From Oscillospiraceae bacterium (GTDB lineage: Bacteria; Bacillota; Clostridia; Oscillospirales; Oscillospiraceae), in the NCBI GenBank assembly GCA_031262405.1, contig JAISHS010000035.1, forward strand, positions 35,094-99,093: a stretch of DNA of 64,000 nucleotides, in the 5' to 3' direction. This document shows, one piece after another, positions 1-64,000 of this stretch. Position numbers and translations under genes: made by a program. The first letter of the stretch is position 1. Every line of letters starts with the position of its first letter. The notes under the pieces are model-generated. The model searched no databases. It was given only the letters and a program-made list of their open reading frames with translations, and was not told where the DNA came from.

Positions 1-58
1 TTATCCCGTGAACATTATATCTAAAATGAGCACCACCACAACTTCGGGGTTGCAAACC

Positions 59-120
59 TAAAGCAATTCGGGTATAATATCTGTAGTGACAGTAGCAGAT
101 ATTATACCCGAATTGCTTTA
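59..120. repeat. Perfect 25-bp inverted repeat (59-83 / 96-120) with 12-nt spacer upstream of the toxin-antitoxin pair
   Basis: taaagcaattcgggtataatatctg ... cagatattatacccgaattgcttta are exact reverse complements. Confidence 0.9.
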
Positions 121-143
121 TACCATTTAGGGAGGATTTTCAA

Positions 144-431
144 ATGCCGAATATCAGATCCAGCACTGACCTGCGTAACAGCTACAACGAAATCTCCGAG
201 CTCTGCCACGAGCGTTGCGAGCCCATCTTCATTACGAGGAACGGGCGCGGCGACCTCGCGGTGATGAGCATTGAAGCGTATGACAAAATTACAGGCCGTG
301 ACGAGCTTTACCGCTTACTTGAAGAGGGAAGGCAAGACCGTCTTGCCGGTCGCACCATGCCGTTTGATGACGCCATGGCTGCGATATACAAAGAGATGGA
401 GGGCTGGAATGTTCAAGCTGCATCTAACTGA
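144..431 (+). CDS. Type II toxin-antitoxin antitoxin, Phd/YefM family
   Basis: 95 aa; MPNIRSSTDLRNSYNEISELCHERCEPIFITRNGRGDLAVMSIEAYDKI matches the Phd/YefM fold pattern; overlaps downstream toxin. Confidence 0.88.
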   Translation: MPNIRSSTDLRNSYNEISELCHERCEPIFITRNGRGDLAVMSIEAYDKITGRDELYRLLEEGRQDRLAGRTMPFDDAMAAIYKEMEGWNVQAASN

Positions 432-717
432 CAATGGCAAACGGGACATTCTTGAAATCGGTTGGTACATTTACGAACAGCTTGATAGTCCCGTTGCCGC
501 AATTAACACCGTGGAAAAAATAGAAGTCGCAATCCGGAAGATTCCGGACAATCCGTATATCTACCCAAAGGTACGCGACGACCGACTGGCCGCTATGGGA
601 TATCGGTCAGTCGTTATAAATAACTACGTCGCATTTTTTGTGATTGACGAGGCTGCCAAGATTGTCAGCATTGACCGCGTTATATACGGCAGGCGCGACT
701 GGGCGCATATCCTTTAA
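409..717 (+). CDS. Type II toxin-antitoxin toxin, RelE/ParE family
   Basis: ATG at 409 in the frame of the 271..717 ORF; MFKLHLTDNGKRDILEIGWYIYEQL...VINNYVAFFVIDEAAKIVSIDRVIYGRRDWAHIL is RelE/ParE-like. Confidence 0.88.
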   Translation: MFKLHLTDNGKRDILEIGWYIYEQLDSPVAAINTVEKIEVAIRKIPDNPYIYPKVRDDRLAAMGYRSVVINNYVAFFVIDEAAKIVSIDRVIYGRRDWAHIL

Positions 718-743
718 AACTATGACATAAAGCAGGTGCCGCT

Positions 744-1619
744 ATGAAAAAACTACTCTCCGACCTAAGCCTAAAGAACATCGCCCTGCTCATCGCCGCC
801 GGTGCTGTTAACGCCGTTGCCGTCACGATGTTTCTAGCTCCGGTGGGGCTTTATGACAGCGGCTTCTCCGGCACCGCGATTCTGCTCTGGAAGGTAACCC
901 CGCCGCAGCTCACGCTCTCTATTTTTCTGGTGGTGCTCAACTTCCCCTTTTTCCTGTACGCCCACAGAAAGCTGGGCTTCTCCTTCACGGTCTATTCCCT
1001 CCTGACGATAGGTACATACTCGGCGGTCTCGTTCCTAATAACCAACGTGCTCCCTATAGACGTTGCGGCAAGCTCGCCCTTTGTCGGCACGGACCTGCTG
1101 CTCTGCGCCGTTTTCGGCGGGCTGCTATCCGGAATCGGCTCCGGTATGGCCGTGAGATATGGCGGCGCCATGGACGGCGTGGACGCGATGGCGAGCCTGT
1201 TTGCAAAATCGCTGGGCGTTTCGGTGGGAACCTTTGTGATGGCATACAACGTGGTTTTATATGTCATCGCAGCTATAGTAATGCGCAGCTGGTCTCTGCC
1301 GCTGTATTCCGTCCTCGCCTATATGATGGCAATAAAGACGGTAGACTTTATCACCGAGGGTTTCGACAAGGAAAAATACGCGATGATCATCTGCCGCGAC
1401 CCCGACGCGGCGGCAGCCGCCCTGACGGAGGCCTTCGGCCACGGCGTCACCATGATAGACATTGTCGGCGGCTATTCCTCAAAAGAGGGCAAAATGCTAT
1501 ACTTCGTCGTGAACCGCTTCCAAATCACAAAAATGGTAGGCATAATCCGCGCCATAGACCCCAAGGCCTTCGTCACCATCTCCGAGGTCTCGGACGTCAT
1601 GAACCGCTTTCCGGACTAA
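744..1619 (+). CDS. YitT family membrane protein (DUF161/DUF2179)
   Basis: 291 aa, multiple TM segments, C-terminal DUF2179-like domain (KYAMIICRDPDAAAAALTEAFGHGVTMIDIVGGYS). Confidence 0.85.
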   Translation: MKKLLSDLSLKNIALLIAAGAVNAVAVTMFLAPVGLYDSGFSGTAILLWKVTPPQLTLSIFLVVLNFPFFLYAHRKLGFSFTVYSLLTIGTYSAVSFLITNVLPIDVAASSPFVGTDLLLCAVFGGLLSGIGSGMAVRYGGAMDGVDAMASLFAKSLGVSVGTFVMAYNVVLYVIAAIVMRSWSLPLYSVLAYMMAIKTVDFITEGFDKEKYAMIICRDPDAAAAALTEAFGHGVTMIDIVGGYSSKEGKMLYFVVNRFQITKMVGIIRAIDPKAFVTISEVSDVMNRFPD

Positions 1620-1692
1620 ACTGAAAATTAAATTGCATTTACATACAAATATGATATACTTTCCTTAATAATTAATCGAGGTAGCTTTTCGA

Positions 1693-2619
1693 ATGCTAGA
1701 TATGCAGATCCCCGCTTCACTAAATTTCAAAAAACTCACGCCGGAGGACAAGCCTTGGGTGGACGAGCTGGTTTTGCCCTGCTCGTCGCGCAGCGCCGAC
1801 TTCAATTTCGGCAGTCTCTTCCTCTGGGACAGCCTTTTTTCACCCACCGTGGCGGTCTTGGGCGGCCGCCTTATCGTCAAGGCTCAGCGGCGGGGTGAGA
1901 TTTTTTTCTCCTTTCCGGTCGGCTGCGGGGAGCTTGCCCCGGCTGTGGATGCAATTTTGGCGTGCGCCCGCGCCGAGGGTCTTGCCTGCACAATTCGCGG
2001 CGTCGAGGAAAAGGGAATCGAGCAGCTCGAGTCCGCCTTCCCCGGCCGCTTTCGCTTTGAGGAGGACCGCGCCGCCGCCGACTATATCTATTCCGCCGAG
2101 GCTCTGGCGACGCTTTCGGGAAAGGCTCTCCACGCCAAGCGCAACCACATAAACACCCTCGAGCGCTCAATGATTTGGCGCTTCGAGACCCTCGAGCGCC
2201 GCCATTTTGACGCCTGCCGTGAGCTTCTGGAGACTTGGTACGACTCAAACGTTGTTGTAAACGACTTAGGGCTGCACGAAAACCGCGCGCTCAATCGCGC
2301 CTTTGAGTTCTATGAGCAGCTGGGACTGCTGGGCGGTGCGCTCTTTGTGGAGGACAGCCTCGTCGCCTTCACAATGGGCGAGCTTGTCGCCGCCGATGCG
2401 CTTGACGTCCACTTCGAAAAGGCGGACGCCTCCCTGCCCGGCGCCTATCCGCTCATAAACCGCGAGTTCGCGCGGCGGGCACTCTCAGTCTATCCCGAGC
2501 TAAAATACATAAACCGCGAGGAGGACATGGGTCTGGAAAACCTGCGCCGCGCGAAAATGAGCTACCGCCCCGCATACATCCTGCGCAAATTCGTCGCGAG
2601 GGAGATTGAAGCAAAATGA
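1693..2619 (+). CDS. DUF2156 / phosphatidylglycerol lysyltransferase C-terminal-like protein
   Basis: 308 aa; SRSADFNFGSLFLW...ALHAKRNHINTLER...YPELKYINREEDMGLENLRRAKMSYRPAYILRK. Confidence 0.8.
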   Translation: MLDMQIPASLNFKKLTPEDKPWVDELVLPCSSRSADFNFGSLFLWDSLFSPTVAVLGGRLIVKAQRRGEIFFSFPVGCGELAPAVDAILACARAEGLACTIRGVEEKGIEQLESAFPGRFRFEEDRAAADYIYSAEALATLSGKALHAKRNHINTLERSMIWRFETLERRHFDACRELLETWYDSNVVVNDLGLHENRALNRAFEFYEQLGLLGGALFVEDSLVAFTMGELVAADALDVHFEKADASLPGAYPLINREFARRALSVYPELKYINREEDMGLENLRRAKMSYRPAYILRKFVAREIEAK

Positions 2620-3434
2620 CGGCTGAATCGGCGCGTCGAGCGGAGAATTTCGAATTAGAGGATATAATTCGTCTCTGGAGTATCTGCTTCGGCGATAGTC
2701 CGGAGCTTGTCCGGCAGCTTTACGCCGCTTGCAGTCTTCTCGAGACGACCTTCGTCGCGGGCAGTCCCCCCGACGCTATGATGACGGCCTTTGATGGGCT
2801 GAGCCTTTCCGGGCGGCGCGCGTCATATATTTACGCGCTGTGCACGAGGCCGGAAAAGCGCGGGCGGGGACTCGCCGGTGCCGTCCTGAGCCGCATAATT
2901 GACGAAAGCTTCGCGCGCGGCACGCAGCTTGTCTGCCTGCATCCGGCGAGCCTCTCTCTCTGGCGTTGGTACCGCGACGCCAAGGGCTTTAAGCCGCTCA
3001 TTCTGGCGCAGCCTCGCGAAATTGAGCCGCTCCCCGCTGCGGACGGAACTGTCCGGGAAATATCCGCCGAGGAGTTTATTATCCTTTCCGGAGAATTTCC
3101 CGATTTAAACTATCCGCTCCCACTGCTCCGTGCGCAAGACTTGTTTTGGCGCGACGGCTCGGGCGCGTTTCTCGCGCTCGAGAGCGGGGGAGTCCGGGCA
3201 CTGGCTCTCGCAAAAGCGCGCGGCGACGCGCTTTTGCTCAAGCAGCTCTGTGCGCCCCCGAACGCCGAGCGCGCTCTTGCCACCCTCGCCGCGCGTCACT
3301 TCGGCCTGCCCCGCGTAAGCCTCCTCGCGCCCGTCACCCCATCCCGCGACGCTTTACCGGATTTGTGCTATGTCACAAACGACCCTGATTTTATCCCCGA
3401 CCACAATTTCGTGTTCCCATTTCTGCTGGATTAA
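2616..3434 (+). CDS. GNAT family N-acetyltransferase
   Basis: 272 aa; ALCTRPEKRGRGLAGAVLSRIIDE acetyl-CoA loop; overlaps upstream gene by 4 nt. Confidence 0.8.
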   Translation: MTAESARRAENFELEDIIRLWSICFGDSPELVRQLYAACSLLETTFVAGSPPDAMMTAFDGLSLSGRRASYIYALCTRPEKRGRGLAGAVLSRIIDESFARGTQLVCLHPASLSLWRWYRDAKGFKPLILAQPREIEPLPAADGTVREISAEEFIILSGEFPDLNYPLPLLRAQDLFWRDGSGAFLALESGGVRALALAKARGDALLLKQLCAPPNAERALATLAARHFGLPRVSLLAPVTPSRDALPDLCYVTNDPDFIPDHNFVFPFLLD

Positions 3435-3460
3435 AAATATTGTCGCCTCAAGGCGACTCC

Positions 3461-3499
3461 TTCTATCTATTATCTTTTATCTTCTATCTATTATCTGCA
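3461..3499. repeat. Heptanucleotide-period repeat, TATCTNN family
   Basis: tatctat|tatcttt|tatcttc|tatctat|tatctgc; preceded by hairpin gtcgcctcaaggcgac at 3442-3457. Confidence 0.8.
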
Positions 3500-4094
3500 G
3501 CACCAGCAGCCATGCCCCTGCTGCGACCAGTGCCACGCCCATCCCGTCTCCAATCAACGCCACTCCCGCGCCGAGGAGCGCAAGTGCGCTCAGGACGCCG
3601 GTAGCTTTAACAATTCTTTTCGCTGTAGCCTCCGGCAGGGCGAAGCAGAGCGCCGCCAAAAGCGCCCTGCCTCCATCGAGAGGCAGCGCGGGCAGCAGAT
3701 TAAACACATTGAGCACCAGCGACGAGCCGGCGACCATGAGCAGATAGTCGCTCTTGAGAGCCGCGCCGCAAACGGCGCAGAGCTTGGCAAAGCTAAGCCC
3801 CGCAACGGGACCCGCGAGCGCGCAGACGAGCTTAGATATCCCGACAAGCTCGCCGCTGTAATCCAGCCGAAAGCCCGTAATCGTAGCCTCGAGCGCGCGC
3901 GGGGGAGCATTCGCCGCGACGAGCGCCCCCATGTGCGCCAGCTCATGTATGGCGGCGGCGGGAAAAATCGCCCCGGCCATACCGGAGCCGTCGAAGTAAC
4001 ACACAAGCGCAAAGAGCGCCGCGAAGCCCGCTCCGAAGGAAATTCTAAACGGCGGCAGTGGTCTATGCCAAGCGGGTTTTATTGCGGATTTCAC
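3477..4094 (-). CDS. M50 family metallopeptidase, SpoIVFB-like
   Basis: HELAHMGAL zinc motif, NLLPALPLDGGRAL second motif, multiple TM. Confidence 0.85.
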   Translation of the reverse strand: MKSAIKPAWHRPLPPFRISFGAGFAALFALVCYFDGSGMAGAIFPAAAIHELAHMGALVAANAPPRALEATITGFRLDYSGELVGISKLVCALAGPVAGLSFAKLCAVCGAALKSDYLLMVAGSSLVLNVFNLLPALPLDGGRALLAALCFALPEATAKRIVKATGVLSALALLGAGVALIGDGMGVALVAAGAWLLVLQIIDRR

Positions 4095-5020
4095 AGATAA
4101 AACTCCGGGTTCAGATTCTTGTCGTTATATTCCAGCTCAAAGTGCAGATGCGGCCCCGTCACGTCCCCGGTCGCCCCGACGAGCGCGACGATCTGACCCA
4201 GCTCCACCGTGTCGCCGTAGCCGACGTTCAGCTCGCTGCAATGCGCATAGAGGCTCGTGAAGCCGCCCCCGTGGTCGATTATGAGCGTCAGCCCGAAGCC
4301 GTCAAACTCCTGCGCCGCGATGACCGTCCCCGCCGCGAAAGCGGTGATATAGTCCCCCGTCCAGGCCTCAAAATCCGCCCCGTAGTGGAAGCGAACCTCG
4401 TTATGTATGGGGTGCAGCCGATAGCCGAAGGCGGAGGTGTAGCCGATGGCGACGGGCGAGGCATATTTAAAGGGCAGCACCACCGGCTCTAAACAGACCC
4501 TGTCCGGAATCTCAAGCTCGGTGAAGGCCGCTTGAGTCTCCACAAAGGCGCTTATCTTCTCGCTCAAAATCGCCATCAGATCCGGCGAGGGCTCAGGCCC
4601 CGGCTCGGGCGAGGGCTCAGGCTCCGGTTCCGGTTCAAGCGAGGGCTCCGGCGGCTCCTCCGGAATGGGCGATTCGGCCTCCGGCGGGAAGAAGCCCTCG
4701 AAGGAAATGTTCGACGTGCCGGAGAGATTTGCGTCAATCATCCGCTCGAGCTCAAAGCCCTCTGCCGTCAGCACCAACTCCGGCGAAGAGGCGGGCGCGG
4801 GCGGGTTTTTTTTCGCGCCGCCCTTTTCCCAGGCATAGACAAGCTCATCGCCTCCGGCGAGAGTTTTTCCCAGCGCGAGTATGTCCTGAGCAAGCGCTTC
4901 ACCCTGCTCGAGCGCGGGACTTATAAAATCCTTTGCCGCATCTGCTGCCTCGGGAAAAGCCGTAAGCGTTGCTCCCGCCAAAAGAAATATCAGCAGAACG
5001 GATAAAATCTTAATTCTCAT
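4091..5020 (-). CDS. M23 (LytM) peptidase with signal/TM segment, SpoIVFA/SpoIIQ-like
   Basis: C-terminal SAFGYRLHPIHNEVRFHYGADFEA...GPHLHFEL; Pro/Glu-rich linker; overlaps the M50 gene by 4 nt. Confidence 0.85.
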   Translation of the reverse strand: MRIKILSVLLIFLLAGATLTAFPEAADAAKDFISPALEQGEALAQDILALGKTLAGGDELVYAWEKGGAKKNPPAPASSPELVLTAEGFELERMIDANLSGTSNISFEGFFPPEAESPIPEEPPEPSLEPEPEPEPSPEPGPEPSPDLMAILSEKISAFVETQAAFTELEIPDRVCLEPVVLPFKYASPVAIGYTSAFGYRLHPIHNEVRFHYGADFEAWTGDYITAFAAGTVIAAQEFDGFGLTLIIDHGGGFTSLYAHCSELNVGYGDTVELGQIVALVGATGDVTGPHLHFELEYNDKNLNPEFYL

Positions 5021-5263
5021 TTATTTCCCTCTTTAATTCTCAGCGAAAAAGTGATATACTGTTTTTTGAACGGTTTGCGCAACCGACAGTTGATTTAAAA
5101 AATTGCTTCGCAATTTTGATAAGTCGCTCGTTCCTCTCGCTTTGTTATCGCAGACCGCTGCGGCGGCTAAGCACTAACTGACATTAGTGCTCAAGCAAAC
5201 ATAATACTCCCACTTAACTGCGCAATCCCGCGAAATGCCACGAACACATCGGAGGTACATACA

Positions 5264-6649
5264 GTGAAGCTTTGGTCGTCACGCTTTGAAAAAAACACCG
5301 CCGCGCTCACGGACGAGCTTAACGCCAGCATCGGCTTTGACTGCCGCCTGTATCGTCAGGACATTTTGGGAAGCCTCGCCCACTGTGCGATGCTGCGCAA
5401 AACCGGCATAATCACTGGCGAGGACGCCGAAAAAATCATCCGCGGTCTTAACGAAATTCTCGCGGATATGGTTTCCGGCGCTCTTACCTTCGGACAGGAC
5501 GCCGAGGACGTCCACATGGCGATCGAGGGCGAGCTTACGCGCCGTATCGGTAAGGCGGGGGGCAGACTTCACACCGCCCGCAGCCGTAACGATCAGGTCG
5601 CGCTGGACCTTCGCCTCTATTTAAAAGAAGAGATAACCACCATCCGCACTATGGCTCTCGCGCTGCTGGAGGCTCTCGCGGATATCGCCGCGCAAAACCT
5701 TGATACCGTAATGCCCGCCTACACTCATCTCCAGCGCGCCCAGCCGACTACCTTTGCCCATGTCGCGATGGCCTATGCCAATATGCTCCGGCGGGACATC
5801 CTCCGGCTGGAGGATTGCCTCGAGAGAATGGACGAGTGCCCCTTGGGCAGCGGCGCTGCGACCTCGACGACTTATCCCATTGACCGCGCTTTCGTCGCCG
5901 AAGCGCTCGGCTTTGCCCGTGTGACTCAAAACAGCATGGACGCCGTCTCTGACCGCGACTTCTCTATAGAGCTTATGAGCGACCTGTCTATACTTATGAT
6001 GCACTTGTCCCGCTTTTCTGAGGAAATCATCCTCTGGTGCAGCTGGGAATTTCGCTTCGCGGAGCTGGACGACGCCTATTCCACGGGCTCCTCTATCATG
6101 CCGCAGAAGAAAAACCCCGACATAGCGGAACTTGTCAGGGGAAAAACGGGTCGAATCTATGGCGACCTCATAACGCTGCTCACGGTTATGAAGGGTCTGC
6201 CGCTGGCTTATAACAAGGATATGCAGGAGGATAAGGAGCCGGTTTTCGACGCCTGCGACACGGTCAAAAAGTGCCTGCCCGTTTTCACCGATATGCTCCT
6301 CACTATGAAACTCTTGCCGGAGAATATGCGCCGCGCCGCAGCGGGCGGCTTCATAAACGCGACGGACTGTGCGGACTATCTGACGAAAAGGGGGCTACCC
6401 TTCCGCGAGGCTTACGGCGTCGTCGGCGCACTCGTAAAAGCCTGCTCCCGAGAGGGAAAAACGCTCGAAACCCTCACGCTCGAGGAATATCGGCAGGTTA
6501 GCCCCCTCTTCGAGTCCGACATTTTTGACGCCATCAGCCTCGAGCGCTGCGTAGGGGCTAGGCGTGTCCCCGGCGGCCCCGCCCCCGAGAGCGTTTTAGA
6601 GCAGATCGCCTATATCCGCTCCTTTATCTCTGAGCGTACACAAGACTAA
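5264..6649 (+). CDS. argH: Argininosuccinate lyase
   Basis: 461 aa, GTG start; GSSIMPQKKNPDIAELVRGKTGR signature, MKLWSSRFEKNTAALTDELNASIGFD. Confidence 0.95.
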   Translation: MKLWSSRFEKNTAALTDELNASIGFDCRLYRQDILGSLAHCAMLRKTGIITGEDAEKIIRGLNEILADMVSGALTFGQDAEDVHMAIEGELTRRIGKAGGRLHTARSRNDQVALDLRLYLKEEITTIRTMALALLEALADIAAQNLDTVMPAYTHLQRAQPTTFAHVAMAYANMLRRDILRLEDCLERMDECPLGSGAATSTTYPIDRAFVAEALGFARVTQNSMDAVSDRDFSIELMSDLSILMMHLSRFSEEIILWCSWEFRFAELDDAYSTGSSIMPQKKNPDIAELVRGKTGRIYGDLITLLTVMKGLPLAYNKDMQEDKEPVFDACDTVKKCLPVFTDMLLTMKLLPENMRRAAAGGFINATDCADYLTKRGLPFREAYGVVGALVKACSREGKTLETLTLEEYRQVSPLFESDIFDAISLERCVGARRVPGGPAPESVLEQIAYIRSFISERTQD

Positions 6650-6672
6650 TATATAGAACTGAGGAAATAATC

Positions 6673-8376
6673 ATGAAGAAACTATCATTTGTCCTAGCCC
6701 TTGTCCTTATCTTCTCCCTGTTCACCCCCGCGATCGCCGAGAGCGCGCCGGACGGAGCCTACATAGTAAAGCTGAGCGGCAGCACCACCGGCGTTTCCCG
6801 CGCCGCCGCCTCCGTCGCGGCGGAAGAGATTTACTCAGACGCGGGGCTCTACCGCGTGGAAAGCTACGAGGACGTTAAAAAGCTCGGCGAGAGCGTCGAA
6901 TATTATGAGCCGGACTCCGTCTCGACGCTTACCGGTGTGACGAACGACTATTTCTCCGATTATCAGTGGCAGCTGGAGTATATGGACGTGCCCGAGGTCT
7001 GGGCGGATGGCTATAACGGCTCCGGCGTGCGCGTCGGGATTATTGACAGCGGCCTGAACACCGGCCACGAGGACCTCAGGGGAATCTCGATAGCCCGGGG
7101 CTACAACACAATTTACAACAACTACGATGTAGTTGACCAGACAGGCCACGGCACCTTCATCTCCGGACTTCTCGGCGCCGCCGTGAATAACCGCTTGGGC
7201 ATCGCCGGGCTTTGCAGCGGCATAACCCTTGTACCCATAAAGTGCTTTGAGGGCGATACAACCAGCACCTCTTACATAATCGAAGGCGTATATGAGGCAA
7301 TTGACCGCTACGACTGCGACGTCATCAACCTCAGCAACGCCACTGACGATAATATCTGGTCCTTTCAAGAGGCCGTGCGCTACGCCGAGTCCAAGGGAGT
7401 TCTTGTCGTCGCCGCCGCCGGAAACGATGGTCAATACGACAACTCCTTGCAATATCCGGCGGCCTATGACGAGGTCATCGGCGTCGGCTCCGTAGATGAG
7501 TGGGGCTATGTCTCCGACTTCTCCCGCAGGAATAACTCCGTCTTTGTAACGGCTCCGGGCGAGGATATCACAAGCCTGTGGCACAACTATTCCGACGAAT
7601 ATTTCCTTCGGGGACAAGGCACCTCTTACGCCGCGCCGATGGTCGCCGCCGCCGGAGCCTATCTCAAGCAGAAAGACAGCTCCGCCGATACTGACCTCTT
7701 TAAGAGCCTGCTGCAAGACAGCGTAATCGACGCGGGCTCTCGCGGCTGGGACAAGAGCTATGGCTACGGTATCCTCAACATGAGCACCTTCATTGACGCC
7801 ATGGATGAGTATTACACCAATGTCGGCACGATTTTCCAAGACGTAAAGAATCACTGGGCAAAGGACGCAATCGGCTTCTGCTATGACAACGGTTGGATGA
7901 ACGGCGTCTCTTCAAATACCTTTGACCCCGACGGCGTCACGAACCGCGCCCAGTTCGTAACCATCCTCTCAAGAGTCTCGGGCGATAGAATCTCCGGCTA
8001 CACTAACTACTTCACGGACGTTCCCGCCGGGAGCTATTACGAACAGCCCGCCGCTTGGGGAGCCGCGACTAAGCTCGTTAACGGTACCTCGTCCACGACC
8101 TTCGGCCCCATGAATATCGTAACGCGTGAGCAGATGGCAACCTTCCTTTACCGCTTCGCTCTGGCTTACGGTATCACCGACGAATACCATGATTACAGGT
8201 CTCTTCAGCCCTATAATGACTTCAACAAGATTTCTGATTACGCATATGAAGCCATGGCCTGGGCGGTAAATCTCGGACTCATAAACGGCGTAACCTCCAC
8301 CACCCTCTCTCCGGGCGGCAACGCCACACGCGCCCAGGTCGCGACAATCATAACGCGTTTCGCCGAGCTGTACTAA
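6673..8376 (+). CDS. S8 subtilisin-like serine protease with C-terminal S-layer homology (SLH) domains
   Basis: Catalytic D (VGIIDSGLN), H (GHGTFISGLL), S (GTSYAAPMVAAAG); SLH repeats (VKNHWAKDAIGFCYDNGWMNGVSSNTFDPDGVTNRAQFVTIL). Confidence 0.93.
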   Translation: MKKLSFVLALVLIFSLFTPAIAESAPDGAYIVKLSGSTTGVSRAAASVAAEEIYSDAGLYRVESYEDVKKLGESVEYYEPDSVSTLTGVTNDYFSDYQWQLEYMDVPEVWADGYNGSGVRVGIIDSGLNTGHEDLRGISIARGYNTIYNNYDVVDQTGHGTFISGLLGAAVNNRLGIAGLCSGITLVPIKCFEGDTTSTSYIIEGVYEAIDRYDCDVINLSNATDDNIWSFQEAVRYAESKGVLVVAAAGNDGQYDNSLQYPAAYDEVIGVGSVDEWGYVSDFSRRNNSVFVTAPGEDITSLWHNYSDEYFLRGQGTSYAAPMVAAAGAYLKQKDSSADTDLFKSLLQDSVIDAGSRGWDKSYGYGILNMSTFIDAMDEYYTNVGTIFQDVKNHWAKDAIGFCYDNGWMNGVSSNTFDPDGVTNRAQFVTILSRVSGDRISGYTNYFTDVPAGSYYEQPAAWGAATKLVNGTSSTTFGPMNIVTREQMATFLYRFALAYGITDEYHDYRSLQPYNDFNKISDYAYEAMAWAVNLGLINGVTSTTLSPGGNATRAQVATIITRFAELY

Positions 8377-8399
8377 AAACCTCGCAGAGTTTTGCAAAC

Positions 8400-8430
8400 T
8401 GGCGGCAAATGCCTTTGGCATTTGCCGCCA
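8400..8430. terminator. Bidirectional terminator hairpin
   Basis: tggcggcaaatgcc ttt ggcatttgccgcca between convergent genes. Confidence 0.8.
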
Positions 8431-8436
8431 TATGTA

Positions 8437-9126
8437 TTAGTCATATAGTCCCGCGCGGTCGTTGATGACCAGCAGCCGGAGCATAGTGTCATTGAGCGCT
8501 AAGCCTTCTCCGTTGCCCTCAAGATACTTTTTCTCAACGAGCTTAGCTATCGTCGCCTTGCCCCAGTCCGGGACATCCTCTGTCGTATTATAAATCTTTT
8601 CCATGTCTTCTTCACCTTTCACTTCGGTCTGACCATAGTCTATGTAGGGGCACTTCCCCCAGGTCTGCCAGCCGCGCCCGGAAAGCTTAGTCTTCACTAC
8701 GCCATAGGCGTGGCCGCGCGCCTCGATTACCTCTCCTCCGCCGATATAAACGCCGACGTGTCCCGGCAGATACACCAGCATACCGGGAACGTCCGGCATG
8801 GTGCTTATCGCGCCCTTCTCCTCGGAGAGCTGATACATCCCCGCCTCGTTTACGTCCGGCACTGAATTCGACGCATACTTGGGCTCAGACTCCGGGGTCT
8901 CGCTCCAGAGATAGCCTTTTATTAGTCCGATGCAGTCGTGCACCTTCTGCCCATATTGCGAGGGAAAGTCAGAGGCGGTGTAATAGCCCCCAAGTCTCTG
9001 CTTGTTATAATTATATATTGAAGCGGTCGCGACCTGACCGAAGGTACCCATCCAGTAAGGCCGCCCGAGCTGCGCCTCACAATAAGCGATCAGACCCGCC
9101 GCGCTTTTACCATTTACAATTGCCAT
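8437..9126 (-). CDS. NlpC/P60-like peptidoglycan hydrolase (phage endolysin-like)
   Basis: 229 aa; YCEAQLGRPYWMGTFGQ...HDCIGLIKGYLW...DVPGMLVYLPGHVGVYIGGGEVIEARG. Confidence 0.85.
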   Translation of the reverse strand: MAIVNGKSAAGLIAYCEAQLGRPYWMGTFGQVATASIYNYNKQRLGGYYTASDFPSQYGQKVHDCIGLIKGYLWSETPESEPKYASNSVPDVNEAGMYQLSEEKGAISTMPDVPGMLVYLPGHVGVYIGGGEVIEARGHAYGVVKTKLSGRGWQTWGKCPYIDYGQTEVKGEEDMEKIYNTTEDVPDWGKATIAKLVEKKYLEGNGEGLALNDTMLRLLVINDRAGLYD

Positions 9127-9131
9127 ATTTT

Positions 9132-9404
9132 CTATTTTGTTCCTCCTGATTTAAGTTGTTTATATATCTGGTTTACGCCGGTCGCCGCTAAGCCCGAGAT
9201 TATTCCGACAGCTATCGCGGTCAGAATGTCTGAGGCGGGAAAATCCGCCATGACAGCTCTCCCGAGGGCGCCCAGCGCCCCGCCCAGGGCTCCGCAGATA
9301 ACGGGAAGCCACTTGTTATTCAGGCTCGTTGCCTTAACGGCCTGCGCCGCCAGATAACAGATTACGGTTATTGACGCCACGCTTGTTAGTCCCAGAATGT
9401 CCAT
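9132..9404 (-). CDS. Phage holin-like small membrane protein
   Basis: 90 aa, two to three hydrophobic segments, directly upstream of the endolysin-like gene. Confidence 0.7.
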   Translation of the reverse strand: MDILGLTSVASITVICYLAAQAVKATSLNNKWLPVICGALGGALGALGRAVMADFPASDILTAIAVGIISGLAATGVNQIYKQLKSGGTK

Positions 9405-9454
9405 TTTTGTCTCCTAAGTTTCTTATATTGATATATGATAGAAATATCGGTTCA

Positions 9455-9790
9455 TCAGATATCGGCTTTATACATCTTATCCGCAACTGTGCTGTTGACA
9501 AAGGCCCAATATTTCTCATGAGCTGATTTTGCCGCCTCCCGCGCTTCGAGCATCGTGTCGTGCAACGCTTCATTCTCCAACGTCAGCGAGGTTGTGAGGC
9601 TCAGCTTGTAAGCGGCGTTCATCAGATTCATTGAAAGCGTCAACTCCTCCGCTCTCTCTCTGGCGCGGCTCTCGTTTTCCGCGTCGTGTTTCTTGTGGCG
9701 GCGCAAGTCACGGGCAAAAAACCCCGAGAGCACCGCCACAATAATCGCCGTACCGGCGCTCAGGATTGCGTTTAAATCAAGTCCACCCAA
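9455..9790 (-). CDS. Small protein with N-terminal TM and charged/coiled-coil region, lysis-cassette associated
   Basis: 111 aa; NAILSAGTAIIVAVLSGFFARDLRRHKKHDAENESRARERAEELT; first gene of the cassette. Confidence 0.6.
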   Translation of the reverse strand: MGGLDLNAILSAGTAIIVAVLSGFFARDLRRHKKHDAENESRARERAEELTLSMNLMNAAYKLSLTTSLTLENEALHDTMLEAREAAKSAHEKYWAFVNSTVADKMYKADI

Positions 9791-10087
9791 TTAAATTTTC
9801 ACCGCCTTTCTATACGTTCTTATTCAGAGCGTCCTACCCATTATATGAAAAACCCTCGCCTCCGGTACGTTTTTTCGGGGGCGTTCGGGGCGGCTAAACT
9901 CTAACTAAACACGCTCTAAACATGACAGCTGCTAAAATTTTCAATGAATGACGCTTTTGTTACTTCACAAACGGGAAAAACCATGTATAATGATAGCATG
10001 AAAATTTTTTAGTTTCGACGAGCTCTTGTGCTGCAATTTCCTTTCCGGAGACGGGCGCAGCGGATACATAAGCCGGACTAGTTCAGA

Positions 10088-11392
10088 TTGAAAGTGAAAG
10101 ATAATATTATGAATAATCAGCAACTCCAAAACGCAATTGACGTGGGTAACTTTGACAAGCTCTTTAAAGAGCTGTATCCAAGCCGGCATTTGTCGGCGCG
10201 AGCGCGCTATCTTCAAATCGTCGACAGCTTCGTAAGGCAATATGGCCCGAGTGAGGATTTGCGCCTCTTCTCTGTGCCGGGGCGCGTTGAAATAGGCGGC
10301 AACCACACCGACCACCAGCACGGGCACGTCCTTGCGGCGGCTATTACGCTGGACGCCGTCGCGGCGGCGGCAAAGAACGACTCTGACATTATAAGCGTCT
10401 ATTCCGCCGGCTTCGGCGAAATTCGCCTTTCCCTCTCCGATCTCGCCGCCGTACCCAAGGAGCGCGGCAACAACGCGGCGCTGATTCGGGGAATCGCGGC
10501 AAGGTTCCGGCAGCTCGGCTACGAGGCGCAGGGCTTTGACGCCTATATCAGCTCAGACGTGCCTCCCGGCTCCGGAATGTCGCCCTCGGCGGCCTTTGAG
10601 GTACTCATTGCAACCATCATAAACGGGCTGTTTAACGACTCCAAGATACCTCCGGTGACCTTGGCTCAGATCGGAAAATATGCGGAGACTGTATATTACG
10701 GAAAGCCCAACGGACTCATGTATCAGTGCGCCTGTGCCGTGGGCGGCTTCTGCGCTATCGACTTTGAAAATTTTGACGAGCCGGAGGTTGAATTTATCAA
10801 CTGCGACCTAACTGCGCACGGCTACGCGCTGTGTCTGGTAGCCGCCGGGGGCAGCCACGCAAATCTCACAAATGAACACGCCGCTATACCGGCGGAGATG
10901 CGCGGCATTGCGCGGTATTTCAGAAAGGAATTCTTGGGCGAGGTTAGCCGCGCGGAGTTTGAAGCCGCGCTGTATCGGGATTTGCGCATAAGATTTCATG
11001 ATCGGGCTCTGCTCCGTGCGCTGCATTTCTTTGACGAGGACGAGCGGGTTATCTCTCAGATAAGGGCGCTGCGCGAGGGTGATATAAAGGCCTTCCTGCA
11101 ATGCGTGCGCGACTCCGGGCACTCCTCAGCGGAGGTTCTGCAGAACATCTATCCGTCGGGCAACATAAACGAGCGCACGCTCTCTCTGGCGTTTGGCATC
11201 TGCGGAAACATTCTCGGCAGGAACGGCGCTTGGCGCATCAACGGCGAGGGCTTCATCGGCTCTGTGTTGGCAATTGTACCGGTAAATCTTCTCGACAACT
11301 TCCGCGAAAAAATCGAAATCGTATTTGGTCCCGGTCGCTGCTATGTGCTGACGGTGCGTCAGGCGGGCAGCTTCTGCCTGAACAAGGAGTAA
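10088..11392 (+). CDS. galK: Galactokinase (GHMP kinase)
   Basis: 434 aa; SVPGRVEIGGNHTDHQHGHVLAAAI; PPGSGMSPSAAFEV GHMP motif. Confidence 0.85.
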   Translation: MKVKDNIMNNQQLQNAIDVGNFDKLFKELYPSRHLSARARYLQIVDSFVRQYGPSEDLRLFSVPGRVEIGGNHTDHQHGHVLAAAITLDAVAAAAKNDSDIISVYSAGFGEIRLSLSDLAAVPKERGNNAALIRGIAARFRQLGYEAQGFDAYISSDVPPGSGMSPSAAFEVLIATIINGLFNDSKIPPVTLAQIGKYAETVYYGKPNGLMYQCACAVGGFCAIDFENFDEPEVEFINCDLTAHGYALCLVAAGGSHANLTNEHAAIPAEMRGIARYFRKEFLGEVSRAEFEAALYRDLRIRFHDRALLRALHFFDEDERVISQIRALREGDIKAFLQCVRDSGHSSAEVLQNIYPSGNINERTLSLAFGICGNILGRNGAWRINGEGFIGSVLAIVPVNLLDNFREKIEIVFGPGRCYVLTVRQAGSFCLNKE

Positions 11393-11396
11393 GCTA

Positions 11397-13031
11397 ATGA
11401 AAAAGAAGCTGCTGAATCTGCTATTTGTTCTTGCGCTGCTGGGCGTTCTTATCGTGCCTGTCTCCGCCGCCGAGACTCCGGAGGTAGTTATTTTTCACAC
11501 CGGAGACGTCCACGGTTTCTTTGCCGCGGAGGACGGGGTAATCGGGCACGATGTAATCGCCGCGGAGCTTGAGCTCTCAAAAGCCGAGACCCCGGCAAGC
11601 TTCCTCGTGGACACTGGCGACGCTACTCAGGGAAATTTCTTTGTAAACTCTAATCTCGGCGAGGCCGCCATAGACATAATGAACGCCGCAGGGTATGACG
11701 CCATGGCGCTCGGCAACCACGATCTTGACTTTGAGTGGAGCCGCGTTTTGGACTTTGCCGCGCTGGCGGACTTTCCGCTGCTGACCCAGAGCAGCGTAAT
11801 CGACAGCGACACGGCGATTGAGCCCGGCGTAATCATAGAGCGCGGCGGCTATAAGGTCGGCTTTTTCGGCATTACGACGCCGGAGACCAAGCAGATCAGC
11901 AACGGCGGCTTTGACCGCAGCTTCGGCACACTTGACGAGCTCATTGAATATTCCACTCAAACGGCAGCCAACCTTCGCGCACAGGGCGCCGAGCTTGTAA
12001 TCTGCCTCTCCCACATGGGGGTCTTTCCCGCGAGCGGCGACGCCTCCTTCGGAACCAGCTATGATCTCAGCTCCGGCGCGGAGGGCATAGACCTCATCAT
12101 CGACGGCCACAGCCACACTCCGCTCGATGAGATTATCAACAAGGACGGGGAAATTCCCATCGCCTCCGCCGGTTCAAACGGAGAATTTCTCGGCGTCGTG
12201 GAGTTCTATGACGAGGGCGGGGTCCTAAAGCCCAGAGCATATTCGCTTACCAAGGACTCGCTTGCCGGTACTGCTCCCGACGCGTCTGTCACCGCCGTCA
12301 TCGACAAGTGGCTTCAGGCGGAGGAGGCGGCGGGGGGCGAAATCGTCGCGAATAACCCCGTCGCTCTGGAGCATGACGAAACTACTGTCCGCACAAGAGA
12401 AACTCCCATCGGAAACCTCATAGCGGACGCTCTCAGGGAATCGGCCGGGGCCGAAGTGGCTCTGCTAAACGGCGGCAATATCAACGCTCCGCTTCCGGAG
12501 GGCGCCGTCACGCGCGGGCAGATAAACGATATACTTCCGTATTCAAACCAAATGCTTCTCGCGGCGGTGACAGGCTCAGTTCTCCGCGAAGCTCTGGAGC
12601 ACAGCGTGTCCGTCTATCCGCAGGCGCAGGGCGGCTTCATGCAGGTCTCGGGGCTGAAATTTATCTTTGATCCGGCAAAGCCCGCCGGAGAGCGAATCCT
12701 CTACATCGAGGTCGGCGGAAAAAGGCTTGAAGACACAAGAGAATATACCCTCACCACAAACGACTTTATAGCCAGCGGCGGCGACGGCTACACCATGCTG
12801 ACAGGGCCTTTCGAGTCGGCTCAGATCGTGGGCACCGACATGGCGGGCATTTTAGCCTCCTATATCTCGGCGCATCCGGAGGGCTTGGATATGGAAATCG
12901 AGGGGCGTATAGTAATGGACGACAAGGTTCCGGGCAGCGACAACGTGATAATAATCGGAATCTACGTCGTCGGAGGGCTCTCTCTCGCGGCGCTCATCTG
13001 GATATTTATAAAGAAAAAGTCCGTGAAGTAG
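11397..13031 (+). CDS. 5'-nucleotidase / 2',3'-cyclic phosphodiesterase family, membrane-anchored
   Basis: Signal peptide; HTGDVHGF, GNHDLDFEW, IIDGHSHTPL; C-terminal TM IIIGIYVVGGLSLAALIWIFIKKKSVK. Confidence 0.9.
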   Translation: MKKKLLNLLFVLALLGVLIVPVSAAETPEVVIFHTGDVHGFFAAEDGVIGHDVIAAELELSKAETPASFLVDTGDATQGNFFVNSNLGEAAIDIMNAAGYDAMALGNHDLDFEWSRVLDFAALADFPLLTQSSVIDSDTAIEPGVIIERGGYKVGFFGITTPETKQISNGGFDRSFGTLDELIEYSTQTAANLRAQGAELVICLSHMGVFPASGDASFGTSYDLSSGAEGIDLIIDGHSHTPLDEIINKDGEIPIASAGSNGEFLGVVEFYDEGGVLKPRAYSLTKDSLAGTAPDASVTAVIDKWLQAEEAAGGEIVANNPVALEHDETTVRTRETPIGNLIADALRESAGAEVALLNGGNINAPLPEGAVTRGQINDILPYSNQMLLAAVTGSVLREALEHSVSVYPQAQGGFMQVSGLKFIFDPAKPAGERILYIEVGGKRLEDTREYTLTTNDFIASGGDGYTMLTGPFESAQIVGTDMAGILASYISAHPEGLDMEIEGRIVMDDKVPGSDNVIIIGIYVVGGLSLAALIWIFIKKKSVK

Positions 13032-13115
13032 CTCTCTTTTAAAAACGTGTTGCCCCGCAGCTTAATTGGTGTTATTTAAATATCTAATAAATAGCAAACG
13101 GAAGGATAAACATTT

Positions 13116-13910
13116 ATGAAGACCAAAACAATTACCATTCTCTTGGCAATGGCTCTGCTCTTAACGCTGACGGCCTGCGGCGGCGGCGCGGCGGATACCT
13201 CGTCCTACACCAGCGTAGATCAGTTTGAAGGCGAAGTCGGATTCATTGAAGGACCGAGCACCGTCACTGTGGACGGAATCAACCAAATGATGGGCACTAA
13301 ATTTGAAAGCGTCAGCCTCTATCCCACATATAACGAGGCTCTGCTTGCGCTCAAGGCCGATCGGGTTACTGCCGTAGCTGTGGGCAAGCCTCAGGGAGAG
13401 TACTCGGCGTCGACAGACAGTTCTTTGAGATTTATTTCTGGAAAGGCACAGAATCCGCTGCAGATAAGTATGCTCACGAGAAGCGACGAAGCTGAGCTTT
13501 TGGGGCAGATTAACTCAGCGCTTGCCGAGCTTAAGGACAGCGGAGAGCTGGAAGCGCTGAACGAAAAGTATGTTGAAAATATCACTGTCGACGGCGCGGC
13601 TCTCCCGTCCGTGATTCAAGGGGCGCAGATGATAACTGTCGGCGTGTCCGGCGACAACCCGCCCTTCGACTATATTTCGGCGGCCGGTGACCCCAGCGGC
13701 TATAATGTCGCCCTTATGGGCGCGATAGCCGAAATCGCCGGCTTCAACGTGGAGTTTGTGACGATTCCGTTCTCCGCTAAGTTTGCCGCGCTCACCTCGG
13801 AGCGGATCGACGTGTTCTTCTTCCACGGCGGCTATTTCTCAAGCGAGGGCATTGTCGCGACGGACGTCTATTATGAAAATATGACTAACGGTCTTTTGGT
13901 TAAAAAATGA
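13116..13910 (+). CDS. ABC transporter substrate-binding lipoprotein, SBP_bac_3-like with apparently swapped lobe order
   Basis: Lipobox LTACGGG; GVSGDNPPFDYISAAGDPSGYNVALMGAIAEIAGFNVEFV motif lies in the C-terminal half. Confidence 0.8.
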   Translation: MKTKTITILLAMALLLTLTACGGGAADTSSYTSVDQFEGEVGFIEGPSTVTVDGINQMMGTKFESVSLYPTYNEALLALKADRVTAVAVGKPQGEYSASTDSSLRFISGKAQNPLQISMLTRSDEAELLGQINSALAELKDSGELEALNEKYVENITVDGAALPSVIQGAQMITVGVSGDNPPFDYISAAGDPSGYNVALMGAIAEIAGFNVEFVTIPFSAKFAALTSERIDVFFFHGGYFSSEGIVATDVYYENMTNGLLVKK

Positions 13911-13921
13911 GGTAAGCGGCA

Positions 13922-14581
13922 ATGGACTGGAGCTTCTACTATGAAAACTTCATAGCGGACGGCGCATGGAAGCCCTTTGCAAGCGGGCTTGGAACAACCG
14001 TCCTCATAACAGTTTCGGCTCTGCTTTTGGGCACGCTTTTGGGCGCGCTTCTCTGCGCTATGGCGAGGGCGCGTTACGGTGTTCTGCGGGGCTTTTCCCG
14101 CTGGTATACGCTGCTCGTTCGGGGCACTCCCGTGCTGCTGTTGCTCATGCTGTTCTACTATGTAATTCTGGCTCCGCTGAAGACAGACGCTCTCATAACG
14201 GCGTTCATCGCCTTCGGGCTGAACTCGGCGGCTCACATCGGTCAGATCATGCAGTCGGGTCTGTCCGGCGTAGACCCCGTGGAGATCGACGCCGCGCGCA
14301 GTCTGGGCTTCTCGAAATCCGGGGTGTTTTTTCTGGTACAGCTGCCCCAGGCGGTGCGAATTGCAAAGCCCGTGTATCAAAACGCCATTATAAATCTCCT
14401 TCAGTGGACGAGTGTCGTCGGCTACGTCTCCATAACGGATCTGACGCGAGTCGTCAACAACATGGGCGCGCGCACCGGACGACCCTTCGTCGCCCTCGCC
14501 GTGGGCATTATCATCTATCTGCTCCTAGCTTGGTTTGTTCACCTGCTGTTCAACGCCCGCGAGAAGAAAAAAGTCCCGTAA
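13922..14581 (+). CDS. Polar amino acid ABC transporter permease
   Basis: 219 aa; GLGTTVLITVSALLLGTLLGALLCAMARA...YTLLVRGTPVLLLLMLFYY...EIDAARSLGFSKSGVFFLVQLPQAVR. Confidence 0.9.
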   Translation: MDWSFYYENFIADGAWKPFASGLGTTVLITVSALLLGTLLGALLCAMARARYGVLRGFSRWYTLLVRGTPVLLLLMLFYYVILAPLKTDALITAFIAFGLNSAAHIGQIMQSGLSGVDPVEIDAARSLGFSKSGVFFLVQLPQAVRIAKPVYQNAIINLLQWTSVVGYVSITDLTRVVNNMGARTGRPFVALAVGIIIYLLLAWFVHLLFNAREKKKVP

Positions 14582-14614
14582 CCGCCTCGGCGTCAGCTGA
14601 CACTTTAACCATAA

Positions 14615-14664
14615 AAAGGAACACCCAATAAGAATTCGCGCGAATTCTTATTGGGTGTTCCTTT
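14615..14664. terminator. Perfect 50-bp palindrome, probable bidirectional terminator
   Basis: aaaggaacacccaataagaattcgc/gcgaattcttattgggtgttccttt exact, no loop; between convergent genes. Confidence 0.85.
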
Positions 14665-14678
14665 CTATGTACCAGCCC

Positions 14679-16004
14679 TCACGGCAACAAATTTGTCGTC
14701 GTCTTCAGCTTAAACTGCGAGATGCGCCCTTGCAGTATCGTGGATTGACTGTTCAATTCCTGGGCAGAGGCCGCGCTCTCCTGACTCGTCGCGGAGTTCT
14801 TCTGAACCACCTGCGAAACCTGACCGATACCCTCGTCAATTTGAGAAATCGCGAGACTTTGCTCCTCGGACGAGCGCGCGATAACGCCAATCAGCTGGGC
14901 GGATTTGTTGATTCCTTCAACCATCTCGTTGAGCGATGTGGCGGTCTGCTCGGCAATGCTCATACCAAGCTGAGCCTTTTTCATCGAGTTTTCTATGAGC
15001 GAGCCGGTCTCCTTTGCTGCGTCCGCCGATTTTGAGGCAAGCGAGCGAACCTCTTCCGCAACGACCGCAAAACCCTTTCCGGCCTCGCCCGCACGCGCCG
15101 CCTCGACGGCGGCATTGAGCGCGAGGATATTCGTCTGGAAGGCGATATCGTCAATAACCTTGATAATCTTGCTGATATTGCGAGAGGCTTCGTTTATGTC
15201 CTCCACCGCGGTGGTGAGCTGGTGCATAAGCTCGTTGCCCTTTTCAACGTTGTCCATAACGCTCTTCGAGAGCTCTGCCGCGTCCCGCGCAAGATTGGTG
15301 CTCTCCAAGGTCTTACCGGCAATTTCAGTGATGGAGGACGAGAGCTGCTCGACCGTTGACGCCTGCTCGTTGGAGGCTTGCGCCAGTGACTGCGATATAT
15401 CGTTAATCTGATCCGCGCCGCCCTTGACCTCCCGCGTGACGCCGGTAATGTCCGTGAGAACGCGGTTGAGATCCTCAAGCACTTCTATAATAGAATTTCC
15501 GATCAAGTCGCCCTCGCCGAGCGTCTTTGCCTCCACGGTGAAGTCGCCCTGCGCTATCTTCTCCAGCAGCAGGGCTATCCCCTCAAAACGCCGCACCATA
15601 TCGTTGAGCGCGGCAAAGGCCGTACCCGTCTCATCCTTCGCGCTTGCCATCTTTCTGGCAATGACCCAGCTCTCCTCGGGAAACTGCACCTGACCGTTAT
15701 AGGCCACAACCTTAATAAACGCCGTAAGCATGTCCACCGGCGTTACAATGCTCTTGCCCAGCCTTAAGCCGATGATAATCAAGGCCGCAATAGAGAGCAC
15801 CGCCACACCGAGCGTCCCGAACTGCAACGCCATAAAGGCGTCTATCCCAAATACCGTCACACCGTCGGCTGCGGCGCCGAGCTGCAGCTTCGCCTCCGAA
15901 ACAAAGAAAAACACAAAGGCGCAGATTACCGCCAGCATAGCAGACGCGCCGACGCCGAAAAACAAGACCTTTTTCTTGATACTCATAAGCCCTTCCCACC
16001 CCAA
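14679..16004 (-). CDS. Methyl-accepting chemotaxis protein
   Basis: 441 aa; hairpin-tip motif [38 protein letters not shown]. Confidence 0.95.
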
Positions 16005-16136
16005 TCTTTGTTAATTTTGTAACAGTTATATCTGTTCTACTATAATTATACCAACTTTTGGGGGTATGTCAATCGGTATTTTGTTCAATAAGCGCCAAAT
16101 TCTTTGGACGTTATGGCTAAATCACTCTAAGCACGA

Positions 16137-16166
16137 AGGAGTCGAACCCTTGCCGGTTCGACTCCT
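16137..16166 (-). terminator. Terminator hairpin downstream of mtnA
   Basis: aggagtcgaacc cttgcc ggttcgactcct. Confidence 0.7.
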
Positions 16167-16174
16167 CATGGCTT

Positions 16175-17305
16175 TCAAAAGCTCTCTTCCCGCTTCCTCT
16201 CAAAAATCTCCTTCAGGCTCTCGTTATAGGGCGCGCGCGCGATGCCGTATTCGGTGATGATTGCGGTAACGAGCTCATTGTCAGCAAAGTCAAAGGCGGG
16301 GTTATAGACCTTCACGCCCTCCGGCGCCATGCGCTGTTTGTACCACATCTGAGTCACTTCCTCGGCGGGACGCTCCTCAATCGGGATGTCCTTTCCGGAG
16401 GGGGTGTTCATGTCGATAGACGACGTCGGCGCGACTACATAGAAGGGAATCCCGTAGAACTTGGCGAGAATCGCAAGAGCCGAGGTGCCAATCTTATTGC
16501 AGGCGTCGCCATTGGCGGCAACGCGGTCGCTGCCGACGAAAACCGCCTGAACCCAGCCGTTTTTCATGACCTGAGACGCCATATTGTCGCAGATCACCGT
16601 GGTGTCAACCCCGCTCGAGTGCAGCTCAAAGGCGGACAGCCGCGCCCCCTGCAGCAGCGGTCTCGTCTCGTCCGTGAACACCTTAAATTTATAGCCCCGC
16701 TCGTGCCCGAGATGAATCGGCGCGAGAGCCGTGCCGTATTTCACGGCGGCGAGCTGTCCGGCGTTGCAGTGGGTCAAAATCCCGTCGCCGTCGTGAATTA
16801 GGGTCAGGCCGTATTCGCCCATCGCCCTGCAAACCCTAATATCCTCTTCCTTTATCTTGACCGCCTCGTCGCGAAGCAGCGTCTTAATTTCGGCAACCGA
16901 CTTGTCGGCGTTGTCCGTCACAAGCTTCTCCATCCGGTCAAGCGCCCAGAAGAGATTCACAGCCGTCGGTCGCGCGGAGGCGAGATAGTCCTTCGCCGCC
17001 TTAAACTGCGCATAGAAGCTCTCGTAATCGTCAGTCTCAATGTCCTTCGCCGCCAGATAAATCCCGATTGCCGCCGCAACGCCGATAGCCGGCGCGCCGC
17101 GCACTCGAAGCAGATAGATAGCGTCCCAGATGTCCGCCTGTCTGGTCAGCGAGAGAAGCTCCACCGTATCGGGCAGCTTCGTCTGGTCAATTATGACCAG
17201 CGCGCCGGCTTCCTCGTCCATCGTGACGGTCTCAAGGTTCATTATATTTTCACTCATAGAAGTCAAATCTCCATTTTCAAAGGAAAGGTTTTGTGTTACA
17301 ATCAC
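16175..17305 (-). CDS. mtnA: S-methyl-5-thioribose-1-phosphate isomerase (start may be nearer 17257)
   Basis: [76 protein letters not shown]. Confidence 0.93.
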
Positions 17306-17341
17306 TGTAATTGTAATTTCTTTTCAGGGGGGCTTGTTTAT

Positions 17342-17824
17342 ATGGAGCAAAATCTGATTTTAGACGCCGTGAGTCGGCTGGCGCTTTGCTACGAGGAATA
17401 TCTGGCGGTTGTGCCGGAGCGAAAAAAGGGGCTTGGGAATATGTTTCACGGCTGGTTTTCCTCCGGAGTGGAGGAGATGCCCCCTGTTCACAGGGATTTT
17501 TTAAGCAAAGTGGAGGAATGCGTGGCGCAGCTCACCGCCGCGGCACAGGAGCAAAAGTCCAACGCGCCCCCGACGGTCGGCGAGGGCGCGCTGGAAGCGG
17601 CGCGGCTAATTCTCTTCCCCGCATACCTGCCCCTTTCAGATCAGCGGGCGCTGTATCTCGTCGCCGCGCAGGGCTGCTGCGACCCGCTTTTGCCCTATCT
17701 CGCCCCCGACGATCTGAAAGCGCTCAGGGCTGACTTCGAACGCTCGGTTAAAAAGCGTGAGCGCCTACCGGTGCAGGAGAAGCTGATAAAGCGAATGCGG
17801 GAGCTCACCGGGGAGAAGAAATAG
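17342..17824 (+). CDS. Hypothetical protein
   Basis: In-frame ATG at 17342 within the 17291..17824 ORF; no family recognised. Confidence 0.6.
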   Translation: MEQNLILDAVSRLALCYEEYLAVVPERKKGLGNMFHGWFSSGVEEMPPVHRDFLSKVEECVAQLTAAAQEQKSNAPPTVGEGALEAARLILFPAYLPLSDQRALYLVAAQGCCDPLLPYLAPDDLKALRADFERSVKKRERLPVQEKLIKRMRELTGEKK

Positions 17825-17882
17825 CGGCGCTCGGAAAGTAGCGCGCGCAATAATCAGAGCTTCCTAAAATAGAAGCGGGGCC

Positions 17883-19469
17883 TTATTCCAGCACAAGCTG
17901 CGCTCCGGCAGCTAAAATCCGCTCCGAGCCTTCGGTACTACTCAGGTTATTGTTCCTCGCTATCAAAGCTTCCGTCACGGTCAAATCGGGGAAAAGGTCA
18001 AAGCCGGTAAGGCCGCAGCCGTCGAGAAAGAGACTATCTACGGTTATTCCCGACAGCTCAGATATAAATCTGTCGTAATTCACATAACCAATAGATAGAC
18101 CGGCGAAGCTCTTGCCCGGAACCGCAAAATCGAAGTTGTCGGCTATCACATGGTTAAGGTTAAGATGTTCAATCATCGGACAATCCTTAATCGGTGACAA
18201 ATCGCTTACGGGGCAGCCGCTAAGCCCCAAGGAATTAAGCATCGAGAAATTTCTTATCACCGAAATGTCATTCACGCCGGTATAATCCAGCATGAGCGCT
18301 CGTAAATGTATGTGCTCATTTAAAAATGAAATATCCTCAAGTGAATTATATTGTATATTCAAGCTTTTGATATTTTTGCAGGCGGCAAGGTCTGCCGTCG
18401 AAACGAATTTCTCGTATCGCGGAGACAGGCTACCGTCGTTATATTTACTGCAATAGCTGTCCTGTTCCTCCCAGGTGGCGAAAGCCTTGTCCTCCGCGAT
18501 GAAAATGCTCTCAACGCCGAGCAGCTCATGGGGATAGACCGGCTCTTCAGCCGTCTTCCCCAGATTCAGGCGAATCGCCTGTTCTATAATCGGATCGGAA
18601 AACTCATAAACCGTCGTCTGCTCCGAGCCGAACCTCTCGCCCAGGCTCTCTTTCAGAGCCGGAAGGATCAAGCCTCCGGCCATAAAGCAAAGGGCAAGTG
18701 CCGCCGCAATTATAGCCGCGAAGAAGGGACGATAGGTCGTTCCTTTTCTATACTTTTCCAGTGCGCTTTGCAGCTTCGCTACGTTTTTATACCGCTTGCC
18801 GACCTCATAATTCGCCGCGCGGCCGACTATGTCGCGAAGCGCCCGGTCGCTTACCCTTTCGGAAAGCTCCTTAATATCCATGCTCCCCGTCAGAAGGTAA
18901 AACAGCACCATCCCCAAGGAATATACATCCGCCCGGTAGTCGGTCTTTCTGTAGCCCAGCTCCGGCGTTACAAAGCCCTCCGTGCCGATAAGCGCCGTCT
19001 CTGAGCCGCCGTTTTTATCATAAAAATGCGCTATCCCGAAATCAATTAAATATACATTGTCGCCGTTAATTATAATATTGTCCGGCTTAATGTCGCAGTG
19101 CAGCAGCGACTTGCCGTGGAGATAGGAAACTATCGCGCAAAGCTTCTCGGTTATCGCGACAGCCGCCCCCGTTGTTATAAGCCCGCTCTCATAAGCGTCG
19201 GTAAGGGTCACGCCGTTTATGTATTCATAGGAATAGAAAAAGCTCTCGTCAGTCTCAAAAAAATCAATAATCTTCGGCAGACCCGGATGCTCCAGCTCAC
19301 AGAGAGCCGCCGGATTTTTCAAAAAACAAAACTGCCTCGGCTGCTGCTTTATCACATAGAGCTTATCCTCCCGCTCGGAGAGGAAAACCCTTGACGTGGG
19401 GTTGTCCGAAAGCAGTTCAATGATCTGATATGACGGGAACTTATTGTCAATATAAAGCTGTTCGTCCAT
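17883..19469 (-). CDS. Transmembrane serine/threonine protein kinase with extracytoplasmic leucine-rich-repeat-like domain
   Basis: HCDIKPDNIIING, DFGIAHF, DVYSLGMVLFYLLTG; TM FFAAIIAAALALCFMAGGLIL; then repeated L-x-L motifs (IKSLNIQYNSLEDISFL, LRALMLDYTGVNDISVI, LNSLGLSGCPVSDLSPI). Confidence 0.9.
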   Translation of the reverse strand: MDEQLYIDNKFPSYQIIELLSDNPTSRVFLSEREDKLYVIKQQPRQFCFLKNPAALCELEHPGLPKIIDFFETDESFFYSYEYINGVTLTDAYESGLITTGAAVAITEKLCAIVSYLHGKSLLHCDIKPDNIIINGDNVYLIDFGIAHFYDKNGGSETALIGTEGFVTPELGYRKTDYRADVYSLGMVLFYLLTGSMDIKELSERVSDRALRDIVGRAANYEVGKRYKNVAKLQSALEKYRKGTTYRPFFAAIIAAALALCFMAGGLILPALKESLGERFGSEQTTVYEFSDPIIEQAIRLNLGKTAEEPVYPHELLGVESIFIAEDKAFATWEEQDSYCSKYNDGSLSPRYEKFVSTADLAACKNIKSLNIQYNSLEDISFLNEHIHLRALMLDYTGVNDISVIRNFSMLNSLGLSGCPVSDLSPIKDCPMIEHLNLNHVIADNFDFAVPGKSFAGLSIGYVNYDRFISELSGITVDSLFLDGCGLTGFDLFPDLTVTEALIARNNNLSSTEGSERILAAGAQLVLE

Positions 19470-19471
19470 TT

Positions 19472-19915
19472 TTAATATTTCCCAATCGGCAGAAATCCGT
19501 TTTCTTCTGCCAGAAGATTAAGCTTGATTATGTCCAGCCCATGCGAGATCGCGTAAATGATAAACTTGTCGCGCTTGATGAGCGGATAGAGCTGCGCCTT
19601 CTCGCCGATTCTGAGGAGCTTATTCGTCCCGTCAACATCCAGCTCTAAGGCAAAGGCAAATTGAATCAGCGTATCGCGCGAGGGGCTTTTTACCCCGCGA
19701 ATAATCTCATAGCCATAGACCACGCTGACCCCGCTCAGTGCAAAAAACTCCTCTTTCCGGAGAGAGCGCTCCTGCAGCAGCTCCTCGAGGTGCTTGCCGA
19801 CAGACGGCAGGGCGGACTCCGTCCCCGTCACCTTGAGCATTCTAGTAACCGACTTCGCCGCTTGGATTTTGCGCATCAGCTCCGCCGTTTTCTCGCTTCT
19901 CGCCACCAAAAACAC
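19472..19915 (-). CDS. XRE-like helix-turn-helix protein
   Basis: 147 aa; LRKEEFFALSGVSVVYGYEIIRGVKSPSRDTLIQFAFALELD; immediately upstream of the kinase. Confidence 0.8.
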   Translation of the reverse strand: MFLVARSEKTAELMRKIQAAKSVTRMLKVTGTESALPSVGKHLEELLQERSLRKEEFFALSGVSVVYGYEIIRGVKSPSRDTLIQFAFALELDVDGTNKLLRIGEKAQLYPLIKRDKFIIYAISHGLDIIKLNLLAEENGFLPIGKY

Positions 19916-20063
19916 GCCCCAATTCCGAACATTATACTAACGACAGTACCATACTTTTTTATTCTTTTCAAGAAAATTTTAGTTTCTATGCTCCCAGCAT
20001 AGGTTTTTTGCAAAATGATGTGATATAATGAGATACCAAAATAAAATCGGGAGGCGACTGAGT

Positions 20064-21977
20064 ATGGATTTTGGCAACAGAGACGATTTTAGGAACAATC
20101 TTATGAATGTTAAGGGCATTTGTCCGATGTGCGGCGCGGTGCTTGCCTTTGGGGCTGCGGCGCAGCTGGCTAAGGCTCACAACATCCAAGCCGATGTCAT
20201 CATGTGCCACAGCTGCAACAGGGTATACGAAATTAACCTCGCTGCCGGCCGCATGACATTTATAAACGACGTTACGGGCCGTTTCCCGTGGATTGTGCCG
20301 AAGCAGACCCAAGCCGTCGAAAGCAATACAAAAGCCTGCGTGGGCTGCGGCCGTCAGCTGCGTGCGGACGCGAAGTTCTGCCCCGCCTGCGGGCGTAACC
20401 AGGACGCCCCTGCGCCTACCCCTGCGCCCCCTCCGCCTCCGCCTGCGCCCCCTGCGCCCCCTGTGCCGCAGGGCGTCTTCGCACCGGAAACTACCGTCTT
20501 CGTACCGGAGCCTACCTTTGCAAGCGGGGAAGCTCCCAAGCGCAAGCGAATGAGTAAAGGGCTTATTATCGGCTTGAGCTCAGCTGCGGCTGTGATAGTG
20601 GCAGCGGCAATTCTCATCCCGACTCTCTCCTCCTCGCCGCAGGCGAAGGCGGCCGAGAGCGCTATAGAAGCCTATATGGAAGATGTGCCCTTTTCCTACA
20701 CCGAAAAAATCTCTCGGCAAATGCGCGAGCAAGACTCCGAGCGGAAAGAGAAAGGTTTCGAGCCGGGAGGGGAATATTCCCTGAGCATACAAATCCCGGA
20801 CTTAGAGGCTCTGCCCCTCGAGGAGCTGGAATTAATCGCGCCCGAACTGGACTATAACAATCCCGACAATAATACCTTCGCCGACTATCTCAAAGAGTTT
20901 GACAAGGCCGCCGAGAGCGCGGCGCTGGCTTATATCGATGCGAACAAGGTCACCGAATGGCGCGACGCCTCAATCTATGTGACGCTTAGCGAAAACGCTC
21001 AGGGCGATTGGCAGGCAACGGTGGATAGCTTGAAGGCGCCGGTATATAAAAGCGGCGCAACCAGAGAAGTTGCGGAACCTTTGCAGGCAATGGCGCGCAA
21101 TCTTTTTGAAGACAGCGAAGAAATGCAAGAAATACTGGGAATCGCCAGCCTTGTCATCGACCATAGAAGTTTTATGCTGAACGAGCTGTTTGGCGCCTAT
21201 GAGTCTTTTGCACAGGAGGCACAGATCAAGGAGATCACTCCTAACGGAGACGACAGCTACGATATAGAAATAGCCTATCCCGACCCAAACGCCGTCTTCT
21301 CCTCGGCGAAGGAGGGTGTTCTCGAACGGTGGAATGAGCCGATTTTTAATCCTATGTACTACGTCTTCGTCGGCGGAGACCTTCCGGAGGACGACTTAGC
21401 CTCTGCGCAGCTAATTAGCACCACGGCGAAAGTCACTTTAGAAATATCCTTTTCAAACGGCACTACTTCTACCTGCACTGTTGATCCGGCCAGCATTGAT
21501 GAGATGTTTGATCAGATTAACGAGAGCGCCCTCCAGATCGAAGCTGAAATCAACGACGCCATTAATGAGCGGTGGCTGATAAGCCCGCAGGATATGCCCT
21601 CTACCGGGATTCTGGTGGGCACAAGCAGCGGCAACAAATGTATCGTCAACACGGGTAATGACGTCGATGGCTACTACCTGCGCTTTTTCTCCTATGACGG
21701 CAACGGCAACCTGGCACAACACGGGGCTATGGCAGCGGGCGTTTTCATCCGCGGCGGAGCATCTTATACCTTCTACCTGCCCAGCGGCCTGTACGTGCTG
21801 GAATACGGCACCGGCTCTAATTGGTACGGCACGGAGTATATGTTCGGTCCTTTAGGCGACTATACTCGATTGGATGGCGTGATTGATTCAGAATACGGTT
21901 ATTACAACGAAGTGTCGCTGCATACCTCGGGCGGCAACATCGGTTCCACAGACGTGCCCTACTCCCCGGGCGGATAA
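20064..21977 (+). CDS. Zinc-ribbon membrane protein (ORF opens at 20028)
   Basis: CPMCGAVLAF/MCHSCNRVY and ACVGCGRQLRADAKFCPACGRNQ ribbons, Pro/Ala-rich linker, TM GLIIGLSSAAAVIVAAAILIPTL, large extracytoplasmic part. Confidence 0.8.
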   Translation: MDFGNRDDFRNNLMNVKGICPMCGAVLAFGAAAQLAKAHNIQADVIMCHSCNRVYEINLAAGRMTFINDVTGRFPWIVPKQTQAVESNTKACVGCGRQLRADAKFCPACGRNQDAPAPTPAPPPPPPAPPAPPVPQGVFAPETTVFVPEPTFASGEAPKRKRMSKGLIIGLSSAAAVIVAAAILIPTLSSSPQAKAAESAIEAYMEDVPFSYTEKISRQMREQDSERKEKGFEPGGEYSLSIQIPDLEALPLEELELIAPELDYNNPDNNTFADYLKEFDKAAESAALAYIDANKVTEWRDASIYVTLSENAQGDWQATVDSLKAPVYKSGATREVAEPLQAMARNLFEDSEEMQEILGIASLVIDHRSFMLNELFGAYESFAQEAQIKEITPNGDDSYDIEIAYPDPNAVFSSAKEGVLERWNEPIFNPMYYVFVGGDLPEDDLASAQLISTTAKVTLEISFSNGTTSTCTVDPASIDEMFDQINESALQIEAEINDAINERWLISPQDMPSTGILVGTSSGNKCIVNTGNDVDGYYLRFFSYDGNGNLAQHGAMAAGVFIRGGASYTFYLPSGLYVLEYGTGSNWYGTEYMFGPLGDYTRLDGVIDSEYGYYNEVSLHTSGGNIGSTDVPYSPGG

Positions 21978-22009
21978 GCGGCAGATAATAGATAAACCCA
22001 AAATAATAA

Positions 22010-22039
22010 CGGAGCTTTTGCTTTACCGCAAAAGCTCCG
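22010..22039. terminator. Bidirectional terminator
   Basis: cggagcttttgc tttacc gcaaaagctccg between convergent genes. Confidence 0.75.
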
Positions 22040-22056
22040 CTGTTTAGTTATTGCAA

Positions 22057-23172
22057 TTAGATCAAATTGTCCTCGGTTTCCTTATCGAACAGATGCGCGG
22101 CATTTCCGGGAATCGTGAAGTAAATCGTCTCGCCGCCGCGATAGGTAACGACGTTTGCGTCGCCCATATCGGATACGGGGCGAATGATAACAACTTCCTT
22201 CTCGCCCGCCATGACGTGCAGATGGACGCTGCTTCCCATCATCTCGCTGAAGACGACCTTGCCCTCAATGCTTTCGGGCGTTTTGTCCGCGACCAGAATG
22301 TGCTCGGGTCTCATGCCGACGATAACAGCCTTCGGCGCGGCGTTCGCGGCCTTAAGCTCCGCCTGCTTCTCCTCCGGCAGCTCGATGGTCTTGCCCAGCA
22401 CCACGGCGCTGTAGACGCCGCCGTCCTTTTTGAGCTCGCCCTCGAAGAAGTTCATCTGCGGTGAGCCGATGAAGCCCGCCACGAACAGATTCTCCGGATG
22501 ATGGAACACTTCATTGGGAGTTCCAACCTGCTGAATAAAACCGTCCTTCATGATGACGATCCGATCGCCCAGCGTCATGGCCTCGGTCTGGTCGTGCGTG
22601 ACATAGACAAAGGTCGTGTTGATCCTCTGGCGCAGCTTGATAATCTCCGCGCGCATCTGGTTGCGCAGCTTCGCGTCAAGGTTGCTGAGCGGTTCGTCCA
22701 TGAGGAAGACCTGCGGCTCGCGGACGATTGCGCGGCCGATCGCGACGCGCTGGCGCTGACCGCCGGAGAGCGCCTTCGGCTTGCGCTGGAGGTACTCAGT
22801 GATGTCCAGAATTTCCGCCGCACGCCTTACCGCCGCGTCAATCTCCGCCTTGGGCATCTTGCGCAGCTTAAGCGCGAAAGCCATGTTGTCATAGACGGTC
22901 ATGTGGGGGTAGAGCGCATAGTTCTGGAACACCATCGCGATATCACGGTCCTTCGGGGCAACGGCATTAACGAGTCTGTCGCCTATGTACAGATCGCCGT
23001 CCGTTATCTCCTCGAGTCCCGCAATCATGCGCAGTGTGGTGGATTTCCCGCAGCCCGAGGGACCTACGAGGACGACAAATTCTTTGTCTTCGATTTCAAG
23101 GTTGAAATCGTCGACCGCCACCACGTCTTTGTCGTACACTTTCTTGATGCCTTTCAGGGTAACAGTTGCCAT
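22057..23172 (-). CDS. Carbohydrate ABC transporter ATP-binding protein, UgpC/MsmX/MalK type
   Basis: Walker A GPSGCGKST, ALSGGQRQRVAIGRAIVREPQVFLMDEPLSNLDAKLR; MATV start at 23172. Confidence 0.9.
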   Translation of the reverse strand: MATVTLKGIKKVYDKDVVAVDDFNLEIEDKEFVVLVGPSGCGKSTTLRMIAGLEEITDGDLYIGDRLVNAVAPKDRDIAMVFQNYALYPHMTVYDNMAFALKLRKMPKAEIDAAVRRAAEILDITEYLQRKPKALSGGQRQRVAIGRAIVREPQVFLMDEPLSNLDAKLRNQMRAEIIKLRQRINTTFVYVTHDQTEAMTLGDRIVIMKDGFIQQVGTPNEVFHHPENLFVAGFIGSPQMNFFEGELKKDGGVYSAVVLGKTIELPEEKQAELKAANAAPKAVIVGMRPEHILVADKTPESIEGKVVFSEMMGSSVHLHVMAGEKEVVIIRPVSDMGDANVVTYRGGETIYFTIPGNAAHLFDKETEDNLI

Positions 23173-23534
23173 GTTTCCCGGCTCTGACATACCCGCCTTT
23201 GCGATGATATGCCTCGCCCGCGCCCGCACTAAGTGGCTTGGGCTTTACGACAGGTCTCCACGCTGCCGCACCGTGAGCCAAACGGATTATATCCTCCTTC
23301 TTTTTCGACCGACGGCCAATAGAGTGGAGTTGCTCCGCCAGCCGCATTATTAGGGCAGGACAAGGGGATTAGTCCAACCCAAGGATATTATGACAGGTTT
23401 TCAATAACATTGCAAGTCCCTCGGCAAATTTTCTGTTAGTTTTTTTCTGCTTTTTACGCGCTCGGGCTTCGGCAAACAAAAGTTGACATACGAGAAGTTT
23501 TTATGCTAGTATACTCAGTGGCTATTTGGGTTAT

Positions 23535-23623
23535 GGAGGATTAGCGAAGTGGTCATAACGCGGCGGTCTTGAAAACCGTTTGACGGCAACGTCACGGGGG
23601 TTCGAATCCCTCATCCTCCGCCA
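23535..23623 (+). tRNA. tRNA-Ser (anticodon TGA), encoded CCA
   Basis: GGAGGAT...ATCCTCC acceptor, long variable arm, cggtc ttgaaaa ccg anticodon arm, ggggttcgaatccc T arm. Confidence 0.95.
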
Positions 23624-23741
23624 CACGGACCAAATGCGAACTCTTTCATTCGCTGCTTTGCAGTAGGTGAAGCGTTCGCATTTGTGTTTTATTTGATGTA
23701 ATCGAAATCATCGTGATAAAAATTGTGGAGGAGAATGTGCT

Positions 23742-24278
23742 ATGATACTATCTGATAAAACATTGGATAGGCTGATTAAAGAGAACAAATTGATAATTAC
23801 CCCGATTGAACAAGCTCAGATTCAACCGGCAAGTATCGACATTCGTCTTGGGAACACATTCTCCATTGTTGATGATACAGCAGGTGGAGTGCTTACCCTT
23901 GACGATAAAATTACATATAAGACTATAACCGCGGAGCAGTATTTATTGCTGCCCGGACAATTTGTCCTTGCAACAACGATGGAATACATATCTCTTCCCG
24001 ATAACTTAACCGCATTTGTCGAGGGAAGAAGCTCTTTAGGTCGTCTCGGCTTATTCATTCAAAACGCAGGATGGGTCGATCCCGGATTTGAAGGCGAAAT
24101 AACCTTGGAACTGTTTAATGCTAACCGATGTGCAATTCAACTACGGGCTGGACGCAGAATTGGACAGCTGGTTTTTGCGCAGATGGATGAAAACGCTCTT
24201 AATCCGTACAATGGTAAATATCAAGGTCAACGAAATGCCACCGGCTCTCGCATTTATATGGATAGCGAAATCGTCTAA
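23742..24278 (+). CDS. dcd: dCTP deaminase (dcd-like)
   Basis: 178 aa; QPASIDIRLGNTF...VEGRSSLGRLGLFIQNAGWVDPGFEGEITLELFN. Confidence 0.9.
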   Translation: MILSDKTLDRLIKENKLIITPIEQAQIQPASIDIRLGNTFSIVDDTAGGVLTLDDKITYKTITAEQYLLLPGQFVLATTMEYISLPDNLTAFVEGRSSLGRLGLFIQNAGWVDPGFEGEITLELFNANRCAIQLRAGRRIGQLVFAQMDENALNPYNGKYQGQRNATGSRIYMDSEIV

Positions 24279-24360
24279 TTAATAAGGGTCTGCCTTGTAA
24301 CCGATGGTGCAATACTCACCCGTTCGCAACAGACGATGAAGTGCATTGAGAGGATAGCTG

Positions 24361-24534
24361 ATGATGAATAGATTCCGCACCACGCTTCACAACGTCGAAG
24401 CCTATATGCTGTCGCAGATGAGCGACAGCGCGCACGACGGCGAACACGTCTACCGTGTACTCAACTATGCACTCGACATCACGCGATTTGAGCCGACCGA
24501 TGAGTACAAAGAGGATTTGATGGTGTTCGAATAA
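24361..24534 (+). pseudogene. Truncated N-terminal fragment of an HD-domain phosphohydrolase-like protein
   Basis: Manual translation MMNRFRTTLHNVEAYMLSQMSDSAHDGEHVYRVLNYALDITRFEPTDEYKEDLMVFE*; resembles HD N-terminus (HDxxHVxRVxxxA) but stops before the HD dyad. Confidence 0.55.
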
Positions 24535-24705
24535 CATCAACATGCAGTAACTATAAAAATAAAGGCTTGTATCAACGTAAACCACGTGGTAGAATAGTAT
24601 ATCTGTTGATATCCATGGACAAGCTATCCCAATGTGTTCTCTAATTCTAAAACTGTTTTTTACAGAATATGAATTGAGAGCAGTACTGTTTAGGAGGCTT
24701 TTTTG

Positions 24706-24969
24706 ATGGATAAAAAATCTGAAATTGAAAAGGGTGAACGCATTATGCCGACAGCCATTAAAGAAGCCATTGATTCTGAGAAAAGAAGCCTTGATAAAAT
24801 CAATTCATATTTACTCAAGCAAATTCAGTTGCTTGAAGCTTTAGACGAGCTTCCAGACAATCCCCAAAATAACAAAAAGAAGATTGAAATGCAAAAAGAA
24901 ATTCAAGCTAAGTTGGTGCGCGTTGGAATAATTACTAAAAATAATAACCTCAAAAAGAATTACAAGTAG
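24706..24969 (+). CDS. Small charged helical protein, putative partner of the downstream ART-like protein
   Basis: ATG at 24706 behind aggaggc RBS; 87 aa; 15 nt upstream of the next gene. Confidence 0.65.
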   Translation: MDKKSEIEKGERIMPTAIKEAIDSEKRSLDKINSYLLKQIQLLEALDELPDNPQNNKKKIEMQKEIQAKLVRVGIITKNNNLKKNYK

Positions 24970-24984
24970 TGGAGGTTGTTTATT

Positions 24985-25593
24985 ATGTATTCGAAGCTAC
25001 CTAATCTTGTAATAGGCTTTCATGGTTGCGATAAAACAACCGCTGATAATGTCATAATCAGAAACGAAAGTATGCATGAAAGCAAAAATGATTACGACTG
25101 GTTAGGAAATGGCATATATTTTTGGGAGCAAAATTTAGAGCGTGCTTGGGATTGGGCACATGAACAGTCTACGAACCCAACGAGCCTCATTAAAGAGCCC
25201 GCAGTTATCGGTGCAGTAATTGATTTGGGACATTGTTTGAACCTTTGCGATATGCATTACATAGATGTCATTAAGAATCAGTATATTTTGTTTGAAAAGC
25301 AGTCTCGGTTTAGCGGAACACCTTTGCCGAAGAATGGCAATGCTAAAGACAGCTCCGACTTGCTGTTGCGCAGACTTGATTGTGCAGTAATAGAAAACTT
25401 GCACGACACATTAAAACAGCTGAAAGAGCCGCAGTATGATTCTGTTCGCGGCGTCTTTTTAGAGGGCGATGAGATTTACTCGGGTTCCGGATTTAAGAAT
25501 AAAACTCATATTCAGATATGTGTAAGGAATCCGAACTGCATAAAAGGTCTGTTTTTACCAAGGGCTGATGATGGCAAATGGCTTATTCCTTGA
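24985..25593 (+). CDS. PARP-like / ADP-ribosyltransferase-fold protein (putative)
   Basis: VIGFHGCDKTTADNVI...DYDWLGNGIYFWEQNLERAWDWA resembles the H...GxGIYF pattern of PARP-type ARTs; ggagg RBS. Confidence 0.6.
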   Translation: MYSKLPNLVIGFHGCDKTTADNVIIRNESMHESKNDYDWLGNGIYFWEQNLERAWDWAHEQSTNPTSLIKEPAVIGAVIDLGHCLNLCDMHYIDVIKNQYILFEKQSRFSGTPLPKNGNAKDSSDLLLRRLDCAVIENLHDTLKQLKEPQYDSVRGVFLEGDEIYSGSGFKNKTHIQICVRNPNCIKGLFLPRADDGKWLIP

Positions 25594-25844
25594 ATAGTAT
25601 TGAAAATATCCCATATTGTTTCATATCAACAAGCCCCAAAACGGCGGTTGGAATTCGTAAAAGCATTGAAATTACGGGGTTAGTCAAGCACCATGCCCAC
25701 CCTCTCCGCCACGGGCCAAATGCGAACTCTTTTCTTCGGGCTTACCCCGTCGGTAAAGCGTTCGCATTTGTGTTTGAACTGATTTATAAGGACTTGCCAT
25801 GAAACGATCAGAAATCCGGCCGCAAGGCAGCGAGGAGGCACGGC

Positions 25845-26948
25845 ATGAAAAAGCTTAGCGTGGGCGTAATCGGCTGCGGCGTAATAAGTGAAATCTATCT
25901 CCGCAATATGTTAACGCTGTTCGGCGACACTCTTGACGTCGTCGCCTGCGCAGACAAAAATCCGGCGGCCTCATCCGCTCGCGGTAAGCAGTTCGGAGTA
26001 GCCGCCACGTCGGTGGACGAGCTTATAGCCCGCGAAGACGTCGAGCTGATTGTCAATCTGACAAACCCCGCCGCGCACTTCGAGGTCTCAAAGCGCGCTC
26101 TGCTCGCGGGCAAGCACGTCTACAGCGAAAAGCCGCTTGCCGGCTCCCTCGCCGAAGGGCGGGAGCTTCTTGCCCTCGCGAAAAATCGCGGTCTGCTCGT
26201 CGCGAGCGCTCCCGACACCTTTTTAGGCGCGGGGCTGCAAACGGCGCTTGAGGTTATAGGCCGCGGCGAAATCGGCGCGCCCGTACACGCCTATGGTTTT
26301 ATGCTCGACTGGGGTCCGGAGTCCTTTCATCCGGCTCCCGCCTTTTATTATGAACCGGGCGCGGGGCCGCTCATGGACATGGGTCCGTACTACTTCACCG
26401 CGCTGGCCGTGCTTCTGGGCGCGGCAACCAGGGTCAGCGGCATGGCAAGCTCCCTAAAGCCCACACGCGTTGTTCAGAACAAAACCAGCCCGCTCTACGG
26501 TACGCAGTTTCAGTCCAAGGTAGCCACCTCTATAAGCGCAAGCATCGAATATAAGTGCGGAGCCACCGCAAACGTCGTAACCACCTGGGATGTGCAAAAC
26601 CCATATCAGGCCTCCGGCCTGCCGCAGCTCATGGTTTACGGCACCCAGGGCGCACTTATCCTGCCGGATCCGAATTTCTTCGGCGGGGTAAGCGACCCTG
26701 CCACCGGCAAGCCCGGCAAATATTTAAAGCTCAAAAAAGGCGCGGGCGGCTTTGAGGACATTCCGCTTGTCGCAGGCTTTACTCAAGACAGCCGTGGTCT
26801 GGGCGTATATAAAATGGCTCGCCAAGTGCTGTACGGAGAAAAATCCGACTTGACGGGGCAGCTGTCCCTGCACGTTTTGGAAATGCTGCTCGGCGTTCTC
26901 GAGTCGGCAAAAAGCGGATCGAACTACACTATGGAGACAACACTTTAA
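25845..26948 (+). CDS. Gfo/Idh/MocA family oxidoreductase
   Basis: VGVIGCGVISEIYLRNM Rossmann motif; GKHVYSEKPLAGSLAEGRELL. Confidence 0.92.
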   Translation: MKKLSVGVIGCGVISEIYLRNMLTLFGDTLDVVACADKNPAASSARGKQFGVAATSVDELIAREDVELIVNLTNPAAHFEVSKRALLAGKHVYSEKPLAGSLAEGRELLALAKNRGLLVASAPDTFLGAGLQTALEVIGRGEIGAPVHAYGFMLDWGPESFHPAPAFYYEPGAGPLMDMGPYYFTALAVLLGAATRVSGMASSLKPTRVVQNKTSPLYGTQFQSKVATSISASIEYKCGATANVVTTWDVQNPYQASGLPQLMVYGTQGALILPDPNFFGGVSDPATGKPGKYLKLKKGAGGFEDIPLVAGFTQDSRGLGVYKMARQVLYGEKSDLTGQLSLHVLEMLLGVLESAKSGSNYTMETTL

Positions 26949-26963
26949 AAAAGGAGAACAATT

Positions 26964-27431
26964 ATGGAAATTCCAAAGTCCCTGCTCGGCGAGTATGAGA
27001 TCGGACAGATCGGATACTTAGTCCCGAACCTCGAAGAAGGCGTGAAAAAATTAGAGACCTTTCTCGGCAAGAAGTGCGACAACATTAACCAATCTCTCGA
27101 ATACGAGCGCAGCCTCTGCACCTACAAGGGCGAGCGTTGCGACGCGAAGGCGACCTGCGCCTTCTTTAACTTCGCCAACGGCATGTCTCTCGAGCTTATC
27201 GAGCCGGACGGCAAGCCCAGCATCTGGACGGACGATCTGCCCCTTTACGAGGGCAGGGTGCACCACATCGCGTTTTTTGTCACCGGCACGGACGAGCTGA
27301 TTCCGAAGCTGGAAGCGGAAGGCTTTAAGCTGATCCAGCGCGGAAAATACGTCGGCGGCCAGTATTCGTTCTTCGAAGCGGACGGCGTTTTAAAGGCGCG
27401 GCTGGAGCTGTTGGAAAATTTCCCGACCTAA
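26964..27431 (+). CDS. VOC (glyoxalase/bleomycin resistance-like) family protein
   Basis: 155 aa; IGQIGYLVPNLEEGVKKLETFLG...HHIAFFVTGTDELIPKLEAEGFKLIQRG. Confidence 0.8.
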   Translation: MEIPKSLLGEYEIGQIGYLVPNLEEGVKKLETFLGKKCDNINQSLEYERSLCTYKGERCDAKATCAFFNFANGMSLELIEPDGKPSIWTDDLPLYEGRVHHIAFFVTGTDELIPKLEAEGFKLIQRGKYVGGQYSFFEADGVLKARLELLENFPT

Positions 27432-27468
27432 CGAAAAGCGGCTTCTGCTATCTCCCCGCAGCAGCCGC

Positions 27469-28647
27469 TTATATCATTTTTTCTACTATCTCGCGAAGTT
27501 TTTCCTCAGTATTATCCTCCGGCGCGATAATCACCCTCTCGAGCAGTGCCCGCTGCACGGAGCCGACCCGCTCGCCGACGAGCCCCAGCTCGAGAAGCTG
27601 CCGCCCGCCGAGCGCCAAATCTGAAATCCGATAAGGCTCCCCGCTTCTCAAAACCGCCCGCAAGTGCTGCGCTAGAGCTCCGCCGTAGAGCACGCTCATC
27701 GCCGCTGCCGCGGCTCGGGCGGTGCCCTCGCCGTGTTTGCATAAGCACCTCTTCCAATCAGCCGCCGTCTCCGGCGGCTTTTTCAGCGCAAGCTCACTTC
27801 CGCGCACCGCCGCTCTCGCCGTCGCCCCGTCGAGCTTAAGCTTAAGCAAAAGCTCCTCCGGTGCACTCAAGACCCCGTCCTGCGTCAGCAGCGCGGCAAG
27901 CGCCGCCCAACGCTGTGCGGGAGCTTTGCGCAGCCTCTTTATCCGCCCCAGCCGCTTATCCGGCGGCTCCGGCAACGCCGGAATAAGGCCGCTCAGCCCG
28001 AGCATCTCCGCCGCTATCTCCGGCCTGTCCGAGGACAGTGCCTTAGTCAGCTCCGCCGAGACCCGCTCGCGCGCGACATTTTGAATCAGCGGCGCGTTTC
28101 TATAAACCGCCTCGCGCGTTTGAGCTTCCATCTCGAACCCCAGCACCGCCGAAAATCTCAGCGCGCGCAGAATCCTCAGCGCGTCCTCGCGAAACCGCGC
28201 GTCCGGCTCTCCGACGCAGCGGATAAGCCGCGCGGCTAGGTCCTCCCGCCCGCCGAAGGGATCGACCAGCTCGCCGCGCGACGAAAGAGCAATCGCGTTC
28301 ATCGTGAAGTCCCGCCGCGCAAGGTCCTCCCGCAAATCCGAAACAAAGCTCACCGTGTCTGGGCGCCGATTGTCGGAATAGGCCCCGTCAGTCCGATAAG
28401 TCGTCGCCTCCAAAGCCCGCCCGCGCGAAATAACAGTCAGGGTACCGTGCTTAATCCCCGTGGGATAGCTGCGCGCAAAAACTCCCGCCATCTCCTGCGG
28501 CGTCGCGCTCGTACAAATGTCCCAATCCGCCGGTCGGCGGCCTAAAATCGCGTCGCGAACACAGCCGCCCACAAGGAAGGCCTCAAAGCCGCGCGACTCC
28601 AAGGCGCGCAGCGCAGCTGCGGCATATTCCGGCGGAGAAATATTCAT
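27469..28647 (-). CDS. CCA tRNA nucleotidyltransferase / poly(A) polymerase family
   Basis: FLVGGCVRDAILGRRPADWDICTSATPQEM; RRDFTMNAIALS; RFREDALRILRALRFSAVLGF. Confidence 0.93.
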   Translation of the reverse strand: MNISPPEYAAAALRALESRGFEAFLVGGCVRDAILGRRPADWDICTSATPQEMAGVFARSYPTGIKHGTLTVISRGRALEATTYRTDGAYSDNRRPDTVSFVSDLREDLARRDFTMNAIALSSRGELVDPFGGREDLAARLIRCVGEPDARFREDALRILRALRFSAVLGFEMEAQTREAVYRNAPLIQNVARERVSAELTKALSSDRPEIAAEMLGLSGLIPALPEPPDKRLGRIKRLRKAPAQRWAALAALLTQDGVLSAPEELLLKLKLDGATARAAVRGSELALKKPPETAADWKRCLCKHGEGTARAAAAAMSVLYGGALAQHLRAVLRSGEPYRISDLALGGRQLLELGLVGERVGSVQRALLERVIIAPEDNTEEKLREIVEKMI

Positions 28648-28831
28648 GCGCGGCCACCCCTCAAAAAATTGTTTTGAAAATTAAAAAGGCTGAGTATACT
28701 ATAATTAGCATTAATTAGCATTGTTCGTGGCAGCTCTTAAAAATGTCTTGTAATTAAAAGCTGTCTGTATTATAATGCTGATTTGGTAGAAACGCAAGCC
28801 GGCTGCCGCACGCCGGTTGAAAGGACGCAAA

Positions 28832-30205
28832 ATGGCCGATTTCGGAAATTATATCGCCAAGGGAAAAAAGGGACACTTAATCGGCGTCGGCGGGGTCTCG
28901 ATGTCGCCGCTGGCAGAGGTGCTCTCCGGCTTCGGTCTGAAGCTAACCGGCTCGGACATGGCAGAGAGCGAAAAGACTGAGCACTTACGCTCCCTCGGCA
29001 TCGACGTGATAATTGGCCACGCCGCCGAAAATCTCGCGCCGGACGTCGATTTCGTCGTAAGAACCGCCGCCGTACACGATGACAATCCCGAGATTATGGC
29101 CGCGCGAGAGCTCGGCATTCCCGTTTTTGAGCGCACCCAGGCTTGGGGCGCAATCATGCGCGACTACAAAAACGCCCTGTGCATCTCCGGAACCCACGGC
29201 AAAACCACAACGACCTCCATGTGCACCCATATCCTCATGGCGGCGCGCCGCGACCCGACCATCATGCTCGGTGGAACCCTGCCCCTGCTGAAAGCCAATC
29301 ACCGCGTCGGCGCGGGCGACACGATAGTCATGGAGTCCTGCGAATATTATAACTCCTTTCACGCCTTTTTCCCAACCATCGCCGTTATATTAAATATAGA
29401 GGCCGACCACCTGGACTTTTTCAAGGATTTAGACGACGTTAAAAACTCCTTCCGCTGCTTCGCCGACTTAGTTCCCGAGGACGGCTGCATAATCGCGAAT
29501 GTCGACGATGAGAACACTATGGACGCCCTCACGCCGCTTAATCGCCCGCTTCTGACCTTCGGTCTGGGACAGTGCGCCGTCGTGCGCGGCGAAAACCTTG
29601 TTTCTCGCGGCGGGAAGACCGATTTTGACGTCATCTATGACGGAAAGCTTTTCACCCACGTCGTGCTGAATGTCCCCGGCCGCCACAATGTCATGAACGC
29701 TCTGGCAGCCTGCGCCTCGGCCATTTGCCTGGGCGTCCCGGGCGAGGCTGTCGCCGAGGGGCTTGCTGCCTTCAGCGGAGCCGGACGCCGTTTTGAATTC
29801 AAGGGCAGCTGTCGCGGCGCGGACGTTTATGACGACTATGCCCACCACCCGGGCGAGCTGAAGGCGCTCTTCGACGCCGTTGAAGCTCTGGACTACTCTC
29901 GCGTAATCGTCGCCTTCCAGCCCCACACCTACACGCGCACAAGGGCGCTCTTCGACAATTTTGTGGAACAGCTTCGGCGGCCTACTCTGACATATTTGGC
30001 GGAAATTTACGCCGCCCGCGAAAAAAGCATCGCCGGCGTCTCCTCACAGGAGCTGGCGAAAAAAGTCCCGAACTCACGGTTCTTTCCCACCCTCGACTCT
30101 CTCGAGGCGGCTCTTCTGGAGCTCGCCGCCCCCGGCGATATTATCCTCACCGTCGGCGCCGGCGATATCTTCAAGGTAGGCGAAGCGCTTGTAAGGGCAA
30201 ATTGA
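28832..30205 (+). CDS. murC: UDP-N-acetylmuramate--L-alanine ligase
   Basis: HLIGVGGVSMSPLAEVL, ISGTHGKTTTTSM, YDDYAHHPGELKALFDAVE. Confidence 0.94.
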   Translation: MADFGNYIAKGKKGHLIGVGGVSMSPLAEVLSGFGLKLTGSDMAESEKTEHLRSLGIDVIIGHAAENLAPDVDFVVRTAAVHDDNPEIMAARELGIPVFERTQAWGAIMRDYKNALCISGTHGKTTTTSMCTHILMAARRDPTIMLGGTLPLLKANHRVGAGDTIVMESCEYYNSFHAFFPTIAVILNIEADHLDFFKDLDDVKNSFRCFADLVPEDGCIIANVDDENTMDALTPLNRPLLTFGLGQCAVVRGENLVSRGGKTDFDVIYDGKLFTHVVLNVPGRHNVMNALAACASAICLGVPGEAVAEGLAAFSGAGRRFEFKGSCRGADVYDDYAHHPGELKALFDAVEALDYSRVIVAFQPHTYTRTRALFDNFVEQLRRPTLTYLAEIYAAREKSIAGVSSQELAKKVPNSRFFPTLDSLEAALLELAAPGDIILTVGAGDIFKVGEALVRAN

Positions 30206-30615
30206 CAATTATCGCTGTCGCTGAGGCGACAGCCCAGACGCGCCGTACCCTCGTCCCAGCTACGTACCCGCCGCAGTAGCGACTGTTACGAAGTAAAGGA
30301 GCGACCCTGTCCGCGTAGCGGCACGCTCCAACAGAGCGAAGCGTCATTGGGCCCCTTCTTTGGGGGATTTACAAGGGGGACATTTCTTCGCAAAGAAAGT
30401 CCCCCTTGTACGCTGCCCGCGGAGGGCGCCCGCGCGGCGAGCGCGCCCCGGCGTGGCAACGCCGCGTCTCCGCCGCTTCCTCAGAAGCGGCTACCCTCGT
30501 CCCCGCCGCCGTGCGGCGGCATAACGCCGCGTTATAACGCGGAAAGCTGTCGCCGCGCTGTGCGCGGCCATTTTTACGCTCCGCGTGGTGTGGACGAGAG
30601 TACGCTTTTATACTG

Positions 30616-30668
30616 TGTAGAGAAATAGCCGAATGAAATTTTCAATTTCATTCGGCTATTTCTCTACA
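30616..30668. repeat. Perfect 25-bp inverted repeat with 3-nt loop
   Basis: tgtagagaaatagccgaatgaaatt ttc aatttcattcggctatttctctaca. Confidence 0.85.
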
Positions 30669-30768
30669 TTTCCTCTCTACAACTTCTCAAATTTTACAGC
30701 GCGATACGACCCTCATATAGTGTAGACATAATATATAATTATGTAATCACACTATCGGAGGGAGTATT

Positions 30769-33099
30769 ATGGCTGTACTACAAAAAACTAAGAAGCGCCG
30801 GCTCAGCCTAACTGCGGGCGCGATTTTCGCCCGGCTAAAGGCGTCTCGGACGGCGTCCTGTTCGCTGAATTTCGTTTTGGGCTTCATGATGAGCGGCGCG
30901 CGGGTAATGGGAAACATGGCGCCCTTCGGGATTGCCGCCGTGGCGCGCGCACCGGCGTCTCCGGAGGGAATCTTCTGCCTGCTCGGTGCCTGCACCGGCT
31001 ATCTCTTGACCGGCGGCTTCGACTTCGGCGTGCGCTACATAGCCTCGGCGCTGCTGGTATTCACGGTCTCGTTTGTCCTGCGCGACACAAAGCTCGTCAC
31101 GAAGGCTTGGTTCATGCCCTGCGTCGCGGCCTTGGTGTCCGGCGTGACCAATTACCTCAATTCCTTTGAGCTTTTCGCCTCGGTTCCTATCCTCGCCGGT
31201 GCGCTGACAGAGCTCACCCTGACGGGAGGCGCTGCTTATTTCTTCATTCAGGCAACGCGTCCGGGGCCCCGCACAGGGGAGGAGGCCGAGCGTGTCCAGA
31301 CCATTAGCTCGCTGGTGCTCTGCGCCTGCCTTTTCATCTCGCTGGCAAACGTCCTCATCCTCGACGTAATCTCCGTCGGTCGCTTTCTCGCGCTGCTGCT
31401 CATAATGACGGCGGCCTTCAAGGGCGGCGCACTCACGGGCGGAGCCGCCGGAGTCGCCTTCGGCTTCGCGATGGACCTCGCCGCCGGCTCTGGCGGGTTC
31501 TTCTCGATGGCTTACGCCATCTCGGGGCTAATCTCCGGCTTCTTCTCAAAGCACGGCAGATTGCTCTTCCTCGTCGGTTACATAGCCGTCAACACCATTG
31601 CGGTAATCTGGGTGACGGGCTTCGAGCTGCGAATGCCGCTCATGTATGAGGTTTTCGCGGCGAGTGTCGCCTTCGCCGTCCTGCCGGAAAAGCTGCTGGA
31701 AATTTTGGGAAGCGCCGCCGCTCTGCCCCTGCCCTCCACGGGCGAAGCCGGGCTGCGCCGCTATGCCGCCGCGCGGGCTAATCGCTTAAGCCATGCTCTT
31801 CGCGACTTATACGGCACGGTTTTCCGCGCCATAAACAGCCGCACGAACGACAACGACGTCGCCACCGTCTTCGACCGCGCGAGTGCCGCCGTCTGCGTGA
31901 ATTGTAAGAACAAATCCGACTGCTGGCAAAAGAGCTTCATGGACACACTCACAATAATGAACGACGCAACAGAGCCCATGCTGGGGCGCGGCAAGCTCCA
32001 AACGGACGATCTCGCAGACCGCTTTTTAGAAAAGTGCCCCAGCGTCCACACCTTCGTGACCGCCGTCAACGGCGAGCTCCGCGCCCTGATGTACCGGCGG
32101 CAGTTTAGAAGCCGCTTAAGCGAAAACCGCTCCGCCGCCTACGGCCAGTATAAGGACCTCGCGGACATAGTCGAGGGTCTTGCAAAGGACCTCCAAGACG
32201 CAAACGGCGCGGACCCCCTCGCAGAGCGGCGGCTCAGCCGCTTCCTGCGGGCAATGGACATCTCGGCGGACGTCTCCGTCTTCCGCGACGGAAGAGGCAG
32301 GCTGCACGCGATAATCGAGAGCGGCAGGCTAAACCCCCTGCTGCGTCAGGAAAACTGGCTGGACACCCTCTCTGCTGTGCTGGGCGTGCGCCTGTGCAAA
32401 TCGCCGGACGGCGCCGAGACGACTGCTAACCGCATTTCCGTACTCGAGGCGGAGCCCCTCGTCGTCTCCGTCGGAATCGCCGGAATGAAGAAGAAGGGCG
32501 AGGCCGTCAGCGGCGACCGCGGAACCTATTTCAAAACCGAGCAGGGCGTGCTCTGCGTTATCCTCGCCGACGGCATGGGCAGCGGCGAAGCCGCCGCGAA
32601 GGAGAGCATAAACGCCGTCCGCACCCTCGAAACATTTCTGCGCGCGGGGGTGGATCCGGCTGTCGCCATGAAGCTTTTAAATTCCGTCCTCCTGCTCAAA
32701 AACGGTGAGGACTGGGGCTATTCCACCGTCGATCTCATGTGCGTCGACCTCTTCACGGGCGAGGCCTGCTTCTATAAATACGGCGCCGCGCCCAGCTTCG
32801 TCAAAAACGGCAAGGCAATCCGCCGCGTGCGCGGCGAATCGCTCGCCGCCGGACTGTGCGCCGGAGACGGCTCGTCCCCCGACGTCGTGCGCATGAAACT
32901 GCGTCCCGGCAACGTCGCGCTCATTGCCAGCGACGGCGTATCCACCGCCGGAGACAACTGGCTGCGCGAAATGCTCCTTCAAACCGACGGCCGCGACGCC
33001 AAGGCTCTTGCCAAGGAGACCCTCCGCCGCGCCGCCAAGGAAAACGGCCCCGAGGACGATATGACGGTTCTCGCCCTGCGCGTGGACGAAAGGAGCTAG
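30769..33099 (+). CDS. spoIIE: Stage II sporulation protein E (PP2C-type phosphatase)
   Basis: 776 aa; multi-TM N-terminus, C-terminal VILADGMGSGEAAAKES...ALIASDGVSTAGDNW...ENGPEDDMTVLALRV. Confidence 0.92.
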   Translation: MAVLQKTKKRRLSLTAGAIFARLKASRTASCSLNFVLGFMMSGARVMGNMAPFGIAAVARAPASPEGIFCLLGACTGYLLTGGFDFGVRYIASALLVFTVSFVLRDTKLVTKAWFMPCVAALVSGVTNYLNSFELFASVPILAGALTELTLTGGAAYFFIQATRPGPRTGEEAERVQTISSLVLCACLFISLANVLILDVISVGRFLALLLIMTAAFKGGALTGGAAGVAFGFAMDLAAGSGGFFSMAYAISGLISGFFSKHGRLLFLVGYIAVNTIAVIWVTGFELRMPLMYEVFAASVAFAVLPEKLLEILGSAAALPLPSTGEAGLRRYAAARANRLSHALRDLYGTVFRAINSRTNDNDVATVFDRASAAVCVNCKNKSDCWQKSFMDTLTIMNDATEPMLGRGKLQTDDLADRFLEKCPSVHTFVTAVNGELRALMYRRQFRSRLSENRSAAYGQYKDLADIVEGLAKDLQDANGADPLAERRLSRFLRAMDISADVSVFRDGRGRLHAIIESGRLNPLLRQENWLDTLSAVLGVRLCKSPDGAETTANRISVLEAEPLVVSVGIAGMKKKGEAVSGDRGTYFKTEQGVLCVILADGMGSGEAAAKESINAVRTLETFLRAGVDPAVAMKLLNSVLLLKNGEDWGYSTVDLMCVDLFTGEACFYKYGAAPSFVKNGKAIRRVRGESLAAGLCAGDGSSPDVVRMKLRPGNVALIASDGVSTAGDNWLREMLLQTDGRDAKALAKETLRRAAKENGPEDDMTVLALRVDERS

Positions 33100-33101
33100 C
33101 C

Positions 33102-33539
33102 ATGAACCGGAAGCACCCCGCCGAAGGAGCCCTTCTCGGAAGAAATTTTTTCCTCCGATTTACAAAGCCGATGAATAGAAAGGAGCATCGGCGGTTAAAC
33201 TGGAAACAAATGGATTCGCGGGAGGAATTAGCCGTGCTGAAAGGAACGAACCATCGGGTAATCGTAGTCAAGTCGCCGGACAAGCACTATTTTGAGGAGG
33301 CCATCTTCGTTGTGCGCGACGACCTGCTCCGCGAAAAGGGCGCAACGGCCGCCGCCGTACTTTTAGAGGCCGGAAAGGTCGCCAATTCCTATATGCGCCG
33401 CCTAAAGCCCGTGAGCGCAAAGCCTCCGAAAGAGTCTCGGCGCCGCGCACTCTCGCGCCTGCCCGCCCCGCTAATCGCCGCGGCAGGCGCCGCCGCAACC
33501 GGCCTCGCCTGGCTCACCGCCCACCTAGTGGGCTTGTAA
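33102..33539 (+). CDS. Hypothetical protein downstream of spoIIE
   Basis: In-frame ATG at 33102 after the spoIIE stop; KGTNHRVIVVKSPDKHYFEEAIFVVRDDLL, C-terminal TM. Confidence 0.65.
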   Translation: MNRKHPAEGALLGRNFFLRFTKPMNRKEHRRLNWKQMDSREELAVLKGTNHRVIVVKSPDKHYFEEAIFVVRDDLLREKGATAAAVLLEAGKVANSYMRRLKPVSAKPPKESRRRALSRLPAPLIAAAGAAATGLAWLTAHLVGL

Positions 33540-33557
33540 AAAGTAAACTAACCCCCC

Positions 33558-33592
33558 TTGGGACAGACTATACTAAGTATAGCCTGTCCCAA
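33558..33592 (+). terminator. Rho-independent terminator
   Basis: ttgggacagactata ctaag tatagcctgtcccaa followed by aacttttt. Confidence 0.75.
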
Positions 33593-33673
33593 AACTTTTT
33601 ATTGTCAGATTATGTCCGGCGTGGTACACTATGGTAAGTTAAATTACCTTCCATCTCTCACTCGGAGGATAAC

Positions 33674-34942
33674 GTGAAAATAACAATCAAAAACGCCCTC
33701 ACCCTCACGCCTCAGGGCGCGGGAGAGCACACCGTATACATCGACGGCGACGCCATCGCCGTCTTGGACGCCCCCCCGGCAGATTTCAAAGCTGACCGCG
33801 TCATCGACGGCGCCGGAAAGCTCCTCACCCCCGGGCTCATAAACGCCCACACCCACGTCTATATGACCGCCATGCGCAACCGCGCGGACGATCTGCCGCT
33901 CATGAGCTGGCTGAACGACCGCGTCTGGCCGATGGAGGATTCTCTCACGGAGGAGGACGGCTACTGGGGCACCCTCCTCGGCATAATGGAGCTGCTCCTC
34001 GGCGGCGCAACCGCCTTTCTCGACATGGACATCTTCTCTGAAGCCACCGCCCGCGCCCTCGCGGACAGCGCCTTTCGCGGCGGAGTCAGTAAGGGTTTAA
34101 CGGATATTTCCGGCTGGGACGGCGGCCTCGAGCGGTTAGAAATCGCCCAACGGGAGATTGAGAAGTATAAACATCTCCCCAACGTCGAATTTTTCCTCGC
34201 CCCCCACGCACCCTACACCTGCTCCGAAAAATACCTTACCCTCATCGCCGAGCGCGCAAACGACCTCGGCGTCGGAATCCACACCCACCTCTCCGAGAGC
34301 CTCGACGAACAGGAGACGGCGCTCAAGCAATACGGCCTTACTCCCGCGCAGCTTTACGACCGCTGCGGCCTGCTGACGGAAAAAACCGTCTGCGCCCACT
34401 GCGTCTTCCTCTCGGACGAGGATATCGCCCTGCTCGCGGCTCGCGGCGTGTCTGTCGCGCACAACCCCGCCAGCAACATGAAGCTCGCCAACGGCTTCGC
34501 GCCGGTCTCGAAAATGCTCGACGCCGGAATCAATGTCGCCCTCGGAACGGACGGCTGCTGCAGCAACAACAACCAAAATATGCTCCGCGAGATGACCCTC
34601 GCCGCCCTCATCGGTAAAGGCACAGCTCAGGACGCCACCGTCCTTCCCGCCGCAAAAGTCTTCAATATGGCGACCAAAAACGGCGCGCGAGCCTTGGGCG
34701 CAACTGGCCTCACCGGCGAAATCACCGTCGGCTCAAAGGCGGACCTCGCCCTCTTCCCGCTCGACTTTCCGGGCTTCTTCCCCCTCGGCGACCCCCTCAG
34801 CGCCCTGTGCTACGCCGGAGCGGGGCTTCGCGCCGAAACCGTCCTCGTCGGCGGCAAAATCCTCCTTGATAAAGGCGAGTTTACAACAATCGACGCGGAC
34901 AAGGTTTTCTACAACGTGCGTAAAACCAACGAGAAATTCTAA
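33674..34942 (+). CDS. Amidohydrolase, 5-methylthioadenosine/S-adenosylhomocysteine deaminase-like
   Basis: LLTPGLINAHTHVYMTAMR, ECSEKYLTL...HTHLSES, ALGTDGCCSNNNQNMLREM. Confidence 0.87.
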   Translation: MKITIKNALTLTPQGAGEHTVYIDGDAIAVLDAPPADFKADRVIDGAGKLLTPGLINAHTHVYMTAMRNRADDLPLMSWLNDRVWPMEDSLTEEDGYWGTLLGIMELLLGGATAFLDMDIFSEATARALADSAFRGGVSKGLTDISGWDGGLERLEIAQREIEKYKHLPNVEFFLAPHAPYTCSEKYLTLIAERANDLGVGIHTHLSESLDEQETALKQYGLTPAQLYDRCGLLTEKTVCAHCVFLSDEDIALLAARGVSVAHNPASNMKLANGFAPVSKMLDAGINVALGTDGCCSNNNQNMLREMTLAALIGKGTAQDATVLPAAKVFNMATKNGARALGATGLTGEITVGSKADLALFPLDFPGFFPLGDPLSALCYAGAGLRAETVLVGGKILLDKGEFTTIDADKVFYNVRKTNEKF

Positions 34943-34993
34943 TATCAAGATACTTTCTCCTTAAATATTCTCCTCTTAGTCGAAAGGATTGGC

Positions 34994-36229
34994 TTGATGA
35001 GTGAAATTCGCGATCTCTCCCTCGCGCCGGAGGGCGAAAAGAAAATAGCTTGGGCGTGGCGCAATATGCCCGTCCTGCGCGGTATAGCCGAGCAGTTTAC
35101 GCGTGAAAAGCCCCTCGCAGGTCTGCGCGTGGCGCTCTCCGTGCACATGGAGGCGAAGACCGCCTGCCTCTGCCGCGTTTTTGAAGCCGCCGGCGCCGAG
35201 ATGCGAGTCACCGGCTGCAACCCCCTGTCCACTCAGGACGACGTCGCGGCGGCGCTGGCAGCCGGCGGAATGGACGTGCACGCCCTGCACGGCGCAACTA
35301 CGGAGGAATATGAGCGCCACCTGCTCGCCGTGCTGGAAGCGGGGCCCAACATCGTCATCGACGACGGCGGCGACCTCACGAAGCTGCTCCACGAAAAGCT
35401 ACCCCACCTCATCCCCGGCGTCATCGGAATCAGCGAGGAGACCACCACCGGAATCTACCGCCTTCGCAACCTCGCGCGGGCGGGAGAGCTCAAAATCCCC
35501 GCCGTCATGGTCAACGAAGCCCGCAGCAAATACCTCTTCGATAACCGCTACGGCACCGGACAATCCGTCTGGGACGGCATAAACCGCACGACAAACCTCA
35601 TCGTCGCCGGAAAAACCGTCGTAATCGCCGGTTACGGCTGGTGCGGCAAGGGCGCGGCTCTCCGCGCCAAGGGCTTCGGGGCAAGGGTAATCGTCACCGA
35701 AATCGACCCCGTCAAGGCGATTGAAGCCCAGATGGACGGCTTTAGCGTCATGCCCATGGACGCCGCCGCCGCCTTAGGAGACCTCTTCGTCACGCTCACC
35801 GGCTGCCGTGACGTTCTCACCGCGCGCCACTTTTCCAAAATGCGCGACGGCGCAATAATGTGCAATGCCGGACACTTTAATGTCGAAATAAACCTTCCCG
35901 AACTCGAAAACGCCTGTGTCAAACGCTTCCCGGCGCGGCATAATATAGAGGGCTACACTATGCCCGACGGCAGAGAGCTCTTCGTCATCGCCGAGGGGCG
36001 GCTCGTCAATCTCGCCTCCGGCGACGGTCATCCGGCGGAGATAATGGACATGAGCTTCTCCATCCAAGCGCTCTGCGCCCAATATCTGGCGCAGCATGAA
36101 AAGCTTCCGCCGGACGTCTATCCGGTTCCGGAGGAAATAGACCTCGACGTCGCGAGGCGAAAGCTCGCAGCCTTAGGTGCGAGCATCGACCGATTAACGC
36201 CGGAACAGAAAACTTATCTCGGATTATAG
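34994..36229 (+). CDS. ahcY: Adenosylhomocysteinase family protein
   Basis: VALSVHMEAKTACLCRVFEAAGAEMRVTGCNPLSTQDDVAAAL; GYGWCGKGAALRAKGFGARVIVTEIDP; CNAGHFNVEI. Confidence 0.92.
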   Translation: MMSEIRDLSLAPEGEKKIAWAWRNMPVLRGIAEQFTREKPLAGLRVALSVHMEAKTACLCRVFEAAGAEMRVTGCNPLSTQDDVAAALAAGGMDVHALHGATTEEYERHLLAVLEAGPNIVIDDGGDLTKLLHEKLPHLIPGVIGISEETTTGIYRLRNLARAGELKIPAVMVNEARSKYLFDNRYGTGQSVWDGINRTTNLIVAGKTVVIAGYGWCGKGAALRAKGFGARVIVTEIDPVKAIEAQMDGFSVMPMDAAAALGDLFVTLTGCRDVLTARHFSKMRDGAIMCNAGHFNVEINLPELENACVKRFPARHNIEGYTMPDGRELFVIAEGRLVNLASGDGHPAEIMDMSFSIQALCAQYLAQHEKLPPDVYPVPEEIDLDVARRKLAALGASIDRLTPEQKTYLGL

Positions 36230-36279
36230 GGAAGCGCTAACCGGTTTAGTCCTTCCCAAAAGCGGAAGGGGGTGCGGTT

Positions 36280-37659
36280 TTGGACAACAAGGATTTGGAG
36301 ACTCTGGGCGAATACCTGCTCGAGCTTCTCGACACACGGCAGATCAAGCTCTTTCGGGAGCAGCTGGAGGATATGAACGAGCACGATATCGCCTCCTTTA
36401 TCTCGCAGCTTCCCCGAAAAAAAATCGCAATGGTCTTCCGCCTGCTCCCGAAATCCATCTCGGCGGACGTCTTCGCGAATCTGGACGTAGACGAGCAGCA
36501 CCACATTATCGAGTGCATAACCGACCGTGAGCTCGGCGAAATCATAGAAGAGCTGTTTCTCGACGACGCCGTCGACCTCTTAGAAGAGCTTCCCGCCAGC
36601 GTCGTCAAGCGCGTCATGCACACCGCGGCAAGCGAGACCCGCGCCCTCATAAACCAATACCTCGAATATCCGGACAATTCCGCCGGAAGCATAATGACCG
36701 CCGAGTTCGTCGACCTCAAGCTCGATATGAGCGTCCGCGAGGCCTTCACCAGAATCCGCCGTATAGGAGAAGACAAGGAAACTATTTACACCTGCTTTGT
36801 CGTCTCGGGCGACCGCAAGCTCGAGGGCGTAGTAACCGTCAAGGATATGCTCCTGTCGGATGAAGACGAGCAAATCCGCGACATTATGGACACTCAGGTC
36901 ATCTATGTCACTACCACAGAGGACCAGGAGGACGTCTCTGAAAAGTTCTCCGAATACGATCTTCTCGCGGTGCCCGTGGTGGACAAGGAACACCGCCTCG
37001 TCGGAATCGTCACCGTCGACGATATCATCGACGTCCTCCAAGAAGAGGCCACCGAAGACTTCGACAAGATGGCCGGTATCACCCCGACCGACAAGCCCTA
37101 TACCCGCGCCGGCGTAATGGAAATCTGGAAGAGCCGTATCCCTTGGCTGATGCTGCTTATGATCTCGGCAACCTTCACGAGCCTCATTATCCTCCACTTT
37201 GAAAACGCTCTGGCAACAGTCGCGGTGCTGGCGGGCTTTATCCCCATGCTCATGGGCACCGGCGGAAACTCCGGCTCCCAAAGCTCCACCGCCGTAATCC
37301 GCAGCCTCTCTCTGGGCGACATTGCCCCAAGAAGCGTCCTCCGCGTGCTCTGGAAGGAGCTCCGCGTGGCGGTGCTCTGCGCCGGGTCCCTCGCCGTCGT
37401 AAACTATGCCAAAATGTTTCTCATTGACCGTCTCCTGCTGGGCAACTCCCAAGTCACTCCCATAATCGCGCTTGTCGTCTCGCTTACGCTCGTTTTCACG
37501 GTAATTCTCGCCAAGCTCGTCGGCTCAACCCTGCCGCTGCTGGCTGAAAAGGTCGGAATCGACCCCGCCGTCATGGCAAGCCCCCTCATCTCCACCCTCA
37601 CGGACGCGATGAGCCTGCTTATTTATTTCACCGTCGCGACCGCAATTCTGCATATTTGA
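36280..37659 (+). CDS. mgtE: Magnesium transporter MgtE
   Basis: CBS pair VVTVKDMLLSDED/VGIVTVDDIIDVLQEEATEDFDKMAG and IPMLMGTGGNSGSQSSTAVIRSLSLG; TTG start. Confidence 0.94.
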   Translation: MDNKDLETLGEYLLELLDTRQIKLFREQLEDMNEHDIASFISQLPRKKIAMVFRLLPKSISADVFANLDVDEQHHIIECITDRELGEIIEELFLDDAVDLLEELPASVVKRVMHTAASETRALINQYLEYPDNSAGSIMTAEFVDLKLDMSVREAFTRIRRIGEDKETIYTCFVVSGDRKLEGVVTVKDMLLSDEDEQIRDIMDTQVIYVTTTEDQEDVSEKFSEYDLLAVPVVDKEHRLVGIVTVDDIIDVLQEEATEDFDKMAGITPTDKPYTRAGVMEIWKSRIPWLMLLMISATFTSLIILHFENALATVAVLAGFIPMLMGTGGNSGSQSSTAVIRSLSLGDIAPRSVLRVLWKELRVAVLCAGSLAVVNYAKMFLIDRLLLGNSQVTPIIALVVSLTLVFTVILAKLVGSTLPLLAEKVGIDPAVMASPLISTLTDAMSLLIYFTVATAILHI

Positions 37660-37709
37660 GCTCGTTTACAAATATGAAATACAAAATGAAGAAAAGGATG
37701 ATGAAGAAA

Positions 37710-38429
37710 ATGAAAATCAGTCGCTCAGCTCTAAAGCACAATTCGAAGTTCCGTATCTCCGGCACAAAGCCCAGCCCGATTCTCATATTTTTTGCATACG
37801 CTGTTATTATCTATGTCCTGTCCCTTCTCATTTCCGTTATTGACGGCAGCTGGCGTGCCGCACAGGAAACCATTGACGCTCTCTTAAACGGCGTCTACAT
37901 GAGCTCCGCCGAAATAGCCGCGCTCGTTCCCGAGCCCTCTATCGGCAGCCTCATCTTCCAGCTGTTAATCGCCGTCATGATGTTAATTTTGTTTGCGGGT
38001 CAGGCGATTTACGCCCTAAAGGTCTGCCGCGGCGAAAAATCCGGCTTCAAGGATCTCTTTGAGGGCTTTGGCTTCTTCCTCAAAATAATCTGGCTGCATA
38101 TCTTGACTTATATCTTCACGTTCCTCTGGACTCTGCTCCTCGTTATCCCCGGAATAATCGCCCGCTATCGTTACAGTCAGGCGCTCTACATTCTGATCGA
38201 TAACCCCGAGCTGAGCGCATTAGAGTGCATCCGCCGGAGCAAAGCTCTCATGAACGGGCGCAAGGGCGAGCTGTTTGTGCTCCATCTCAGCTTCCTGGGC
38301 TGGATTCTGCTCACGATTATCCCCTTCGTCTCTCTCTGGGTAACGCCCTATACACAGCTTACCTACGCCAACTTCTATCTGGCCCTTGCTGACGAACCGG
38401 CGCATTCTGCCGAGCCGACAGAAGAATAA
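37710..38429 (+). CDS. DUF975 family membrane protein (ORF opens at 37656)
   Basis: MKISRSALKHNSKFRISG...IPGIIARYRYSQALYILIDNPELSALECIRRSKALMNGRKGELF. Confidence 0.85.
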   Translation: MKISRSALKHNSKFRISGTKPSPILIFFAYAVIIYVLSLLISVIDGSWRAAQETIDALLNGVYMSSAEIAALVPEPSIGSLIFQLLIAVMMLILFAGQAIYALKVCRGEKSGFKDLFEGFGFFLKIIWLHILTYIFTFLWTLLLVIPGIIARYRYSQALYILIDNPELSALECIRRSKALMNGRKGELFVLHLSFLGWILLTIIPFVSLWVTPYTQLTYANFYLALADEPAHSAEPTEE

Positions 38430-38434
38430 ACTCT

Positions 38435-39343
38435 ATGACCGATACACAAGAGAAAATCTTAAAGCTGAAAAAAGCTCGCGGCGCGCTCATTCTCGCGCAC
38501 TATTACCAGAGCTTGGAAATACAGGACGTCGCCGACCTAGTCGGCGACTCCTTCGCTCTGGCTCAAAAGGCCGCAAAAGCTCACGAGCAGACCCTAATCG
38601 TCTGCGGCGTGCGCTTCATGGCGGAGAGCGCGAAAATCCTCTCTCCCGAAAAAACGGTCTATCTGCCCGCCGAGAATGCCGGCTGCCCCATGGCGGACAT
38701 GATAAGGGCCTCTGACGTGCTCGAGCTCAGGGCAAAATACCCCGGCGCGGCGGTCGTCTGCTATGTAAATTCCTCCGCCGCCGTAAAGGCGGTCAGCGAT
38801 ATTTGCTGCACCTCCTCCTCCGCCGAGGCCGTCGTTAGGAGCCGCCCGGAAAAACAAATCATCTTCGTCCCGGACCGCAACCTCGGCGCCTATGTCGCAA
38901 AGAGCTTCCCCGAAAAGGAGTTCATCCTCTTTGACGGCTGCTGCCCGATTCACGACGCCGTCCGAAAAAGCGATCTCGATTCCGCGAGGGAAAAATTCCC
39001 GGACGCTGCTGCGCTCGTGCACCCCGAGTGCCGGGCGCAGGTCTGCGAAAACGCAGATTTTGTCGGCTCGACGGCGGGCATTCTCGCGCAAGCGAAAACC
39101 TCAGCCGCGCCCGCTCTCATAATCGGCACGGAGAACACCATCGTGTCGCGCCTCATGCGCGATCTCCCGGGCAAAAAAATCGTCCCCATCAGGGACGGCT
39201 TTGTCTGCGTCAATATGCGCAAAACCCTCCCCGAGGACGTCCTCGACTGCTTAGAAGGCCGCCGCGCCCCCCTAACCCTCCCGCCGGAGCTGTTATCGGC
39301 TGCTGCAAAAAGCCTTGAGGCAATGGTCGCCGTTGGAAATTGA
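38435..39343 (+). CDS. nadA: Quinolinate synthase
   Basis: 302 aa; ILAHYYQSLEIQDVADLVGDSFALAQKAA, PVHPECRAQVCENADFVGSTAGI, IGTENTIVSRL. Confidence 0.95.
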   Translation: MTDTQEKILKLKKARGALILAHYYQSLEIQDVADLVGDSFALAQKAAKAHEQTLIVCGVRFMAESAKILSPEKTVYLPAENAGCPMADMIRASDVLELRAKYPGAAVVCYVNSSAAVKAVSDICCTSSSAEAVVRSRPEKQIIFVPDRNLGAYVAKSFPEKEFILFDGCCPIHDAVRKSDLDSAREKFPDAAALVHPECRAQVCENADFVGSTAGILAQAKTSAAPALIIGTENTIVSRLMRDLPGKKIVPIRDGFVCVNMRKTLPEDVLDCLEGRRAPLTLPPELLSAAAKSLEAMVAVGN

Positions 39344-39353
39344 CTGGCCGCAG

Positions 39354-39437
39354 TCCTTCGTCCACCGTCCCTCGTCCCTCGTCCACCGCCCCTCGTCCAC
39401 CGTCCCTCGTCCCTTGTCCCTTGTCCCTCGTCCACCG
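39354..39437. repeat. 12-copy degenerate heptanucleotide tandem repeat (TCCCTCG/TCCACCG)
   Basis: tccttcg tccaccg tccctcg tccctcg tccaccg cccctcg tccaccg tccctcg tcccttg tcccttg tccctcg tccaccg. Confidence 0.9.
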
Positions 39438-39524
39438 TCATTGCGGGCTTGACCCGCAATCCCCCACGGCTTCCGTGTCATTCTGCAATAACAGGGGGAT
39501 TCCGTGTCAAGCACGGAATGACGG
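39436..39524. repeat. REP-like composite palindromic element, copy 1
   Basis: cgtcattgcgggcttgacccgcaatcccccacgg ... gggggattccgtgtcaagcacggaatgacgg. Confidence 0.85.
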
Positions 39525-39595
39525 AGGAGCCGCACGGTATGTCGCGCGAAGGCGACTCAACAAATTCTCAATTCTGCATTCTCTATTCTCAATTG

Positions 39596-39637
39596 TAAAA
39601 TAATACCCTTCGTGCCCGCACGAAGGGTATTATTTTA
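39596..39637. repeat. Perfect 20-bp inverted repeat with 2-nt loop, terminator-like
   Basis: taaaataatacccttcgtgc cc gcacgaagggtattatttta. Confidence 0.85.
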
Positions 39638-39687
39638 CTCAAACCCGTCAATAATCCCACCAGACTTACTTACGGGGAGGACTTCTG

Positions 39688-39906
39688 ATGGATTATTTAA
39701 AAGACGCGACGAGCATATATGTTGACGGCGCGAAGCTGAGCTTTATCCGCTGCGACGCTGAGGGCAACGAGCTTTCACCCGAGGCACTCGCGGCGCGGGG
39801 CTTTACAAACTCAACGATAGATTCTCTCGTGACCCAGACCGCCGGGCGCCTTGGGCTCTTCTCCGAGGACGACGGCAGCTTCTCCGACGGCTTCATCACG
39901 GGCTAA
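39688..39906 (+). CDS. Small hypothetical protein upstream of the serine recombinase
   Basis: 72 aa with ggggagg RBS; no family recognised. Confidence 0.55.
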   Translation: MDYLKDATSIYVDGAKLSFIRCDAEGNELSPEALAARGFTNSTIDSLVTQTAGRLGLFSEDDGSFSDGFITG

Positions 39907-39965
39907 CGCTAATCTCCGAATCAGACCGCGTGGAAACCCTGATTTCTATTGGAGACTAGTGCAAA

Positions 39966-41372
39966 ATGGCAAAATCCAAGATGGCAAAGGTCGCGCCCGG
40001 CGCGAACAAATTTTTAATAGCCCTCTACATCCGCGTGTCCACGGACAGGCAGGCTGAGGAGGGCTATTCGATTGAAATCCAAAAGGAGCGGCTCGAGGCC
40101 TACACCAAAACCTTCGACGGCGAGGTGCGCTTCGAGCTGTATATTGACGACGGCTTCTCCGGCGCCTCGCTCGAGCGCCCCGCCATGCGGCGGCTTATCG
40201 ACGACTGCTCCAAAGGCAGCCTCACCCACGTCTGCGTCTACAAGCTCGACCGTCTCTCCCGCTCGCAAAAGGACACCCTGCACCTCATAGAGGACGTGTT
40301 CCTCCCGAACAACATCGCCTTCATCTCCGTGCAGGAGAGCTTCAACACCGCGACGGCCTTCGGCCGCGCCGTCGTGGGCATCCTCTCCGTCTTCGCTCAG
40401 CTCGAGCGCGAGAACATCTATGAGCGCACCCGCAGCGGAATGCAAAAGCGCGTCGAAGCCGGGTTCTGGCCTGGCGGCGGCGGCACGCCCTTCGGCTATG
40501 ACTACGATAAGCAGCAGGGAATCCTAGTCCCGAACGCGGACGCCGAAAAGGTACGCCGCGTCTACGAGCTGTACCTGCAGGGCTTCTCCCTCCAAGTCAT
40601 CGCAGATATGCTGGGGCTCAAATACGAAAAGCTCGCCGCGCAAATTCTAAGCCGCAAGACCAACATCGGTCTCATAGAATATAACGGCGTGGAGTACCGC
40701 GGACGCCACGAGCCCATAGTCACGCCCGAAACCTTCGAGCGCGCAATGGCGCTCAAGGCGCTACGCAGCGAAAAGCGCCTCGTCACGACAACGCCCCACC
40801 TGCTCTCCGGCTGGATACGCTGCGGCGTGTGCGGCGCCAAAATGCGCTATCTGAAATGGGGCAAGGCGGGGTTCAAGCTCGTCTGCTACTCACGCCTGCA
40901 ATCAAAGCCCTATCTGGTGCACGACCCCGACTGCAACAACGAATCCGTCTGGGCGGACGAGGTCGAAAAAACCGTAATCGAAGACGTTTTCGCCTTCACT
41001 TCCTCGGAAATCTCCCCCGGGAGCGCCTCATCGCGCTCGAAATCTCCGCAGGAGCTTTTGGAGAACAGCCGCGCAGAGCTAAAAACGCGCCTGAGGCGGC
41101 TCTATGACCTCTATTCCCGCGACGGCAACGAGCTGCTGCTCAGCACAATCCGTGACCTCACGCAAGAGCTCCAAACCGTCGAAACGCGGCTCGAGCGCGA
41201 AAAAGAAAGCTCCAAAGGCGCGCGTCAAGCACAGGAGGTGCGCCAGGCCCTCCTCAACGTGCGCTCCACCTGGCCCTTCATGGCAGAGCACGAAAAGCGC
41301 CTCCTCCTCGCCTCCGTCATCACCGGCATCACGATTACGCATTTCTCCGTGCGAATAGACTACAAGCTCTAG
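39966..41372 (+). CDS. Large serine recombinase (resolvase N-terminus, recombinase domain, zinc beta-ribbon)
   Basis: 468 aa; ALYIRVSTDRQAEEGYSIEIQKERL, KLDRLSRSQKD, QLERENIYERTRSGMQKR, SGWIRCGVCGAKMRY. Confidence 0.93.
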   Translation: MAKSKMAKVAPGANKFLIALYIRVSTDRQAEEGYSIEIQKERLEAYTKTFDGEVRFELYIDDGFSGASLERPAMRRLIDDCSKGSLTHVCVYKLDRLSRSQKDTLHLIEDVFLPNNIAFISVQESFNTATAFGRAVVGILSVFAQLERENIYERTRSGMQKRVEAGFWPGGGGTPFGYDYDKQQGILVPNADAEKVRRVYELYLQGFSLQVIADMLGLKYEKLAAQILSRKTNIGLIEYNGVEYRGRHEPIVTPETFERAMALKALRSEKRLVTTTPHLLSGWIRCGVCGAKMRYLKWGKAGFKLVCYSRLQSKPYLVHDPDCNNESVWADEVEKTVIEDVFAFTSSEISPGSASSRSKSPQELLENSRAELKTRLRRLYDLYSRDGNELLLSTIRDLTQELQTVETRLEREKESSKGARQAQEVRQALLNVRSTWPFMAEHEKRLLLASVITGITITHFSVRIDYKL

Positions 41373-41392
41373 AGCTTGTAGTCTATTCGCAC
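41349..41392. terminator. Perfect 44-bp palindrome spanning the recombinase stop codon
   Basis: gtgcgaatagactacaagctct/agagcttgtagtctattcgcac, no loop; stop codon 41370-41372 at its centre. Confidence 0.85.
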
Positions 41393-41510
41393 AATTGAGA
41401 ATTGAGAATGCAGAATTGAGAATTAGTGGAGTCGCCTCCGGCGACAAAAATTAAATTATCGCGAAGCGATACATTCAATTGTCAATTCTCAATTATCAAT
41501 TCTCAATTGG
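41391..41510. repeat. MITE-like element: inverted heptamer arrays (GAATTGA / CAATTCT) around short GC hairpins
   Basis: caattga gaattga gaatgca gaattga gaattag ... gtcgcctccggcgac ... atcgcgaagcgat ... caattgt caattct caattat caattct caattgg. Confidence 0.75.
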
Positions 41511-41553
41511 AAGAGATGGTGGAGCCGCTTATTGCGGCTCCACCATCTCTTCC
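41509..41553 (-). terminator. Perfect 20-bp stem overlapping the 3' end of gyrA, stop codon in the loop
   Basis: ggaagagatggtggagccgc ttatt gcggctccaccatctcttcc; gyrA stop at 41529-41531. Confidence 0.85.
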
Positions 41554-44015
41554 TTCTCCGTCCTCGCCACCGATATCACCTTCGCGCCCTCACCGACGCG
41601 CATGAGCCTCACGCCCTGAGTCGCGCGCCCGAGCAGCGAAATACTCTCCGCCGCGACGCGGATAATCGTGCCGTCGTCCGAAATTACCAAAATATCGTCG
41701 TCGTCGGAAACCACCTTCACATCCGCGACATACCCGGTCTTGGCGGTGCAATTATAGTTGCGTATGCCGTACCCGCCGCGGTGCTGCGGCGTGCCGTCGG
41801 AGCCTCTTACATACTCCTCAATCGCCGTGCGCTTGGCATAGCCGTTCTCCGTGACACTCAGCAGCGCCGAGCCGCCCCCGGCCCTGCCCGCGCCGACTAC
41901 ATAGTCGCCCTCGCGCAGCTTTATCCCGCGCACGCCGACAGCGGTTCTGCCCATGCTCCGCACATCCGTCTCCGCGAAGCAAATCGCCGCGCCCTCGTGC
42001 GTCGCAATAAGAATGTTCTGCTTGCCATCCGTGAGCCGCACCGCAATAAGCTGGTCGCCCTCGTCGAGCGAAATCGCCCGAATGCCGATGTTACGAAGAT
42101 TTTTCAAATCGCTCAGCCGAATACGCTTAACGGTACCGCGCTTCGTAATCATGGTGATATAAAACTCCTCCGCCATGTCGCGCACGTGCAGCATCGCGTT
42201 GACCCTCTCGCCCGGCTCAATCTGAATAAAGTTGATGATATTGACGCCCTTTGCCGCCCTGCCCGTCTCCGGAATCAGATAGCCCTTCTTGCGATAGCAC
42301 CGCCCCGCGTCCGTGAAGAACAAAATATAGTCGTGCGTCGAAGCCGTAAACAGCGTCTCAACATAGTCCTCCTCGCGCGTTGTCATGCCGCGCACGCCGC
42401 GCCCGCCGCGCCCCTGACTGCGATACTCGCTGACCGGCATCCGCTTGATATAGCCCCCGTGCGTGAGGGTATATACGCACTGACACTCCTCGATCAGGTC
42501 CTCGACGTCGACCTCGTTCTCAACGAGCTCGATCTCCGTGCGCCTTGAGTCGCCATACTTATCGCGAATCTCCTCCAGCTCCGTTATGAGAACGCCCAGC
42601 AGCTTCTCATGGTCGCCCAGCAGCTCGTCATAATAGGCAAGCCGCGCCTGAAGCTCCTTATATTCCGCCTCCAGCTTCTCGCGGTTTAGCCCCTGCAGGG
42701 CAATCAGCCTCATCTCGCAAATGGCCTGCGCCTGCACCTCCGAGAGCGAAAACCGCTCCATCAGCCGCTCCCTTGCGTTGTCATAGGAGCTGCGTATAAT
42801 CCTTATTACCTCGTCAATATTGTCCTGCGCTATGAGAAGCCCCTCTAAGAGATGCGCCCGCTCGAGAGCCTTACGCCTGTCATATTGGGTGCGCCGCGTG
42901 ATAATATTCTCCTGATGGGCGATATATTCCTCTAAAATCTCCTTTAGCGATAATGTCTTGGGCTGCTTCTGGTCATTGACCAGCGCGAGCAGGATAATCC
43001 CAAAGGTCGTCTGCATCTGACTCTGGGCATAGAGCCGATTTAAAACCACCTGAGGATTGGCGTCCTTTTTAAGCTCAATTACAATCCGCATACCCTTCTT
43101 GCCGTCAGACTCGTCCCGCAGACCCGAGATACCCTCCAGCCGCTTGTCCTTGACCTGCTCGGCAATGTTCTCCACGAGCCTCGACTTATTCACCTGATAG
43201 GGCAGCTCCGTCACGATAATGCGAAGGCGCCCCGCGCCGAACTCCTCCGTCTCCGTGCGCGCGCGAACCTTAATCTTGCCCTTGCCGGTGGCATAGGCAG
43301 AGCGAATCCCGCTGCGCCCCATAATCGTCCCGCGCGTCGGAAAGTCCGGGCCCTTTATATGCTCCATGAGCTCGTCGAGAGTCGCGTCGGGATTTCGAAT
43401 AACGCAAATCGTAGCGTCGATTACCTCCCGCAGATTGTGCGGGGGAATGTTCGTCGTCATGCCGACGGCAATGCCGGAGCTTCCGTTCACCAGCAGATTC
43501 GGGAAGCGCGAGGGCACAACCCTCGGTTCCTTCGTGCTCTCGTCAAAGTTCGGGTCCCAGTCGACCGTGTCCTTGTCAATGTCGCGGAGCATCTCATTCG
43601 TCAGCCGCGCCAGCCGCGCCTCCGTGTAACGATAGGCCGCCGGGGGGTCGCCGTCAATCGAGCCGAAGTTGCCGTGCCCGTCTACGAGCGGATAGCGCAT
43701 GGAAAAATCCTGCGCCAGTCTCACCAGCGCGTCATAGACGCTCTGATCGCCGTGCGGGTGATACTTGCCCAAAACGTCGCCGACGCAGGTCGCCGACTTT
43801 TTAAAGGGCTTGTCCACCGTCAAGTTATTTTCATACATCGAATAGAGAATGCGCCGGTGCACGGGCTTGAGGCCGTCGCGCACGTCGGGCAGAGCACGCC
43901 CGACAATAACGCTCATGGCATATTCGATATAGGCGCTCTCCATCTCGTGCTCAAGGTTAATCTCGTTAATTCTCTGATTCGGGAAGGCAATGTCTTCCGG
44001 TTTATAATCCTTCAT
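41529..44015 (-). CDS. gyrA: DNA gyrase subunit A
   Basis: 828 aa; [31 protein letters not shown]-type N-terminus and GyrA C-terminal repeats. Confidence 0.97.
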
Positions 44016-44027
44016 GTCCTTGCCTCC

Positions 44028-45980
<1,953 letters not shown>

Positions 45981-46241
45981 CTATATTAAGTCTTGGGACT
46001 CCGCCCGTTTTAATAAAGTGCTGCTAGCTAACTGTGATAAATAAACCCGCTGCCCGCCTGTCGTCTGACAGACCACGAAGCTCTTGGGCAAATCCTCCGC
46101 TGCGTTTATAACCGCGCCTGCCTTCTGGGCTCTAGCCAGTGCCTCCCGCGTCAGATAAGAGGACGAGGCGTTGTCCAGATCGCAGATACAGACGACCGCC
46201 CTCTTCTCCACCAAAACGTCCTTACCCAGATGTAAGTACAT
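45981..46241 (-). CDS. remB: DUF370 extracellular matrix regulator RemB/YaaB-like
   Basis: In-frame start MYLHLGKDVLVEKRAVVCICDLDNASSSYLTREAL; between recF and gyrB. Confidence 0.8.
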   Translation of the reverse strand: MYLHLGKDVLVEKRAVVCICDLDNASSSYLTREALARAQKAGAVINAAEDLPKSFVVCQTTGGQRVYLSQLASSTLLKRAESQDLI

Positions 46242-46260
46242 CTCAAAAACCCCTCCATCC

Positions 46261-46375
46261 GTCATTCCGCTCGGCGGCGCAGCCGCCGTCATTCCGTGCA
46301 ACTCCTCCGTCATTCCGTGCTTGACACGGAATCCCCCCGTTTTAGGGCGGAGATTGCGTGGGGGCCCGCAATGAC
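46261..46375. repeat. REP-like composite element, copy 2
   Basis: gtcattccg...gtcattccgtgcttgacacggaatccccccg...gggggcccgcaatgac. Confidence 0.8.
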
Positions 46376-46384
46376 GATGTCCAC

Positions 46385-47482
46385 TCAAACAAGCCGCCCG
46401 CCTTCAACAGTGAACACCCTTCCGCCGGTTCTTCGGCGAATCTCCTCATCCTCACAGCAGGTGATGAGCGTCTGCCCCCCGCCTATACGGTTTAAAACAA
46501 ACTCCTGCCTCGAGGAGTCCAGCTCGCTCAAAACGTCGTCCAAGAGCAGCACCGGGGTCTCTCCCGTGTCGAGCCTCGAGACCTCCCGCTCCGCCATTTT
46601 AAGCGCCAGAGCCGCGCTTCTGGTCTGCCCCTGCGAGGCGTAAGCACGCGCGGGAGAGTCATTTATAAAAATCTCCAGCTCGTCCTTGTGAATCCCGGAG
46701 AGCACGCTGCCGGACTGCAGCTCCGCCTCCCTATGAAGCCGCTCATGCTCCGATACCTGCTCATATATCTCCCGCGCCGTCGCGAAGGGGTCTGTCACCG
46801 TGCTGACCGTCTTATAACTCAGCTCCAGCTGCTCCCCGCCGGAGAGCTCGCTGTAAAGCGGCTTTGCCGACTCCCTCAGCTTGCGGATATAGGCCGCGCG
46901 ATAGCGGATGAGCTGCGCCGAGGCGCGGCTGAGCGAATCTGAAAACTCGTCCAGCATATCGAGCATAGACCGCTTCTCCCGCCACTCTGTCAAAATCCGT
47001 TTCTTGTGGTCATAGAGCCGCGAATATTCCGCTAAAATCCGCGCATAGTTCGGACGCAGCTGCCCCAGCGCGATATCGAGAAAACGCCTGCGTCGGGCGG
47101 CTCCGTCCTTAATTATATTCAAATCCTCCGGCGAGAACAAAACAACCCTGAGCGCCTCGGAAAGCTCCGAGAGTGCAATTCTCGCCCCGCCGCTCTCGGC
47201 CTTTTTCTTAAGCCCCGCTCCGAAAGAGATTACAAGCTCCCTCTCCCGCTCCTGCGAAAAGATATTTCCCGAGACCCGCGCGAAGCTCTCCCCAAAGGAA
47301 ATTAGCTCTTTGTCGTTGCGTGTGCGAAAGCTGTGCCCGCAGCTGAGAAAAAAAACGCTCTCCAAAAGATTGGTCTTGCCCTGCGCGTTCTTTCCGGCTA
47401 TCACATTAATTCCCGGATCAAATTTCACGCTCTGCCGCTCATAGTTGCGAAAGCTCTCCAGAGTGATTTCCTCAACCCTCAT
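46385..47482 (-). CDS. recF: DNA replication and repair protein RecF
   Basis: 365 aa; ITLESFRNYE, GKNAQGKTNLLESVFFLS, LLDDVLSELDSSRQEFVL. Confidence 0.95.
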   Translation of the reverse strand: MRVEEITLESFRNYERQSVKFDPGINVIAGKNAQGKTNLLESVFFLSCGHSFRTRNDKELISFGESFARVSGNIFSQERERELVISFGAGLKKKAESGGARIALSELSEALRVVLFSPEDLNIIKDGAARRRRFLDIALGQLRPNYARILAEYSRLYDHKKRILTEWREKRSMLDMLDEFSDSLSRASAQLIRYRAAYIRKLRESAKPLYSELSGGEQLELSYKTVSTVTDPFATAREIYEQVSEHERLHREAELQSGSVLSGIHKDELEIFINDSPARAYASQGQTRSAALALKMAEREVSRLDTGETPVLLLDDVLSELDSSRQEFVLNRIGGGQTLITCCEDEEIRRRTGGRVFTVEGGRLV

Positions 47483-47717
47483 TTTGCCCCTCTGAAACCC
47501 CTCTCACAACCACCTGAACCCCATCTAAAGCCACCCTATCGCCGTCCCTTAACTTGCGCTTTCTCTGGGTACAGGTTTCGCCGTTAACAGTGACCAAACC
47601 CTGTTGTATCAAGGCTTTTGCCTCCCCGCCGGAGGAGACCCGCGCCGAAAACTTCAAAAAGGCGTCTACGGGTATAAATTCGGTTGTAATGTCAATATAT
47701 TCCAGATTTTCTTGCAA
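47472..47717 (-). CDS. yaaA: S4-domain RNA-binding protein (YaaA-like)
   Basis: 81 aa; IPVDAFLKFSARVSSGGEAKALIQQGLVTVNGETCTQRKRKLRDGD; between dnaN and recF. Confidence 0.85.
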   Translation of the reverse strand: MQENLEYIDITTEFIPVDAFLKFSARVSSGGEAKALIQQGLVTVNGETCTQRKRKLRDGDRVALDGVQVVVRGVSEGQNEG

Positions 47718-47781
47718 AGCAATTTCCTTCCGTTATTTAAATAAACAGAAAATAATTATAAATTAAACAAAAAATTTCAAT

Positions 47782-48882
47782 TTACGCCTTTAATCTCACC
47801 GGTAAAATCATATATTTAAACGATTCATTTTTGTCCGCCGGCATCAGCACACAGGGCGCAGAAGCGCTATTTAGGCACACAATCAGCTCCTCCGAAGGAG
47901 CAGCTTTGAGCGCATCCTGCAAATACCGGTTGTTAAACCCTATCTCCAGACCCCCGCCGTCCCCATTATAACGGCAGATATCCTCGCCCTTACCAATCGC
48001 CGTAACGCAGTGCATAGTAACCCTCGAGTCCCCAAAAACACAGCGCAGCGGATTCTTCAGCCTGTCGTCAATGATGAGCGAAACCCTATCTACAGCCGAC
48101 AAAAGCTCCGCGCGATTAACGGTCAATTCATGCTCAAAAATACTCGGAACAGCCTTATTATAGTCTAAAAACTCACCTTCTAACCGTCTTGTGATGAGCA
48201 CATAGTTATTCACGGAAAAGGAAATATGCTTTGCCCCCAACACAATTTTAACCGCCTCGTCGGCGTCTGAGCACAGCTTTTCTAAATCCGACAGCGCGCT
48301 TCCCGGCACAATAAACCGGCAATCGAGCACCGCACTCTCGAGCGCCTCGCGCCGCAGAGCCAGCCTATAGCCGTCCACCGCAACCACGGTCAAACACCCG
48401 TTTTCCACAACAAAAAGCTCCCCTGTGTAAACCGGCCTCGCCTCGTTATCGCTGACTGCAAAAACAGTCTGATTTATCATCTTTTTCAGCGTCCCCTGCG
48501 GCAGAGAAATGCTCCCCTCCAAAACAACCGCCGGAAGCTCGGGATAGTTATCCGCGTCCGATCCCATAATCGAAAAATCGGCATTTCCGCAGAAAATTCT
48601 CACCATTTCACCGTCAGCGGACACCGTTACAATATCATCCGGCAGACTTCTAACGATATTATCCAGCAGCTTCGCCGAGAGCACAATACTCCCCCGCTCA
48701 GAAACATCCGCCACGAAGCTCGTATAAATACCCTTCACCAGATCATAACCCGTAATCTTCACTAAATCACCCGCGGACAGTAGTAGCCCCTCCAACACAG
48801 GATTCGGACTCTTTACCGCCGCCGCTCTCGCCGCGGTGGAAACCGCAGCCTGTAGCAGATATTTTTCACAGGTAAATTTCAT
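47782..48882 (-). CDS. dnaN: DNA polymerase III beta subunit (sliding clamp)
   Basis: 366 aa; MKFTCEKYLLQAAVSTAARAAAVKSPNPVLEGLLLSA, C-terminal MILPVRLKA. Confidence 0.95.
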   Translation of the reverse strand: MKFTCEKYLLQAAVSTAARAAAVKSPNPVLEGLLLSAGDLVKITGYDLVKGIYTSFVADVSERGSIVLSAKLLDNIVRSLPDDIVTVSADGEMVRIFCGNADFSIMGSDADNYPELPAVVLEGSISLPQGTLKKMINQTVFAVSDNEARPVYTGELFVVENGCLTVVAVDGYRLALRREALESAVLDCRFIVPGSALSDLEKLCSDADEAVKIVLGAKHISFSVNNYVLITRRLEGEFLDYNKAVPSIFEHELTVNRAELLSAVDRVSLIIDDRLKNPLRCVFGDSRVTMHCVTAIGKGEDICRYNGDGGGLEIGFNNRYLQDALKAAPSEELIVCLNSASAPCVLMPADKNESFKYMILPVRLKA

Positions 48883-48900
48883 CGCTTTTCTCCTCTCTCA

Positions 48901-48969
48901 TATATACAGATAGAAATATATAAATAATATTTTAGTAGTAATAGTATTAGTAAAATTTTCTGTGGAGAA
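48901..48969. promoter_or_regulatory. oriC: Candidate oriC basal unwinding element: AT-rich tract, seven DnaA-trios, DnaA-box-like site
   Basis: TAG TAG TAA TAG TAT TAG TAA (48933-48953), then TGTGGAGAA (48961-48969, one mismatch to TGTGGATAA), AT-rich tract on the dnaN side. Confidence 0.75.
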
Positions 48970-49156
48970 CACGCAAAAACCAAGGTAGTCTCTACTGTTT
49001 CAATGTTGAAAACTTTACGAGAATAAACCCCTTTTATAAACACACAAAAACGAACATGAGTTGTCCAACCTTTTTCAACACGAAGTTTCCAACATCTCAA
49101 CAGGCTACTATGACTACTATTGGACGTAGACTTCTAAACAGATAAAATAAAAGAAA

Positions 49157-50473
49157 TTATTTTCCGTGCAGCGTATTGATATTACTCGTAATATCCCTAA
49201 TAGTAATTCCCATCTTCGGGTCGTGCTCCAGCTGCTCCTCCACCTTGCGGATAGAGGTCAAAACCGTCGAATGGTTTCTGTCCTCATACTGCTCGCCGAT
49301 GTCCTTGAGGGAAAGATTCGTTAGACTGCGCATGAGATACATCGACACCTGACGCGCGAAAGCCGTGCTCTTAGACCGCCTCTGCCCGCGCAAATCCTCC
49401 GGCACCAGCGAGTAATACCTCGCTGTCTCGTCGATAATTACATCGGGGCTTGGCACATAGGCGCCGATTCTGATAATATCCTTAACCGCGCGCTTGGCGG
49501 CGGCAACATCGACAACGTCGTTCAAAATGGAGTTATAGGCTGTCAGCCGCTTCACAACTCCCTCAATCTGGCGGATGTTGGCCTTAATCTCCTCCGCGAT
49601 ATACTCAATCACCTCGTCCGGCAGAACCATACCGAGCTGAGCCGCCTTGTTTCGGATAATCGCGACGCGCGTCTCGACGTCCGGCGGGGCAATGTCCGCC
49701 AGCAGCCCGCCCTCAAAGCGGGTGCGGAGTCTGTCCTCGAGCTTATTCATCTCCATCGGCGGCCGGTCAGAGGTGATTACTATCTGCTTGTCCGACTCAT
49801 AGAGACTGTTGAAGGTGTGGAAAAATTCCTCCTGCGTCTGGGTCTTTCCGGCGATAAACTGAACGTCGTCCATCAAAAACAGATCCACATTCCTGTGCTT
49901 CCGGCGAAAATCCTCTGCCGAACCGGCCTGAATAGACTGAATCATCTGATTTGTAAAATCGTCGCCCTTTACATAGACAATCTTCGCGGCGGGGTTCTGC
50001 TTGTGAATTTTCTGACCGATAGCCATCAGCAGATGCGTCTTGCCCAGCCCCGAGTTACCGTAGATAAACAGCGGATTATAGACAGTCCCCGGGTTGTCCG
50101 CGACCGCCAGAGCCGCCGCATGAGCGAATTTATTAGAAGGCCCCACGACAAAGCGGTCAAAGGTATAGCCCGCCATCTCCGGAAGAGAGTCATCCGACTC
50201 CGCCGAGACCTCATAGTCGTCCAGCTCGTCCCCGGCTAGAACCAAAATCTCAAAGGGACAGGAAAATAGCTCCGAGAGCGTGCGCTCGATAATAGCCGAA
50301 AAGCGCTGAGTGATGATGTTGCGCTTAAACTCCGTGTTCGTGTGGAGAACCAGCCTGTTATTAGTGAGCTCAACAGGCAGGCAGTCCGAAAACCAGGTGC
50401 TTATAGAGGTACTGGTCAGCTCATTCGAGAGCGAATCCATAATATTTGCCCAAATTTCATTCAGCGAATCCAT
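49157..50473 (-). CDS. dnaA: Chromosomal replication initiator protein DnaA
   Basis: 438 aa; NPLFIYGNSGLGKTHLLMAIG, FLMDDVQFIAGKTQTQEEFFHTFN, EDRNHSTVLTSIRKVEEQL. Confidence 0.97.
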   Translation of the reverse strand: MDSLNEIWANIMDSLSNELTSTSISTWFSDCLPVELTNNRLVLHTNTEFKRNIITQRFSAIIERTLSELFSCPFEILVLAGDELDDYEVSAESDDSLPEMAGYTFDRFVVGPSNKFAHAAALAVADNPGTVYNPLFIYGNSGLGKTHLLMAIGQKIHKQNPAAKIVYVKGDDFTNQMIQSIQAGSAEDFRRKHRNVDLFLMDDVQFIAGKTQTQEEFFHTFNSLYESDKQIVITSDRPPMEMNKLEDRLRTRFEGGLLADIAPPDVETRVAIIRNKAAQLGMVLPDEVIEYIAEEIKANIRQIEGVVKRLTAYNSILNDVVDVAAAKRAVKDIIRIGAYVPSPDVIIDETARYYSLVPEDLRGQRRSKSTAFARQVSMYLMRSLTNLSLKDIGEQYEDRNHSTVLTSIRKVEEQLEHDPKMGITIRDITSNINTLHGK

Positions 50474-50855
50474 GTTTATGTCCCCATTTATAAGAAAGCT
50501 TCAAGCCGCAAAAACCACAATCTAATACCCGTCCAGTATACCAAAAAATCCCCACAATTACAAGTCCTATTTTCAGATATAAATATAATAATGTATAGGA
50601 AACGAAAGGCACAAAACCATAGCGGTTTAAACAAAGAAACGCGATGCAACGACATAATCCGCATGGAAACAGTTGGGGGGACAAAGAGAAATAATTGGTG
50701 TAAGGAAAGCGGCAGGAAAAGCCCCGCGTAGTTAGCTTTAGTATATAATAAATCGAACTCACGAAATGTCGAATGCGTTTGATTTTCAAGGTAAATTGTG
50801 CTATGCTAAATTAGTTCAGCTGATGATGTCCAATACAGCAACCGGGGGTAACAAA

Positions 50856-51929
50856 ATGATTTCAGATTATTTTACTTCAAATGATATAGAACCTCGTTTT
50901 ATTTGTGGTAATTCCCTTGAAGTATTAAAGGAATTTCCCGATAACTGTATTGATATGGCTATGACAAGCCCTCCATATTGGGGTAAGAGAGAATATGTTA
51001 TCGCCGAAAGTATAGGGTTAGAAAAAGATTATAATGAATACATTGAGAAAATGTTAAGCATCTTTGAGCAGGTACAAAGAGTATTAAAAATAAACGGAAG
51101 TTTTTGGTTAAACATCGGTGATTCATACCTTAATAAAAACCTATTAGGCTTACCGTGGAGAGTTGCAATCCGTATGTGCGATGAGCAAGGGTGGATACTG
51201 CGCAATAGTGTTGTCTGGAACAAGGTTAAGGGCGCGCCAGACAACTCTTTGGATAAGCTGCGAAATGTGCATGAAATGCTATTTCATTTTGTTAAGTCAA
51301 AGAAATACTACTACGATGTTTCCGCGGCGAGAAAAGAACCGTTAAAAGCGAAAGTGCAAAATGGTGCGGTTGTATCTGCGACAGGTGTAACTGGCGTTCG
51401 ATATAAACGGCAAATTGAGCTATCGACAGTATTAACAGACGAACAAAAGCAATCTGCTTTTTTTGAACTAACTGCCGTTCTTGATTCGGTTCGTAATGGG
51501 GAAATTGAAGATTTCAGAATGATAATTAAAGGACAACAGCGTACTACACATTCAAATTCAACCAAGGTTTCAGGAAGAGCAAAAGAACTTGAAACAAAGG
51601 GCTTTTACTTTTTGAAATATCACCCGGACGGAGCTAAATTAGGAGATGTATGGGATATTATTCCCGAAGATACACAGGGAAGGAAATTGCATTTTGCGCC
51701 TTACCCTGCTGACCTGTGCAGAACGCCAATACTTACAACGTGTCCTGCAAATGGCGTTGTTTTAGACCCGTTTAGCGGAACAGGGACAACAATGGCGGTT
51801 GCATATGAAAGTGGCAGAAAATCCGTTGGCATTGAAATAGCGCAGGAATATATTGATTACGCGGAAGAAAGGATCGGAATAAATGAGCAAAATCAAGGAT
51901 TTCTTTGGTCTGTATACCAAGCGAAATGA
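50856..51929 (+). CDS. DNA methyltransferase, TSPPYW type (N4-cytosine or N6-adenine); ORF opens at 50766
   Basis: MAMTSPPYWGKREY; VLDPFSGTGTTMAVAYESGRKSVGIEI; gggggt RBS before 50856. Confidence 0.9.
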   Translation: MISDYFTSNDIEPRFICGNSLEVLKEFPDNCIDMAMTSPPYWGKREYVIAESIGLEKDYNEYIEKMLSIFEQVQRVLKINGSFWLNIGDSYLNKNLLGLPWRVAIRMCDEQGWILRNSVVWNKVKGAPDNSLDKLRNVHEMLFHFVKSKKYYYDVSAARKEPLKAKVQNGAVVSATGVTGVRYKRQIELSTVLTDEQKQSAFFELTAVLDSVRNGEIEDFRMIIKGQQRTTHSNSTKVSGRAKELETKGFYFLKYHPDGAKLGDVWDIIPEDTQGRKLHFAPYPADLCRTPILTTCPANGVVLDPFSGTGTTMAVAYESGRKSVGIEIAQEYIDYAEERIGINEQNQGFLWSVYQAK

Positions 51930-52725
51930 TGTTGACTGGCAAAAGGTATTGCGCGAACAGCAATGCCCTTATACAGGGAAGAAATGCGTAAAAGTCCGCA
52001 AGAGCAATCCGAGCGTATCAATTGGTGTATGCACGGTAAATTATAGCAAGTTTAGCGAAGTAATGATTTGTCCTCACCGCTTGTTAGAGCGACGGCAAAT
52101 ATTTACCGATTGTGTGCACTTGCTTACACTACACGAGCCGGGAAATGAACTCCATCTTTTGCCTGAGGTAGCTATACCCGGCGGGAGTGTAGATTATTTT
52201 TTGGTTTCTGTTCATAACGAAAAAGTAGTAGATTTTGTGGGTATTGAATTGCAAACATTAGATACTACAGGCAGTTTGTGGAGCGAACGAGCTGCTTTGC
52301 TTTCTGAAAAAGGACTTCACGTTAAAAAAGAAGAATTGTCTGCAAAAACATTCGGCATGAATTGGAAAATGTCTGCTAAAACGATACTTATTCAAATGCA
52401 CCACAAAATACATACTTTTGAGCATTTAGACAAACACTTGGTTTTAGTAATACAAGAGTGTTTCCGCGACTATATGTCACGAGAATTTAGCTTTTCGCAT
52501 ATGCAAACCGCCCGTCAAGGTGATTCGTTTCACATTCATTCCTATTCTCTTGACGAAGTAAACAATATGGCATTGAAGCTGCATTTAAGCAATCGGATTA
52601 GTACGGACGCAAACGGTATTGCACAATGCCTTGGACTCCAAGCAGAAGCAAAAGTTGACTTAGACAGAATAATCAGCTATATTCAAGCACGAATTTCCGA
52701 AAAAACTCTTTTCACTCCCGTATAA
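51883..52725 (+). CDS. NotI-family type II restriction endonuclease
   Basis: CPYTGKKCVKVRKSNPSVSIGVCTVNY...MICPHRLLERRQIF Cys cluster; GGSVDYFLVSVHNEKVVDFVGIELQTLDTTGSLW PD-(D/E)XK-like core; overlaps the methylase. Confidence 0.82.
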   Translation: MSKIKDFFGLYTKRNDVDWQKVLREQQCPYTGKKCVKVRKSNPSVSIGVCTVNYSKFSEVMICPHRLLERRQIFTDCVHLLTLHEPGNELHLLPEVAIPGGSVDYFLVSVHNEKVVDFVGIELQTLDTTGSLWSERAALLSEKGLHVKKEELSAKTFGMNWKMSAKTILIQMHHKIHTFEHLDKHLVLVIQECFRDYMSREFSFSHMQTARQGDSFHIHSYSLDEVNNMALKLHLSNRISTDANGIAQCLGLQAEAKVDLDRIISYIQARISEKTLFTPV

Positions 52726-52829
52726 ATCCTCTTGCTTTCGACATCGCTTTCCTGTATCATATAATCTAGCTCCCCGGGGTGACCCGTTTGGGGGACAATT
52801 GCGCGTTCCCGCGTTTTCTGAGGTAATCA

Positions 52830-55800
52830 ATGCAAACTCTCACCGAGGCGATATTTCTCGACAAAAACCTAGCCGCGCTCCCGACCTATGTCGAAGGGGG
52901 CGCGCTTCCCGCGCTCATCGTCGGGCCGGGCGAGCCTGCGCGAGCGACTCTCTGCGCCGCCCTGCGTGAGCGCACAAAAAGACCCGTCTTCATAATCTGC
53001 GCGGACGAGGCCGCCGCAGGGAGAATCTCCGGCGATTTAGAGCGGGTGCTGGGAGAGACGCCGCTAAAGCTGCTCGAGCGCGACTTTAATTTTTACGGCG
53101 CCGAGGGAGTCTCCCGCGACGCCGAGAGAGCTCGGTTAGCTACGCTCTCGAGCCTCGCGGAGGAAACCGCCGGAGTCGTCGTCAGTACGGTTTCGGCACT
53201 GCTCCAACGCACCGCGCCGAAGGAAAGGCTGCTCAAGGCCGTCCTGCGCCTTCAAGAGGGAGGAGAAATTTCCCCCGAAGCCGCCGAGGCGGCTCTTTTG
53301 CGCTGCGGCTATTCCCGCAGCTTTCAGGTAGAGGCTCCGGGGCAGTTCTCGCGCCGAGGCGGAATCTTGGACTTTTACTCCCCGGCCTACGAAAAGCCCG
53401 TCCGCTGTGAATTCTGGGGCGACGAAATCGACTCTCTGGGCTTCTTCGAGCCGGACGCCCAACGCCGCACGGAGCGCATAACCCACTGCGAGGTACTGCC
53501 CGCCTGCGAAATTCTCCCCGCCCTCGGCGACGACGAAATCTTGGGGGAAAAGCTCTGGGCGCTCATAAAAACGACCGAGAAGCAGGGCAAAACGAAGCTC
53601 GCGCAAACCCTGCGCGAGGACGCCGAAAAGCTCTCGGAGGGTTTAGATATCGCGGCTGCAGACCGCTACGCCGACCAGATTTACCCCGAATTTGCAACCG
53701 CAATCGACTATATCCACGAGGACGCCATAGTTTTTCTCGACTCCCCCGGAAAAATCAGCGAGAGCGCGGCGGTTTTTGCCCGACAGCAAGCCGAGGCCGT
53801 AACCCTTCTCATCGAGAGCGGACTGCTCGTCGGCAAGTCCGCGCGCTTTACCCTGCCTTGGGAGAGCGCTGTGCTTCAGCTGGAGCGCTTCGCCGTTATA
53901 ATGGGAGACTCCTTCATAACCGGGCGCCAGAGCCTCGAGCCGCGCAGTATAATAAACGCGCTCGTAAAGCAGCTGCCGGGCTACGGCGGCTCCCTTGAGA
54001 CCGCGCTCGACGACGTTCGCCATTACGCCGCCGCGAGCTTTAGAACCGTCGTTCTCGCGTCAGACGCCCGCCGTGCCGCGCTTCTCGCGGAGAAGATAAA
54101 AGAAGCGGGGCTCCCAGTCGCCCTCGATCTGGAGCTTAGTTCTCTGCCCGAGCCGGGATGTGCCCGCGTCGCCCTGGGCTCGCTCTCCGCCGGTTTCGAG
54201 CTGCCGGACGCGCGCTTTTCCGTCCTGACCGACAATCAACTGCTCGGCGGTGGCCTGAGACGGCACAAAAAGCCCAAAAAATCCGCTAAGGGCGCGGGAA
54301 TCGCAAGCTACATGGACCTCACCGTCGGCGACCTCGTGGTGCACGAGCACCATGGTCTCGGCCGCTTCGCGGGAATCTTCAAAATGCCGGTGGACGGCGT
54401 GGAGAAGGACTATATAAAAATCAGCTACGCGGGGTCTGACAGTCTCTATGTCCCCGCGACAGCCCTAGACCTCGTCTCGAAATACATAGGCGGCGGGGGA
54501 GAGGACCGCATAGTCCGCCTGAATAAGCTCGGCGGAACGGACTGGGCGCGGGCAAAGAGCCGCGCGAAGGCCGCCGCGAAGGAGCTTGCCCAGGGTCTCG
54601 TAAAGCTCTATGCCGAGCGCAGCCGCCTCGAGGGTCACGCCTTCGCGCCGGACAGCACCTGGCAGACAGAGTTTGAAGAGCACTTCGGCTGGCAGGAGAC
54701 CGAGGATCAGCTTAGATGCTCGGAGGAGATAAAGCGCGACATGGAAAAATCCGTCCCGATGGACAGACTTCTCTGCGGCGACGTCGGCTACGGCAAGACA
54801 GAGGTTGCCCTGCGCGCCGTCATGAAGTGCCTGCTGGACGGCAAACAGGCGGCGATTTTGGTGCCGACAACGGTGCTGGCACAGCAGCACTTTCAAACCG
54901 CCATGCAGCGTTTTCACGGTTTCCCCGTGGAGATAGAGCTGCTAAACCGCTATCGCACCCCCGCCCAAGTCAGGCAGACCCTCACAAATCTCAAGCTCGG
55001 CAAAACCGACCTCGTAATCGGCACTCACAGGCTGTTGCAAAAGGACGTCGTCTTCAAATCGTTGGGACTTCTTGTCGTTGACGAGGAACAGCGCTTCGGC
55101 GTCGGACACAAGGAGCGGCTAAAGGAGATGAGCCGTCAGGTCGACTGCCTCACCCTCACCGCGACGCCCATACCCCGAACGCTCAACATGGCGCTCTCGG
55201 GTCTGCGCGATATGTCCACAATCGAAGAGCCCCCGCGCGACCGCCAGCCGGTGCAGACCTATGTTATGGAGCACGACTGGGGCGTCGTCTGCGATGCGCT
55301 CCGCCGCGAGATAGCAAGGGGCGGTCAGGCATATTACATCCACAACCGCATAGAGACCATAGACCGCGCCGCCGCAAGACTGCGCGAGAGACTCCCGGAT
55401 GCGCGCTTTGCCACCGCCCACGGGAAAATGGATGAGCAGCAGCTCTCCGGCGTCATGGAGAGCTTTGTCGGCGGCGAAATCCAAATCCTCGTCTGCACGA
55501 CGATAATCGAAACCGGCATGGACATACCCAACGTAAACACCCTCATAATAGAGGACGCCGACAAGCTGGGGCTGGCACAGCTGCACCAGCTTCGCGGCCG
55601 CGTCGGACGCTCGACCCGCCGCGCCTCGGCATATCTGACCTTCCGCAAGGACAAGGTCCTAACCGAAATCGCCGAAAAGCGCCTCGGCGCCATCCGCGAA
55701 TTTGCAGAGTTCAACTCCGGCTTCAAAATCGCAATGCGCGACCTCGAGATTCGCGGCGCGGGCAATCTTCTCGGCGCGGAGCAGAGCGGCCACCTCACGG

Positions 55801-56360
55801 ACGTGGGCTACGATATGTATCTGCGCCTGCTGGAAGAGGCCGTGCTCGAGGAGCGCGGCCTGCCCCCGCGCGTGCGCTCAGAGTGCAGCGCGGATATTTC
55901 CGTCTCGGCAAATCTCCCCGACAGCTACGTAGAAAGCCAGGAGCAGCGCATGGATCTCTACCGGCGAATCGCCCTCATCCGCACGGAGGAGGAGGCCGAC
56001 GACATGACCGACGAGCTCATCGACCGCTTTGGCGAGCCGCCGTCGCCCGTAATCGCGCTCATAAATGTCGCCCTCCTGCGCGGCGAGGCGGCGAAGGCCG
56101 GAATAATCGAAATCTCCCAGAAGGAGGGGCGGCTTCGCTTTACCCTTGCGCAGTTTGACCTGGAGACCGTCTCCGCTCTGGAGCAAAGAGCAGACTATAA
56201 AGGCCGCCTTAAGGTCGAGCCGGCCGCAAAGCCCACCCTGAGCCTAAAGCTGCGCTCAAACAAGCAGATAATAGAGCAAGCGCGGCGCTTCATCAAAGCT
56301 TACGCCGAAGCGCGGATAACAGATAATAGCTCTCTTCCACCTTCGTCATTGCGGGCTTGA
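52830..56360 (+). CDS. mfd: Transcription-repair coupling factor
   Basis: 1176 aa; DYIKISYAGSDSLYVPATALDLVSKYIG, RLLCGDVGYGKTEVALRA, VDEEQRFGVGHKERLK. Confidence 0.96.
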   Translation: MQTLTEAIFLDKNLAALPTYVEGGALPALIVGPGEPARATLCAALRERTKRPVFIICADEAAAGRISGDLERVLGETPLKLLERDFNFYGAEGVSRDAERARLATLSSLAEETAGVVVSTVSALLQRTAPKERLLKAVLRLQEGGEISPEAAEAALLRCGYSRSFQVEAPGQFSRRGGILDFYSPAYEKPVRCEFWGDEIDSLGFFEPDAQRRTERITHCEVLPACEILPALGDDEILGEKLWALIKTTEKQGKTKLAQTLREDAEKLSEGLDIAAADRYADQIYPEFATAIDYIHEDAIVFLDSPGKISESAAVFARQQAEAVTLLIESGLLVGKSARFTLPWESAVLQLERFAVIMGDSFITGRQSLEPRSIINALVKQLPGYGGSLETALDDVRHYAAASFRTVVLASDARRAALLAEKIKEAGLPVALDLELSSLPEPGCARVALGSLSAGFELPDARFSVLTDNQLLGGGLRRHKKPKKSAKGAGIASYMDLTVGDLVVHEHHGLGRFAGIFKMPVDGVEKDYIKISYAGSDSLYVPATALDLVSKYIGGGGEDRIVRLNKLGGTDWARAKSRAKAAAKELAQGLVKLYAERSRLEGHAFAPDSTWQTEFEEHFGWQETEDQLRCSEEIKRDMEKSVPMDRLLCGDVGYGKTEVALRAVMKCLLDGKQAAILVPTTVLAQQHFQTAMQRFHGFPVEIELLNRYRTPAQVRQTLTNLKLGKTDLVIGTHRLLQKDVVFKSLGLLVVDEEQRFGVGHKERLKEMSRQVDCLTLTATPIPRTLNMALSGLRDMSTIEEPPRDRQPVQTYVMEHDWGVVCDALRREIARGGQAYYIHNRIETIDRAAARLRERLPDARFATAHGKMDEQQLSGVMESFVGGEIQILVCTTIIETGMDIPNVNTLIIEDADKLGLAQLHQLRGRVGRSTRRASAYLTFRKDKVLTEIAEKRLGAIREFAEFNSGFKIAMRDLEIRGAGNLLGAEQSGHLTDVGYDMYLRLLEEAVLEERGLPPRVRSECSADISVSANLPDSYVESQEQRMDLYRRIALIRTEEEADDMTDELIDRFGEPPSPVIALINVALLRGEAAKAGIIEISQKEGRLRFTLAQFDLETVSALEQRADYKGRLKVEPAAKPTLSLKLRSNKQIIEQARRFIKAYAEARITDNSSLPPSSLRA

Positions 56361-56474
56361 CCCGCAATCCCCCCGTATAGAGGACAGAGGCGGAAGCCGT
56401 AGGGGATTCCGTGTCAAGCACGGAATGACGGAAAAACCGCACGGAATGACGGGGTGAGGGGCAGATAATAGATA
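56318..56474. repeat. REP-like composite element copy 3, flanked by cagataatag motifs
   Basis: acagataatag...cgtcattgcgggcttgacccgcaatcccccc...ggggattccgtgtcaagcacggaatgacgg...cagataatagat. Confidence 0.85.
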
Positions 56475-56559
56475 TTGTTTACAAAATAGCACTTGCGAAG
56501 AACGCCAACAGGTGATACACTTTTCCGGCGACAGAAAGCCCACTAAAGGAGATAATATA

Positions 56560-57738
56560 ATGAAAAAGAAAATATTGCCGCTTGTTCTGGCCGCGCTGCT
56601 GTGCGTCGCAGCCTTCACCGGCTGTCAGAGCAGCGAGCTGAAGGCATATTCGGACGAAGCCGCGGAGTCTACGGACCCCGCAGCCGAAGCCAGCACCGAA
56701 CCCGTGATGGTCACGGATTACACCCCCGTGTATGAGAGCTATCCCCCGGACACGGTCATGGTCACCGTAAACGGGCTGGATATCACTTGGGGGGACCTGT
56801 TCTCATGGTACTACCGCGATGTTACCAGCGTAGAGTCCTACTACGGCCCGATTACGGACTGGGACGCCGCGTCAGCCTTTGACGAAACCCAAACCTACCG
56901 CGAGTATATTACCGCAAGCGCCCTCGAAATGGAAAAGCTCTATCGCGTCGTGGAGAGCCACGCTGCGCAGGAGGGCGTGGAATTGACCGAGGAAGACCTT
57001 GCGGATATCGAGGAGGCCTGGGAGAACAATGTCGCCAGCTCCGGCGGCACTGAGGAGGACTACATCAAATCCCTCGAGAGCACATTTCTCTCCCGTGAAA
57101 GATTTGATTATCTGACTCGGACAAGCGCGCTGGCACGCGCCCTTCAATATGACAAATACGGCGAGAATGGCGAAAAGCTCTCCGATGAGGACGTCTTAGC
57201 GAAGGCCAATGAGATGGAATATATGCGCGCCAAGCACATCCTGTTCAAAACCACAGACGACGAAGGCGCCCCCCTGTCGGACGAGGAAATCGCCGAAAAG
57301 CGCGCGCAAGCCGAAACCCTCCTCGAGGAGCTTTCCGCCATAACAGACTACGACGAGCTTGGCAAAAGGTTTGACGAGCTGATTGTGCAATACGGCGAGG
57401 ACCCGGGAATGATCAGCTATCTGGACGGCTACACCTTCCTGCCCGGCGAGATGGTAGAGTCCTTTGAAACCGCGACGAAGGAGCTGGAGCCGGGAGAAAT
57501 CTCCGGCATAGTCGAGAGCGACTACGGCCTCCACATTATCCTCCGCCTGAAGCTCGGAGCCAACCTCGCCGTAGAGGCCACCGGCGAAACCTTGGCATAT
57601 TTTATAGCTCAGGAGCTTTTCAACACCGAAATGGAAAACTGGGAAGAGGCCGCCGAGGTGGTCTTCTCGGAGGAGTACGAGTCAATGGACCTCGCCGCCC
57701 TGTTTGCCAAAGCAGTTACCAAAGAAGCAGAGGGATAA
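56560..57738 (+). CDS. Peptidylprolyl isomerase lipoprotein (parvulin/PrsA-like); ORF opens at 56512
   Basis: Lipobox AAFTGCQ; YMRAKHILFKTTDDEGAPLSDEEIAEKRAQAETLLEEL...YGLHIILRLKL. Confidence 0.87.
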   Translation: MKKKILPLVLAALLCVAAFTGCQSSELKAYSDEAAESTDPAAEASTEPVMVTDYTPVYESYPPDTVMVTVNGLDITWGDLFSWYYRDVTSVESYYGPITDWDAASAFDETQTYREYITASALEMEKLYRVVESHAAQEGVELTEEDLADIEEAWENNVASSGGTEEDYIKSLESTFLSRERFDYLTRTSALARALQYDKYGENGEKLSDEDVLAKANEMEYMRAKHILFKTTDDEGAPLSDEEIAEKRAQAETLLEELSAITDYDELGKRFDELIVQYGEDPGMISYLDGYTFLPGEMVESFETATKELEPGEISGIVESDYGLHIILRLKLGANLAVEATGETLAYFIAQELFNTEMENWEEAAEVVFSEEYESMDLAALFAKAVTKEAEG

Positions 57739-57915
57739 TTGATAATTGAGAATTGAGAATTGACAATTATTGAGCCGCAAAGCGGCACATAATAATCGCG
57801 CACGGCGCGGGACGATGAAAGGGCTACCTTAAATGAAAGGCAGCCCTTTTAAATCTTGTCGCGCTTCGCGCGACACCATTAATTGTCAACTGTCAATTGT
57901 CAATTATCAATTGCG
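57735..57915. repeat. MITE-like element bounded by inverted AATTGNN heptamer arrays, with internal terminator hairpin
   Basis: taattga taattga gaattga gaattga caattat ... aagggctaccttaaatgaaaggcagccctt ... taattgt caactgt caattgt caattat caattgc. Confidence 0.75.
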
Positions 57916-58343
57916 GCGGCGTCGCGCGCCGCCACCGCCAGCGCGTCGCAGCGATTATTCATCTCACTATCCCCGTGCCCCTTCACCCAAAAAATCTTCA
58001 CCTTATGCGCGGAGAGCAGAGCGTCCAGCTCCTGCCAGAGATCGGGGTTTTTAAGCTCGCCGTCCTTGCGCCGCCAGCCCCGCGCCTTCCAGTTCGGAAG
58101 CCAGCGCATATTGACGGCGTTGGCGATATACTGCGAGTCCGTATACAGCGCCACCTCGCACTGCTCCTTCAATGCGCGAAGCGCGGATATAACCGCCAGC
58201 AGCTCCATGCGATTATTCGTGGTCTGTTTCTCCCCGCCGGACAGCTCCCGCTCAAACTCGCCATAGAGAAGTATCGCCCCCCAGCCGCCCGGCCCCGGAT
58301 TGCCGGAACAGGCGCCGTCCGTATATATTACAACCCTTTTCAT
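57900..58343 (-). CDS. rnhA: Ribonuclease HI
   Basis: [63 protein letters not shown]. Confidence 0.95.
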
Positions 58344-59738
58344 CTAAAACTCCGAGGAGCCGACCGTGCGCGGATGCGGCAGAACGTCTCTTATATTCGA
58401 GACCCCCGTGAGATACATAATGAGCCGCTCAAAGCCCAGCCCGTAACCTGCGTGGCGGCAGGAGCCGTAACGGCGCAGATCAAGATACCACCAATAGTCG
58501 TCCGGGCAAAGCCCAAGCTCCTCCATACGCGCAAGAAGTACGTCCAGCCGCTCCTCACGCTGAGAGCCGCCGATAATCTCGCCCACCGCCGGCACCAGAC
58601 AGTCCGCCGCCGCAACGGTTTTTCCGTCCTCATCCACGCGCATATAAAAGGCCTTTATCTCCTTGGGATAATTTGTCACAAAAAGGGGCTTCTTAAATAT
58701 CTTCTCCGTCAAATATCTCTCGTGCTCCGTCTGCAAGTCGCAGCCCCAATACACCGGATACTCAAACTCCGACAGGTGCTGCTCCAGCAAGGAGACCGCC
58801 TCCGTATAGGTGACGCGCCCAAACTCGCTGCCCGCGACAAAGCGCAGCCGCTCAAGAAGCTCCTTGTCCACGAAGCTGTTAAAAAACTCCATCTCCTGCG
58901 GGCAACGCTCGAGCACCGCGTTGATGACATACTTAATCAGAGCCTCGGCGTTGTCCATATAGTCGGAGAGGTCGGCAAAGGCCATCTCCGGCTCAATCAT
59001 CCAAAACTCGGCGGCGTGCCGCGCCGTGTTGGAGTTTTCCGCGCGGAAGGTGGGACCAAAGGTATAGACGTCGCTGAAGGCCATGACGAAGTTCTCGACA
59101 TTCAGCTGACCCGAAACCGTCAGGTTCGTCTCCTTGCCGAAAAAGTCCTGACTGTCGTCGACGCTTCCGTCTTCTTTTCTCGGCGGCTTGTCGACGCTCA
59201 GCGTCGTCACGCGGAACATCTCGCCCGCGCCCTCGCAGTCGCTGCCCGTTATAATCGGCGTGTGGACATATACAAAGCCGTTTTGCTGGAAAAACTCATG
59301 AATCGCCCCGGCGGCTACGCTGCGCACCCTAAACACCGCCGAAAAGAGATTCGTGCGCGGCCGCAGATGCGCGATAGTGCGCAGATATTCAAGGCTGTGC
59401 CGCTTCTTCTGCAGAGGATAGTCCGGCGTCGAGACCCCCTCGACGAATATCTCCGTCGCGTGCAACTCAAAAGGCTGCTTGGCGTCGGGCGTGAGAGTAA
59501 GAGTGCCCTTGACAATCAGAGCCGCGCCGACATTCTGCCTTGTAATCTCATCATAATTAGAAAGGCTGCCCTTCTCCAAAACAACCTGCAGGCTCTTGTG
59601 GCAGCTCCCGTCGCTCAGCTCAATAAAAGCAAAATTCTTCATGTCGCGCAGCGTCCGCACCCAGCCGCAGACGGTAAGCTCCCTATCTGTAAAGCCCTCC
59701 GCCCCCGCATAAATGGCGGTAATTTTCGTTCTTTTCAT
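58344..59738 (-). CDS. asnS: Asparaginyl-tRNA synthetase; ORF opens at 59768
   Basis: [75 protein letters not shown]. Confidence 0.94.
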
Positions 59739-59860
59739 AGTTATTTCTCCATTCGCTTGAAAATCCAATCACAATCAAGTATTATACAGGTATTGGAATA
59801 TTTTTTCAATAGTTTGCCCATAGATATTTCAACTATCCGGCTACTATTCTACGATATGAG

Positions 59861-61327
59861 GTGGCGATCATGCAAACCTCCGCCGAGCAAAGAAAGCGCG
59901 CTCTGATAATAGCGATTATACTCGCGGCGATATTCTTAGCGTCGCTCGTGCCGCTGCTGTCGCTGGCGCGATATAACCGCCCCGTCCTAGACGACTACAG
60001 CTTCGCCTGGCAGCAGGCGATAAATATAAGACAGGGACTGAGCTTTCCGGGCTTGCGCGCGGCGATAGAGAATGTCTCGAGATACTATTACGGCTGGCAG
60101 GGCACCTTCACGGGCATAGCCGCCATGACCCTGCGCCCCGGCGTCGCGGACTACCGGCTCTACACGCTGTCGACGGCCATCCTGCTCGCTGCACTCATTT
60201 TCTCAACGCTCTTTCTCCTGCGCAGCACAAAATTATTTAACTGGACTCAGACCCTCCTCGTCGGCGCGCCGCTGCTCTTTCTCGCCGTGCAATATGTGCC
60301 GAATATCAGAGAGGCGTTTTTCTGGTACAACGGCTCGGTGCTCTACACCCTCCTATATTGCGTCCAGCTCGTGTGGCTGGGTCTCGGTCTGCGCCTGTTT
60401 AAACGAGAGGGCAGAAGCAAAGCGCTCACGGCGGCGGTGCTCATTTTGTCCTTTATACTCGGCGGGGCAAACTATATAACCGCGCTGCTCGGCGTGCTGT
60501 TCGCCGCGGCAATCGCCGCCTGCGCCTTTATGTTCAAAAAATCCCGCGCCCAAAAGACGGTGTTTGTCTTAAGCTTTGTCCTCGCCCTCGCGGGGCTGGC
60601 AATAAGCGCCGCCGCCCCGGGTAACGCCGTAAGAGGCGCCGCCCTCACGGGTCTGTCCCCCGTGAGCGCGATCATAAAATCCTTCTTATACGCGGGGCGG
60701 GACCTTCTTTACTGGACAGACCCGAGCACACTTTTGGTAATAGTCGCGCTCCTGCCCCTCTTCGCCCGTGCCGCCGAGCGCAGCGGCTATAAATTCAAAT
60801 ATCCGCTGCTCGTAATGCTTGCGTCCTTCTGCTTCTTCGCCGCACAAAACACCCCCGCGCTCTTCGCTCAGGGCGAGGCGAGCGCGGGTCGTATGCGCGA
60901 TATAGTGTGGTTCATGTATCTCTGGCTGGTCTTCGGCAACGCCTTTTACCTGACCGGCTGGCTGGTCAATCGCCTGCCGGAGGAGAAGCTGTTCGGCAAA
61001 AAGCGCACATACCTCGCCCTCGTCGCCGTCGCGCTCGCGCTCTGCGCCGTCCGCTGGGAGAACACCTCGGGGGTTACCGCCGCCGTCTGCGCGGAGGAAA
61101 TGTCGAGCGGTCGGGCTCAGCTCTACGCGCAAAAGTGGGACGCGCGCCACGAATATCTCACCGCCGCGCCGGAGCGCGACGTCGAGCTGGAGGCAATTCT
61201 GGACGAAAACTCCCCCTACGCCACAATCGCGCCGGACTCCGACATCCAAGAGTCCCCCGACTGGTGGTACAACCAAGCCCTCGGCTATTTCTACGACAAA
61301 GATACTATAAGGTTAAAAACCTCATAG
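59861..61327 (+). CDS. Multi-TM membrane protein, DUF6056-like
   Basis: 488 aa, about ten hydrophobic segments; YNRPVLDDYSFAWQ, VPNIREAFFWYNGSVLYTL. Confidence 0.75.
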   Translation: MAIMQTSAEQRKRALIIAIILAAIFLASLVPLLSLARYNRPVLDDYSFAWQQAINIRQGLSFPGLRAAIENVSRYYYGWQGTFTGIAAMTLRPGVADYRLYTLSTAILLAALIFSTLFLLRSTKLFNWTQTLLVGAPLLFLAVQYVPNIREAFFWYNGSVLYTLLYCVQLVWLGLGLRLFKREGRSKALTAAVLILSFILGGANYITALLGVLFAAAIAACAFMFKKSRAQKTVFVLSFVLALAGLAISAAAPGNAVRGAALTGLSPVSAIIKSFLYAGRDLLYWTDPSTLLVIVALLPLFARAAERSGYKFKYPLLVMLASFCFFAAQNTPALFAQGEASAGRMRDIVWFMYLWLVFGNAFYLTGWLVNRLPEEKLFGKKRTYLALVAVALALCAVRWENTSGVTAAVCAEEMSSGRAQLYAQKWDARHEYLTAAPERDVELEAILDENSPYATIAPDSDIQESPDWWYNQALGYFYDKDTIRLKTS

Positions 61328-61380
61328 CCTCCCCCGTCCCGCCCTCAGGCGTTTTATAACCCGTCGCCATCGGCGACTCA

Positions 61381-61423
61381 ATAATTGTCAATTGTCAATT
61401 GTCAATTCTCAATTCTCAATTGG
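61381..61423. repeat. Heptamer array, AATTGNN family
   Basis: taattgt caattgt caattgt caattct caattct caattgg. Confidence 0.85.
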
Positions 61424-62426
61424 TTTTCTCCCCGCTGCTAACTTCCCCCGCTATATCCATGTCAAACAGCGCCGCGACCTTCTCCGCGTTATCTGTTTGA
61501 CCTAGCGCCCACATCAGCTTCACGGAGACAGCCTCTGTCGTCATGTCCCGCCCGGAGATAACGCCCTCGGCAAGAAGCCGCCTGCCCACCTCATAGATCG
61601 ACAGGTCGCAGCGCTCATAAAGGCACTGACTGCACACCACGACGCTCAGCCCGGCCTTAATGACCTGCCGCAGCGCAGAGAGCAGATCGCGGTCAATATA
61701 GTGCAGACCGCCCGCCCCGAAGGCCTCGATCACAAGCCCGCGATAGCCCATATCTAGGAGCGTCGTGAAAATCTCAGGCCGCGTCCCGGGCAGCAGCTTC
61801 AAAATAAAAACGTCGGTGCTCAGCTTATCGAAAAGAGCCGTCTCGCCCGCGGAATAGTCGGCAGGCCTGTCAAACACGCGCAGCCCGTCCGAATACATTC
61901 TGGCGAGATAGCCGGTGTTGAGACTCTCAAAGGCGTTAAAGCCCATGGTAGACACCTTGACGGCGCGGGTACCGGCGATAAGCTTTCTGTCAAAGGAAAC
62001 GCTTACCCCGACAATGTTGTGCCGAATGGCCTCAACCGCCGTGTGGAGATTGACGACGGCGTCCGAGAGCGGACTGCTTATCGGAAGCTGCGAGCCGGTC
62101 AAAACAACGCTCTTTTTAAGCCCCCTCAGCATAAAAGACAGCGCACAGGCGGTATAGGCGAGGGTGTCCGTGCCGTGGGTTATAATTATCCCGTCGCAGC
62201 TCGGCAAAAGCTCATAAACGCGCCGCGCTATGAGCTGCCAGTGCTCCGGCTGAATGTTAGAGCTGTCCAGATTCAAGAGAGTTTCGTGAACAAACTCACA
62301 TTCCGCGTTTGTGTCGCGCAGATAATCGAGAATACTCTCCGCGTCATGAGCCGGCGTCAGCCCGTTCTCCGTCAAATGAGACCCGATAGTCCCGCCGGTT
62401 GTAAGAAAAACAATTCTGCTGTGCAT
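61416..62426 (-). CDS. Type I-like L-asparaginase
   Basis: FLTTGGTIGSHL; IIITHGTDTLAYTACAL. Confidence 0.93.
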   Translation of the reverse strand: MHSRIVFLTTGGTIGSHLTENGLTPAHDAESILDYLRDTNAECEFVHETLLNLDSSNIQPEHWQLIARRVYELLPSCDGIIITHGTDTLAYTACALSFMLRGLKKSVVLTGSQLPISSPLSDAVVNLHTAVEAIRHNIVGVSVSFDRKLIAGTRAVKVSTMGFNAFESLNTGYLARMYSDGLRVFDRPADYSAGETALFDKLSTDVFILKLLPGTRPEIFTTLLDMGYRGLVIEAFGAGGLHYIDRDLLSALRQVIKAGLSVVVCSQCLYERCDLSIYEVGRRLLAEGVISGRDMTTEAVSVKLMWALGQTDNAEKVAALFDMDIAGEVSSGEKTN

Positions 62427-62467
62427 ATCCGCCTCCGAGTTTAATTTTAGCCGCGCTTCAAAACCAC

Positions 62468-62580
62468 CGTCATTCCGGGCTTGACCCGGAATCCCCCACG
62501 GCTACGGTATACCAAGGAATCTCTGGGAGATTGCGGGTCAAGCCCGCAATGACGAAGGCGGGAGCCCACTATTATCTGCC
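62468..62580. repeat. REP-like composite element copy 4, with ctattatctg motif
   Basis: cgtcattccgggcttgacccggaatcccccacgg ... agattgcgggtcaagcccgcaatgacg ... ctattatctg. Confidence 0.85.
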
Positions 62581-63062
62581 CTAATTCGCCTTTCCATGAG
62601 CACCACGTTGCGCCAGACCCCATTGCGATCCTTCGCCAGCCGCTCGCGGAACCCGATGCTTCTGAAGCCGCACTTCTCGTGCAGAGCAATACTGCCCAGA
62701 TTCTCCTGGAAAATAACCGACTGCAAGGACCAAAACCCCGCCTTGTCGCTCTCGGCACACAGCTCGCGCAGCAGAGCCTCGCCGACGCCCTGCCGCTTGT
62801 GATTGACGTCGACATAGACGCTCAGCTCCGCGACCCCCTTGAAGCAGGCTCTGTCCGAATATGGCAGCAGCGCCGCCCATCCGGCAACCCCCCTGTCCCC
62901 CTCTGCAACCAGCCTACACCCCCTCAGGTGCGCCCTGTCCCACACCTCAAAAGACGGCAAAACCGTCTCAAAAGTTGCCATATCGGACAAAATCCCCTGA
63001 TAATATATCTCGGCGACCCGGCTCCAGTCGCCCTTTTCCATCTCCCTAATTGCAATATCCAA
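62538..63062 (-). CDS. GNAT family N-acetyltransferase (phosphinothricin acetyltransferase-like)
   Basis: IAIREMEKGDWSRVAEIYYQGI...ELSVYVDVNHKRQGVGEALLREL. Confidence 0.9.
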   Translation of the reverse strand: MDIAIREMEKGDWSRVAEIYYQGILSDMATFETVLPSFEVWDRAHLRGCRLVAEGDRGVAGWAALLPYSDRACFKGVAELSVYVDVNHKRQGVGEALLRELCAESDKAGFWSLQSVIFQENLGSIALHEKCGFRSIGFRERLAKDRNGVWRNVVLMERRIRADNSGLPPSSLRA

Positions 63063-63169
63063 TTCATTCCACCCCCAATAGTATGCCTATTTTACAACAT
63101 AATTGTACCCGTATATGCAAATAAACGCAAGCTAAACTAAAAGCTCTTTCAAGTTGTACCCCTAAAATC

Positions 63170-63197
63170 AAAGCCCCCGTCAATCGACGGAGGCTTT
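63170..63197 (-). terminator. Terminator downstream of 5S rRNA
   Basis: aaagcccccgt caatcg acggaggcttt. Confidence 0.7.
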
Positions 63198-63204
63198 ATT
63201 ATAT

Positions 63205-63320
<116 letters not shown>

Positions 63321-63401
63321 TAATAAACAAAATGAAAAAAATGAAAGAAATAAACCTAAGATAAAATAAACCTAAACAAAATGCGCTTTTACCAATTATC
63401 T

Positions 63402-63431
63402 AATATCTTTTATCTATTATCTATTATCTGC
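63402..63431. repeat. Heptamer array, TATCTNN family
   Basis: ttatcta atatctt ttatcta ttatcta ttatctg. Confidence 0.8.
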
Positions 63432-63446
63432 AAACCGGCGGTTTGC

Positions 63447-63521
63447 TGGTGACCCGTGGGAGAGTCGAACTCCCGTTTGCGGCGTGAGAGGCCGCCGTCT
63501 TGACCACTTGACCAACGGGCC
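63447..63521 (-). tRNA. tRNA-Glu (anticodon CTC), encoded CCA
   Basis: Reverse complement ggcccgttggtcaagtggtcaagacggcggcctctcacgccgcaaacgggagttcgactctcccacgggtcacca. Confidence 0.93.
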
Positions 63522-63533
63522 TTGGTAAGTTCA

Positions 63534-63700
63534 ATTGACAATTGAGAATTGACAATTGAGAATTGTTAACATCAAATCGGGCATTAACACTCAACGGACA
63601 TTGAATTGACAATCAGTAATATCTAAACCGAATTTGGTTTTACACGAACAACCTTCAATCCAGATTAATTGTCAATTCTCAATTCTGAATTCTCAATTGA
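63534..63700. repeat. Intergenic spacer repeat copy A, bounded by inverted AATTGNN heptamer arrays
   Basis: caattga... ttaacatcaaatcgggcattaacactcaacggacattgaattgaca ... attaattgtcaattctcaattctgaattctcaattg. Confidence 0.8.
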
Positions 63701-63703
63701 ATC

Positions 63704-63779
63704 TGGTACACCTTCAGGGACTCGAACCCTGGACACCCTGATTAAGAGTCAGGTGCTCTACCAACTGAGCTAAAGGTGC
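63704..63779 (-). tRNA. tRNA-Lys (anticodon CTT), encoded CCA
   Basis: Reverse complement gcacctttagctcagttggtagagcacctgactcttaatcagggtgtccagggttcgagtccctgaaggtgtacca. Confidence 0.93.
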
Positions 63780-63788
63780 CCGGTAGGG

Positions 63789-63944
63789 CAATTAACAATT
63801 GAGAATTGACAATTGAGAATTATTAACATCAAATTGGGCTTGAGCATTCAACGGACATCGAATTGACAGGAACTCAGTTTAACACGAGCAATCTCAAATC
63901 CAAATTAATTCTCAATTCTCAATTCTGCATTCTCAATTGCTTTT
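63789..63944. repeat. Intergenic spacer repeat copy B
   Basis: caattga gaattga ... ttaacatcaaattgggcttgagcattcaacggacatcgaattgaca ... attaattctcaattctcaattctgcattctcaattg. Confidence 0.8.
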
Positions 63945-64000
63945 TCTTTGCACCTTGAAAACTGAATGGAGGGTTGTGGGGTCACATAGCAAGGCTGCCT

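Follow-up and report, generated by a model that had tools for sequence, protein, structure and literature searches.

Repeat-encoded C-terminal tails of Mfd and a GNAT acetyltransferase at CGTC-tagged REP elements of an Oscillospiraceae genome

The CGTC-2 repeats (Di Nocera et al. 2013, PMC3733652) are REP elements with a CGTC end, an 8-bp stem starting with AT and a 5-nt loop; they form HH heterodimers, lie mostly in intergenic regions beside gene 3' ends and have no dedicated transposase. Their 3-base tail fits CCA in most, not all, cases (PMC3733652). Some copies fall inside coding regions or overlap their ends, and the presence of CGTC REPs inside genes, C-termini included, was described in the same 2013 paper. 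The Rickettsia palindromic elements, which are placed in frame in coding genes, are related systems: RPE-4 and RPE-6 are CGTC REPs of the same superfamily (PMC3733652), while RPE-1 is longer. GTAG REPs with RAYT are likewise short palindromes that form HH pairs beside genes. Finally, the TAACTGA heptamer repeats of Beggiatoaceae, Cyanobacteria and Bacteroidetes form intergenic 7-bp arrays of patchy distribution, placed near start codons (PMC4679880).

We analyzed a 64,000-nucleotide stretch of DNA (the window) from a draft genome of an Oscillospiraceae bacterium (1.44 Mb, 78% complete, 38 contigs), in which two unrelated genes end inside such a repeat. The relevant features are as follows.

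52830..56360, plus strand: mfd gene, stop codon inside a REP arm (Pfam TRCF, CarD_TRCF_RID, DEAD, UvrB_inter)
56316..56360, plus strand: repeat-encoded Mfd tail ITDNSSLPPSSLRA with stop, absent from congeneric orthologues
56320..56329, plus strand: CAGATAATAG (AGATAAT heptamer) ahead of the REP at mfd
56344..56370, plus strand: CGTC REP arm at mfd, GCGGG stem, loop CTTGA
56404..56430, minus strand: partner arm at mfd, CCGTG stem, tagged ends outside (HH heterodimer)
56462..56471, plus strand: second CAGATAATAG at mfd, past the REP
62538..63062, minus strand: GNAT acetyltransferase gene, stop codon inside a REP arm (Pfam Acetyltransf_1)
62538..62582, minus strand: repeat-encoded GNAT tail RADNSGLPPSSLRA with stop, in place of a conserved ..GGCDC.. 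end
62569..62578, minus strand: CAGATAATAG ahead of the REP at the GNAT gene
62528..62554, minus strand: CGTC REP arm at the GNAT gene, GCGGG stem
62468..62494, plus strand: partner arm at the GNAT gene, CCGGG stem (HH heterodimer)
39436..39523, no strand assigned: third REP heterodimer (GCGGG and CCGTG), containing no gene end
46308..46377, no strand assigned: fourth REP, a CCGTG arm with a degraded GCGGG-type partner

We found that the repeat is a CGTC-tagged REP of the CGTC-2 type and shares with it the CGTC end, the stem and loop, the HH heterodimers, the mostly intergenic position beside gene 3' ends, the lack of a dedicated transposase and the copies at the ends of coding regions. The arm reads CGTC-ATTGCGGG-CTTGA-CCCGCAAT-C; CCGTG, CCGGG and CCGGA are the stem variants, and the CGTC at one end (CGTCATTGCGGG and variants) is unpaired. 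In the stretches around the repeats, the variable part of the stem was fully paired in 62 of 66 strict arms, with five stem sequences; the loop was CTTGA in 57 and CTCGA in 9. All 18 strict dimers joined a GCGGG arm to a CCGGA, CCGGG or CCGTG arm, with the CGTC ends outside. The bases after the stem were mostly CCC in this genome, CC and CCCC being commoner than CCA. Folding of the dimers was stronger than that of shuffled sequences (z -4.6 at mfd, z -5.6 at the GNAT gene). Unlike the hosts in the 2013 report, whose main text does not name Firmicutes, the host here belongs to Bacillota, and its copies adjoin heptamer arrays as well as 21-bp half-units. The difference from GTAG REPs lies in the CGTC end and in that no Y1 transposase was found in the available 78% of this genome.

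Chance does not account for these numbers. The window held seven matches to the REP arm, compared to none in 100 shuffles, and nine matches to AGATAATAG compared to 0.22 expected. In the whole genome we detected about 70 arms and no match to a reversed control pattern; tails were sought in the stretches around repeats. Tandem copies of AGATAAT numbered 84 in this genome and none in its congeners.

The coordinates, strands, frames and protein ends of both genes agreed with a preliminary description of this DNA, except that the Mfd tail begins at 56316, two bases ahead of the start given there. Mfd ends with DNSSLPPSSLRA and the GNAT protein with DNSGLPPSSLRA. The two tails had been called identical; they are nearly so, differing in one residue (DNSS in Mfd, DNSG in GNAT). 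As proposed, both are encoded by the AGATAATAG heptamer followed by the REP, in the same frame and with the stop codon supplied by the REP. The junction motif and the REP are indeed shared, though not as one exact string, since 35 of 41 nucleotides are identical:

Mfd junction: CAGATAATAG-CTCT-CTTCC-A-CCTTCGTCATTGCGGGCTTGA
GNAT junction: CAGATAATAG-TGGG-CTCCC-G-CCTTCGTCATTGCGGGCTTGA

A tail conserved in orthologues from genomes lacking the repeat would speak against its origin from the repeat. All 11 congeneric genomes were free of the REP arm, and the tail was absent from every readable C-terminus of their Mfd and GNAT orthologues. Orthologues of mfd were present in 60 of 60 relatives. Those of the genus, only about 70% identical in Mfd to the window's protein, have a variable end near residue 1160, and most of them then continue directly with TGTTTACAAAT..ACTTG; the comparison was made at this congener level. 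The flank that the congeners have in common (TGTTTACAAA) restarts at 56476, downstream of the REP. The part of Mfd that was replaced is a variable stretch only. For GNAT, a GCDC-containing end was kept in the 11 orthologues and is missing from the window's protein. The change in GNAT is the replacement of a conserved end, not merely the addition of a tail.

The reading that we favor, with a probability of about 0.88, is that a REP heterodimer joined to a 7-bp AGATAAT tandem repeat came to overlap the 3' ends of both mfd and the GNAT gene, that the native stop codons were thereby lost, and that the tails are by-products. The CGTC ends of an HH dimer point outward; therefore, a flanking gene would always enter the repeat CGTC-first. 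One of the three frames then reads TCA TTS CGN GCT TGA (Ser-Leu/Phe-Arg-Ala/Thr-stop), so translation would end within five codons. That the stops were lost when the repeat was inserted or copied in, and not through slow divergence, is our inference, and so are the relative timing of heptamer and REP and the agent behind the copying. The tail is probably a near-neutral consequence of where the repeat landed. The locus offers a concrete case of a short repeat replacing the stop of a gene and even a conserved C-terminal segment. A duplicated target site was suggested by the two CAGATAATAG copies on both sides of the mfd REP; such direct repeats were not seen at the GNAT copy, and the idea was dropped.

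At both tails the arm reads TCA TTG CGG GCT TGA, with the stop within the repeat. Read CGTC-first, the three frames give SLRA-stop, VIAGLTRNP and HCGLDPQSP. The second and third run through the arm without a stop; therefore, any gene ending within the arm ends at the TGA of the first. For the same reason we set aside frame bias as evidence: all seven confirmed C-terminal cases stop at this TGA, yet it is the sole in-arm stop possible.

Four proteins of this genome carry C-terminal REP tails: Mfd, GNAT, an M42 peptidase ending with NETPPSFHATPPSFRA and an SLH protein ending with CATPPSLRATPPSFRT, the last two in the same arm frame. This count leaves aside the domain-less candidate ORFs L016, L021, L036, L037, L039, L045, L049 and L050. 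The orthologue comparison covers Mfd, GNAT and M42. Orthologues of the M42 peptidase stop near residue 340, all readable ones without a tail, while the protein of this genome continues with TPPSFHATPPSFRA. The tails vary among PSSLRA, PPSFRA and PPSFRT; the 21-bp half-units preserve the reading frame, which explains the repeated TPPSF.A.

The likeness to Rickettsia palindromic elements drawn in the preliminary description is apt, given the membership of RPE-4 and RPE-6 in the superfamily. The window's genome differs in that its four cases are C-terminal; in the stretches around its repeats, no internal in-frame REP was found in a recognizable gene. The closest parallel to the Rickettsia insertions is seen elsewhere. 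In termite-gut-type Bacteroidota we observed REP dimers read in frame inside genes identified as MetH (L159), MnmE (L172), MiaA (L178), IlvD (L104) and ABC-F (L120). The MnmE insert (L172), the one internal insert aligned at residue level, is HCGLDPQSPDFEIAGQARND, placed between the NKSD and SAKN motifs in an alignment to solved MnmE sequences. The SLRA-stop end also recurs in FolC (L171), IspH (L176) and IspD (L184) from genomes of two other phyla. For annotation, proteins ending with PSSLRA or PPSFRA and inserts of the type HCGLDPQSP..IAGQARND should be taken as repeat-derived, not as conserved motifs. The Mfd and GNAT tails are a new example of a described phenomenon, and the unexpected part is the distribution of the repeat.

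We scanned GTDB contigs (84,980 species in the collection) for the exact 29-mer of the arm. The matches listed amount to at least 100 stretches in at least 35 genomes. Four phyla or more are represented, among them Bacteroidota, Bacillota, Fibrobacterota and Actinomycetota, and at least 11 of the 35 genomes are confirmed termite-gut bacteria. The confirmed set consists of Ca. Symbiothrix dinenymphae, a symbiont of termite-gut protists, and the Co191, Emb289, Th196 and Md513 genomes. Co191, Emb289 and Th196 designate termite hosts (PMC7024585, Table 1), and Md513 designates Mastotermes darwiniensis (PMC12483993). Another 21 of the 35 appear to belong to the same termite series; the other three (RGIG4305, SRR11784281, STD2_268) are evidently of other or no known origin. 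Strict copy numbers across 15 of these genomes ranged from 1 to 226. We found no account of such repeats in termite-gut bacteria among open-licence papers. A Chitinispirillales genome (L094, L165, L184) showed a REP dimer within a larger, MITE-like inverted repeat ending GGGGCTGTCTCAAAA..TTTTGAGACAGCCCC.

Among the matches listed, the link to termite guts across phyla amounts to a strong lead, short of a measured enrichment. There is an even chance that the identical arm reflects convergence in a small sequence space, together with prolonged retention in protist symbionts and heavy sampling of termite guts, with no shared spread. As to the scale of sampling, a single survey (PMC11481507) comprises 2,223 bacterial MAGs, obtained from 51 termite species. 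Stem variants and spacers differ genome by genome, as convergence would have it, and the tally rests on listed matches whose order is unknown. On the other hand, an exact match of 29 bases is common to the four phyla, with its termite-gut share, and sampling of the window's phylum (399 genomes) showed the arm in the window's genome and one other, the remaining 397 being arm-free. Tentatively, then, CGTC REPs may have spread between phyla in the termite gut by way of an unrecognized mobilizer, altering the ends and loops of proteins across many resident lineages; we regard this as possible though doubtful.

No Y1 transposase follows the distribution of the repeat. The Y1 transposase (PF01797) was not found in the window's genome, itself 78% complete, and was likewise missing from 5 of the 15 other genomes with arms, among them the one with most copies; where Y1 loci occurred in these genomes, 1 of 12 had a full arm nearby. 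With no Y1 gene here and inconsistent presence elsewhere, we rejected a RAYT partner. Phages and plasmids were rejected as carriers because the dimer was unmatched in phage and plasmid collections. Separately, the exact arm is present in eight IMG/VR viral contigs (L189-L196). With CGTC REPs lacking a known transposase, unrelated genomes of one habitat that share the exact arm beside arm-free relatives offer a route to the moving agent.

Returning to the tails, slippage of the heptamer array might itself have removed the stops, with the REP merely adjoining. Period-7 tandem repeats predominate among the repeats of the window, for example at 39353-39439, 63395-63429 and other intergenic sites, where the units are several (GTCCCTC, ATTATCT, AATTCTC). 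Three further genes, those for PpiC, RNase HI and asparaginase, have their stops within arrays of AATTGAG and AATTGTC (57737-57768, 57881-57913 and 61383-61422); therefore, gene ends supplied by repeats are a broader trait of this genome. RNase HI, for instance, takes its end AIDN from the array, and its congeneric orthologues end differently. Compared to the TAACTGA arrays, the units here are AGATAAT, AATTGAG, AATTGTC and GTCCCTC, and several lie at gene 3' ends rather than near start codons. Both the Mfd and GNAT tails start with the heptamer-derived DN. Nevertheless, a heptamer is absent from the M42 tail, and in four of four cases the REP gives the stop and most of the tail residues, which makes slippage unlikely as the cause.

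It is very improbable that the tail is a selected peptide, serving degradation, localization or docking, which the repeat has spread to proteins that benefit. The S-L/F-R-A/T end is common to the four proteins here and three in other genomes, yet a shared ending is expected where a single arm frame has a stop. Moreover, the tail residues are set by the arm sequence, the tails vary, the carrier proteins are functionally unrelated, and their orthologues function without tails. Least probable of all is misjoining of contigs at repeats during assembly or binning, an idea that the incomplete, 38-contig draft invites and that is opposed by the position of arms on many contigs, mostly far from contig ends, by the continuation of the sequence downstream of mfd into the congener-matching flank and by similar tails in unrelated assemblies.

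In Rfam, no match at the element reached the gathering score, and two microRNA matches fell far below it. Elsewhere in the window, a malK-I RNA motif (RF03069, 131 bits) lies at 23167-23348 on the minus strand.
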